From Halichondria panicea (taxonomy: Eukaryota; Porifera; Demospongiae; Suberitida; Halichondriidae), in the NCBI RefSeq assembly GCF_963675165.1, contig NC_087390.1:5197250-5261249 (forward strand): 64,000 nt of DNA. Reading direction: 5' to 3'. Shown here in pieces: positions 1 through 64,000 of the stretch. The first letter of the stretch is position 1, and every line of letters starts with the position of its first letter. A model generated the notes under the pieces. The model worked only from the letters and a program-made list of their open reading frames with translations. It ran no database searches and was not told the origin of the DNA. Made by a program: the position numbers and the translations under genes.

Positions 1-80
1 GGTATGAACCACTTGGTTATAACAAGGGAGGTATGAACCACTTGAAACAAGTACCACACCACACACCACTGTCCTCTCAC

Positions 81-3000
81 CTCCTGAAGTTGGACACAGT
101 TTCCACCGAGCTCTGATAGAGTCAGAGAGGGCCACACCGGGTTGTCCGCCAATGCCTGGAGGAAATAATCACACACATAAATTATACTATCAATTACAAA
201 TGTGTGTACGTATAGCGCAACTTTTTGGGAGTTATATTAATATCACAATGACATTATAAGTTGTGATATGCCTACACTCAAGTTGGGAGCATTCTCAAAG
301 ACGCTATTCTTATCATAATAATGAGACATGTACAGTGAAGCCTAACAATAGATGGCCACAGGCCGGACAGACGAACACAAACAAGTCTGTCAACAAGCTT
401 CCTCTCTCGTCTCTATTGACTACTATCAGTCACGGATCAGGGCGTGGGTCATTCACCCAGGTTTCTTGGTTGGGGAATGGGCACACTCAATACGGCTTCT
501 TCCTTCCACAAAATACTTCTAGGAAATCAATGCTTTTAGTGGTTGCCTTCAGATGAACTAGTGCTTAGCTACAAAACGAGTTCAATTCATATACAAAATC
601 TGTGCGTACTTGCACATGTGTACATGTATATCCATGGTAATGAAAGGGCTTGTATTGTCTACATGTAACCAAGCAGAATGATATAATTAATTGAGAAAAA
701 AGCATTCAAAAGTTAACTGGACTACACTGTATGTAGGCTGTGATTACACAAACATACAAAATATCAACATGCCACCGATTAGTTAGAGCAACAATAAAAT
801 TCCTATACAGTAGTGTACCTCCCACACACGCCCACGCACCTACTCCCACACACGCACGTACACACTCCCACACACGCGCACACACAGAAACCCTCCATCA
901 GGAAGTGGGTCATACCAGCTACGAGATCAACAGCCCGTGGAGAGGGGCTTCTCTGGGTGTTAGCTAACCATACTCTGTCACACAAAGAGGAGGGAGTCAT
1001 CTTCAAATTAACCACACTCTTTTGAGGACCTGGCAGACGGACAAGTCCAACCAACACTAGTAAGAGCTCGGAAAATTTATTTGAAAGATATTATTATGGC
1101 AGGCATCCAAGTAAAGAAGTAAACACAAACGAAGGCATGAAAGTGTTCCACATTAGTGTGAGCTAAGTAGGTCAGTGACGTTTAGCCTGGAAAGAATTAA
1201 ACTACTCGTGTCTTATATTTATTATTAATAAGTTACACATACACACACTAACTTGGACAATACAGATATGACATTTCTTGGCTGGACAATACTTTACGAT
1301 ACTATTTAGACTGTTGCAAAGGTGATAGGTTTTATAGATATGACTCCAATAATGGTGCATTAGATAAATAGTCAACACAAAGATTTTCTCACTCTAATTA
1401 AACTAACCGGAAAATTTAGGGGAAGAAAAGCAGTGGGAGCAAATTGAATGACAGTAATGACATATCCCCCGAAGCTTATAATTCTTATTTTATGGGTACG
1501 ATACTAAACTTGGAACCTGGCCAACGACAACACGGAACATGCATGTACACATGCATGCGGGTGATTGTACGGACTCTTGCGGTGATGATTAAACAAGAAC
1601 TTGGCTGCCCCAAATTTATTGTTTACTACAAATTAAAGCGATAATCTTACACTAGCAGATGCGCTTACTTCTACTTCCAAAACTGAATATCAGAGGACGC
1701 CATTAATAACGAGACAGAGATCTTGGAAGGGATGTTTATTTATTACAGATTGTCTGAAGTGGGCAGGAGAGTATTTAATAGGAAGGAGGCTACCACAAGA
1801 GATGACACACAAGCCATTCAAATAATTATTAAAGTCAATTTTAAATATTAAACACACGGATTTCGAATGGGAGACTCTTTCGAATTTCGAGTTTTTTTAC
1901 GGTTGCAAACGAACGACTCGCAAAGGAGAGAGCATGAGCATGCTATAAACGCAGTCAAGCAGGCTCGTACAGTGTCATCCGCAATTAGACATAATTCACA
2001 CAAGTAGAGTTGGAATGAGTTCTACTTAATTAGTTATTAGTCTTGAGCATATTTCAATCATTGCGAGCGTAAATACAAGCAGACAAAACAATCATTATCT
2101 TCAATCACTTGAACGTATTATTCTAACTATACATTGTCCGGTCAACTCTGGATTGTATAGACTACATCACTACAATAGCCTCTCAATTTGCATGTGACTT
2201 TTGCGCTAGTCTAGATACCGTGAGTGCCATACAGGATGTCCTAGCTGTCAGCTGTACCACAAGCAGACAGATTGTGGTGATGGGTCAGTGATGTGACTGA
2301 GACTAGTGATTCACACAATTCCTTGGGACTAGTGAACACAAAGCATCTTTGTTATACGTATGAATGGAAGGTAAAATAGTTAAAGCTATGATTGTCTATA
2401 GCAAGAAACAAATCAACTGCTCTAGTGTAGTAGATTACTAGTTTGTAGTTTACTAGTATAATACTAGTATAATGGTTATAACAAGGGCAAATATTTACAA
2501 GAGTGGTGACTATACAAGGACTTGCTAACTGCATGTACCAATAGTAGAATCCCTCCTCGACCACTCCTTAAGAAAGGCTACAGCTGTGATATTAATACCA
2601 GCCACCCCAGGTCCCAAATGAACACTGTGTGTGCAAAACAACCTCTCAATAGGCCACCTCTATAATTATGGCGGCCAAAATTTTGTTTCCCAAAGTGTAA
2701 AGTGTTCCACTGTACCAAATGGGATGTAGGGAAGTATACTAAATTAACCACTTTGTCATTATCCACTTGAGAAGTGTAGTAAACAAAATGACAGAACAGA
2801 TGTGGTGAGTGTCCTGGTGACCAACAAAGCAGCCACTACAGATAACCCCACCACACAGCCATAACATGGCAGTGAGGTGATTCCAAGATGGCACTAAACA
2901 GATGGTCATGAGAGAAAGAGATGCAAACATGTACATGCTTACTAGAGATTCAATGTGGTATAGACATTCATTTTACAAAAAGATAAAAGCAAGCGAGTTC

Positions 3001-5033
3001 TCTAGCATCAAAACCATACTAAAAAAAGCCTAGCATTTTGGTGGAATCAACTATATTGTTACCAAAGGTTGTGTTCTTGCACATGTGTTTAAATGCTATT
3101 TACACATCCGGCTTCCTCCATACAACACGACAGGATCATCCATTAACACTGTGTGAACGAAACCCCAGCTGGCTTGTTCGAGCCGACTCGACAATACATA
3201 TCGATCACGGTCAAACACAAGCAAGAAACTGAAATCCCACAAACACTAACCACCGCTTCCCTTCCCAGAAGACTGGTAGTAAATAACAGTATGTGAGTGG
3301 GTGTACGGGTGGCATTGTGTGGGTGTATGGATAGGACACACCTATAAGCTGGACAAGGGAAGTGAGTGGGTGTACTGGCTCTAAGAGGAACAACGAGTGG
3401 AAGTAAGGGTGGTATTGAGTGGGCGTAATGGTGACCCCACCTTGAGTCTGGGGTTGAACAATGGAGGGCAGTGTACTGGGAGAGGTAGAGGTACTATTGT
3501 TGTCGAGGCATTGCTAACCAGTTTAGTATTGTGGAATAAACAACCACACATTTGAGTTAGTGGAGGAGTCAACTTAAGCCACTTAATTCACTGTACAGGA
3601 AAACCTGTATAAGGTAAGCTATACAGAACATAAGCAACTGCAGAGTGACCACTAACCTAGTATGCAGGGAAATTGCTCTAAAGTGAGCTGCACAACGCGA
3701 CAAGTACAAGCAACAGTGTCTGGTTATTATTGTACACAGGGAAACATGCTCTCCAAGATGGTTGCGTGTGTGTGTACTGACAGTAGGCTATTAGTGAGAA
3801 GGTCTATTCAGGTCTGTTTAATGGTTGCTATGAGAGATGCAACCACACTGTATTCAAGCAACTTTAGCACTTAAAATATTCACACTGTTCTAGACAACAA
3901 TCAATTGGCTATTCCTCGCATAATGGTTACTATAATTATTGGTCCAAAACCAAAAGTGCACTTAGATCAATTTTCTAAGTTAATACGGTCACTAATGAGA
4001 TTTTAAAGTGCTAGGGAAATTACGGAATGGGCTCAGCCAGAAACAATTCATAAACTTAGACCTAAGTCAAAACATAAATACATTCATAGAGACTGGGTTA
4101 GAGTTAGACAACTGTGAATTATTATAGTGAGGTTACTGAGAAACATACACTAAGTTACGAGACAAGAAGTCGATCAGTCTAACCACAATAAGACTATCAG
4201 CACTTCCAATCAGCTAACAGTTTCAAAAATTGAGAAGACCTAGGAACAAAGCAAAAGGGAATTGAATTAAGTGTTGGGAATTTCTGGGGCTGGTGCACTT
4301 GGAAGAGTTGATCAGGCAGCTTATCTCGGGTAGAGACTAATGTTTAGACTTAAGAACGTTACAACTCTAAGACTTTGAGATACACGGTTGGAAATATACA
4401 CACGAGAAAGTAATCTGGACGCAAACCCTTCAAAAATCACAGAATTAGAACCAGCTCAGAATCGCGTTATAGAAACGAATGAAATTTGATACCACCATAT
4501 CTGAGCTCAATCAGCTGTTCTATTATAATACAGTGTGTGCAAGGATAACTCACGTCACTCAGTCTCCCATGCTGGACCTACAGAAAGAGGAAAGAAGCAA
4601 ACTATAGTATTATTAGTTCAGGATAACTTTTTAATAGCCTTGTATAATTATTAATAAGCTCTGACAATCTTGGTTGTATGCATACACACTGAAATGCAAG
4701 CAGGACCCTTGCTGCATATTAAAAGCAAGCCCATATAATTAATGCTCAGCTAAAATTAACATGTGCTTGTGCTAATACCATAAATACAGATGTAAACAAT
4801 AATTATGCGGCCCTCACCCTGTCAACGCAAGCAAGATGACACTTTGCAAAAGCCACAGCATCTTCTTCACTCTCAAATAGCTGAGATAAGCTTGGAGCTG
4901 ATGGAGCTGTGCACATCTCTTGCACCACACAGCAATTACAACTTCTGTGGAGCAGCAGCACAATGGCCAGCAGTAGAAGCAGCTTCATTTGGAGAAGATA
5001 CATTTGCAGTCTACTCTTCTTGCATGCAGACAC
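81..5033 (-). CDS. 5' part of a Cys-rich/FN3 receptor-family gene (runs off the left edge)
   Basis: Two exons are supported. Exon 1 (4818-5033) starts with a hydrophobic, Leu-rich signal peptide (an inner Met before KLLLLLAIVLLL is an alternative start), followed by an acidic stretch and a CxxxC pair (CHLAC), and ends at an AGG|GTGAGG donor. A 75-bp phase-0 exon (81-155), with acceptor CCTCCAG and donor GAG|GTGAGA, encodes 25 residues including PVWPSL and a single Cys. It has the same length and spacing as exon 3 of the gene at 6595 (SPWPSL) and the 62780-62854 exon of the right-hand kinase gene (YPLWPA), which is why I join the two. A mini-exon probably lies in the 4.6-kb gap but I could not place it. 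Whether the gene ends as a kinase or as a soluble protein cannot be seen here. Function is unknown; the paralogues suggest an extracellular receptor part. Confidence 0.6.
156..4817. other. Long intron of the left-edge gene, with low-complexity patches
   Basis: This 4.6-kb stretch lies between the two supported exons of the minus-strand gene. I see no convincing exon in it on either strand. It holds a CA-rich low-complexity tract at about 820-890 and a degenerate GTGGGTGT-type G-rich tract at about 3290-3430. Open frames here are short, lack splice consensus at useful positions and have no recognisable domain. One undetected mini-exon of the host gene is expected. Confidence 0.4.
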
Positions 5034-5764
5034 AGATTGGAGAAGTCAGTCTGATCAGCTAGGATCTAGCAGATTTAGCAAGAGTATAGTAGATAATAGA
5101 GCTCTAGCTGCTGCTGCACAGATTACAAGTCCTTTGTGGTATTGTGGACAATTATAACCGGAAATGCACATCGCCAAGCCACAACCACCGAGTTCATAAG
5201 TAGACAAGGTATGTACTGCATCAGGCCGGATGTCCGAGTTTTGTTGGATATGGGACTTCTCTGGTCTTGAGAATAGAGATAACGTCTTCACGTCCAGGTA
5301 GAGATGCATTTTAGCTATCTAAAATTCGTTAGCAGTCAAAGCAGTTAGCTTTTTGTAGTCGCAAACTCTTGTCAATTACTGAATGCCATGTGGCTGTGTA
5401 CTGCACATGCGCAATAGCCTAATCGTCTCCTCAGCCCCACCCCCTTTCCTTTTGCAATGAGAATTACTGAGTCATGTTATAATTATGGCCATACATAATA
5501 CTTACAGCCTTGGCCTCACTGGGGTGAGTTGGTAGTGTAGGAATTATCAATACAGAGACAAAAAATGTGTGTTATGTGGTCATGACTTATCATCTGCAAC
5601 TATTAAATTAATTCCTATTCACAAACTGGGCTGTCAATTTCTTCTGAGCGTAGATAATTGTTTATTTTATGTGCTACTGTGCAAAGTAAATTCCTCGTCC
5701 ATAAGCGGGTATATGCAATGACACTGAGTTGTAGTCAGGTTATATTTATAATTGGCCTGCATGA

Positions 5765-5987
5765 CAGTGGCAGATTTATAGGAGGGGGTTCTTTGGGTTC
5801 AATTGAACCCCCTCTCAGACAGAAGTGAGTGGGAGGCTTAAGCAACTAGTTAGTAAGTTGTTCCAGCTTTCACATACACTTATCACTTACCTGTAGTTCC
5901 TGTAATCCCTGCTAAGCTTTATTTATGCAAAAATTCACGCTGCGCAGGCTGTATTGCTCTAGAATCCCCCCTTTAGATCTGCCACTG
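5765..5987. mobile_element. MITE-like element with CAGTGGCAGAT termini
   Basis: The left end reads CAGTGGCAGATTTATAGGAG and the right end is its imperfect inverse (AGATCTGCCACTG). Both ends are flanked by the direct repeat CATGA (5760-5764 and 5988-5992), which looks like a target-site duplication. It is 223 bp long with no coding capacity. The ends resemble those of hAT-type non-autonomous elements, but the superfamily is a guess. Confidence 0.6.
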
Positions 5988-6233
5988 CATGATATAATCT
6001 TATTTTCTCGTCTATAAAATTACTATATTTATTCAGGTTGACAGCCCCAATTCTTTTATTAAAATGGGAAAGGCGTTTACTAAGTATTAACCGCTCAAAT
6101 AAATGGCATTATTATTAAAACTTTTATTTGGACCCATGCATATATCTCATAATTGGGCGGTTTTCACAGACCTATATAATTATTATAGTTGGTCTCGAAC
6201 TTGAAAGCATCTATTGCTAGTATTATGAAGCTG

Positions 6234-6263
6234 ATGCCGTGATCTTTATAAAGATCACGGCAT
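6234..6263. repeat. 30-bp perfect palindrome in the divergent promoter region
   Basis: ATGCCGTGATCTTTA is followed directly by its exact reverse complement, with no loop. With one mismatch the symmetry extends about five bases further on each side. It lies about 330 bp upstream of the start codon of the gene at 6595. Confidence 0.8.
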
Positions 6264-6492
6264 TAGCTAAGTTTGTTCTATCTTATCAGCCGGAACTGTT
6301 TCTATTTTTCAAGCCGACCACAACGTTTTCAGTCACTGTTTGGTGTGTGCATACGGTGGATGCTTATAGATGAATGCTAAGGTGGGGTTTGTGGCGTGTG
6401 TGTTTGCTATGTACTCCCACTCATTCACTTCCCGTGGGTAGCTTCGCAGCCAAGCCTGAGTGGGTGTTGTGGTCACTCAATTTTACCACAAA

Positions 6493-6499
6493 TATAAAT
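6493..6499 (+). promoter_or_regulatory. TATA-like box of the soluble FN3 gene
   Basis: TATAAAT lies about 100 bp upstream of the ATG at 6595. A pyrimidine-rich CTCAGTCTCA stretch about 30 bp downstream would suit a start site. This rests on position and consensus only. Confidence 0.4.
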
Positions 6500-6594
6500 C
6501 TGTCTGCTCAGATCTGCACTCTCAGTCTCAGCTTGTCAGCCCAGTAGTTTACAAGAAAAGCAAGCAGTTAGAGTGTTGAGAAATTGCAAGAAGT

Positions 6595-9500
6595 ATGAAT
6601 AAGCTCTCACTTATCTCTCTGCTAATGCTGCAGGCTTTATTGCAAGTCTCAGTGGGACAAGAAGCTGCAGTTTGCAGTGTGCAGCCACAGTGCATTGTGC
6701 CCCAGCCAGCTGCTCAGTTGAGAGAAACTAACTTGGATGATGTTGTCAGAGATGTGCAGTGCGAAATGGGATGCATTGAAGAGGTAGGTTTCTGCTAAGT
6801 ATTTTAGTCTCAAAAATGTTATATCTGGCAAACTGACATGTTAAAATGAAAGAAAGAATGTCCTGTTAATGCTTGTGCCATATTTAAAATCTACATTGGG
6901 GGTCCAAGAAACAGCGCTAAGCCAGTACAGACTACGTTTTCCTACAGCTTGAGCGCAAGTAGAGTACTTAATATGTAATCTTTTCTCTCTCCCACGCACA
7001 CACAAAACCACCTCCACTTGACAACCTACCTCACTCCTGGACATGGCGTCAACAATTCAGCATGGTGTTACTCTACCCGTAAGTGTGGCATGTGTTTCCA
7101 TGTTGTGGTCTGTTTTCTCATACCACAATAATTTTTATAGGTCTATCATAATTATTAGCTCATTGTGGTTAACGGGATCCCTTTTTATGCGTAAAGAGAT
7201 TATACACTGTAGTCTATAAATCTGGCTATTGCCTAATACCATGCAATATCTGCTCCAATATTATTGGTCTGTTTTCCCGGAGCCTGTCACATATGTGTCC
7301 TATTTTGGCCCTTAGACTTTTAGCTAGCCGGCCTACAGTTATATACTGCTTGTGTGTATTACATAATTTATAGCTGATTTCTTATTCACTATAATTATAT
7401 GGTACACCTAAACACTTGAGTACCAAATTGGGAGATTTCATTACCTTTCAACATGTTTGGCTTTTGTCCTTATGATAGGTTGACAATGTTTACGTCTTTA
7501 TGTGTTTCAAGTGGTTTTAGAGCAATCCATTGTTTACATCGTGAGCTTATTTGTGTTTAGTTGGTGCTTCCACATTAGTCTATAGAGCTGTCTGTGTGAA
7601 AATCTACAAGTCAGAAGTCTATATAGGTATAATTATTATTATGACTTGGGTAAGTTTATTATTAATTATAAGCATGTGCTAGAAAGGAAATACATGCATG
7701 CAATTACAGATTAATTTATTGCATGTTTGCGGCCAGATTTTAACTTTGCTTTATTGCTCATACGTAGATTTGTGTTTGCTTTGTGTGATACTAGGGCTGA
7801 CAATAGCTATGGATACATTAAAACCCACTTCCAGCTTGCTACAATGGTAATCTCATTTTGTGGTGTGTGTCCTGCTATATAGACAAGTGTGAGTGTTGAT
7901 GAGATTATAATGCTACACTTGGCAACGGTCTTTTGAAGCCTTGTAATGTCTCAAAGCAACTCTTAGCTAACACGGAAACGACCTAGTTTCCAAGAGATCT
8001 AAGTGCCCTGCACTTTGTCGTGTAATAGCCTGCATCATATATGTAGGTGAACGTTATTTTACCCTCTACACAACCCCTAAGCCCTACATGCATAGTTATT
8101 ATTATACTGTATTGCAATCGCTACAAGTACTTCTAAAATTTTAGGCTTGATTTTGTTGATAGTAGAAAGATCCATTACTTCAATAGCAACCAGCTAACTC
8201 TGCATTCAGTGCATTGGGCTACAGAGCTATGTACCTACCTAAGTGATTATAACTTAAATGCCTTCATGATTTTTTCCTTAGCCTGTGAACAAAGACTCTC
8301 CCTGGCCTAGTCTGGATTTTGATGCTCTGAAAACTGACTGTCCTCTGTACCAGAAGGTCAGTACACATCACTAAGTGGCCATTATTTTTATTAAAATTCT
8401 CTCCACTGCAACTAATGCATGTGTGCATGCTCTGTATGCATGCATGCATGGGTGTCTAGCTGAAGTAACTACATACTAAAATCTTGAGTTATAGCAAACT
8501 TTCAGCATCCCATTTTTTACTCTTGTTCATGCATGCAGATGTATGAATGCAAGATGGGCTGCAAGAGTCACTACGAAACACCCACCCTCACTGTGAACAG
8601 GTGCAGGGATTACTGCGTAAGTATCCCTTGTAGTTTGTACATGCACGTAGTTTAAATTTTAAATGAGAGCTATACAAGAAATTTCTCTTTCTCATAGTTT
8701 TCTGAATGTGAAAATGATGCCTGTAATGGACGACCATGCACCAACATGCCATGTGGAAGAATGTGTGTAAGTTTTCCCCGCTATAGTTGTTAAGTAGGCC
8801 TTTCAAAATCACTGCATTGTTGATGTTTTTGCTTTTAGTAGAAGAAGCACTGAATTTACTTTTTTTCTGCAGAGAAAGACTTTTTGCAGATTCGGATGCA
8901 TGATGTCCGATTTCTTGAATGGTTTAAACAAGAGTGAGTTCATCATTTCTATAAACTTTTCGTGTTTGTGTTAAACTAAAATGGAGTGGTTAAAGTTTAA
9001 TTTTCATTTGTTAAACTAACTAATCTTATCCTGCGTAAACTTTCAGAATGGTCAGACCTACATGTACATACTATTATATAGGATACCAATGCTGTCTGCT
9101 ATAATGATAATTTGTTTTGGTTCGCTTTGTTTTGTTAGCCCTTGAAACAACTAATTATACGCCCACAAAAGTTTTGCTTTCGTAAATCACTTCATTGTCT
9201 ATCACGAGAGTGCATATAGTTTCCATGTATGTCGTATTTGCCACTTAGCCCTTCAGTGATTTTTTGCACCCATTAAAGCTACCGATAAGTAAAACAATTA
9301 ACTAGGTGATATACATCTGTGAAGTTTGATAGCGATAGAGGGCACGGTGATTTGCACTTGCACCAGTCAAAGCTTGTGTATCATGCATATAACTACCTGA
9401 GTCAGTGAACAACCTCTCTATATATCTTTCATACATTCCCATGAACATTTCAGGGGGCCTTTATAGACACACAGTTGACTTTGCATATATTCCAACGTCC

Positions 9501-12500
9501 TGAAAGATTCTATACAAAGCTAGTTGGCTCTTACGTATATTTATGGGCTAGATTTGGCTATAAGTTGTTAAATAGTTAGTAAAGAGAATTATTGCAAATC
9601 CTTTGATGCAGTTCACTCACCTCCTCTCAGCTCACCACGCCCACCTGCTCCTCTCCTCACCTCCCGTCGTCACTGAGACCACATCCACTAACAGCACACA
9701 GAGACGTCTCTACAGCGTCCATCCTTCACTCAACTCTTCATCATCTCCTACCGAGGAACTGCCAAATGTCGCCTTTGTTATTAAGATGTCTTCTGGCAAG
9801 AATCTTGTTAGCTATATCTGGCAGGCAAGTTCTACTATGAAGCCAGTGTGCTGTACACGTATAACATAATTCATTGCTGATCAAACTAGCTTTGCACTAT
9901 ATATCTGTTTGTCTAGTATACTTAGCCTGTCTTTGTTCACTAACTAGATCTAAGCTACATCGTTATTATAGCTTGTCAATAAGCTGTAGCTACTCTGTAC
10001 TGCATCAAGTCTCTTATATACTGAACTTCATCCGGGACTGGCACATAATTATATAGATTCAAGTTCAAGTGGTTTCAATTAGGAGACGTTTGCGAAATGC
10101 ATGTAGGGGTATTTACTCCACGGTTGCATCACGACCCACTCGTGTGTGGGACTTTGGTCCGTAGTTTCCTGATAGAGTATAAATTCCCTGCACTTTCATC
10201 ATTCATAAACTTTCTTATTAACATGCATATGGCAATTAAAATGTTGTCGCATGAGGTAAGTGTAACTGCATGCAGTACAGGAACAATTTTCTTACAATAG
10301 TTGTAGGGATTCTTATTCGGACCATTTATAGTAATGGATGCCCTCTTGCCTTTGTTCGGAGTTTCCCTGGATGTGCATGTCCTTGTGACTTGCAATACAG
10401 CACATGCATGCTCAAGCAAGCCACTCATATACCGGTAGTTATTTTGCACTAGCAAGCCATTACATATTTCGGCACTGTACATACCAGATTGCACAAGTCA
10501 TCTTAAAGAGACATTAGAAAGTGAAAATGCTATTACATCAATACCATGCAATGCTACACCTTGCAAGGATATATGCAGACCTAGATTTCATGGTCCTTTT
10601 TAATTGTAGTCTGCTGCATGCATGTTGTGTATTAAGAGCATGCATGCAAGGGATCCTGAAAATCCCACTACTGTACCTTTGTTTGTCTTGCACAGAGGAA
10701 CCTGTCGGCTCTAGTGGACCTATCAGCGTTTGCATGTCAGAGGGTTTCTCTCTCCTACAGTGCAGTCTCCACTCACACTCCTCTAGACCGACTCTCCGAT
10801 CTCCCGTTCTCACCAGAGACAACTGTCTGTGTGCCAGGACGTAAGTGAAAGCGTACAACTATTATTTCTAACTCTGATATCCTAGATGCTCGAGTAGCTA
10901 TAGCTGGTCTAGGTAAGTATTATTTTGTGCGCTTCTAAAGAAGATAAATCAGAACAAAATGTCCAATAATTGAGTAAGGAAGTGAATACAACCTTAGGAC
11001 GATGTATCTTCAGGGCTAATAGCTATAGCACTATGCAATACAGAAACAAGCATGCATGTTGTCACATGGAGAGTGATTTCATTATTACTGTACATAGCAT
11101 TATGGTTACAGAGGAAAGAAGCCTTGTAGATGTTGTACACAGTCGGTCATGCAAGTGCTAGCCAGCAATTCCCCCACCCTGTCAGTTTCAACAATAGCAC
11201 AGATTAGCTTGTGATTTCAATGCTATTTGGTAGACACACACGTTAGGTATTAAGTGTTTAATAGCAATCACTAAATCCAAGCCAATAGATTAATTAATAC
11301 GAATATGTAGGTTCAAAGGTGTCTGCATGCATGTCCTCATCAATATCCCAACCAATTTCAATGTGCTTATTACAACAACGTTTTTTTGTTTCACAGTGGG
11401 TGGTCGTCCTGGTAAAGTCCCTGAGGGCAGTGTGTCTGTGGGTTACACGGAGGATTTGAGAAGAGACTTCTTTGGCTATGCAGTTGCCAACGTCAGCTGG
11501 AGCAAGCCACAAGAAGGTCCTTAGAACATCTGATTTACGTACAGCGAAACCCTAAAATTTGGATTGCCCGAAATACGGAATCTCATAATTATAAGTTGCC
11601 TAGGCGCATACATACGAATTTAATCACAACTCTTGAAATGAATTATAGGCCTCAATAATTTCCTCACAAACCCAATTTCTACCTGTTACACAAAGTAATG
11701 TTTCTAATTGTCTGGAAATGCACTGAAGTATAATAGCTCAAATGCAAACAAGAGAGTTGTTGATTTGTCTAGTTTTCCTTGTGTTAGAATGCAAACAAGT
11801 GCATATGGCGATTCGTTGCTTCAACAATTGAAAACTATTTTACTTCCCCCGTGCAGGTTCTGAGTATGTGACTTCTTATACTCTAAGAATTCACCCGGAT
11901 AGAGAAAGCTGCGGAGGAGAGAGTGTGGTCTACAATTACAAGAATATTGACAAGGTAGTTTTATAATACGTACAAATATGTTGCTATAGTATCGTCGCTC
12001 AATTGTAACATACCATTCTTAGCCTTAGCATTTCTAGTACTCGTACACGCAACAGACTCAGTCTGCACATTATATTATAATGCCTTAGGGCAATGTACTC
12101 AATTTGCATGGCTGCAATATAATTTAACTGCATTTCACTTCATTTGTTCGAAAACTCAGGAGGTGACGAGGTTCACAGTTGAAGCGAAGGAGCCGACAGG
12201 TCTACTCAAATTTGGCTGCCATTATATTTTCGAGGTGACAACATTTTCCGTTTCCTGTCAACAATCTAGGATCTCAACCTTCAACTATGCAATTATTTTA
12301 ACTGGTCTGATCACTTTTTTCTCTATAGGTGATTGCTTTGCCTCCACCGGAAGTGATCGGGACTTACCTCAACTCACTGGTGTCAGGTAAAAGTTGCATA
12401 GTATGCTTATTTAAAACAGAAGACTGTGTAATTTTTCTCAAAATCAAGGCCTATTTTTGACTGAACTAGAAGATGCACTCATTAGCGTTACTGTACTCTG

Positions 12501-15500
12501 CTATTGAGGCCTGGTCTCGAACATTGGCCTCCTGGGTGTAAATTGTTGATATAAAGACTTCTCTCATTTGTATTATACAGCTCAAGGTCCGACACCACAA
12601 ATTGTTGTCAGTTGTGATAGAATCTGGAATGCAACGAGTGGTCATTTCAATATTTCCGTCACATGGGGTCTGGAGCCAATTAGTGCGCCTACAACCCACA
12701 TCACTCAGTTCACTGTATCTCCCATGTTGCTTTACAACGGGCTGACCACAACAACACACACCCCACTCACTCAAACACCTCGGGTAGGTGTTACCGTGTT
12801 CCTTTGATCGACTAAAACTAATACTTTAAACGTATAGGAGTATTTAGTTTCTCTCTAATTTGTAACACATGGGCCAGTTCCCTTTGAGGGTTACATAACT
12901 ATTTTACAGTAGTGGGATCTTATAATGACAGTTAAATCCAGAGCTTGCGTTACTCTGATTCTCTGGTGGAAATATTTGTGACATTCCTCACTCAGATGCT
13001 TAGTTTGATATACATACGTACATTTATTTACTGTATGTGTGTCAGTTCTAGCAACCATCTTAATTCTCATCATACTGTCTCACAACAATTGTGGTAGCTA
13101 TGTACGTAGATGGACTGCATTGATTGATTGACTATTACGTAACTTGTTTCTGCTCTCAGAATGGGGAGACTCAATTCCACACAATACTGTCCGGATACAC
13201 ACCTCAACCAGGCAAAGAGTACAAGATTGAGGTAACAATAATTATTAATGACATAATAGTTTAGCTGACAAATATGACATCACTAGCTAGTCCGTGTACT
13301 GAGTTCTAGATTGCTCCATTTAGATGTAGTTTACATAATTATGACACCGTTAAGAATTACGCCTCTGCATGTGGAAATTGCTTAATTTTTTCTTATTGAT
13401 CCAATATAAGGGGTAGCTTTGGCTAGGTAGGCTACACCAGGGTCTTGTGTATTATTGTGACAAAGAGGGCATTTTGTGACAACTTGATTTGGCTATACCT
13501 GTAATGTGTGGGATCACGCTTGGCATGACCCACACTGCCAAAGACTACATACACTTACTGTTAATGGCACTTCTTTACTAAAGTAGTGTTCTTTGCTGAA
13601 TCAAGTCTATTGTCAATATACATGCACAAACAGACACTACACAGCTATACACAGATCTTGTACACTCAACGTTTTTATTAATTAATTGTACCCCCTCTCC
13701 CCTCTAGATTGACTCTAGTCAAGACTCCGCCTACTTTTGGCGTCCTCAGCCCACCCCCGGCTCGTGTACAGTGGTTGCCGATCCACGACCGGCAGATATT
13801 CCATCTGATATCTCCGTGAGTGGATCGTCCTTCGATCAAACGAGGAGCACGGTCCAATTCAGATTGTCATGGAGACAGCCTCTCGCTTCATATGGGGGTG
13901 TGGCTAGATACGAAGTACAGGTGGTTACAGAAGTGGGTGTGGCTAGTGGAGACTCGGAAAGCGGACCACAACAAACTGATGTACAAAGTTTTACGGTGAG
14001 TGATAATTAGCCAGCAACATAATTGTTTTTATCCCCCACCCCCGCCAGTTGCACTCTGTATGATTTGGTAAAGATCATCATACAAATATGTGATTTCATA
14101 ACAGCATAGTTGGCAATGATCATTGTTTTCACTATTTCATTTCAGGCTGGCACTTACACGGCTTCTGTTACATCAACACTACCCACCAATCAGAACGCCC
14201 ACTGTGCTTATGTTCAGGTTAGTTGTGATAATTATAATTATGCCTGCAGGTGTATGCATCGAAACCATGACCATTGCACTATAGACACATGCAGTCAGTT
14301 AAGTGTTTCCTAAAATAGATTGCATTATATAAGCAAGTTTTACTGAAAAATGCATCTCAGCGTCCTTCCTGTATTTGCATAAAAATATGAAGCTACTACT
14401 CATGCATGTATTAGTATGTGCAGTGTAATCCCCCCCCCCACCTCCTCAGATGCGTACGGTGAACAATTTCTCTGTAGTTGGTGAGTGGAGTGAGCCGTTG
14501 GTGCTTCCTCTCGATGACCAATGTCTTGCTGACACGACAGACAACACTGGAAAAAGTGAGGGCTTGGACTAACCTGCAGTTGTATTATACCAGGAGCCCA
14601 TAACCACTTAGTGACTCTGCATAATTATATGGAATTGTGGTCATAACCACTTACGAAACATGATCCCCGTAGTCAGCCACTTCTTCTCTTATCTGATTAT
14701 AGTGACATTTTATGAATTCATTATCATAATTATAAGATGTATAGATGACTATCACAGTGGAACCCATTATAATGGATACCTTTGGAGAACAAATTTTAAG
14801 AATGGTGGTCTTTGTTGAGGGGTTAGGACCTGGTTGCATTGTCTATTGTATCACAGTTGGCCTTTCTTTATGGGTGTATGGTCATTGAGAGGCATATAGA
14901 TTGTACTTGCAAAAAACTGATTTCCATAAGTACATATTTTTATTCAATTAAAAGCTTGTACAGTGACAATGCTCACCATTCACCGAAACCCACCCGTCCA
15001 TCATGTACTGGTGTTTGTTTTGGGTAATTGCCAAATAGATCATTGTTGACTGGCTGCACCTTGCAATAATTAAATCGTGTTTTTCATTCAGTTTCTCTCT
15101 TTTACGAGACTGAGGAAAGTGGGAACGTCAAGCTCCTGGAACTCGGTTGCCATAGCGACTCGGCCTTGTTTGGTGGTGACACACAAAGTAATGTGACTGA
15201 GACAATCAGAGAAATTAAAGAAAGGTGTGTCGTAGTAATTGCATAAATGGCTGCTGTGTTCTATCTCATGCACAAGTATTGAATGCTCTGCATGCATTGT
15301 GACATTAGCAGAATTCCTGCCCATAATTGTGAAGCAACAACGGATGTTATTGTACAGAGCATAATGATTTGGTTTTGCAGAGGTTTCTACGAACCCTTTT
15401 TCTCTTTATAACACCCACTGTTAGTTCCCAAGGGTGACCGCTATAGAGAGGTTTCACTGTACGTACGAAGGCACCATAATTATAGTTAGTCCGATAGTAA

Positions 15501-15691
15501 TACACATACGTCTGTGCTGATTTCATCGCTATCACTTAATCATACATACATACAGTGTTGACATGATGACAACCAACAGTGAGCAACAGAAGAATCAACT
15601 GGCTGCATTTGAACAGAAATTAAATCGAGTGGAACAAAAATTGGATGCTCTTCTCGAGCTGGTTGCCGTGCACGTCCATGGTAACACGTAG
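6595..15691 (+). CDS. Secreted Cys-rich/FN3 protein ending in a coiled coil (receptor-like, no TM or kinase)
   Basis: Twenty exons join in frame to 738 residues: 6595-6783, 7061-7078, 8282-8356, 8539-8616, 8698-8766, 8873-8933, 9631-9824, 10696-10840, 10886-10912, 11397-11516, 11857-11954, 12160-12234, 12329-12386, 12581-12783, 13160-13231, 13708-13995, 14146-14217, 14450-14555, 15092-15224, 15556-15691. Exon 1 gives a signal peptide. Exons 1-6 encode CxxxC pairs (CEMGC, CKMGC, CRDYC, CRFGC). Exons 7-18 encode about four FN3-like domains, the last ending VVGEWSEPL. The final two exons carry no membrane segment; the last 45 residues have heptad-like leucines (LAAFEQKLNRVEQKLDALLE), a probable oligomerising coiled coil. 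Exon 7 uses a GC donor (CAG|GCAAGT), and exon 2 is only 18 bp; both are less certain. Paralogues in this window are receptor kinases, so this may be a soluble decoy, ligand or matrix protein. Confidence 0.75.
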
Positions 15692-17045
15692 AATGCCAGC
15701 TACGTACAAGTACAAAAGTTCATGTCCATTTTTACACATCTTCAATTGGTTTTCACTTTTCGGAACATTCACTTTGTTAATTTCACACCAAGCATACAGT
15801 CATGTATTTGAAACTGAATATTATAGGAATTACGCGTAGTTAGAGATCTTGCAGGTCTTATTTATTTTCTATCAACTTCTTGAATCATGCATTCCCATTC
15901 ATTATGGGAATGGATTATGTGCCCATATGCATTTACCGTCACATAGTGTCGAGATAATTACATCATTCATCGCATTATTATGTGTTCTCGTTATATTATT
16001 CATGCACCGCTGCTTTTGCCATTGTACTAATGATGCACATACCTACATATTGTATATTATTATTGTATCATTATTATAACTAAATTTGTGGTTAATTATA
16101 AATGTATGACGATCACTGTCGCTGTCTCCTGGAAACCAATATAGCTAAGCAGATATTCCCAGCATAGTTAGTTAGTTCCTTTATCATTTTACAATTTTAC
16201 TGGGTGTAGTGTTTATTGCTACTGCAACTGATGCAGATCGACAGCAATGGCTTCTGTTTTTCAAGGGAGAAGCCTTGCGATATGTGTCAGGATTCTTAGT
16301 GGTATCTTAGTGGTATCTATTGACCTATAACATCTTGGATTGTGACTTCATTGACAGATCATGTAGGTGCGCACAGTGAAGCGGGTCAATGTGGGCCAAT
16401 GAGTTTTGTTCTCCTCTGTCGAATAAGGTTGTCTGGATAGCTACCGAATTAAGTACAATAAATGTTCATTATAGAGAGTACAGTGGAACCCCTCTTAACG
16501 GCCAGGCTAAACATCCGGTATATCCAGGAATGAAACAACAACACCAATATTAAAGGCCACCTAGATAGTCTACCACTGTAAATAATTATCGAGGGGTTCC
16601 AGTACAGTATACGTACTAAGTATAATTGTCCCATTTTCCTATGATCCGGGATTCCCTGCATGGTAGATCTAGAGGTTTCAGCGAAAGCATCTGTGACATA
16701 TCTATGGTATCCATTGATGTATTGTGACCATGCCACTTAGAGAGTTTGTTCAATGGTTAGATAAGATCCTAGCAACAAACAAATTGAATTTCCTGTTTCT
16801 GATGTCCACCTATAATTATAGTCTACATCCTATGAATACAGGTAGTACAACTACATCGTAGATGAATTGTGCAACTGCTCTGCTCTGAGATCCTGAGAGT
16901 ATAACTGGTTGGCATACAAACCATTTATTATATATAGTTTTTTTTGTTTCAGGACTAGATATAATTAGCTAGAACAAGACTGCAAGCAAAATCTAGTTCT
17001 ACTGCACTGGAAGCCTAGCTGGTTTAAACAAGGAGCTGAACTAAA
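15692..17045. other. Intergenic region after the soluble FN3 gene
   Basis: It holds no visible exon. It contains a candidate polyadenylation signal AATAAA (16457-16462) and a short TIR element (16481-16603). The TATATATAG stretch near 16930 is a possible promoter element for the gene starting at 17046, but it is weak. Confidence 0.45.
16481..16603. mobile_element. Short MITE-like element with CAGTGGAACCCCTC ends
   Basis: Left terminus TACAGTGGAACCCCTC and right terminus GAGGGGTTCCAGTA are near-perfect inverted repeats about 120 bp apart, with TA at the outer edges. Similar single ends occur near 14754 (ACAGTGGAACCC) and near 15460 (GGTTTCACTGTAC), so this is a dispersed family. No coding capacity. 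Confidence 0.5.
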
Positions 17046-20000
17046 ATGAAACTGTATCTGCTGTGTGTAGCTGTCTTGGTGCTGCAATTCTGCTGGTGCC
17101 AGGGTGGATCTATGGACTACGATATGGACGATATATTCACCACGCAGTCACCTACAACTCCATGTATGGGAAGCAGTGAGTCTGGATCTGGATCAGGACT
17201 GTCACTGACAACAGACTGCATGACTGGCTCAACTACTACGGAGGATGTCCCGGGCACAATGGAACCAGAAGGTATGCATGTCAGATGAGAGGTCTTACTT
17301 ATTCGTATCAATTTTATGTGGAATGGTCTGCGTAAAAATGTGTTTTGCCCTGTGACCTGGTATGGAACATTATTATCAGAACTAATACTAGTTTGTCCGG
17401 GTAGTTATAGTCTGGGATAAATTAAGATTAAGATTACTTGCACCATTGAAGAGTTAGAGGGATAGGAAACGGTTGGTATCTCGAGTAACATCCGCGCTAC
17501 GCTGCGGTTTAATCGAGGCCATCACAACAATATCTATTTCTACACTCAGTGCATAATAAACTACAAGTAACTGTGCTTAGTCCGTGCAACTCACTTATAT
17601 TTCAAGGTCTATAACTATTGTAGCAGTCATAACCAGCACGCTTACACATTATATGTTCCAATAGCTCTAAAACAGCCTTGGGAACATATAACTTTATTGG
17701 AAAGTCTCTTTTTACTGGGTGTGGTCAGTCATTAGCAAGTACTACACGTGGCTCATGGACTAGGCGTGTTATAAGTTGCTGAAAAAGATGATGTCTCGAG
17801 GAAACACAGCTTTAATTGGGAGTTACCCGGCAAAAATGTGCTTAATAGCCTTGTAACGCAGAGAATTTTCGAGGCTCCACTGCAGATTCAATGTAAAATC
17901 ATCATGTGCACCACTCCGTTTCCTATCCCTCTAACTCTTCAATCTATGCTTGCACAAAGCTTGGAGTGTTTACAAGCAATTGCAAGCTTGAACGAGGATG
18001 TGGTGGCTTATACATACATAATTATATACATGTGGTGGCTTATACATACATGTACAGCTACAGCTATGAATAAATAATTAGGCAATAAGCTATAAGCCTG
18101 TGCACCTCTTTGATTAACCTGGTTTCACTATTGTAGCCATTAATTTTAGTTAATTCTGTACTGTTCAATCATAACAGCACTATCAATGTAATTATTACGT
18201 GTTATTCTTCAGAGTGTGTCCCTCCGTCTCTCCCGGGCCTTCCATCACTGACGAGGGAGGACGCTGTATGGAGGGCTCAGTGCTACGCTGGATGTGCATC
18301 AATTGTACGTAAAAAGCTAGCTAGCACACACGATTTTAGTTTCTTAGGTCAGTACTACATGCATGTCACTAGTAGATCACCAAAGCCTTTTTCATAAAGG
18401 TGATGTAGCCCATCATCGACCAGTTTACTTGTGCAAAAAACTAGCGTAAAACATACTAATGAAGCATTTTAACTTCTTACCATTTCTAGTACCTCGGTGA
18501 AGCCGGCTTCAGTCAACCCACCCTGCAGACTCTGGTGAGTTAACTGGTTGAACTGTCTGATTGGTTGATTTGTTGTGCGGTTGAGCCTATTACCGTACGT
18601 GTACTATAATCATAGTACCTCAATAGAGAGGTGCATGGTCACTTTAACAATGTGAGCACGGTAGGGGAGTAATTTTTATGAGATAAAAATAATTATTCTG
18701 GGCAAGCTGTATAACCTCTACGAAAATTTCGAATTTCCCCAAAAATTGTTTTGGTGTGGTTTACTGGAATGTGTGAAATACAGTGCATGTGATGAAGTTA
18801 TAATCAGCAAACAGATCACCGCGTTAAACAAATTATTTACCCCACGAAAATTACCCGCTATTTGGTACTGACTGTTTAACAGGTTTCACTATTCAGTATT
18901 TTCTCGCTGCGTAATTAATTACATTTGAAGTCTCTTAAAATATATGGTATCTCGGGGAAACACATTCGATAATTGCCTGCATAAACAACAACAATGAAGG
19001 CTTACTACCCAATCAAGTGCTACGTACAAGCTTCAAATTGTATTAATGACTGCAAGGGCCATATAGAAACCATTGGAATGGTGTTGGTATCTATTTGTTA
19101 ATTAGTAATCGAATTATATAAATGTAAACATTTACTTGTATTGTCTAGTGCTACGCCTGCATGGTGTACAAGAGGACACTCAATGCATGTCAGATACAGT
19201 CGTTTCATGTTGTGCCGTACCAGATGAATTATAGTGACACATGTGTCTGTATTGACTGCTGCAATTTGACAACTCGGCACTATTAATGCTAGTTTATAGG
19301 CTCTAGTTTCTGTAATAAAGTTCAATTGAAGTGGGATGCAAATAGTAAATCTGCAATACAGGGAGATGGCTAAACACCATCTAATTCTTCCATTGATGGT
19401 AATTTCAGTGAATTGTTGGGGGTGCATGAGTGTGAGGTCACACAGTGTCATTATAGGATGTGGTCTGTTGCTGCCCTGTAGCATTATGGCTTTGTTGTCA
19501 AGCGTGGGTGGGACACCAGTCGCCTTGTCTGTATAAGTGTACACTCAGGTACTTTGAAGAAATTATGTTGCACTACATATTGCTCCTCTGTCTGGTGAAA
19601 TTGTGAAATACGTTCATACTATCAAGCCATGCAATCGTAATATCTAGCCAAGCTTTATTCACTGTGCTTCTGACCACAAAATTTACTTTAATACAAACCT
19701 AAACGAAAATACTGAAGGTTCCACTGCTCATATGGTTGAAGGAATTACGCACATTTCTCTTTATTACAGGGCTACCCTGGTTACCCACTGTGGAGTTTAG
19801 TGACCAAGTCGTATATTCTGAGTGAGGATATCACCAATGACTGTCTAGAGGGAGGAGCGGCAGATCTCAATGGATGTAATGCTGACTGCTTTCGTTTGAG
19901 TAATGCTTACAGACAGGTATTGTTGAACAATATACCTCTCGATCAATAACCTTCATGGTATCCAACACACTAAGCTACATATATATTAGCTCAAACTTGC

Positions 20001-23000
20001 TTGATGATGAATGTCTGTATCCGCATGATAATTTTATCAATCACTTATTCTTAGATTCTGGATTGTGAAAGAGGTTGTTTGCAGAACTTTAATGATCCTC
20101 AAGACCCCATCACATGTGGCAGTAGTTGTGTAAGTTGATAATTTTGATGTAGATATCAAGTACTGTATTTAAAGCTTGCAGGTTGTACTACCTGATTATT
20201 TCTCGATTGGGAGTTATTATAAGTGTTTACATCTTCTCTAATCCTTCCCTATAATATTATTATATTAAGCTTTTATTGCCTGGAAATAACTACATAATTA
20301 ATATTAATTGTTCAATCAATTTCAATTTGCTTTGTCGTGAACTATGTACAGAGAAGCGACTGCAGACAGAATGAACAGAACGGTTGTGGTGGCACAAAGG
20401 GCTGCTTCAGTGACGTTGTCCAACCGTGCGGCCTTCGTTGCGTGAGTCTTAAGCAGTTTATTTTGACCTCTTAGTCTCTAAAATTCTGCTTTGCTTTTGC
20501 ACTCATGCATTTCTGGAGCATATTTCCTGGTGTGTTTGTAAGATTTTGCTTTTGCTCACAGTATAATTATTATTATGCATAATTATACGTATAAAGGTAA
20601 ACATTCTTGACTATATATACGTATGATTTTACAGAATCTCGGAGACTGTCAAGCCGGATGTACATATGCTGCCAATTTTTTTGAAAGTAAGAAATGAACA
20701 TTCTATACGTATCAATGTACACATTATTACTCTACAAACAATTACTCTAATTGAAATCTGTCGGGTTAGTTAGTTAGTGAGCATATTTAATATTCTACAG
20801 GCTCATACCGTGAAGAAGCTGTTCCTGTGGAGCCTCCCACCATCACTATTCTACCAGGCTCCAGCATGATCTACTACATTGATCTAAACAACACGACTCT
20901 CCCTGTGACCAATGAGAGATTGGGCTATTCAACGCTGATCATCAAAGTGGAGAATTTGTCAGATAACTCGTCATCTTATTATGTACTGGTGAGTTTTATA
21001 AACTGTGCAGAAATTTAAGTTATTTACTGCAAGCTAGCAATTGTCAGTCTCTGTGCGTGTACGTGTAGCAGTTAGGCTGCATCATTATTGCATTAATTAG
21101 TCCCCTTCTATTATTACCAGATGGCATAACTCACTATAGTCGAGCGTAACCATGCTTGTGCTTTGTACATAATAATAATAGAACTATTGTTTCCGTCATA
21201 CACACATTTTTAAGCTCATTGCCATTTATATAATTTAACACAGGATGAAGGTTTTCAATTCAACTTGGGATCCTTTTCCAACCAGAAAGTCAACATATCG
21301 TATGCTGTGGTAGCCACTAATACCGAAGTGTCTCCATTTTCTCGACCCACTGAACTAACAGTTGGAGAAGGTAAGATCTTTGTAATCTTTTAACTGTCAG
21401 TAAAGAAAACCCTCAAGCTATTAATGACTGGTGTAGATAAAGATAAACACTAATTAATATAGCATAGCATTGTATGTTGTTCAAGATAGATGAATCTTTA
21501 ATCTGTTTTTAAGAGGTAATAATTATGATTGATTGTCAGTGTCTGGTTAGAAGTTGTGTCAATTGCTTAAAATGTCAATAGCTAGTAGTGCACAATAAGT
21601 TCCCAAGCTGCCAAGAGTGAAGCACGTCAGAAAAGATGCTGTGCTAGGGGCGTTGGTTCCTATGGTGCTTCAGTATTCTGTCTAGGAATGCACTCTATAC
21701 CTTTGGCTCAGAGCTAAAGTCTATTTGTGTTGAGGTTGACCTTTGTAATGTTGTCATAGCTTGTCATACTTCAAAGTTTAATATACCATTAGATTTCTTG
21801 TTAAAAAAAGCGCTTCTATATGTGCTATATATAGAGCTGAAGCTTCAACCAGCTAAAAGTTAGTATTTTCCATGTAGAAGTCCCTGGCATACTTGTTATA
21901 TTGACCACATAACTTCCGGGACCGAACTCAACGCAAATTGACTTTAGTTTAAATTTGTTGGGAGGCATTGTGCATGTGACTCACTATGACTAAGTATAGT
22001 GGGTGCATGTGCTTTAATTAGAGCTTAATTATTAGTGCGTATAGTCTATATAGATCGTGTGTTACTTCATGTTCTTATATCAGAGTAAAGCTGCGTACTG
22101 CTTTGCTTTGAAGCCTTGTTCTACACTTAATAGTATGTTGTGTTAGTTAGAGCTCTTTGTTGATGAAAGTGCTTAAAACAAGCCATTTCGTGTAGTTAAC
22201 GAGGCAGTACACAGTGGGTGGTAGTTTTATGACCACTAACAGTGTACTTTTCCTTGTATGGTCAAATTTCCACAAAAAAGTATTAACGCTAAAATTAAAT
22301 AAGATCAAGATGTCTGTATAGGCATAACCTGATTTGTATGTTCTCCATTGTTGTATACGTATATGTCATGTGTGTGCGTGTATATGTGGGTGCATGTGTG
22401 TGTGTGTGTGGGGGGGGTAGGTTCCATGGTAATCGCACAATATACACAGCAACGCTTATCGCATATTAGACAAGTGCGATAACATCTGAACAACAACATA
22501 ATTATTATACTGGGCCTAAAACCTTTTACCTTAGCGTCTACAAATTCAGAGCATACACAACATCTTTATTAATGGTTATTACTAAGTTCCTAACCGGGCG
22601 GCAGCTCTACAGTCACTTAATGTGATTCTTTGCACGCTTCAATAAATAAATGCAGGATTCATCGAGTCTACCCACTTTTTGCACATGCATGCAGTTCGTG
22701 AATTAACAGCTCCATACTGATATGCCCTGTTTCATGTGCATGTAGTATTCTACACTAATGTGCATGTAGCTGCTCCCCACTAGTGGTGACTCCATTGTAA
22801 TGTGAAGCCCCTTAAAGAAGGGAAACCTTGTGTAGCAGACATCTGTTTGTGGTAGAGAGACGTCAACAGGAAATGCTTGTCCTAATTTTTGTGGTTCTAA
22901 ACAAGTATGTGTTTAGCCTTGCCCCTACCCCCACTTCCCCCCTCCTTATTAATGGTTTCTTGCACTCTAGGCCTGCGAAAGAGGCTACTATAAATTGTGA

Positions 23001-26000
23001 TTCATTACTGTATTGCTAACGAAATCCCTCACTACATACGTCATTTGAAACTCACTGATAGCAGATATAATATATATCTCCTTTCTATACTATTTCATAT
23101 CCACTTACGTGACTAATAATTATAATCATCTGTGTGTCTCCCTCCTCTTCAGCTGTGCTAACAGAGTTCCCTGGGCAGCTGCAAACCTTTCAATACGAAG
23201 TGCTTGAAGATCCTGAAACTTTCAGATACTTCATGGTACAACTAACCTGGAGCCTGCCATGCAGTACGTTTTTAGTGTATCGACAATAATAGTATAGCTT
23301 TTTATTAGTATGTGTGATTTATAATGTCTGTTTCCAAAGATGCGGAATATATTGAGGGTTATCGGATTTCTCTCTCTGGGTTTTCAGTCTTCTGCGGGTC
23401 ATTTCAGGCGGATGTTTTGAGCGGCGTAAGTGAAGTTTTATTCTCATGGGTGCATTGATATGCAAACGATATAGTGTCAAGGTCATTTTCGTTTTCATTT
23501 CAAATTCTAATGAATGTACCTAGACTCCTGAGTTTCCTGAGAATTCGACGAGCTTCACCATACGCAACACTGAGACCTTTGACCCCGATAACATCATTGC
23601 CCCAATCTCAGCCTGCTCCTACACTGCTAGGGTGAGTTGAAAGTTTACTAAGCAGTCTTATATAGACATCTGGGATTTCATGATTCATTTTCTAGTCAAA
23701 AAAGCCATAATTATATCAAGATATTTACTGTTGGTTGTTCTGTGATGAACTAATTTATGGCTTCTGAGCATACAATTTACCATGTTACCGAACTTCCGGA
23801 GAAGATAAGAGAAAATTCTGTAATAGTACTATATACTTACAGGTAGAACTGCATTGATTCACTGCTGTATTTATGGCATGCTTGATGCTTGTACAGATTG
23901 TAGTTCTACCAGATGGCCCTGACTCCGGGGAGCCTGCTTCAATCAACATCAACTCAGGAATATGTAAGTTTCTATTCATTTTATTTCTTGATGTATAGCT
24001 AAGCTCAGTCGTAGCTATTTTAGCAGTACACGTATAGTGTCTTCACTACTGAGCTGTGTTAATGTGTGGCCGTGATAGTGTACTTAGTACAACTTACTCA
24101 TATCACAACTAAACTATTGCTAGCCTACTTTGCTAGCTATAATCACGTTTCTCTCCATGTACTGTAGATCGTCAGCCAACCATGGCAGACTTCAGCCTGA
24201 ACTGTTCCAGCAGAGTCAACCCTCAAACAGGACGATCATACGACCTCACAGTTGAGCTCGTTTTCTGTCCTGCTTTCACTCAAATATTCCAGGATCAGGC
24301 AATCGAAAATTTCCAGATTGCCTCCGTTGTCTATAATAAGAACAACCCTCCGACTCCCCTTCCTGGAGGTATCATATTTCTAAATTTAGGGCGTGTCAAT
24401 GGAAGTTTGCAACAGTTTCACACCTTCTTCGAAAGTGCTCCACTACCTTCAGACCAGCAGTACAGAATTTCAGTAAGTCGAGTGACATACAATTTTCCAT
24501 TCCATGTTTTCGAGCTTACCTGTTTTAAATTACACGAGTTATTAGTGTCGTCAACTATACTTACACAAGTACAAAAAAACATTTTGTGGTAGAATAAGGT
24601 TAATTAATTGGAAGAGCATGCATGTACCACTGAAATAAAAAAAAGTTCGCAAACAATATTGCATGTGGGCTGGTATAGTCTTTGCATGCTCCAACCAGTT
24701 AAGGGTGGGGCTCAATCTTTGAGATCTTTACCAATTGGGTACGCGTACTTTTTGGTGGGCAGGGTTCATCTTGTAGAGTCTAAAATAGTTATTATAATCA
24801 CACACCGTGTTGTGGTATTCCTATAAAGACTTCACCGTAGTAGCTACGGCAATGTATTTAATGCAGTCAGTGTACTTGTTATTTTCCTCATAGGCTGATC
24901 TGAGGTACCAGAGAGGACTACCGCGTGATCTCTCTAATGATGTTATCTTTGCAACATGCTTTCTACCAGACGTGGGTCCGGTGTCACCAGGCAATGTAAC
25001 ACTTGTTAACAGTACCATAGTTGGTCTGCCCAGCGAAAGCTTTGGAACAGGGCAAAGAAATATATTTACTCAGATCAGAGTCGTTTGGTCTCCGCCCGAG
25101 AGCCTGGGCTCAGGAGTGACATCGTACCAGGTCCGAGTTGAAAGAGAACCAATTGAGATTGACGATATGAGTGTGTCTAATGACAAAGTAGCTGATAATG
25201 GGCAGCTGTCTCTGCAAGAGGAGTACTCTTTTAGTGACGTTCCTGCTGGCATCATCACTCTGTATGTACAGGTAAGTTAAATATCTTAAGTCGCCATTTT
25301 TAGCGTCTGGGTCACGCTTGTGTGTATGTCGTAACATGTTGCAGTACAATTATGACTGTATGATTTAGATTCAACTAATAATGGATGTGTATAATGCCAT
25401 AAAACTTAGATGCCCCTGCAGGCTCTCATGACGACTCTTGATATAATATATTTCTTGAATTTTGAATTCTCTATACTATCAAAATTAGTAGGACTCATGT
25501 TCACTTGTTGTACATACGCATTTACTTATTGTACTCATAATAATATAATAATAGGTTCGAGCCTCCAATGACCCAGCTCGAGTTGTCGGACTGTGGAGCG
25601 TTCCAGTTGAACTCAACGTGACAGTGTTCAACCCTCCATCCCCTGGCACCATGAAAGAAAATGATTACAATATCACCACTTTTTCTTACAGGTGAGCGCT
25701 GGAAATTAAAAGTTGTGAATTCCTGAAAATTTAGACAAATGTCTGCTAGCACCCTAGCTCGTACAGTAAAACAGTAGATGCATGTGTAATTCCAATATCT
25801 TTGTGCAGTATCGACCACCAATCAATGAACCAGCTGTCGGTGATGATGGAGGTCGAGTTTATATCCCCTATTATTGAGTTTGGGGTGGTCAACCAGTACC
25901 AGTTCTATGGTGGACCCGTGGAGCTGGAAGCACAAGACAATAGTCCATCAAGAGTCACTAGTTTCACTCCGGTACGTTTATAGCTCACTACAAAGGGGAA

Positions 26001-29000
26001 ACACCTTTAATTGGAAAATTAACTTTCAATGAAGAGAAATTGCTTACATTCCAACATACGTAGCTATAATTATAGCTTCAATTCTGTTTCTTCAGAAAGT
26101 GTCTGACAGTCGACAGCCTCAGACTGAACCCTCTATATTCTCTGTTCCAATTCCAGAACTAGGAAAAAGCGCCAGTGCTTTCGTACAGGTGAAAATACTT
26201 AGTCAAGTATATACCAATTGTCCATTTATCTTTTAAGTGTGCAGCATGGTACCTATACCTACCAATGGGTTGTTATTGAGATGTTCAATTGTAATTATCT
26301 CACAATTAAGTACCCTATGGTTCATCATGTCTATATATCCGCTTTTAATCATACTAGTACATACACTATAGTTCAATCACTTGCCCCCCATTATTATTTA
26401 GATGCGAGCCGTGACTATTTTTGAAGGTAGCACCCTCATGCGCACTGGAAACTGGAGCCTACCGGAAACAGTCTCAATTTTTATCACCCCTCCCCCTGGC
26501 GACGTCTCCATCAATAGAGATAATATTGTCTTCACTGCTGTATTTTTTGGAAGCCAACTAAGACTAACCGTTAGCTTGGAGGTCGAGTGGACGAGTCCCA
26601 ATGTAACCTTGAGTAGTATCCAGCGGAAGAAGCGACAATCTGATGCCATGGAAACAATGTTTAGATTAGCTCTCGGAACTGAGCCGATCGAAATGTTTGG
26701 AGAAATACCAGTGGACACTGCTACGCAGACATTCGATGTAAGTGGAACCGAATTATTGCATGGCCTAAAACCTCTAGTTTACTTGGCATACCCACTCTAA
26801 CCTAATTTCTGCTATTATGGTCATAGATTCTGATTGTACTAGCTGTTAGCCTATAGCTAGTTTGAGCATCACTACGTATTTAAGGGCTTAGGTGATTTTT
26901 TGACTGAGTTGTTATGGTCTAATCAACTTCTGTCATGCACCTAATATTGTAGGGGAGCAGTGTCAGTGGTATGGTGGATGCTAACCTGTTCTTTGATAAT
27001 GAAGAAGATCCTACGAACTCAACACTGTATCTACAGGTAAGTTTAAAGATACCTGCATGCAGAAGTACCATAATTATAGCGATTATAATTATAACTAAAA
27101 GTAGATACAGTGAATCTACTGAACAAGGGTATGATTAACAGCTTCAGTTTTGACCTCTTTCAATCATCGTTTTTTCATATCATTGCCTGTGTTGTGTATA
27201 ATTATTACTGGAAAATAAATCTCATAATCATTTCGGACAGTCTTTTATCAAATTTTCCATTGTAAAAGCAAAGTATTCGACCCTTAACCTATTATCCACA
27301 ACATCATCTCCTTCTCTGTACCGGTATCCTGCAGATTCAGACCCAGACTCCCCTGTCCATGGATGGTGGTGCCTGGAGTGACCCAATCGCTATCAACGTG
27401 TCCAATGTCAACTTCGTACAACGTGCGTAGCACTATAATCATAGTACCTCTTGTGAAAAAATAATGTGTGATTATATTCTTTTGTGTGCTACCATAAATA
27501 ATTCCAGTAGCTCAAAGTAGCACTTTAATTGATTCCTCAAGCTATTGTTTTTCACATTTAAGAGACAGTTAAACTTCATTCTATGCTTTTAATTCAAGTG
27601 GCCTAGGTCTGAATGATACTAATGAAATTAAATTTGGCGTTAACTCTACAGCTGGCTTGTCTGTGGGTGCAGTGGTTGCAATCGCTGTTGCAATTCCATT
27701 CGTATTGATCCTAGTGTTACTGTTAGTGCTGATACTGGTTCCCGTGGGATTGATCATCAGGAGAAAGAAGAGATACCAATATGTTGTGAGTGTCACATAA
27801 CAACATAATTATTAACAACAGGAGATGAAGAATTGTTTGCATGTATGGATCAAAATATACATCAAAGCTAGCTTCGGGAGCTAAAAATCTCACTCCCTTT
27901 ATATACACATACAATTAATGCTAATTTGACCTAAGCTCTATGCCATGCTGTTATTGAAGCTACGAAGAAGAGTTAACCAATTCCCTCATTTTGTCTTTTC
28001 TCGAATGCAGACTGAAGATTTTACTGACAACAACATGATGAATCTGGCCAATGAGCAGAAAATGACTTCATTCTTTGCCGGGGAGATAGAGGGAAAAGAA
28101 CCACTACTGGATGAGTGGGAGGTGAGCATATGAAAACTGCCTGGGTATAGACTGCTCAATTTGCTACTTTTTCTCGTACACGTAACAGTGAGATTATTAA
28201 ACAAACGCTTATACTACACTCACAATTCAATTTCTGTGTGAAATGCGGCCCTTTACACACTGTGTATGCAAGTAACTTCGGTTAGCATAAATTACAACTT
28301 CTACATGTATACATGTAGTTCCTCAATTGACATAGTGACCCACATCATCTTTGCTATAGATTGACACTGGTGAGGTTATAGTGGAAGATCATCTCGGAGA
28401 GGGAGCCTTTGGTTTGGTGTTCAAGGGAGTTGTTCGTGGACCACTCAGAAACTCTAAACTCAGTCCAAAACTCAAGCAATCTATTGCCATTCCTGTAGCC
28501 ATCAAGTTGCTCAAAGGTGAGCTGAACCACTGTATATAATACTGAACTACGACGGCACAACGTATGTACATGTGTACGTGATTGCATAGAATAGTCTCGT
28601 TTTTGCTGATATAGTTTATATGACCAGTTTGTGAGCTAACTTTGAATATTGGAGCGTCTAGGTTATGAGTATACATACTAAAATGTGAGTGTTTTCACCT
28701 AAATTAACCCATACACCATTATCATTTAACCGCTGAATAATTTTCGACATGTACATCGATCATTTCACTATAATTATAATTATAGTTTATTTTTCATGCA
28801 GACACTGCTTCACGTAAAGAGAGGAAGGACTTTCTTGATGAGATTGAGACAATGAAGAAGATATCAGACGGTTTCAATCCTCATGTAGTGAACATGGTTG
28901 GCTGTGTGACCCTACAGGAGCCGCTGTGCCTCATTACTGAGTTCGTACCTCACGGAGATCTCCTGGACTACCTCAGGAACCAACGAAAGAAGGTGAGTAG

Positions 29001-29815
29001 GAGTTACTTTTTGCTACGTAGGTTTTTCAGACCCTGCTATTGCATCTAAATTAATGAGGAGACTGGTTAATTTTTGATCAATATAATTATGCATGCCTAC
29101 ATACTTTAGGCTGCTTCCAAGAGGAGAAGTGATTATATTCTGCGTCAGGAACTCGAAAACCAAAAGAAAGCTTACGATGAACTCAGACGCAAAGTGGAGA
29201 TACTCCAATCAGGCCAGGAGGATGACCCCTCTCGCTCAACCGGGGGCAGTGGCTATGCCGAGATCGTGCAGCTGAGGGATATGGAGCAACTGGGGGAGCT
29301 TTCGAAAAACCAAATGATGGAAAGTCAGGGAGTGGAAGGAATAAGAAATCAGGTACGTATTAATTTTGCCTTTATAGCCATTAAAATGTCATAACTTGTG
29401 CGCAGTGAATCTATATCTCTCTAGTATCCTGATTGAGTGTCTTCTTTACATGAACAAAATATATTAAAAATGGCTGAAATGCTATTTTCTTTGGCCATTA
29501 GTATTTTCTCATGAGTGGTATTGAGCATTATGTTATTTTCATGCAGGTCATACAAGAAGAGGAGGCTGGTCTGCATACTATTGTGGAGGAGAACACTTTT
29601 GCCGATAACGACTCTGACGGGATGCCTTCTTCTCCTGCCCCTTACCTGGTGAGTGTTTCCACAAATCATTGCATGCCTACACACATTACAGAAAACAAAC
29701 TGGAATCCACTTTAACCATTATTTATCGGATAGAGTCTTCTTCTCAGTATTATAATGTATAATTATGCCTCGAGGCGTAGCCGCACGAGGGATACGGTAA
29801 AGCTGACTGTGTGTG

Positions 29816-29862
<47 letters not shown>

Positions 29863-32800
29863 GTGTGTATTCCAGCTATAACTGCTCAACGGTTGCAATG
29901 CGACGAAAACTAACAGCTTCTATAGGCTTCTAGCCACGTTCTCTTGGATTTTGATTCGTGGATTAGCAAACTAAAGCTTCTTTCTCGAGTTATGGCTAGT
30001 TTGACTCACATTGAAGGCTGTTGCAGTCTCTTCAGAATCTTTCATAGCATCATCTGTCCGCACAAACTTTCTATTCAACATATGAGTTAGCCTTGCACTA
30101 AAGCGCTAGCTTTTTGTTAGCTACAATACTCAGAAAATATCTGTTAAAACAGCTAGCTAGCAGTAGCCATTTGTGAAATTGATCTCTTTGGACACACCCT
30201 TTAATTATTCCTGTGGATGTAATGCGCATGCGCGCTCATTCCCCATGATATCCAAGATCCAGATCCAGATTCTCCTGGCAGAATCATCTTTGTCTTGAGG
30301 GCCTGGTAAGCCACAAAACACTACCATATAACAATATAGATAACAATATGCATGTACACAGGTCTTTTCTTCTTAGATATTATATACACTGAACTACAGA
30401 TCCTGGAAGAATCAATTTTCTTCTTTCTTGAGGTCCTGGTAAGCCACATAATACAATAAATAACAACAATAGATGCATGTAAATAAGTCTTTTCTTCTCA
30501 GTGACTTTATATAGATAAGCTAACTTTAATATAAAATTCATTATAGATAACACTCTAATACTTTTGAGCGAAAGCAAAAACATGGCGAGAGGCATTAGCA
30601 CAGCGCCAGCTTGAACACTAGTTATATCAGTAAATTGCCTACAAATATTTGGCTTACAAATATTTACGGCACAAATGTATGTGTGCAAAAAACATATTGT
30701 ATTAGAACGTTAGTGGTCCTTCTGTACACTATACCCTCCCTACATCTTCCCTTCATCCTCACCTCAGGAAGCCAGCAATGAGTACTCTCACCTTGACCCC
30801 CCCCAGAAGGGAGTGGAGGCAACCAACGAGAAACAGGATGAGGAGGAAGACCCGTACATGGAACTAGGGGAGCTGGAGGCTAACGACCTCATGCAGTTTG
30901 CCTACCAGATCGCCACTGGAATGGTGAGAGATAGTTGAGTTAAAACGGCTGGGCTTCCATATGTATATGTCGTCACCACTTAAGTTATGGGTAAAATCAA
31001 ACTCCTTGTCAGGTTCCGTTGCATGCATAGCATACCTTAACACGCAACTGTAATGAATGTGCCCTAGCTGCATGCATGCATGCATGCATGGTATATTACA
31101 TGTGAATCTTCAACTCACAATTTAACGTACGAGCACAGTGGAAAATGTTTCGGGATTCTTATCAATTCCTTTCTCTCGATATACACATGCAGGAATATCT
31201 TGCCAGTCTAAACATAGTGCATCGCGACCTGGCCTGTCGTAACATCCTGGTTGGTGAGGACAAGAATCTTAAGATCACTGACTTTGGTCTCTCCCGAGAG
31301 GTAGAGGAAGTGTACGTGAAGAAGACACGAGGTCGCCTGCCCCTCAAGTGGATGGCTCTTGAATCTATCAATGAAAGAGAGTTCTCCACCTCCTCTGATG
31401 TGTGGTCCTTTGGAGTGGTCCTTTGGGAGATTGGAACACTGGGTAAGTACAGTTTATTTCCTTGCCAATTTGCCAGCATCTATATATCTAGCGTGTCAGT
31501 GGAACAACCTGCATGTATACCAACGTTAGCACGTACGTATATAGTGGCACACTGTATGTCTTTGATATTTGGGCATAAATCCAAACTCTTTTAGCGTTTT
31601 TATACTGTGGTCGCAATGTACAAAAGTGTTTGCCTTATCTAAAGACAACACGATCAAAATTAATGTCTACATGATTAATGCCTATATAGTACCACTCTTA
31701 TTTGAAAGCACCGCCAAATGCATATAAGTTGAGCTTGTATTCACTAAATGCACTGACTCATTACTGTAGGTGGCTTCCCCTACCCAACCATCAGCAACAC
31801 TGATCTCCTCATGATGCTAAAGCAAGGCTATCGTCTCGAAAAGCCAGACAACTGCGCCCCTCAAGTGTGAGTTATATACAAGTAACGTAACGCATGAAGT
31901 AGTGCAACTGCCACCTATAAAATGAAAGCACCGCAGGTGCTGATGCCTCGGTGAAGATGCCAAAGCTACATAACATAAAGCTACTAATAATTTTGCTGCA
32001 TGCAAAAACTCACAGAATGGGTAATGATCGACCATTATTATTGTTAAAAACGATCTATGCCAAAAGTTCAAGTCTAAAATTAATGGCTGCATTAGCAGAG
32101 CCTTGCAGCTCTCTTCTCACTCTTGCAGCTACCAATAGCTAGCGTTTTAGTGCAGAGCTAACTACTAAGTAGAGTAGCAACACTCGGTAAACAAGTTTGG
32201 CTACGTGCTCTTCTGAAAAAACTGCAATGGCATTCCAAGTAAGCAAAACTAGGTATAACTCGAGAACAAAGCATTATTTTGCAAATCCACGAATTAAAAT
32301 CCAAGTAAACATGACTAGAAGCCTATAGAAACTCTTACTTGCACTTGATTCATCCTTGAGCAGCTGTAGCAGTCTACACAGACAGACAGACAGACAGACA
32401 CACAAACACACTACCGTATACCTCACTTGCGCATGCGCACCGAGGCATAATAATCGATGTGGCTATAGAACATGCTAGAACATACATCAATAGATTATGC
32501 TATACCATTGAATTGTGTACACTGCAATCACTTTTTGTTTGTACAAGTAGCAATATCATAAACAACTATAATTATGTGCAATTCTCGTATCCTATAGATA
32601 TTACTATTAGGAACTCTCTGCACATACAGGTATGAAGTGATGCTTGAGTGCTGGAACGAGCATCCTATCGATCGTCCCACCTTCACAAAATTGCGCAGCA
32701 AGTTCAGCGATATGCTCCTAGCAACCACAAGTGATACGTACATGATCCTCGAAGTTGATGACCAGAAGGTCTACTACACGGTGGCAGATGATGATGAAAA

Positions 32801-33380
32801 AAGAGAAAGAAGTGATAGCAGCAGTTCTTCAGATAGTGACTCGAGTATCAAGAAATCGAAAAGCAAGGAGATTAAAAAGCCAGTGTGGTCAAAGCCAGTC
32901 AATCCTTATGTTGATACACCTGCCAGTCGATTGGAGCCAATTACTGAGTACGCTCAGGACGATGATAATGTGGTGACCGTCGAACAACACGATACTTCTT
33001 CTTCGGACGAGGACGAATATGACAGAAGGGGAATTGAGAGTGCATATGTGGATCAACCTGCAATGCGTTCCGTTCCAAATATGTCAGATTCTAATTCCAA
33101 TGAACCTCAAAATGGGCATGTTTTAAGTTCCGAGGATGGTGATCGCCATATGAGTACCGGAGTCCCGATTTCTCTGCTCACTGACAATAAACCCACCCAG
33201 CACACGCCGGTCACACACCACAGCAAGTCAAACCCCTACGTTGATTCCCCAGGCACTGGACAGCTGTTGCCTGACCCGCCGAAATACGAGAATGAGATTG
33301 TTATCGATTCTTCTCGAATGAAACCTCTGAGTGAGGAGTTGGGCCTAATGGATGGTGGGGACACTGGTACCGTACTATAA
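17046..33380 (+). CDS. Receptor tyrosine kinase with Cys-rich/FN3 ectodomain and split kinase domain
   Basis: Thirty-one exons keep frame to 1,729 residues: 17046-17271, 18213-18304, 18490-18534, 19770-19916, 20055-20129, 20352-20441, 20635-20686, 20801-20988, 21244-21370, 23153-23263, 23340-23425, 23524-23631, 23897-23963, 24168-24472, 24894-25271, 25555-25691, 25809-25971, 26096-26188, 26402-26737, 26953-27036, 27335-27422, 27652-27785, 28011-28121, 28360-28516, 28802-28992, 29110-29352, 29547-29648, 30768-30923, 31193-31442, 31770-31866, 32630-33380. Order: signal peptide, Ser/Gly-acidic linker, CxxxC exons, about six FN3-like domains with an RKKR site, TM (about 1001-1035), kinase (about 1085-1512). 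Visible: glycine loop [12 protein letters not shown], Lys1130, HRDLACRN (Asp1376), DFG (Asp1394), [11 protein letters not shown], all consistent with an active enzyme. Exons 26-28 form a roughly 165-residue kinase insert with a coiled coil. The 217-residue tail repeats a YVDxP motif. Ligand unknown. Confidence 0.88.
17445..17943. mobile_element. 499-bp element with 28-bp perfect terminal inverted repeats, in intron 1
   Basis: The sequence at 17445-17472 (core GAGTTAGAGGGATAGGAAAC) recurs as an exact reverse complement at 17916-17943. Nothing inside reads as a transposase. Part of the interior (about 17705-17815) also resembles sequence upstream of the two VioB-like genes (about 45875-45960 and 51585-51690), so it belongs to a dispersed family. 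No clear target-site duplication was seen. Confidence 0.6.
22368..22417. repeat. GT-rich microsatellite in an intron of the kinase gene
   Basis: Imperfect (TG)n with a terminal run of G lies inside the 1.78-kb intron 21371-23152. The rest of that intron shows nothing recognisable. Confidence 0.8.
29765..30250 (+). repeat. Dispersed repeat with a (GTCT)n core, forward copy
   Basis: It begins ATGCCTCGAGGCG, runs into a GTCT microsatellite (29817-29861), then a unique body including CTTCTATAGGCTTCTAG and CTCGAGTTATGGCTAG, and ends near a GCGCATGCGC-like stretch. A diverged copy lies in reverse orientation at 32180-32455. Both are in introns of the kinase gene. The ends are not defined well enough to name a transposon class. 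Confidence 0.65.
30254..30505 (+). repeat. Imperfect tandem duplication of about 120 bp inside an intron
   Basis: Two diverged units share AGATCC, then TCTTGAGG..CCTGGTAAGCCACA, then TCTTTTCTTCT.AG. Each unit therefore ends a short open block with a donor-like CTG|GTAAGCC and is followed by a polypyrimidine-AG acceptor-like end. It lies in the intron between kinase-insert exons 29547-29648 and 30768-30923. Confidence 0.5.
31917..32095 (+). repeat. Dispersed repeat copy shared with 46770-47000
   Basis: The stretch starting AAATGAAAGCACCGC and continuing through GGTGCTGATGCC, TTTTGCTGCATGCA and GATC.ATGCCAAAAGT matches the region at 46770-47000 in the same order. It lies in the last intron of the kinase gene. 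No coding content; element class unknown. Confidence 0.55.
32180..32455 (-). repeat. Dispersed repeat with a (GTCT)n core, reverse copy
   Basis: The reverse complement of this block matches the element at 29765-30250: ATGCCTCGG end, (GTCT)n core (here CAGACAGACAGACAGACA), TTCTATAGGCTTCTAG and CTCGAGTTATACCTAG. It sits in the last intron, so the two inverted copies bracket exons 30768-30923, 31193-31442 and 31770-31866. Confidence 0.65.
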
Positions 33381-33961
33381 ACTAATTTGGATTCAAAAAC
33401 TGATGAACTATAAGTCAAACTTTACTCATTTTAAACAAATTTTGTATTGATATCTTACTGCTGCGCTATGTAATAAAACATTTAGAAGTTTACTTTCACT
33501 GTATCCCTATTGCATCTATAATATATTATCTTGGTTAGTCTAATCTGGTGAGAAAGCAATATCGTGCATACAGTAAACACATAATTGCATTCTGCTATGT
33601 AGATTTAGTGGGAATGGATTAATACACAACTCAAGAGAGAGAGCACCGTCTGATTATATAGACTACATCTCTATAGTTACGTATCTCTAACAAAAGTCAC
33701 AGTTATTAAATTCTACATAATTATGCATGTGTGTATATGTATGATGTGATTGAATAAAGGCAACCACTATATAAAGTACATTAAAATAACAGTTTATATA
33801 GAATCTACATACTGATGGCTCCATAACAATCTCAAAGTAACAAATACTCATTACATGCATAAATAGGTGGCAGTGATGATTGTGTGCAACTCTCAGTATC
33901 TGCTTTTCTTAATTCGTATACAACATTAACTTGACTTCGCTCATAATTATTGCAAGGAAAT
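33381..33961. other. Spacer between the kinase gene and the first sushi/Cys-ladder gene
   Basis: A short 580-bp spacer. It holds the kinase gene's polyadenylation signals and, about 100 bp before the next ATG, a TATA-like CATAAATAG (33859-33867). No exon visible. Confidence 0.5.
33472..33477 (+). promoter_or_regulatory. Polyadenylation signal of the kinase gene
   Basis: AATAAA lies about 92 bp after the stop codon at 33378-33380, in an AT-rich 3' flank. A second AATAAA occurs near 33754. Confidence 0.6.
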
Positions 33962-35988
33962 ATGAAAGGAAACCAATCATATGGAGTATCACCAAATAAA
34001 GGTAGAAATGAACAACGTGCACAAGAAGGCATTTATGATGAAGTCGAGATGCCAGAGCTTCACACGTATAAGAAGACATCTAAAAGTGAACATGTACAAA
34101 GCTCTCGCCAAGAAAAATGGCACTGTGGACACAATGTGCTTTGGGGGATAATGGCAACTATCGTGGTGGTGCTGATTGCCATTCTTGCATCCATTACTCT
34201 GATTGTAGCATCAATGGACTTTCAAGCCCTCAGGGACTTTCAAGGTAAGTCATTTGGAGTAAAATGAATGGATGTAATTGATGCAGTGCTGCAGTTGCAT
34301 GCCCCGAGCTACATGAAGTCGAGAATGGATCAACCACTATCACTCCTGGTCTAGTACATCGTGGGATTGGATCAAAAGTGGATTACTCGTGCGACCAAGG
34401 CTATGTTCTTGTCGGAATTGCCACAAGGCATTGTGTTTACCGATACTACACGGAAATGTTAGGATTTTGGAATGGCAGTGCTCCGTCCTGTCGAGGTAAG
34501 GTGCTTGTCATTATTATATATATATCCCAACACAAAATTATACAGTACGATGCCCACTACTGGACCCAGTGGATCATGGAAGCATGATCCTTAGCTCAAG
34601 GAACATTGCCCCTGTGATTGCAACGTACTCTTGTCAGAATGGTTATCTCCTCATCGGCCCTAAGCAGAGAGAATGTGTATACTCCAGTGGCAAGGAAATT
34701 GGACAATGGAGTGGAATCATGCCATCATGTAAGTTTACAGTCGGTGTTGCAACCATCATTGGATGCTGCATGTGCATGAATGCATAGTTTATGGTGTTGA
34801 TGCATATGCATGCAGTCACTCCATTCATATAGGTCGGATTGGGAGCTTAATTGACTGCAACCAGTCAAATTGCAGGCTCACGACTGTTGATTGCCGCTAT
34901 CGTCAAGGTTACTGTAGCATTAGCTGCAATAGTTCAATGCCTTTTTCCTGTCACCAGGCATCTTTTGATTGTCCACAGAGAGGAAGTGGTTGCTACATAA
35001 ACTGTACGAGTGAATATCAATATGAATGTCTCGGGACTAATACACTATGTGGAGAAAGTGGTGACTGCATTGTCGATTGCCTTGGTCGCTATTCTTGCCA
35101 ATACTCCAACTTTTCCTGTTCTATAAATGGACAGTCTAGAATGAACTGTGCTGGTCAGCAAGCATGTCAATATTCACGATTTACTTGCTCTGAAGGTAAG
35201 CAAGCACTAGTTATCTTTACATGTTATGTGACTGTGATGTAATCTAGGTAAAAATATACACAGGTTATTCTGGAAAGAGCAGCCTAGTACACTGTAGTGG
35301 TTCATCTTCATGTAATAGTGCTACTTTGAGTAACACTCAACAAATAAAGTGCAGTGGCTCTTCGTCATGTTACTATGCCAGTTTGAGTAACGCTCACCAA
35401 CTGGAGTGCAGTGGCTTTTTTTCATGTTACTATGCCGGTTTGCTAAATGCTGAAGAATTGCTAAATTGCAGTGGATCATCATCATGCCAAAGTGTGAATA
35501 ACATTTCTACAGAACAACTACATTGCAGCGGTAATTCCGCTTGTATTAACAGCAGAGGAGATCTGAGTGCTACTTCAATGAACTGCAGTGGATCATCATC
35601 ATGCAGAAGCTCAACGTTCGAAATTGGCCAGGTGAATTGCAATGGGGCATCATCATGTTCATCAAGTACAATAAACTGTCCTTCAAATAGCATGGCATGC
35701 GATGTGAGCTGTTCTGGTATCAACTCATGTCAATCTTTAAACATTTATTGCCCTAACGACGCAGACTGCAATGTACATTGCAACAACAGAGGATCATGTA
35801 ACAATGCTCGCATATATTGTCCAACTGGAAACTACTTCTGCAATATACATTGTTCTAATCCACTGTCCTGTGCGAGCTTGCAAATCACCAACTCACAAAA
35901 CGTCAACCTACGTTGCTGTGGAGATCGGTCATGTGTTGGGGCAAACGTGTCACCAACGAGCACAACGAACTGTATATACACTATATAA
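33962..35988 (+). CDS. Type II membrane protein: cytosolic YDEV motif, TM, two sushi domains, Cys-ladder repeats (copy 1)
   Basis: Five exons give 584 residues: 33962-34244, 34295-34495, 34546-34728, 34833-35195, 35264-35988. I chose the ATG at 33962 because the tandem copy starts the same way (MKxN). The N-terminus has no signal peptide; residues 1-58 are polar with tyrosines in YDEV (Y25) and HTYKK, then a TM at about 59-83, so the long C-terminal part is extracellular. Exons 2 and 3 each encode a sushi/CCP-like module (four Cys, final W..C). Exon 4 is a Cys-rich segment of about 120 residues. Exon 5 encodes CSGSSSC-type units spaced about 16-19 residues, a probable disulphide-laddered solenoid. 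Sushi domains usually mediate binding; the YDEV context suggests SH2 docking after phosphorylation. No homologue recognised; a pattern-recognition or adhesion receptor is one inference. Confidence 0.85.
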
Positions 35989-37129
35989 ATACCACGTAGG
36001 TTATTAGATACCGGACTGAAACTGAAACAATAGTTGTAGAGGTATTCGTTATATATAGAACATATAGATCTATCATCATTGATTTTCGTGACTGTGTTAC
36101 GGAACATAAATGTGACACCCACTTTTATTTGATTAAGTAGATGAACCAACAGCTTATCATGACTCATGAGATGCTATAATTGATTGAGTAAGGTGTGGCT
36201 AATATGAGACTAGTATCGATACCGTATAGCGCTTTATTTTGCTGAAGAGCTAATAAACTAAACATTTTGCGGATTGTAGTTTTGAGGATAGAGGTTCAAA
36301 TAAGCACATCCGTACAGTACAGAGGCGGAAATAAACAATGATTCGAGGCGCTAAAATATCGAGGTTCCAGGTTATCCCGCTCATACATTTTACTAAGCCT
36401 CTTCTCTCGACAGCAGACAAATCGCCGATTGCACAATATCTCATTTCTATCTGGTGATGCAAAACGGTTTTACGCCATGGTGATACCACCACTTTGTAGT
36501 GGTTACATTCTCAGTATACTAGGACACTCCTCTGACCTTGGGAGAGCAGGTGTTTTTTTTTTAACCAACGATTAGGGCTTGATAAATTATAATTGGAATA
36601 ATTTAGGGCGAATTAGGAGCCCATTTTTGGTAAAGATCATTACATTAGATTTTGCATAATGACGTGCTCATGGCAAAAATGGCTAAAGGTAATGCGTCTT
36701 AATTTTGTCTGTGTCACATCTCGTAGGCACAAATAAACAGGCACAAGTAAACAGGGCCTATCTTACGCCCGGAAAGCTATGGTCTATTTGAAAGATGATA
36801 AAAACAATAGACTAGTCTAGCTAAATTAACACACCGCCCCTTCAAAAGAAAGTACACTCGCTCCAAGAAGAAGGGAACAATTCCAGTCACTATTAGAAAA
36901 ATAGCGGTAGATCATTCTCTATGAGAACAAAACCTGAAATGCGAAATTTCTCATACAAATTTCAAAAAGGCTAGTATAGCATTGTATCAATAATTTTAGG
37001 TGAGCATATGAAACTCCTAGGCACGTGACAGCAGGCTAGCTAGTACCATCAATATGAGTATAGGAAATGTATATAGGCATAACTCGGTCCGAGCATGTGC
37101 ATGCATAAAGTGTAGTCATACAATTGCAG

Positions 37130-37505
37130 GTTTGTATTCTGAGATTCTGAAACAGAGCAGCACATGCACCTGCAAAGGGATTGCGGGGGTGGGGGCAATG
37201 AGTACATGACAAATAATATTGTTTAGGTTATGCGAAAGAAAACAGCTAGACTGTCTATATTAAAACCAAATGATTATTACACGAGCAGATAGTAGTCAAA
37301 ACATTTGCGACATCCGAGAGTACTACTGTAGTTTTCCTTACATTTTCCACAGTCCACGGTTCATTGAGTCCACACAACGCTGGCTAAAATTATGCTCGGT
37401 GATAATTAAATCGTCAAATATGCGAACAATAATAATTATGGGTCCTATAGTGGGGACTTGTTGCCCATGCACCTTTTGCTCACCCAACCCAACAGGAGAT
37501 GTCTC
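37130..37505 (+). repeat. Duplicated 3' flank, copy 1
   Basis: Shared blocks in the same order as at about 40965-41380 include GCAGATAGTAGTC, a GAGTCCACACAAC block and GACTTGTTGCCCATGCACCT. These show that the tandem duplication of the sushi/Cys-ladder gene included downstream flank and not only the coding exons. Confidence 0.6.
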
Positions 37506-38441
37506 ATGTAATCAATCACGCATGTGAAGTTCACAAATAAAATCACCCAGTATACTAATAAACCATAATATAATTATCGCATCTTCTCACAATAGAGATG
37601 AATATAAATAATCACATTCTACCATCTCACTGTCTTGTATATCCAAACGTAGGGAATTTCTTCCTCTTTGTGAATAATGTGAAATTCTGTTGCTTACCTA
37701 CTATAGCTTTCCATTGAGGCAGTATACCCAAACTTTCCCGAATTTGTATATCACTAAGTTTACAGTGTTTAAATGAACAGCATACATAATAAGAGTACAA
37801 AAAGAAACTATTATAATTATTCAAAGAGGTCCACAATTGCTTATAGGCTGCCACCAGCTTTTAACTAAAATGACATCTGTATAATTATATTCATCTTACA
37901 ATTAATGTGCACTTATAATAAATGCTTTACCATGCACAGTATAGCCTCGGATATAAATAGTTTACTTTCACTATCGATATTGCAATGAAGTGCATCTGTT
38001 TTGGCTAATTTAATGCCCAATAGTGGGGTAAATTTAATATGGTGAAGGAACTGAACTGTACCATCTGCCAAGAAAACAGTGTTTCAGAATGTGCAAACAA
38101 ACAACATGTGGTATAGGACATGCACGGCATACAGTAATAGTCAGAGTACATACATATACGGATGCGAGAATATAACTCTGTCTGGTATTACATAATTATA
38201 GCATCATCTAGACTATAATAATGTATAATTAGAAAGTGCATGAAATAACATTAATTTTATGTAGTCATTGCGACTCTCCACTCCCTCTAACGTCATGGAA
38301 ATGTTAGCAAATTACATAGCTATATTTAAAACCTCATTAGACATATAACGTCAGGACTCCCAACCCCCTTCCTCCAAATGTGCTGAGATTATAAACACAC
38401 TCTTAATTATGGACATGGAGGTGTGTTCTTCTTATAGCTAT

Positions 38442-38449
38442 TATAAAAA
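38442..38449 (+). promoter_or_regulatory. TATA-like box of sushi/Cys-ladder copy 2
   Basis: TATAAAAA about 90 bp upstream of the ATG at 38534. Copy 1 has the weaker CATAAATAG at a similar distance. Inferred from consensus and position only. Confidence 0.4.
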
Positions 38450-38533
38450 GTGCATGACAATGATTTAATTAGTGCAGTTTCAAGATCAGTTTTTTCTTAT
38501 GCACTTAATTGACTTGACTAACAGCTAAAAGAC

Positions 38534-40755
38534 ATGAAACGAAACCATGGTTTCAAAACAGATCAAGGCACAAATGATCAGAGCCGGCAACAAGAAATAT
38601 ATGAAGAAATCGACATGCCGGAGCTTCACACGTATGAGAAGACACCTAAAAGTGAACATGGAATTGTGCAAAACTCTCGGGAGCAACAATGCAAATTTTG
38701 CTACCGAATGTTTTGGGGGATTATGGCAACTATTGTGGTAATTATTGCCATTCTTGCATCTATTACTCTGATTATAGCATCAGTGGACTTTCAAGCCTTC
38801 AAGGAATTTCAAGGTAAGTCACATCTTAAGTAAAGAAAAAAATAATGTTATTGCAGTTGCATGCCCGGAGCTACCTGAATTCGAGAATAGATCAATCACT
38901 ATCACTCCTGGGCTAGTACATCGTGGGATTGGATCTACAGTGAATTATTCATGCAACCAAGGCTATTTCTTCGTGGGAATAGCCACAAGGCATTGTGTTT
39001 ATTACCAAGATTACTACACTTCACAGGGAGTAGATTTAGGTTTGTGGAACAGGAGCTCCAACTTGTAGAGGTAAGATTACGCAAGTGTAATTATCTTGGT
39101 GCTATTAACCTTAATTATTTATAGTGCAATGCCCAACACTTGACTCAGTGGATCATGGAAGTGTGATCCTCAGCTCAAGGAACATTGCCCCTGTGATTGC
39201 AACGTACTCTTGTCAGAATGGTTATCTCCTTATCGGCCCTAAGCAGAGAGAATGTGTATACTCCAGTGGTGAGGAAATTGGACAATGGAGTGGAATCATG
39301 ACATCATGTAAGTTTAGGCAGTAATCTGTGATGTTGCAACAAGCATTGATTCAATGAGAATACTGCATGTGAACATATAATTACAGTACAAAATAACCAT
39401 AATTATGTTCATATATATAGGTGAGATTGGGAGCTTAATTGATTGCAACCAGAAAAATTGTAAACTCACGACTGTTGATTGCCGCTATCGTCAAGGTTAC
39501 TGTAGCATTAGCTGCAATAGTTCAATGCCTTTTGCCTGTCACCAAGCATCTTTTGATTGTCCACAGAGAGGATTCCGAAGTGGTTGCTACATAAACTGTG
39601 CAAGTAAATATCAATATGAATGTCTTGGGACTAATACACTATGTGGAGAAAGTGGTGACTGCATTGTCGTTTGCCTTGGTCACTCTTCTTGCCAATACTC
39701 CAACGTTTCCTGTTCAAGAAATGGACAGTCTAGAATTAACTGTGCTGGCCAGCAAACGTGTCAATATTCACAATTCACTTGCTCTGAAGGTAAGCATGCA
39801 TGAGCTCTCTTTACATGTCATGTGAGTGATGTAATCCAGATATATATACACAGGTTATTCTGGAAGGAGCAGCCTAGTACACTGTCGTGGTTCATCTTCA
39901 TGTAATAGTGCTACTTTGAGTAACGCTCAGCATGTGGAGTGTAGAGGTTACTTTTCATGTAATAGTGCTACTTTGAGTAACGCTCAGCATTTGGAGTGTA
40001 GAGGTTCATCTTCATGTAATAGTGCTACTTTGAGTAACGCTCAGCATTTGGAGTGTAGAGGTTCATCTTCATGTAATAGTGCAACTTTGAGTAACGCTCA
40101 GCATTTGGAGTGTAGAGGTTCATCTTCATGTAATAGTGCTACTTTGAGTAACGCTCACCAACTGGAATGCAGTGGCTCTTCGTCATGTTACGCAGCCAGG
40201 TTGCTCAATGCTGAAGAATTGCTAAATTGTAGTGGATCATCATCATGCCAAAGTGTGAATAACATTTCTACAGAACAACTACATTGTAGCGGTAATTCTG
40301 CTTGTAGTTACAGCAGAAGAGCACTGAGTGCTACTTCAATGAACTGCAGTGGATCATCATCATGCAGAAGCTCAACCTTCGAAATTGGCCAGGTGAATTG
40401 CAATGGGGCATCATCATGTTCATCAGGTACAATAAACTGTCCTTCGAGTAGCATGTCATGTGATGTGAGCTGTTCTGGTCTCTACTCATGTAATTCTTTA
40501 ACAATTAATTGCGCTAACAACGCAGACTGCAATGTACATTGCAACAGCAGAGGATCATGTAGTTATGCTCGCATATATTGTCCAACTGGAAATTACCTCT
40601 GCAATATACATTGTGCTAATCCACTGTCTTGTGTGAGCTTGCAAATCACCAGCACACGTATATATAAAGTCAACCTACGTTGCTGTGGAGATCGGTCATG
40701 TGTTGGGACAAACGTGTCACCAACGAGCACAACGAACTGTATATACACTGTATAA
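38534..40755 (+). CDS. Type II sushi/Cys-ladder membrane protein, copy 2, with a frameshift in exon 2
   Basis: The exon plan matches copy 1: 38534-38813, 38857-39070, 39125-39307, 39421-39789, 39854-40755. The 93-residue N-terminal exon has YEEI (Y23), which fits the classical Src-family SH2 preference, then a TM at about 59-82. Exon 2 has one extra base relative to the sushi pattern near 39051, just after the conserved Trp-Asn. As read, it meets TAG at 39066-39068 before the final sushi Cys. All other exons are open and keep frame with copy 1. So this is either a recently broken gene, an allele or an assembly indel. If exon 2 were skipped the frame would not be kept (214 bp). Exon 5 is 177 bp longer than in copy 1 because of extra tandem repeats. 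The extracellular role is unknown. Confidence 0.75.
39883..40167 (+). repeat. Five 57-bp coding tandem repeats (19-residue units)
   Basis: Units start at 39883, 39940, 39997, 40054 and 40111; each encodes C-R-G-S-S-S-C-N-S-A-T-L-S-N-A-Q-H-L-E or a close variant. Units 3-5 are nearly identical at DNA level, which indicates recent expansion. Copy 1 of the gene has only about two diverged equivalents. The period stays a multiple of three, so frame is kept. Confidence 0.9.
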
Positions 40756-42211
40756 ATACCACATAGGTTATTAGACACCGGACTGAAACTAAAAAACTAT
40801 GATATTTGATTAAATAGTATGTAGTTAACATATAGATCTATCATTCATTGATTTTCATGACTCAGTGTTAGTGATACCCACTAAATTAAGTAGATGCATT
40901 GCTGGCATTCACCAACAGCTTATCATGAGATACATTTATATCATTGAACAGGTGGAAGTGTATATAGTCATACAATTGAGCAGCAAGTTTTTTAAGGTTT
41001 TGGATCATCCAAAATAGAGGAACACATGCACCGGCAAAGGGATAGCGGGGGGGCCCAACAAGTACACGGCTTGTTTATGCAAAGCCTTCTGTGATGGTGA
41101 TGCGAAAAAAGACAGTACAAACATAGTCCCTCAAATATTATGAGCAAGCAGATAGTAGTCCGTCGGAACATTCGAGACATTGATTAGATCCGAGAGTGCT
41201 GCTGTATAGATTTCCTTGCATTGTCCACAGCCCACCCAATCAATGAGTCCACACAACACAACACAAGGCTACTTGGTGATATTTAAATCGCCCAACTTTC
41301 AATCGAACAATAATAATTATGTGAGTCTTATAGTGGAGACTTGTTGCCCATGCACCTTTGCTCACCCGACCTAAGAGTGTTAATAATACCAGACTCTGCT
41401 TGACACTGCACACCAGCCAAATCAACAAACAAATCACGACCGTAACGGAAACCCATAAAACTATTATGTTTACAAGAAGAAGCTGTTTCCCCTTGTATAA
41501 TTATGCCACCATAATTATATGGCAGCATGCATCATTTCCTGTGAAAGTGTATTTCAAGAATTACATGATTGGTCAACCGTAGTGAGTTGACAATTCCCTT
41601 TGTAGTTGGTATTGTGATATTGATAATCGTATTGGTCTGTCAAATGGTTCGAGCAGATCCTAGAATCTAAAGTATTTTCCTCTGAAAACTACTTCCCCTC
41701 CTCGAGTGAGGTGTCATGCCCACAACAAATTTCTGTTCACTCGCTCGCCCGCCTCCTTATTGTCAAAGCAAATACTGCTAATTTTAGTCTGAGATGAACA
41801 TTGAAGACACATCCTTAAATACTAAGGCCGCTGATGCAGTTGGAGCTCTGTTCTCTTAGATTATGGTATGTGAGAAATAAAGGTCAATATTATTAATGAC
41901 GTGTGTTATAGGGCAAATGTGTCACCACTGAGCAAACTGTTACCACTTATGTATAATTATATACATAATTATTATCAGACAGTTAGCTAGCATGAACTGA
42001 ACAAAAGAAACTAATAGATATAGCTTAACAAACATTTTTATAATTATTATGTATCTATAACATGTGTGTAAGAATTTTCTATTCGAAATTCTGCACGGTT
42101 ATGGTATCAATAAATTATTTCCCATCATCATTAACCAATAAAAACATAGGTTAAATAACTGTCGTGTCGATCAGCCAGTATAATGTGATTTGTAAAATAA
42201 GACTGCCTGTC
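40756..42211. other. Convergent spacer between sushi/Cys-ladder copy 2 and the first VioB-like gene
   Basis: No exon seen. It carries the second copy of the duplicated 3' flank (about 40965-41380), which matches about 37130-37505. AATAAA motifs occur (for example near 41877), but their assignment to the upstream gene is unclear because of the distance. Confidence 0.5.
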
Positions 42212-45200
42212 TTAATTCTGCCAATCATAGTCAAAAATGGGTCCACAAGTTTGCTGAGGCTGCCCAGGTAGGGAAGAAGGCATTTCCATTGACATCAGCT
42301 TCTTGGCTTGGATTTGCATGCTTGACATAATAGGAATAGAGTCTTTAATAGCATCTGGTTGTCCATCGAAAGCTGCTTGAAGTGACCTTAATAGAGATCG
42401 ATACACGTCGTGAAAAGTTTTTGCTTCTTGGTATAAATGAGAATTTTTGAGGATATTCTTTGATGACGGGTTGTCTTGCATCGGCCATACGCCTTCAGGT
42501 GTAAACTCAATCTCAGCACCTCGGAAATCATAAAAGTACTGCTCGTGATCATGCAATACTCGTAGGTGATGTTTGCATGCCAGCATTTCAAATTTGAAGA
42601 AATGAGCAAGTTCGGAACTCTTTAAATAAGTAGGGTCTCTCTGTTCAGTTCCTTCCCCCTCCTCGATTATCACGTTAATAGCTTCAATCGCATCTTCAAT
42701 GCTGCTCACAGTTCTGAGTTTAATACCATCTTCATGCGCTGTCCAAGGCCAGGTCATTTGCTTGGCATCTTTGTCAAAGAAAGTGTCTCTTTCTTCCTCA
42801 TACAGTTCAATCATGCACTGTTTAATGTTCTTATAAAATGTTCCAATTGTAAGCATATGAGACTTTACTTCTTTCTCCTTGTTAGATAAAGTATCTTCGT
42901 AAACAAGTTCATTTGGGAATTCTATCATCATGAACACATCAGCAATATATTTGGGAGATGCTTTCTGTAGTGTTACATTGAGACCAGGTAACACTCCTCC
43001 CGGTATCTTCCCAGGGTAAGATGGGGCAGCCTGTGCACTGTCTATTACTGGCCGTCCACCGATAGCAATGAGCAGGTTGGCCGCTTGTACCATGTGAAGC
43101 ATTTCTTGCATTACAACTGAGCGTATGATTTCGTATGCCTCTTGATTGTACCCGTCCTTGATAGAGTAGAGAGCAGTTAAGTATGGAGGAATAGTGGAAA
43201 ATTCCAATTGTAGAGCTGTTTGTAAGTTCTCTTTCAGCTGTCTTTTTGAGCAGTGAGAGCTTGTGTACCAACTAGGAAGAGAATTGCTATCGTCATTAGA
43301 TAGTTTTAGAACTGTGGAAAGCAGAGCTTCAATATACGAATCTGTTAAATGATCTCGATTCTTTAACACATCAATGGTACGTCTAATGAACAAATCATTT
43401 TTGCATTCTTTGCAATCACTGAGAGTTTGGGTATGTGATTGTGCTGTGACCATGGCAACTTTAGAAAAGGATTGTGCTATTTCTGATTCTGCAAGCGTTG
43501 GCAGTGAATCTCCTAAACCATCCAAAAGCATGGCTACATACTCGTTTTTAGGGTAACTCTTGATCCAAGACAGCGATTTCTCTATCACCAGTCTTGTATT
43601 GTCCTTTCTCAACTTCTCACGATAAAATAAATAGGATCTATTGCAGAAACTGCTTGCTTCATATTGCTTCTCAATCATAGTATCCCAATTTAGAGGGTGG
43701 TCTTCAGTTCTCAACCATTCTTTGATCATTTCTTTTTTTGTTGGTGAGAGATCTCTAGACGCTGGCATGTAGCCTGGGTGGTTGATATCCATAGACATTG
43801 AGAAAAGAATCATATCGATATTTCGTGGTCTTGTTACAGCTTCATAATCGCCGAGTTTCAGAACGCTACTCATTGCTGGATACAGTTTCTGGTACTGAAA
43901 AAATATTGGCTTTACATGCGTGTCCCAGAAATATGGTTTCTTGTATTTCATATGGCTCCACACAAGGAATGACAATGTGTTTCCTACATTTACTGAACAC
44001 TGCTGGCTACAATTCATCTTCTCACATTGCTCACAAATACAGTAGTTAAATACGAACACCTGGCCGTCAGTATCTTTTCTTGGAGTTCCAACATCGCCTG
44101 CTACGAAATAAAATACGGCAATACCATCTTCACCTGTTGTCTGTGTGCGGGTATACTCAAGGTCAGAGTTTGTAGCATCGCCATTGGGGCTAACGTCACA
44201 GAGGGATAGGGACAGCTTCTCACTCGGCTGAACGCCATAGTGTCTCACTTTTATTCTAGCTTCAGCAGAGTCTCCTTTTTCGAGCCTGTAATTTGTATAG
44301 TCCATTGGGGCTACTAAGTACAGATCCTCACGGAGAATAATATAAACACAGTTTGAAGTGGACAAAGTGTTATTGCTTTTATCGCAGATTGTGTATCGAT
44401 CACCTTGCTTCAAAGTATTTTCAATAGGCTCTGCCTTAAAAAACACTGCAACAACTTTCCGTTTTTGAATAAACTTCAATTGCTGATCAGTAAGTTCAAA
44501 ATCTTGAATGCCCGATGTCATTTTGTACCAGTCTTTTTCCATGTAAGGAAGCTCACCAACAAGTTCAACTGTAACTTGATCATCCACAAGAATACATACA
44601 AACAGTCGGTAGAGGTGACAAAGTTCTCCGTTGGTATCGATCGGTATAGAGTTGCTAAAATCAATTGCCAATGTTGACCCAAACACATCAAAGTAGGTCG
44701 TAGTAGTGAAACTGAAAATAAGTTCACACAATGGGCTCCAAGATGGAACAGGTAAAGGAAAATTATTAATGGCCTTCATAACTCTGTTCTCGGGAAATGA
44801 TAAGGACTCACCAGCTGACGAAATACCGATACTGCCAACTATTTTGCCGTAGAGAAACCAAGGCTCTTCTGGTATCTTGTTGTAATTATATAGTGTTAAC
44901 ATTATTGAGAGAGTGTATCCATTTTCCTTGTCCTTGTGTGTGCGTTCTTTCAATGATTTGAGAGCATTGGAAGTCAACTGTTTAGACCATTGAACATTGA
45001 CAAGTTTTGAAACACTGTGGGCTGCTAGGCATACGGTTTTAGTGTGAGCACATTGCTTATCTGGATCTGTAGAGTTGGCTTGACGAAACCAGACATCCCG
45101 CTCGAGTACGGAAGGAACAAAATCTCCAATAAAAGCATCATTGCTTAGCATACTCCAATTTACACCCAACTTCATCCCATAAACACTGGGAGTCATTTCT

Positions 45201-46155
45201 TGATCTGGATCAAGCGCAGTTAATTTTGGAAGAGAGGACTCGGGATTAATTACGATCGATTCACCAATGATTTCATCTTCAATAGCTAAACCATTTTCTA
45301 GTACTACAGAAGTGACTTTGCAGTCTATCAGTGTAAAAGCGTTTGTCCCTCCTGGGTTAAATTTTTCCACAATTTCTCCTTCTTTTTTGTTTGTTGGTCC
45401 ATTGTTCAAAGTGGCTATATCTGCTCTGAATCGACCCAAAAAGTTAATCCTTGGTTTTTCTAAGAAGGATGCACTTGCTAGTTGAAACCTGTAATTTAAG
45501 CATAACAAAGATGAGTATTTGCCAGGCTTCTGTGTGACCATGGTCTATATATTAGTGGCTTCTCTCTATGCATGCAGACATTATACTAAGAAACAGATGT
45601 ACCATCGAATAATTACATCTACCCGGCTTTTCCTGCGGTTGCAATTAAGGCTCCCAAGCTGATGCTCAAAGAATTACCTGGCCAATGGTATACTACAGTA
45701 TAGACAAATGAAGCAGTCTAAAAAGTGTTGCGATATGTACTGTGTAAAAACCACTGACATTGTGATCATGCATTTGGAGCAGCTCACTCCTGTTAAAGAT
45801 CTACATACATTATATTTTGCTTACAAGTTAAAGCAACAGCTTGAAGCTATTAACTTTCCATGTCTTCCTTCACTAGATGTGGTCAGTCATTAGCATGTAC
45901 TATACACTATTGCTGAAATAAATCCTGCTTTGAGGCAACACAACTTTCTTCTTTCGAGCGATTAGCCACTAGCCTAATCTACTGTCCATATCGCATTTGC
46001 ATGTGAGGTGTAGATTTATAATAGATCATAACTACAGAAGACTCAGTGTATAACAGATATAGTTTCTAGCTATTGATACCTCCAAAGCCACAATCATTAG
46101 CAATAATAACTTACCAGATAATGAATAAATAGAGCCAGGGAGTGCTTGTCTTCAT
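42212..46155 (-). CDS. Secreted VioB/RebD-like protein with ferritin-like domain (copy 1)
   Basis: Two exons give 1,105 residues: 46115-46155 (ATG plus hydrophobic start) and 42212-45488. The donor CTG|GTAAGT and acceptor TTACAG join TG to G, making MKTSTPWLYLFIIW followed by FQLASASF, a signal peptide. The large open frame could start inside the intron, but only the spliced start gives a signal peptide, and the tandem copy has the same structure. KPRINFLGRF near the N-terminus resembles the start of bacterial VioB/RebD/StaD proteins. The C-terminal part has the ferritin-like pattern: Glu776 in LEFSTIPPYL, then Glu809-x-x-His812 in QEMLHM, with later acidic and His helices (IELYEEE, ELAHFFKFE). 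Bacterial relatives couple two indole-pyruvate imines in violacein and indolocarbazole synthesis. The substrate here is unknown; length is similar to the family. The protein ends CGPIFDYDWQN. Confidence 0.8.
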
Positions 46156-46213
46156 AGTGCACCTCGAACATCAAGCATGCAAAAGGCAACAGTAGCTAGT
46201 CCAGTGAACGTGA

Positions 46214-46225
46214 TGCGCATGCACA
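46214..46225. promoter_or_regulatory. NRF-1-like site upstream of VioB-like copy 1
   Basis: TGCGCATGCACA lies about 60 bp upstream of the ATG at 46155 and differs by one base from the palindrome at the same place before copy 2. The flanking AACGTGA and CAATAAGAT are also conserved between copies. Confidence 0.45.
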
Positions 46226-46279
46226 ATAAGATTACAATCACAGCAACCGTACGTTCTGGCAAGCTAAAAGACGGAATAA

Positions 46280-46531
46280 GGACAAAGGGTCAGAGAGATC
46301 GAGCGGGGAGTCTTCACACCCCTAGTCCTCTCAACCTGGGGAGGAATGGGCAAGGAAGCAGCAACCTTCTACAATAGGCTCGCTGACATGATAGCATCAA
46401 AGGAGACAGAAACTGAATCCCCCCTATACCCAGCTGTAATGGGATGGCTTAGATGCAGGGCTGAGGCTATCATTTGTATCCATTCGCTCCTCAATCGTGT
46501 GCATTCGAGGAAGCCACTCGTCTCTGCATAA
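46280..46531 (+). mobile_element. C-terminal relic of a retroelement reverse transcriptase
   Basis: The open frame reads VREIERGVFTPLVLSTWGGM, then GKEAATFYNRLADMIASK and MGWLRCR, before a TAA. This matches my memory of the conserved C-terminal end of LINE-like or related reverse transcriptase polyproteins in invertebrate genomes. A stop immediately precedes the fragment in frame, so only about 83 codons remain. It lies just upstream of VioB-like copy 1 and is absent from the same place before copy 2, so it inserted after, or was lost after, the duplication. Confidence 0.6.
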
Positions 46532-46769
46532 ACCAGTCTACACGGACAATATCACTCTTGTATCTCAGGAGAGGCGTGTTCCCCCTGAATATGTAATCAT
46601 GCAATCGAACTATGACACTTTCTTTGTTTATTTCCTCATTTTCAACTTTTGACTGTTTTTATTGTTACAGTAACGCATGTATACAATTATTACGGATTAT
46701 AAATAATTATTATCACATTGGTTGTTCGCCTATCCGTTATAAAAGCAAAAACTCGGCCTGGGATTGAGG

Positions 46770-47000
46770 CTAGTAAAATGAAAACACCGCGGGTGCTGAT
46801 GCCCGCGGTGAAGGTGTCAAAGCTAAAGCTATAGCAATACACATATTATATCATGATGAACATTTTGCATAAATTTTGCTGCATGCACAGAACCAGAATC
46901 GCAAAGAGTAGGTATAATGATATCGAATGATTGTTTTATGAACGATCGATGCCAAAAGTCCAAGTCTAAAGAACACGTATAGGTAACAGTATTTTGGAAT
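46770..47000 (+). repeat. Dispersed repeat copy shared with 31917-32095
   Basis: It starts AAATGAAAACACCGCGGGTG and contains a strong stem (CACCGCGGG / CCCGCGGTG, 8-base loop) at about 46785-46812. It continues with TTTTGCTGCATGCA and CGATGCCAAAAGTCCAAG. The copy at 31917 has the same order but a weaker stem. Confidence 0.55.
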
Positions 47001-47684
47001 CCTTCATTTGATTTCAGGGTGTTTTTATACAAACAGCTGTGGTGTGTATACAAATAAAGAGCTCTATAATTATGGTTGTGCAACATTTAAACAAATCGAA
47101 GTTAATAGCTTTACTTATACATGTATAGGCCTGTTCATATTATACTCTATACAGAGTTCATAATTATGCATAAGTTGTTCATTTCTACAGTATTAACGTT
47201 AACGTTATAATTATATACATCAAATATCTTGAAAGTTGGCATAGTTGTCAAAGGAGTCCAAGTAGACCAGAGTAGCATCAAACAGATCCTTGTAGTTGTC
47301 CTGAGGGGAGTGGCACATTGATGCTCATACAAAGTGTGTGGTGGAGCATACATTGTTGTTATGCATGATGAGGAACTGAGTCAATTGATGAAAAAAATTC
47401 CCCCTATATACCGTGAGTCGTAGGGGCTGTGTCCCTTGCTTGTTTTCAGCGCTTAGTTTTGAGGACCCCCGAGATATTATATATGCATGGCGTGGATACT
47501 TCAAGGCTGCCAAAAACAAATTCCAGCCATTGTTCGAAAAAGGAAAGGGATTTCATGAGGGTATTGGATGTGGCTGGGCGGTTACCAAAGGGGAAAGAAG
47601 GAACCAAAAATGGGTCAGTATTGATCATTGTAACCTCCTCACTATCCCGTTTATAGACAGAGATAGGCAAGTGTGTATAGATAT

Positions 47685-47727
47685 GGGGCGAGCATGATGT
47701 AATTGGGTATTACATCATGCTCGCCCC
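47685..47727. repeat. 19-bp perfect hairpin with 5-base loop
   Basis: GGGGCGAGCATGATGTAAT (47685-47703) pairs exactly with 47709-47727; the loop is TGGGT. It lies about 150 bp downstream of the stop codon of VioB-like copy 2, which is transcribed towards it. It may be the collapsed ends of a small element or a 3' structural RNA feature. Confidence 0.7.
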
Positions 47728-47872
47728 AAACATGCATGCTTTGCACTCTTATACTAGACTAGATGTTTTGACCTGGTAACTGTCATGTCTATGCAGATCA
47801 CATGTGTATAATTCATAGCTAAATTAAAAATTACTGGAGGTATAATCATAGTAAAATTCATGCGCATTCCTC

Positions 47873-50800
47873 TTATTTCTGCCAATCATAATCAAAAATA
47901 GGTCCACAAGTTTGCTTAGGCTCCCCAGGTAAGGAAGAAGGCATTTCCATTGCCATCAGCTTCTTGGCTTGGATTTGCATGCTTGACATAATAGGAACAG
48001 ACTCTTTAATAGCATCTGATCGCCCATTGAAAGCTGCTTGAAGTAACCTTAATAGAGATCGATACAAGTCATGAAATATTTTTGCTTCATGGTATACGTG
48101 AGAATTTTTGGGGATATTCTTTGATGACGGGTTGTCTTGCATCGGCCATATGCCTTCAGGTGTAAACTCAATCTCAGCACCTTGGAAATCGTAAAAGTAC
48201 TGCCCGTCATCATGCAATATTCGTAGGTGATGCTTGCATGCCAGCATTTCAAATTTAAAGAAATGAGCAAGTTCAGAACTCTTTAAATAAGTAGGGTCTC
48301 TCTGTTCAGTTCCTTCCCCCTCCTCGATTATCACGTTAATGGCTTCAATCGCATCTTCAATGCTGCTCACAGTTCTGAGTTTAATACCATCTTCGTGCGC
48401 TGTCCAAGGCCAAGTCATTTGCTTGGCATCTTTGTCAAAGAAAGTGTCTCTTTCTTCCTCATACAGTTCAATCATGCACTGTTTAATGTTCTTATAAAAT
48501 GTTCCAATTGTAAGCATATGAGACTTTACTTCTTTCTCCATGTTAGATAAATCGTTTTCATAAACAAGTTCATTTGGGAATTCTATCATCATGAACACAT
48601 CAGCAATATACTTCGGAGATGCTTTCTGAAGTGTTACATTGAGACCAGGTAACACTCCTCCCGGTATCTTCCCGGGGTAAGATGGGGCAGCCTGTGCACT
48701 GTCTATTACTGGCCGTCCACCGATAGCAATGAGCAGGTTGGCCGCTTGTACCATGTGAAGCATTTCTTGCATTACAACTGAGCGTATGATTTCGTACGCC
48801 TCTTGATTGTACCCGTCCTTGATAGAGTAGAGAGCAGTTAAGTATGGAGGAATAGTGGAAAATTCCAATTGTAGAGCTGTTTGTAAGTTCTCCTTTAGCT
48901 GTCTTTTTGAGCAGTGAGAGCTTGTGTACCAACTAGGAAAAGAATTGCTATCGTCATTAGATAGTTTTAGAACTGTAGAAAGCAGAGCTTCAATATACGA
49001 ATCCGTTAAATGATCTCGATTCTTTAACACATCAATAGTACGTTCAATTATGAACAAATCATTTTTGCAATCACTGAGAGTTTGCGTATGTGATTGTGCT
49101 GTGACCATGGCAACTCTAGAAAAGGATTGCGCTATCTCTGATTCTGCAAGCGTTGGCAGTGAATCTCCTAAACCATCCAAAAGCATGGCTACATACTCAT
49201 TTTTAGGGTAACTCTTGATCCAAGACAGCGATTTCTCTATCACCAGTCTTGTATTGTCCTTTCTCAACTTCTCGCGATAAAATAAATAGGATCTATTACA
49301 GAAACTGCTTGCTTCATATTGCTTCTCAATCATAGTATCCCAATTTAGAGGGTGGTCTTCAGTTCTCAACCACTCTTTGATCATTTCTTTTTTTGTAGGT
49401 GAGAGATCTCTAGACGCTGGCATGTAGCCTGGGTTGTTGATATCCATAGACATTGAGAAAAGAATCATATCGATATTTTGTGGTTTTGTTACAGCTTCAT
49501 AATCGCCGAGTTTCAGAACGCTACTCATTGCTGGATACAGTTTCTGGTACTGAAGAAAAATTGGTTTTATGTGTGTGTCCCAGAAATATGGTTTCTTGTA
49601 TTTCATATGGCTCCACACAAGGAATGACAATGTGTTTCCTACATTTACTGAACACTGCTGGCTACAAATCATCTTCTCACATTGCTCACAAATACAATAG
49701 TTAAATATGAACACCTGGCCGTCAATATATTTTCTTGGAGTTCCAACATCACCTGCTAAGAAATAAAATACGGCAATACCATCTTCATCTGTTGTCTGTG
49801 TGCGGGTGTACTCAAGGTCCGAGTTTGTAGCATCGCCATTGGGGCTAACGTCACAGAGGGATAGGGAGAATTTCTCACTCGGCTGAACGCCATAGTGTCT
49901 CACTTTTATTCTAGCTTTAGCAGAGTCTCCTTTTTCAAGCATATAATTTGTATAGTCCATTGGGGTTACTAAGTACGGATCCTCACTGAGAATAATATAA
50001 ACACAGTTTGAAGTGGACAAAGTGTTATTGTTCTTATCGCAGATTGGGTATTGATCACCTTGCTTCAATTTATATTCAACAGGCTTTGCCTTGAAAAACA
50101 CTGCAACAACTTTTCGTTTTTGAACAAACTTCAATTGCTGATCAGTAAGTTCAAAATCTTGAATGCCCGATGTCATTTTGTACCAGTCTTTTTCCATGTA
50201 AGGAAGCTCACCAACAAGTTCAACTGTAACTTGATCATCCACAAGAAGGCATACAAACAGTCGGTAGAGATGACAAAATTCTCCGTTGGTATCGATCGGT
50301 ATGGAGTTGCTAAAATCAATTGCCAATGTTGACCCAAACACATCAAAGTAGGTGGTAGCAGCAAAACTGAAAATGAGTTCACACAATGGGCTCCAAGATG
50401 GAACAGGTAAAGGAAAATTATTAATGGCCTTCATAACTCTGTTCTCAGGAAATGATAAGGACTCACCAGCTGACGAAATACCGATACTGCCAACTATGCT
50501 GCCGTAAAGAAACCAAGGCTCTTTTAATACCTTGTTGTAATTATATAGTGTTAACATTATTGAGAGAGTGTATCCATTTTCTTTGTCCTTGTGTGTGCGT
50601 TCTTTCAAAGATTTGAGAGCATTGGAAGTCAACTGTTTAGACCATTGAACATTGACAAGTTGTGAAACGCTGTGTGCTGCTGAGCACTCGATTTTCTTGT
50701 AAGCATTCTTGTTAGTACAATACTTATCTGGATCCGTGGAGTTGGCTCGACGAAACCAGTTATCACGTTCGAGTACGGAAGGAACAAAATCTCCAATAAA

Positions 50801-51897
50801 AGCATTATTGCTTAGCATACTCCAATTTACACCCAACTTCATCCCATAAATACTAGAAGTAAGTTGTTGATCTGGATCAAGCGCAGTTATCTTCGGAAGA
50901 GAGGACCCGGGATTAATCACAATCGATTCACCAACGATTTCATCTTCAATAGCTAAACCATTTTCTAGCACTACAGAAGTGACTTTAGAGTCTATCATTG
51001 TGAAAGTGTTTGTTCCTCCTGGGTTAAATTTTTCCACAATTTCTCCTCCTTCCATGATGTTCTCATAGTTTGTTGGTCCATTGTTCAAAGTGGCTACATC
51101 TGCTCTGAATCGACCCACAAAGTTTATCCTTGGTTTTTCTAAGAAGGATGCACTTGCTAGTTGAAACCTGTAATTTAAGCATAACAAACATGAGTACTTG
51201 CCAGGCTTCTGTGTGACCATGCGTGGTCTATATATTAGTGGCTTCTCTCTATGCATGCAGACATGGTCTAACCATATACTAAGAAACAGATGTACTATCG
51301 AATAATTACATCTACCCGGCTTTTCCTGCAGTTGCAATTAATGCTGCCAAGCTGATGCTCAAAGAATTACCTGGCCAATGGTATAGTATAGTAATCTTGA
51401 CAAAGAAAGCAGTCTAAAAAGTGTTGAAACTTTTCTTGACATAATTTAATATACTGTGCAAGAACCACTGACATTGTGCTCGTGCATTTGGAGTAGCTCA
51501 CTTCTGTTAAAGATTTACTACATACATTGTAGTTTGCTTCCAAGTTAAAGCAGCAGCTTGAAGCTATTAACTTTCCTGCCTTCACTATAGATGTGGTTAG
51601 ACATTAGCATGACTACTATATACACGTGAATATAAATTGCTGAAAAAAATCATGTTTTGAGGTTCAACACAACTTTCTTCTTTCGAGCGATTAGCCACTA
51701 GCCTGATCTATATATATATATTATACTGCTTTGAATGTGAGGTGTAGATCATATAGATCATAACTACAGAATTACGACTCAGAGTTGACTAGTGTATAGT
51801 AGATCTAGCTATTGATACCTCCAAAGCTATAATCATTGGCAATAATAACTTACCAGCAAATGAATAAACAGAGCCACCAGTGAGTGCTTGTCTTCAT
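47873..51897 (-). CDS. Secreted VioB/RebD-like protein with ferritin-like domain (copy 2)
   Basis: Two exons give 1,112 residues: 51854-51897 and 47873-51167, with the same splice phase as copy 1. The mini-exon encodes a hydrophobic start (MKTSTHWWLCLFICW) that continues into FQLASASF. The second exon is intact over 3.3 kb with no stop or frameshift, and most residues match copy 1, so both copies look functional. Ferritin-like residues are Glu783, Glu816 and His819; the C-terminus again ends CGPIFDYDWQK. Differences from copy 1 include a short insertion (YENIMEG) after the shared GPTN near the N-terminus and a changed Cys-containing loop (about residues 205-220). Both copies have a central Cys cluster (CICEQC, then two more Cys). 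Catalysis is inferred from the bacterial family only, and the reaction in this host is unknown. Secretion would place it in the ER/Golgi or outside the cell, unlike the bacterial enzymes. Confidence 0.8.
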
Positions 51898-51952
51898 AGT
51901 GTACCTCGAACATACTAGTAGCAAAGGCAACAGATGACAGACGTGAACGTGA

Positions 51953-51964
51953 TGCGCATGCGCA
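51953..51964. promoter_or_regulatory. NRF-1-like palindrome upstream of VioB-like copy 2
   Basis: TGCGCATGCGCA is a perfect palindrome and fits the known NRF-1 consensus. It lies about 55 bp upstream of the ATG at 51897. Copy 1 has the same site with one change at 46214-46225. Confidence 0.5.
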
Positions 51965-52383
51965 ATAAGATACATTGGGCCAGACCTTTTCTCAGAGGGG
52001 GGAGGGGGAAGAGGAGAAACAAAAACGTTATGAGGCCATGCAAAAGTCGGAAATTGTCAGCTTTACAATTAAAGGCACTAAAAGAAAAGAAAATTATAAA
52101 TTTGTATGGTTTTTTGGTCATGAATTATGACTAAAATTAATTAGTAAAAATTATGCACTTCTGCTTATTGAGGAAGTTAGGGGTGTGTTTTCAATTAAAA
52201 TTCTATGAATATCATTATCATCAAATGCCTCAACCTGCTTGCGGAATAATAGCCTGAGAAACTACAAATTGACTTTGCAGGCCAGATGGAACAAAGTTAT
52301 TGAGTTTTTATGTCTAAATAGTCTGTCTCCATGTTGTTATTTTCTTCTAATTTTTTTCTGCAGACTCCTCCAAGTCTCCATCG

Positions 52384-52539
52384 CTGTCTCTGCTAAGGAA
52401 GTAAGGCCATACCAATGACCATCATGAGAGAATACACTGTGTACTACTGCAACTCTTCTCTCTGTCTCTGCTAAGGAAGTAAGGCCATACCAATGACCAT
52501 CATGAGAGAATACACTGTGTACTACTGCAACTCTTCTCT
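52384..52539 (+). repeat. Tandem duplication of a 78-bp unit
   Basis: Two essentially identical units (52384-52461 and 52462-52539) each begin CTGTCTCTGCTAAGGAAGTA and end near ACTGCAACTCTTCTCT. Near identity implies a recent event. No coding role seen. Confidence 0.85.
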
Positions 52540-52835
52540 CTGTCTTTAGCCCCGCCCCCCTTTCTGTTTGTAAATCAAAAATATGTTAGCTCTGAACTGG
52601 CTCATTTCATGACCTATAATCCTTATTCCAATGTGTTTAAAGATTGTCTTACTTTGTATTGATCTTATTATATATAGTGTAGTCCTTGTGTCTCTTGCAG
52701 ATTTATTTCGAAACCAGACTGCTAGACCTATATGAACACACGCAGGGTTTTTGGCATGCTCTAGCTTCATAAATGTTTGCAATCACAGGCTGTCAGCCTG
52801 TTTTTTTTGTTATGCACAACAAGTGGCTATTGGTT

Positions 52836-53865
52836 TGTGCATTATACACGCACTTTTATTTGAGTGACGCACATTGATGTCTGATGGAATCGTTGCAAGA
52901 ATTTACCGTTAATAGGATGATCACAAATATCCCTAGGCATAAGACCACTGGGACATGATAGAGTAAGTCGCCGAACTCCGTCAGGCATCAAAGTGCGTCA
53001 GGTAAAAGGGCGTGTAACGCACAAACAAAACAAGACTGATTCAAACTAATTACACACACTAACAGATGGCCATGGGCCTATTATCCATCAGCGAAAACTT
53101 GGATAGGCCAAGTCGCTTCCAGTCCGAGCAGTGATAACTAAAAAAACTACCGAATTTTTCGATTTTTGTCAGAACGTACCAATCCCCGTTTTTGCCAAAC
53201 TACACTGACACAAGCTGAATACAATCTAGATAGAGTGCAGTACAGAGTGGAGCAATTCCCAAAATCAGGCGACCCTGCAAAGCGGAGCTACACTGGAGGT
53301 TGTAAAGTGCTGAGTCAGCAATATTCTAGCTATAAGCGCTAATACATAGCGTTTATAACTATAGGCTAGTTATTGTTAATATAATAATTATGTTTTGTTT
53401 GTGCGTTACACGCCCTTTTACCTGACGCACTTTGATGTCTGACAGAGTTCGGCGACTTACTCTACTGTAATTGTTTGGAATGAGGGATCAGTGAACAAAC
53501 AATTTACTGTTAATAGATTCTTGTTTCAGCCTGCATTCTAAGCACGCTCTGTATCGCTGTGGTGTTCTTCAGTGCCAGTTATACATAGGAATTGCCTTTT
53601 ATCAATGTGTTTCCTATATAGTATAAGCATGTGTTTTGACTAGTTGATTGGCCGTAAAACTACTGGTATACACTATAATTATACTGATTTTTGGCTATCC
53701 AAGTTTTCGCTAGAGTTCTTTCATCGCCATCTGTTAGAATGTATGATTTATAGTCTGTGCATTATACACGCACTTTTATTTGAGTGACGCACGTTGATGT
53801 CTGATGGAATCATTGCAAGAATTTACCGTTAATAGGATAATCACAAAATTGAAATATCCCTAGGC
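52836..53865. mobile_element. Nested TIR element: 506-bp core between direct repeats of about 105 bp
   Basis: The core (52959-53464) has 73-bp terminal inverted repeats with two mismatches, starting TAGAGTAAGTCGCCGAACTC, and TA at both outer edges. It lies between two direct repeats (52836-52938 and 53756-53865) that share GTGCATTATACACGCAC and GTCTGATGGAATC and are themselves diverged versions of the TIR. A further inverted pair (about 53062-53113 and 53694-53743, sharing GCGAAAACTTGGATAG) is staggered across it. This suggests repeated insertion of related non-autonomous elements. No transposase frame. Confidence 0.65.
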
Positions 53866-54610
53866 CCTAGCTATATATAGCTGAGTATCAATTAACAGTG
53901 CATATGCATGTATGTATGGACGTTCACGTGCAGGGCAATAATACATGCATCTCTGCTCAGCTTATAATTATGCAATTTCAACGTTTGTGCTGCTGAGATA
54001 TTTTACTTTCAGGTAAGAGTATATTGTGGCAGATCATATAGATTTATATAGAGGTTATATATAGCTGCTTGATTTGTGGAGTAGATCTATCTATAATTAT
54101 GTTGTATAATAATTTCCTATTCACAAAATTGGTATGTTACACACGCAGTTTGTTAGTTGGAAAAACATTTGCCATGTAACAATTTGATATACGTATAGGA
54201 TTGCCAGGGGAAACCACAGCAGGCACCAAAAAGCGTGGAAACAAGAAATCTTGCGAGAGCATAACTTCAATGAATCCGTTACAGCATCATTCACATGAGC
54301 TACTATATAGTACTGATACATTACATTATAGCATCACATAAAGGAATTATTGTAAAACTATAATTATAAACATTACTGTGTTCCATGTCCAAAACCAGCT
54401 TTCATATCCACCACACATTTTTACACAATCACTTCCATGTCACCATGCATATAGATGAACTGTGTATATGCATGTAGCTATAGTATTTACTGCATAATTA
54501 TATAATTATTCTGAGGTGATAAAAATGAGAGCACAAGTGCTTGATGATGATTATATATGAGGCCAAAATCAGTTTGTTTGTTGGGGTGATAGTCATTCAA
54601 AAATTAAAGG

Positions 54611-57600
54611 TCAGTGGAATTTGTTTGCATGAGCACTGTCTATTTGTATTTCCTCATCAATCACATGATTGTCACATGAAACAGTTCCATTCAAATTATC
54701 TGCCGAGTAACTCTCACTGAGTTGCGATAAATTCTGCTTCAATATCTCGCTTTTCTCGCTTGACACCGGTGATGGTGAAGTTGGACTAACGCTTCCTGTA
54801 CACTCCGAATCAATCTTGGAAATTCCGTCACATTCGCTTCCCGTCGACCCATTTTCGATGTCATACGTTTCCACGACGATAGTCTGTGTCGTGTATGTAG
54901 TTGATTGAGTGTACTGTCCCAGACACTGCACTTGATCACTGTCTTCTTGCTCGTCCTCTACTATGCTCGGTAGAATGCTGTTAGAGAATGAGTGGCCTTC
55001 GTCTCCTGGAGAGAAATTAAAGTATAAAACTCAGAATTTGGGACAGTTAAAACAACAATTACCGTTAAAAAACTAATGTTCGAATAACAATATCTGATAT
55101 ACCTGCATGACTGTACTATGATAAAGCATGCAATACATGAATACGGTTTTGGCAGAAGGCACTACGGTAACCATTGAAACCCATGCATGCAATAACAACA
55201 CTTGTTTATACCCTTATGAGCGCATATTTTCGCAGAGCAATAATTTTCATACAATTTGACAATGCTACAGTCAATGTTGTTACTGATATACGTACACAGT
55301 GACATAAACTTACCAACTTTATCTCTTCGTTGCCAATAGTTACCAGTACCTCCATCTCTTCCTTTACTGCTTCCACTGTGCTCTGGAGTAGACGTTGACA
55401 GGACCACGTTGTAGTAGACTAGTGTGGGGTCAATTTCTAGAGTGAGAAGTTGTGTTGGTAGCACTCGGGATTGAAGTGACACCAGGGACTCTCTGAGATC
55501 AGTGAATGAAGGTCTTTCAAGACTCTCTTCAGCCCAGCATAGGCTCATCAGATTGTACCTGGATGCACAGTCGTAACATGAATTATCATAAATAATTATG
55601 GAAACCTATAGTAAGACGAATAAGTCAGCTGTGCAATAGTTACCAGTACCTCCAGTAGTATAAAGTTGCAAAGTCCATTAATGGAGCTAGCTAGCAAATT
55701 AACAACGTTTTGGTAACTTACAGATGTTGTGCAGTGTTGGGTGGTCTCTCTAACCTCTCCCCCATTTCCAGGTGAGCCACAAGGTCCTTGTGTCCAACAG
55801 TAGAGTAGGGGAAGCCACCTGTACAGGAAGGATTAGGTCGTAAGGATGGTTACTGTAATATGACATTCTCAAGATAACATATAAGCTTTTCTAAAAAAAT
55901 TGGCACTGGAAATTCAATGCATGAAGTACTTTCTAAACACATACCGAGAGTTGCTATCTCCCACACGGTCACTCCGTACCCCCAAACATCAGTAGCACTG
56001 TTAAACTGCGCCTCCTCCAAAGACTCCAGTGCCATCCATCTCATAGGCAGTCTACCGTCATCTGTTCTGTGGTAGGCTCGAGGTTTAGCCTTTTGTTTAG
56101 AGCAGCCGCTGAGACCAAAGTCTGAAATTTTTATGAGGAGTTTATTATCAAGGTACATGTTTCGACAAGCTAGATCGCCATGGACAACACCAATGGAACT
56201 CAGAAATTCCTGCAGTAAATGAGAAGATAATTAGTAAGTTCAAGCAGTAGATATACTGTAAGAGCACAACATTAATTTGAAACTACACGTACAGCAGCTG
56301 ATGTACAGCTAGATGCATGGATTGCATACTTTTTGTACGTTAAAATGTAGTCACGTACAATTCAATATAGGCACCAAAACTGTTGCATGCATGGCAAAAA
56401 ACACACAGCGTGTTTATAAAATCGAAGCGAATGTGCTTACCATTCCGACAGCAATCTGCTCAGCAAATTGGACCAATGTGTGGCTGGTTACCTCCACACC
56501 TTTGGTACCCTCTACCAACAGTGCTCTCTGATTCTGAAGGAACGTTAGGAGATCACCCCTCAATGGTAACTCTGAAACCATGGAAATGACAGGTCTGATT
56601 CAAACTTTCATGGCAATGAAGGATAGCTAGTTTAGTTTAGTGGAAGGTTGTTTGGATTATGAAACCCATGCCACGATAATTACTTAGGGATTTTCTGCAG
56701 CTGCGTATATATAAAGTGATCCTTAACTCTCATCTATTGTAATAAGTGGCAATTTTCAAGTTTACAATACCAATTAAGATAGGATGATGTCATAGTAGGC
56801 TCATTTTTTACTCCTGTAATATACATACCTGATACCAAGCAACACGGATCTCTGGTAGTCACACAGCCAATCATCTTCACCACATGATCTCCAGCTGTGC
56901 CAGCACAGTAACTCTGGTACGAGACAAGCTTGGTCTGCTCTATGTGGTCCATGAATGACTGTCTCTCTAACTCTCCACTCGAACCTGCAGAGTTTAGAAG
57001 GAGTTTCAATTTTAGCCACAATGCCTTGGGATTACAAATAAATTATAAATGCATGTGGTGTTAAATTTTAAAAGTGTTGTGCAATCAATGTGCTGAGTCC
57101 ACAATACTTGATATAAACATTATTAACTGCAGTTGAAAACACTTCACCCACCTTTTAGTACTTTAATGGCCATACCCCCATCAACTCCGTCAATCTCCTC
57201 AGGCCCTCTCCTAACCACCCCTTGATATACATCACCAAATGCCCCGTGGCCGAGCTTTGTTTGCAAGACAACACTCCCGGGATGCAGCTCCCATGTGTCA
57301 ACATTCAGTAATGGAATATGATCAACGTTGTCTCTTTTGTGAAGCTTGCTGTCCAAATTTTTGGCATGATAGTCACCCTAATAATTATAAGAAGGAGAGA
57401 AAAAAAATCCAGATGAGTAAATGCGAAGTTTTGTACGTGTGAAGGTACATTTACTACAATTCGTGCATGCAGATGTGCATGTACGTCTTGTTGAGTGTAT
57501 ACATATAGATACCAAACTTACGCTCGATTCCAAATACCCTGCTGCTCTCTTGCTGATTCTTCTATTCCTTAAACAAGCAAGTGCAACGCAAATGACCATT

Positions 57601-60600
57601 ATCACTACTGCAACTAGCATGACCACACTGATGCCAATAATTATGTAGAGAACATCCATTGACAAGGCTGCAAATGGAAATTGAATATGAATTGCACAAT
57701 CCATCAGCTCCAATGAGTACACATGCAGCATGCAACAAACGCATACATAATTGCATATGCACAATTGCATCTAGGAGTAAGCGACTAAAAGCTACATGAG
57801 AAGTAATTGAAATAGTAAAATATTTCTTCTCTATATATACCTGCAGGTGGCTGAGGGGGTGGTTCGGTAGTGACAAGTACACGTAGCTCTCCTATCTCAA
57901 TGCAGGCTGGGGTACTCCAGTTACTCACTGCACGATGAATATTGATGGAGCGTACCTGCAATCAAAAGTTGTCATGAGACATACGTATATACCATGCAGT
58001 GTACTATAATAGTGTTGTCAATTATTACGAAAGATATATATATACTGTCTCTAAAGCAAATCATGCATTGGTGATAATTCATGACATTAATCAAATATAA
58101 TTATATTATGCAGTTGATCCAATCAGGTCTCCAGACAATAATTACGATATGCAAGCCACTTATCATTGTATCCATGTTAGTGTATGCTTACCTGCAAGTA
58201 GACACAGTTGTTCTCTTTATATTCAGGTATCTCCATCACGAGTGGTACTCTCACAGCTGCTAAAGATATCTGTGGAAAACACAGTACATTATTAAACCAT
58301 CTAATGACGCTGATTTTGTCCAATAACGGTCGACCATACACACAAAGTGTAGTTAAAGCACAAATGTACCAACAGATATAAAATTAGGATGTATAAATTT
58401 AAACCAAGACATATCACTCGTACATGTACGTACATTGATCATCTTTTGAGTGAACAGCTCTCCAAAATCATCGTCTTCCTCAAAAGCTTGATCCTCTGTT
58501 ACCCTCACTTCATACGACATCACACTTGAAGATGGTTGCCTCCACCCCACCCACACTCTCACAACTCCAACACCTCTCGAAACATTCATGACAGTTACAT
58601 CATCAGAACTAACAATGATATCATCAATAATTGCGGATGGGAAGGGCAAAGCATCGAAGGTACAACTCTCCTCATCGGGGGTGATGATAGAGGTCACGTA
58701 GTCTGTCACTGTAGTCATCTGTCGCATGAAAATGAATAGTGATATAATCACGCCAGAATGTAGTAGCCTCAAACTAATTTCATTGAAATAATGACAGCAG
58801 CTATACGTAATTTAAAGCTGTTAAATAACTGCTTCGAAAAACGGCTAGGCATCTAGTACGTGTTAAAACTTATAGTATACACTTATCTGATACTAATGCG
58901 ATTAAACAAACTCACAGTGATTCTGTAGTAGGCCCCGGAGTTTCGGCTGAAGGGAAGCCCTCTGGTTGTGTAAGAGTACTGAGAACCATTAGTCTGCAAT
59001 AAATACATCGTAAAGAGATCGATACTCTAACTTTCCAATCAAAAATGCAAGGAATGTATAGCACAGGTGTATTTGTGCACTAAAAAAAGTCCAAAAATAC
59101 CTTAGGTTGAATGTTTGCAATATAGATATAATTTCTCGTACTCGGAATTAGAGACGTCTCTACTCTGAATTGCTGGATTGCATCTGTCAAAACATCATGT
59201 TCTGGAATGGACCAGGAAATATGGAATCGAAACAGGCCCTCTCGTTCACTCCACTCTCGCTCGCATTGAAAGTTAAGTGGAACGGGAATAGTATATTTCT
59301 CTGTGGATGAGATGGAGCAATTGCAGTATAATGTGATAATTATAGTTAAGCGTGTATAATATTACACATGTATGTACTTTTAATAAAAGCTAGCAATAAA
59401 AACTATACATGATATCCACTAGTATAGTAAAACATCCCCATGGTATGTCAAGTAATTTAAAGTATATACCTTGCACATCCACAAGGAAGGTACTCCCTGG
59501 TGGAATGTACTCTCCAGATAGAGCATGGGAGGAGACTGAGATACGATAGTAGCAGCCACCCACCGGTCCCTCCAGAGGAGATTTCAGAGCTTCTATCACT
59601 GCTGACGACTCAGTCTGGAGAATGAAGTTTATAGGACACAGAAGTAAAAAATAAAAAGATAGAGCTAATCAGAATAATTATGTGCTTCAATTTCGAAATT
59701 GACTGCTAAAGCCGAAACATCTGATTTGTGGTTACCCTACCTTGGGAACTACAATGGTTTGCCCTAAAGTTCCACAGAGTGCGGTTGAATCGTCCAGTGT
59801 GACCGTGTAGTGGCTCAGACTATACGAGGCCTCTGCATGTAGAGTGTGTAATAAATTATTATACTAGCTCAGCAAAGGTAATGTACATATATACAGTGAA
59901 TGCTGAATAATTATCTTCAGGTTCACAGTAGTAAGTACCGTATAGCGCGAAATTTTCGAGGGGCTTAATTTTCGTGGATTTCGTGGGTTAGCAATCCTAC
60001 ACGAAAATTAAGTCCACGAAAATCGTTCTTTACCTGCCTATAACGTGCAAGATTTAAAGGCGTGGCTTCCGGTAAGCAGTCATTCCGCGAACATTGTGCA
60101 ACGAAAATACTTTTAGAGGCCAATCCACGAAATATAAGTGCCTCGAAAATTTCGCGCTATACGGTATATAGAACTGGAGTATTATAAATAAAAGAATTGG
60201 AAAACCATTGTTAATCAATTTGGCTATCCTGTCTATAAAGTCACATTATCAAGGTTACAAGCATGTAATAAAAGTCATACAGTCCCTTATAATAATTATT
60301 TTATTACACGGTTGCGTATAGCCTCGAGGCATGATTTAGTAATTGGTCGTCGTGATATAAACACAGTCATAATAATTTATAACATGAGAATCTTATGCAT
60401 TATGCATTCGTGCTTGTGCCATTATATTTCTCGGTCTAATGGTATATAAGCTATTATATAATATACACAGCAAATTGTATCCCATACACACCTGGTGGAT
60501 GTCTCCACGTCACTTCAATTCTGGCATGCTTCCAGAACAGAGGTCTTAAGTCAGGACTGACTCTAGTCACGATGAAATTGGGATCTGGATTCTGTGGAAG

Positions 60601-62854
60601 TCTATTAGTTGGTTCAGGAGCAAGATCTATGAAATGTGAATCAAAATAATTGCAGTGTATAGCCATAAGAAGTTATAATACGTATTATATTCTTTTGGAG
60701 GTGATGTGATTATGTTAATAAGCAAATCACTCACAGCCATAAACGTCAATGATAGAAGGACGACTCCAGCTTGAGGATAGTCCATTCTTGTTGATGGCCT
60801 TGTACTGCACATAGACCTCCTCATCACATGCATATGACGCAAGGTCTAGGGGATCATTCAAGGTATGCTGTGGAACGATTCAATGGTATGAGAGGTGGAT
60901 AAAGATTTTCGTCAACAAAGTATACTCCAGCATTAAACATTGAATTGTCTATATGCCATGTCGGCTATATACAGATATTTCGATTCTTTAACATACTTAA
61001 TGATGAAGATTATTACAGAAACATCACATATATATACATGTGCACAGATGCTCTAAATTAACGGGTGAGTAGTGGTCACACTGACTCTCTTACCAGCCAG
61101 TAGTAGCTAACAGCACTTCTAGTCCCCGTACGAAGTACTCGAAACAAGAAGTTGGTTGCCGTGGGAATTCCAATTTGCCCACTCGTAACTTCTTGTGTGG
61201 TATTGCTGGCGCTAACTCTGTACACACTAGGACGAGGATCGTTTGGTATGGTAAGGTGTGGTGCCTCAAGGGGAGATAGGGGCAGCACTGCATTAGGGAA
61301 AGGGGGAGGGAATATAAAAAAAACACCTTGTTTCAAAGATAAGAATTCTGACTCTTGGTAAAACCAACAACGCCTAGCTTTAATTACAAGGGAATTGAAC
61401 AAAGCCATCCAATAATAATAATAGGCTAGACTGTGGGCGATATCAACATAACAATAGCCACTGTAATTAGGTTAAGAAGGTTCCCACCGTAGGATATTGC
61501 AGTACACACATAATGGCTGTGTAAACACGTTTACGCCCTAATGGCAAATTTAATAAGCTACTGTGCACAGTATGATAAACAATAAACAAAATTACATGCA
61601 TGCGATTTAAAGTGTTGAAACCAACAGCTTAACTTAAAGTATACGGAGGAATTGAATGAAATACATCCATTAATAATTATAGGCTAGACTGTGGGCGGCA
61701 TATCAGCATAACAACTGGTTCAACCTCGATCTGTGGGATATGGGATATCGTGCAAAGTACACACCTAATGACTGTGTAAACACGTTTACGCCCTAATGGC
61801 AATTTAATAAGCTACTAAGCTATACTTTGCGATTAAAATGTTGACAGTCAGGTACTTAGTAGGTCTTACTGTCAGGTTGGGGAGAGCTCCATTGCATCTC
61901 ATCCTCGTAGAGTTGACAACCAACTCGGCACATTTCTTTGTTCTGTATAAAAATTATAGCAGACATAAATTATGAAGGTGCACATTAAGACATTCAGCTG
62001 TTCATTGTCTTTTACCAGCTAAAATCACTGTACAAAATTGATCTATGCATGTACTTACACAAACTCTCAGGCACTGAGTTCCATCTTGTGTGCAGTTGAA
62101 GTGTCCTCCACAATCAAGAACACAACTATGCGACTGCCAACAGATAATTATATCCAATACTTATTAATGATTGATCACTGTGTATACATAATCTCAACAT
62201 ATGAAAACATTGGACATAATGGTTGCCAGAAAGTTAGTGATTCAGTAGCATTTGGCAGGAAGCAAATATTTATTACTCTTCTATTGAAAGGTATGCATGC
62301 AAATCGCTCTATGTGTACAACCAGCAGCAGCATTGTGTTCTCATTCCGGTAATTAGCAGTTGATAAAGCAAAAAATTCAACCCAAGAGTGCACAGAAATC
62401 AGTAATGCCCTTCAATCCAACCACAGGACAATGGGTGCATAACTGTAACTTAATAGCTTACACATAGTGAAGAGCATTGTGAGCTAGTTGTCTCCGGCAA
62501 CAGACTATAATATTCTGTGCACCCTTCTCTGCACCCTTGGATCTGATGACAGAAAACAGTAAAACTCAATTAACACCTATCTTATAGTGACTACCGGATC
62601 ATTGGGTCCCTGAGGCCTAATTGTGTGGGACACACTAAAGAGTACAGTCATAATACAGAGGAGGTGTTTATAATCATGATGGTATAATACTACGAAAATT
62701 GAATGAACTAAAACGATATAGTAGCAGTATTACAATTATAGTGAACCATGTTGTATATGCATGTAAGGTGGTTGCTCACCTTTTGATACACAGTGCAATC
62801 TTGCTCGATTACATCATCAGGAATCGCAGGCCACAATGGGTATGTGTTGTCCAG
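54611..62854 (-). CDS. Receptor tyrosine kinase with Cys-rich/FN3 ectodomain and variant HGD catalytic motif (5' end not resolved)
   Basis: Exons in transcript order: 62780-62854, 62462-62542, 62059-62133, 61870-61942, 61094-61287, 60735-60867, 60492-60626, 59741-59832, 59470-59614, 59101-59300, 58916-58993, 58434-58718, 58192-58269, 57841-57955, 57522-57667, 57152-57377, 56829-56984, 56441-56571, 55945-56209, 55722-55818, 55314-55558, 54611-55005. They stay in frame for 1,139 residues. The first four encode CxxxC units (CREGC, CSSLC, CVLDC, CLRVC, CRVGC), the next ten about four FN3-like domains, then one TM exon and the kinase. Glycine loop LGHGAFGDVYQG, MAIKVLKG, DFG and RLPMRWMALES are present, but the catalytic loop reads HGDLACRN: the HRD Arg is Gly while Asp and Asn remain. 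The kinase insert is short. The signal-peptide exon is missing, probably beyond 64000; a 20-bp exon at 63080-63099 is possible but weak. Confidence 0.82.
59938..60164. mobile_element. 227-bp MITE with 24-bp TIRs and TA target site, inside a kinase-gene intron
   Basis: The left end CCGTATAGCGCGAAATTTTC (then GAGG) is exactly inverted at the right end (GCCTCGAAAATTTCGCGCTATACGG), with TA on both sides. Internally CTTAATTTTCGTGG and its inverse form a second stem. The TA target suggests a Tc1/mariner-type non-autonomous element. It lies in the intron between exons 59741-59832 and 60492-60626. Confidence 0.8.
61389..61818 (+). repeat. Direct duplication of about 175 bp in a kinase-gene intron
   Basis: Copies at about 61389-61570 and 61646-61818 share GGAATTGAA, AGGCTAGACTGTGGGCG and GTGTAAACACGTTTACGCCC in the same order. 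They are diverged in the middle. GTAAACACGTTTAC is itself a 14-bp palindrome present in both. No coding role. Confidence 0.7.
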
Positions 62855-64000
62855 CTATAATTATAGAGAATCAATAGTCCATTCACGCAGACCATAATGC
62901 AATGTGCATGCATGTCAATGTACGGTCATTGGAAACAGGCAATTGAGATATCACAGTGCTATTATGGCTTCTATTATGATTACAAAGTTTGTGTACGCAC
63001 AGTAAATTCAATTAGGAATTGATATGCCCACAGGCAATACAAAAGAGGTGGATGTGCCTAGACTATGCAGATACAATACCTTGTTAGCAACCAACGACTC
63101 TATTACTTAAGACACAACCATAAATAGTATAGGTAGTCCCATGGAATTGTACTAGTAAGTTGTATAAATTATCAAAGGCGTATCGCTCTTGAACATTCTT
63201 AGAGAAAGTCAAAGTGTACATGCAGATTACATGAGTTCGTAAGTCATTAAGAGTTACATGGGAGCATAGTTACATTTTAACACATAATTAACGATCGAAA
63301 CTCTACACCTCACATATTCAAAATAATACCTCCATAGAGACTCACTGATTATTACCTGTGGGATCCAATTATTAAAGCCCCGCAAAAATTTTAGCTATTT
63401 ACAATTCATACTAGATTCCAATCAGATCCTGGTGGTTCTGTGTTTACAAACAAACCAGGGTGATGGATCAAACCACAAAAGTGAAGCCAGGTTATTACAT
63501 ACCCCAGAACACCTACCCTTAAAACATTCCCTAATAGTTCGTAAACACCCATGGATTGATGTAAACATGTATTGTCTATACACTGTACATATTATGTGTT
63601 CACAGCGACTGCCATTTGCCAACATGCAACTCTGATAAGGCAACTAAATGATATACTCTGCTCCTTAATTGAAATTAAAGTGTACACATCGGATATATGG
63701 AATCTACAACTGACAGTATTACCGTTCACATCTAAATACTAAACATCGAATAAAGGATAATAATGATAATACCATTCAACTATAGTCAATAAGTGGCCGT
63801 GCATATTAATTGGCTAGAGGATGAATTTTGACCTGCAAACAAAATGTACAACATGGGAAAAACAACGTGTGAATTACTAGTGAACATTTTTCACCTCTGC
63901 TAATTGAAGCACTCATCTTGAGACTACAATTGTCACTATGAGTGCCTTTCCTTTACACTAGCAGTGAAACTTGTCGTTAATAATAGCCACAAACAATGGC
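62855..64000. other. Probable 5' intron of the right-hand kinase gene
   Basis: Upstream of the first supported exon I see only one weak candidate: a 20-bp block (63080-63099) with TAATAG acceptor and AAG|GTATTG donor on the minus strand, corresponding in place to the mini-exon 2 of the paralogues. No signal-peptide exon is visible, so the gene probably begins beyond the right edge. Confidence 0.4.

Follow-up and report, generated by a model that had tools for sequence, protein, structure and literature searches.

A duplicated family of VioB-related, probably secreted proteins encoded in a sponge genome

Introduction

VioB is the iminophenyl-pyruvate dimer synthase of violacein biosynthesis, a bacterial enzyme that couples two molecules derived from amino acids on the route to this pigment, and the RebD/StaD chromopyrrolate synthases are grouped with it. 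It has long been asked whether the natural products of sponges come from the animal or from its microbes, and the host-encoded, intron-bearing and duplicated VioB-related family that we describe here from a megabase-scale assembly is a concrete candidate for animal-made products. A catalase activity with heme b has been reported for VioB in the available text of PMC9705886. The ferritin-like domain PF12902 is not unique among eukaryotes to the present case, since the accessible portions of two papers report it in fungi beside lodA/lodB (PMC4417212) and name it for Schistosoma haematobium vesicles (PMC7563238). The ebo cluster, which recurs below beside bacterial relatives, is implicated in scytonemin-precursor export and, in Pseudomonas, in resistance to nematode grazing, according to the part of PMC6282210 at hand. 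For sponges, no report of this family was found among the titles and abstracts listed. In the available texts, PMC4784904 (main text) contains none of the terms ferritin, violacein and dimer synthase, PMC13342648 has no mention of the family, and PMC10542158 has no mention of it and no occurrence of ferritin; the supplements of all three may list the gene.

Results and discussion

Gene models

In the window, by which we mean the whole 64,000-nucleotide stretch of DNA that was analysed, minus-strand open reading frames of 1110 aa (42212-45544, gene A) and 1154 aa (47873-51337, gene B) were found, in agreement with the tandem pair of intact 3.3-kb coding exons described in an earlier, sequence-only reading of this DNA. 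Both belong to intact, neighbouring two-exon genes on the minus strand (gene A 42212-46155, gene B 47873-51897), each with a short hydrophobic exon 1, a phase-2 GT-AG intron and a single 3.3-kb exon; the right boundary set by that reading, 51897, is exactly the ATG of gene B. The features are as follows, where the numbers of the candidate ligands count gene A exon 2 from its first complete codon.

46115..46155, minus strand: gene A exon 1, 41 nt, ATG at 46155, hydrophobic N-terminus MKTSTPWLYLFII(W), signal peptide judged by eye
45489..46114, minus strand: gene A intron (predicted), phase 2, GTAAGT...TTACAG, 626 bases
42212..45488, minus strand: gene A exon 2, 1091 full codons and stop
43697..45472, minus strand: gene A N-terminal VioB-type region, PRINF...YMPASRDLSP..., exon 2 residues ~6-597
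42581..43225, minus strand: gene A ferritin-like domain PF12902, candidate ligands E762, E795, H798, E856, E945, H962
51854..51897, minus strand: gene B exon 1, 44 nt, ATG at 51897, MKTSTHWWLCLFIC(W)
51168..51853, minus strand: gene B intron (predicted), phase 2, 686 bases
47873..51167, minus strand: gene B exon 2, 1097 full codons and stop
49358..51151, minus strand: gene B N-terminal VioB-type region, limits carried over from gene A
48242..48886, minus strand: gene B ferritin-like domain PF12902, Pfam match

Splicing at the phase-2 ..TTACAG acceptor, as predicted from the sequence, would give products of 1105 aa (A) and 1112 aa (B) with a stop only at the terminus, and with the predicted N-termini MKTSTPWLYLFIIWFQLASAS for protein A and MKTSTHWWLCLFICWFQLASAS for protein B. 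Both proteins are probably secreted, judging by eye from the hydrophobic N-terminus, so that the earlier description of them as secreted is retained as a likely signal peptide. A and B are 92.3% identical and lie within a duplicated segment of ~4.1 kb that is 91.7% identical, intron included. The pair is not a chance occurrence, because dN/dS between A and B is 0.295 and six more intact copies are present in the genome.

Copies in the host genome

At least eight intact copies (A, B and six others) are spread across five contigs of 6.5-18.1 Mb, and all eight PF12902 matches in the genome fall inside open frames of 1051-1154 aa. The large exon is unbroken in every one of the eight copies found, and a candidate phase-2 AG acceptor stands at the identical codon in all of them. 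In 5 of the 8 (A, B, C11a, C11b and C1) an exon 1 encoding a hydrophobic leader can be clearly recognised; it is possible in C3b and only weak in C6, and for copy C3a none was found. On comparing the copies pairwise, dS was computable for 11 of the 28 pairs, and dN/dS in these was 0.164-0.333, which is best read as purifying selection on the family (dN/dS below 1). An uninterrupted large exon is also what a processed retrocopy of an ordinary multi-exon animal gene would have, yet we reject this origin as highly improbable: the shared acceptor position and the inclusion of the intron in the A-B duplication both stand against it, and the PF12902 search of the genome gave no multi-exon parent, its matches all being those in the long frames above.

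The assembly is a 131-Mb animal genome, that of a siliceous sponge by its markers, holding Wnt genes and silicatein-type sites, and this upholds the animal origin assumed for the DNA at the outset. A bacterial-type protein whose body is almost intronless could raise the suspicion that the assembly contains contaminating bacterial or symbiont DNA. This is contradicted by the 6.5-Mb length of the window's contig in such a genome, by a tyrosine-kinase exon in the same window as A and B, by the GT-AG intron, by a GC content of the genes (38-40%) that is similar to that of their surroundings and by the spread of the copies over five contigs; we reject it and give it practically no weight. As to the silicatein-type sites, the pattern search gave 8 places, 6 of them being CGASYAF or CGSSYAF within cathepsin-family matches, against 2 for the reversed-pattern control. 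Five of these six matches have an in-frame stop, which may be due to intron read-through or decay. Of the five strongest cathepsin-like matches, the four that were inspected have the ordinary Cys active site; silicateins have serine at the catalytic site, as stated in the available portion of PMC10282587.

Relation to VioB and RebD/StaD

PF12902, the Pfam family towards which the sequence-only reading had pointed, covers the C-terminal part of the two proteins (191.9 bits, E 1.9e-56 and 191.2 bits, E 2.9e-56), both exceeding the gathering cut-off of 22.3 bits, and the proteins do contain PRINF close to the N-terminus as well as the C-terminal Glu/ExxH pattern. At the six ferritin-type candidate ligand positions (Glu, ExxH, Glu, Glu, His), all 21 full-length rows of the alignment keep the E or H, and so do 42 of 42 when all filled rows are counted, save for E795 at 43 of 44; these positions may bind metal, and equivalents of the metal-site residues are visible by eye in VioB. 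A profile of the sponge and bacterial proteins was aligned by hhalign with the VioB of locus L111, a genuine VioB by its 1855.6 bits to the VioB model, giving a probability of 99.84 and an E of 3.8e-30 over 785 columns, as against a probability of 0.04 for the control, VioA from the same cluster. The N half alone matched VioB with a probability of 99.0 (a run that had no separate control) and in two collinear HMM hits. From these sequence comparisons, the sponge proteins are homologous to VioB along most of their length, with a collinear N-terminal region before the ferritin-like domain. They are not VioB equivalogs, however, as the equivalog model TIGR04492, whose cut-off is 1250 bits, scores them at 13.1 and 8 bits, and by this model VioB is a different enzyme. 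The earlier label of VioB/RebD-like proteins is therefore right as to the two-domain VioB-type architecture but does not extend to the VioB equivalog itself. On the RebD/StaD side, PF12902 was detected in 4 of the 5 actinomycete loci picked in the search for these enzymes.

Among solved structures, the ferritin-like Caulobacter protein 3hl1 was matched (single query E 3.4e-8, profile E 3.5e-24), but unlike the sponge proteins it has 317 residues and the alignment is confined to the ferritin-like part. Weaker profile matches were to 9viw (2.9e-7) and 1nf4 (2.9e-4), both named bacterioferritin; the N-terminal domain searched against solved structures gave a best E no better than 0.46.

Bacterial relatives

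Relatives were sought in bacterial, archaeal, viral and plasmid collections only, and for the bacterial genomes the loci of the best 80 of 141 relatives were analysed. Within these 80, two adjacent genes were present at 57 loci, one fused gene at 19 and the N half only at four, some of the latter close to contig ends. The relatives are spread over many bacterial phyla, and two-gene and fused loci often adjoin the ebo cluster (at least 4 ebo genes at 27 of the best 80 loci). The nearest bacterial kin in the collections searched are not the violacein enzyme; they form a group of their own, with the genes either split or fused, and our results draw attention to this VioB-like group, some loci of which carry ebo genes. 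The split pair (a 'hypothetical protein' and a 'ferritin-like protein', as in Azospirillum, Gloeothece, Mycetohabitans and Aureibacter, often near the ebo cluster) shares with the sponge proteins both halves, homologous and collinear, and the same six candidate ligands, but is encoded by two genes where the sponge has one. Its identity to the sponge proteins is 26-39% in alignment A3, and sponge against bacteria is 24-29% over the N half by tblastn; the four bacterial N-half proteins tested gave no Pfam family above cut-off. The fused version (for example Streptomyces L095/L096, Undibacterium L084/L092, Pyrinomonadaceae L038, SZAS-82 L063) is, like the sponge proteins, a single polypeptide with the halves in the same order at 30-34% identity. 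It differs in length, 881-981 aa of matched span where the entire sponge exon 2 has 1041-1112, and in cysteines per 100 aa, with a mean of 0.6 against 1.4-1.9 in the sponge.

Phylogeny and origin

In the tree of the N domain with VioB as outgroup, the sponge rows lie near VioB with a long-branch warning, because of which VioB rooting was dropped for the sponge position and a concatenated tree was built without VioB. It comprises every one of the 19 fused loci, all 8 sponge genes and 32 split loci picked from 61 (57 in genomes and 4 on plasmids), and none of the four N-only loci. On this tree the fused and split forms are separated by one change, with the sponge on the fused side (98) and on a long stem of 1.43 changes per site. 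The distribution of the relatives makes the horizontal acquisition proposed by the sequence-only reading likely, and the nearest kin searched are bacterial. The tree, on the other side, does not demonstrate a nesting of the sponge genes in bacteria: a position outside the clade of all 19 bacterial fused rows is not rejected by the AU test (p 0.55) and scores 2.37 log units above the free quick tree. This position, the long stem and the report of PF12902 in fungi (PMC4417212, available portion) would also suit an ancient eukaryotic family, present in fungi too, that descended vertically, was kept in sponges and lost elsewhere, with no transfer into the sponge line. We regard such descent as unlikely, as it sits poorly with the many bacterial phyla represented in the collections searched and with the large exon, unbroken throughout. 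An uninterrupted large exon is unusual for an old animal gene. A viral or phage origin was rejected: scanning viral contigs for close relatives gave two pattern matches and none confirmed, tblastn against phages gave no match and the PHROGs matches were weak (E 0.0088 and 0.27).

The explanation that we consider probable is that a fused enzyme of bacterial type was acquired long ago and was then adapted to secretion, duplicated and kept under purifying selection, so that the present proteins would be secreted two-domain VioB-type homologues. A sponge ancestor probably acquired the fused gene, the direction of transfer being our own reading, and the later changes would have been the addition, at its 5' end, of an exon for a signal peptide together with a phase-2 intron, the appearance of roughly twelve new conserved cysteines and a rise in copy number through duplication.

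Possible function

The reaction and the role can be proposed from the sequences as follows. An iron site in the ferritin-like half (the six candidate ligands listed for gene A), completed to an active site by the N-terminal half, may, with oxygen or peroxide, couple or oxidise a small substrate resembling an aromatic imino- or keto-acid, in the secretory pathway or extracellularly, and the role would most likely be chemical defence or pigment. Alternatively, the fold may have been retained in a structural or iron-handling secreted protein, for example a peroxidase, a catalase-like or an iron-binding protein, with the dimer-synthase chemistry lost. The catalase activity reported for VioB (PMC9705886, available text) and the distance in sequence from VioB favour such a loss, as does the outcome for partner genes, where VioA, VioE and EboE, searched with one query each and no positive control, had no match in the sponge genome at E 0.01. 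The N-terminal half common to VioB is conserved, however, and 3hl1, the solved PF12902 protein, matched the ferritin-like part only; we hold the loss of the chemistry to be a tentative alternative, somewhat improbable. The two neighbouring genes suggest, short of proof, that the animal itself may carry out VioB-type reactions. The further step, that the sponge and not its microbes makes extracellular dimeric aromatic alkaloid-type compounds by an eight-gene secreted imine-coupling family of bacterial origin, is a speculative one to which we give a low probability.

Of the 14 alignment columns in which 6 or more of the 8 sponge copies share a cysteine, 13 have none in any of the 19 fused bacterial rows (with a gap in most of those rows at four of the 13), and the sponge proteins may form disulfides. 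Sequons are just slightly denser in the sponge proteins than in their bacterial counterparts.

A conserved sponge gene family containing a tandem pair

The sponge sequences form an animal gene family that is real, conserved and multi-copy, and whose relationship to VioB extends over most of the protein. The sequence-only reading had claimed a tandem pair of intact coding exons, and this holds, as open frames of 1110 aa and 1154 aa were found on the minus strand of the window for gene A (42212-46155) and gene B (47873-51897). Their predicted spliced products are of 1105 aa and 1112 aa respectively, with no internal stops and a hydrophobic N-terminus in both. Exon 2 of each gene starts after a ..TTACAG acceptor in phase 2, according to splicing predicted from the sequence, which also places the first exons:

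46115-46155, minus strand, exon 1 of A (sequence-read splicing)
51854-51897, minus strand, exon 1 of B (sequence-read splicing)

The two proteins are 92.3% identical, and the genes share a duplicated segment of ~4.1 kb, intron included, that is 91.7% identical. Upstream of B (~52370-52545, minus strand) a stretch of ~80 bases, agagacagagagaagagttgcagtagtacac..., is present twice in tandem. On searching the sponge genome with PF12902, the ferritin-like domain, at least 8 places were found, each in an open frame of 1051-1154 aa and none of the eight copies with a stop inside the match; pairwise protein identity among them ranges from 44.3 to 93.4%. A candidate phase-2 AG acceptor lies eleven codons before the PRINF motif in 8 of 8 copies. 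A first exon encoding a hydrophobic leader is clear in 5 of 8 (A, B, C11a, C11b and C1), possible in C3b and weak in C6, and for C3a a candidate was sought and not found. The dN/dS values (Nei-Gojobori) are 0.164-0.333 in the 11 of 28 copy pairs with computable dS; for the other 17, dS was not computable.

Relation to VioB

The Pfam check proposed for both proteins returned PF12902 as the sole family. Against the NCBIfam VioB model, A and B score far under the cut-off. A comparison profile that combined the two window proteins with 61 rows of bacterial loci (63 rows in all) aligned with VioB over 785 columns at a probability of 99.84, as against 0.04 for the control, VioA of the same cluster; the VioB reference is authentic (1855.6 bits to the VioB model). 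The N half alone, i.e. the N-terminal VioB-type region, aligned with VioB at a probability of 99.0. Therefore the resemblance to VioB that had been proposed is real homology that spans most of the protein, though the distance is that of a superfamily. The VioB model also matched four bacterial N-terminal proteins weakly (E 2.4e-7 to 0.016) in corresponding places, and Pfam gave no family above cut-off for these four. In plasmid records, the best relatives were adjacent gene pairs annotated as 'hypothetical protein' and 'ferritin-like protein' (four such regions were read, and two with the ferritin-like gene alone), with query coverage of at least 80% in 8 of 169 records.

Passages of earlier papers place PF12902 genes next to lodA/lodB in fungi (PMC4417212) and name PF12902 among Schistosoma haematobium vesicle proteins (PMC7563238). 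The main text of a paper that surveyed Amphimedon for prokaryotic genes names no ferritin, violacein or dimer synthase (PMC4784904), and ferritin is not mentioned in the main texts of an HGT compendium (PMC13342648) or the Geodia barretti genome paper (PMC10542158). Among the titles and abstracts listed, none describes a VioB-like family from sponges.

Bacterial relatives and probable origin

A scan of species genomes (84,980 in all) by means of the N-half profile yielded 141 confirmed relatives, the best 80 of which show 24-29% identity and comprise 57 split loci (N half and ferritin-like half as two adjacent genes), 19 fused and 4 with the N half only. Of these best 80 loci, 27 (23 split, 4 fused) have at least four ebo genes in the fetched flanks; where the fetched stretch spans 17 kb or more, 23 of 52 loci do. 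EboA-F were assigned through BLAST searches that used proteins of Aureibacter and Mycetohabitans. The linkage of split or fused VioB-like genes to ebo clusters recurs across the 80 loci (L031-L110). Three Oxalobacteraceae loci (L036, L039, L046) each carry two tandem split pairs, the second strongly diverged, and the Pseudoduganella violacea genome of L036 additionally encodes a true VioB. One locus, on an Acidobacteriota bin contig, is arranged as follows:

L033 1738-3456, N-half gene with no ferritin-like half directly after it
L033 3648-4400, start of a second N half

A quick-search tree was built on the N and ferritin-like halves together, from 59 rows (8 sponge, 19 fused, and 32 split that were selected out of 61). 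On it one change separates fused from split, and the sponge copies lie on the fused side (SH-aLRT 98). The ferritin-like half by itself recovers the same set of 27 (support 96) and joins the sponge weakly with Symploca L102 (89), and the VioB-rooted N-domain tree puts the sponge and L063 near the root, a placement subject to a long-branch warning. The AU test did not reject the sponge outside the fused bacteria (p 0.551), that tree being slightly better; hence the direction of transfer rests on distribution and not on nesting. The sponge family is probably of bacterial-type origin. Of the horizontal acquisition suggested earlier, the distribution points to transfer, but nesting among bacteria was not recovered.

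Candidate metal site and probable secretion

E762, E795, H798, E856, E945 and H962 (numbering of A, counted from the first full codon in exon 2) show no change in 21 of 21 full-length rows, which bears out the C-terminal Glu...ExxH pattern noticed earlier. When all rows filled at a column are counted, five of the six candidate ligands are unchanged in 42 of 42 and E795 in 43 of 44. Equivalents of the six are present in 3hl1 and VioB on comparison by eye, and the pattern is, as judged from sequence, that of a ferritin-like iron site. For VioB, heme b, catalase activity and imine dimerisation are given in passages of PMC9705886. On the basis of this pattern and of the VioB chemistry, we propose that the sponge proteins may handle or couple an aromatic imino or keto acid oxidatively. 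At E 0.01 the sponge genome matched none of the VioE, VioA and EboE queries, which were run with no positive control.

Each sponge protein has 15-21 cysteines (1.4-1.9 per 100 aa), the mean of the 19 fused bacterial proteins being 0.6. Cysteine occupies 14 alignment columns in six or more of the eight sponge copies (10 of these columns in all eight), and 13 of the 14 have no cysteine in any of the 19 bacterial rows, including 4 that are gaps in 17 to 19 of these rows; the exception, position 56, has cysteine in 13 of 19. Such cysteines, conserved in the sponge and absent from the bacterial rows, fit disulfides in a secreted protein, and the sponge proteins are probably secreted. N-glycosylation sequons are only slightly denser in the sponge (0.29-0.66 versus a bacterial mean of 0.40 per 100 aa).

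Genome setting and neighbouring genes

The window sits within a 6.5-Mb contig of a 131-Mb assembly of 39 contigs, in which 10 exon-level Wnt matches were found. A pattern search for the serine-type cathepsin site gave 8 places (2 for the reversed-pattern control), of which 6 read CGASYAF or CGSSYAF inside Peptidase_C1 matches, 5 of these 6 matches carrying an in-frame stop. By these markers the genome is probably that of a siliceous demosponge. The six cathepsin-like places, silicatein-type in having serine at the active site, and the neighbours of A and B are:

C2 656-668 kb, C6 200-205 kb and C13 25 kb of the sponge genome (G000), the six silicatein-type places
34733-35988 and 39835-40755, plus strand, Cys-rich repeat ORFs (CSGSSSC-type repeats)
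31106-31594, plus strand, tyrosine-kinase exon (PF07714, E 3.5e-37)
32598-33380, plus strand, Ser/Asp-rich ORF

DUF7640 matches the ORFs at 35248-35988 (25.9 bits) and 39835-40755 (17.2 bits) weakly, both below the cut-off of 28.1. The tyrosine-kinase exon and the Ser/Asp-rich ORF presumably belong to a receptor tyrosine kinase.
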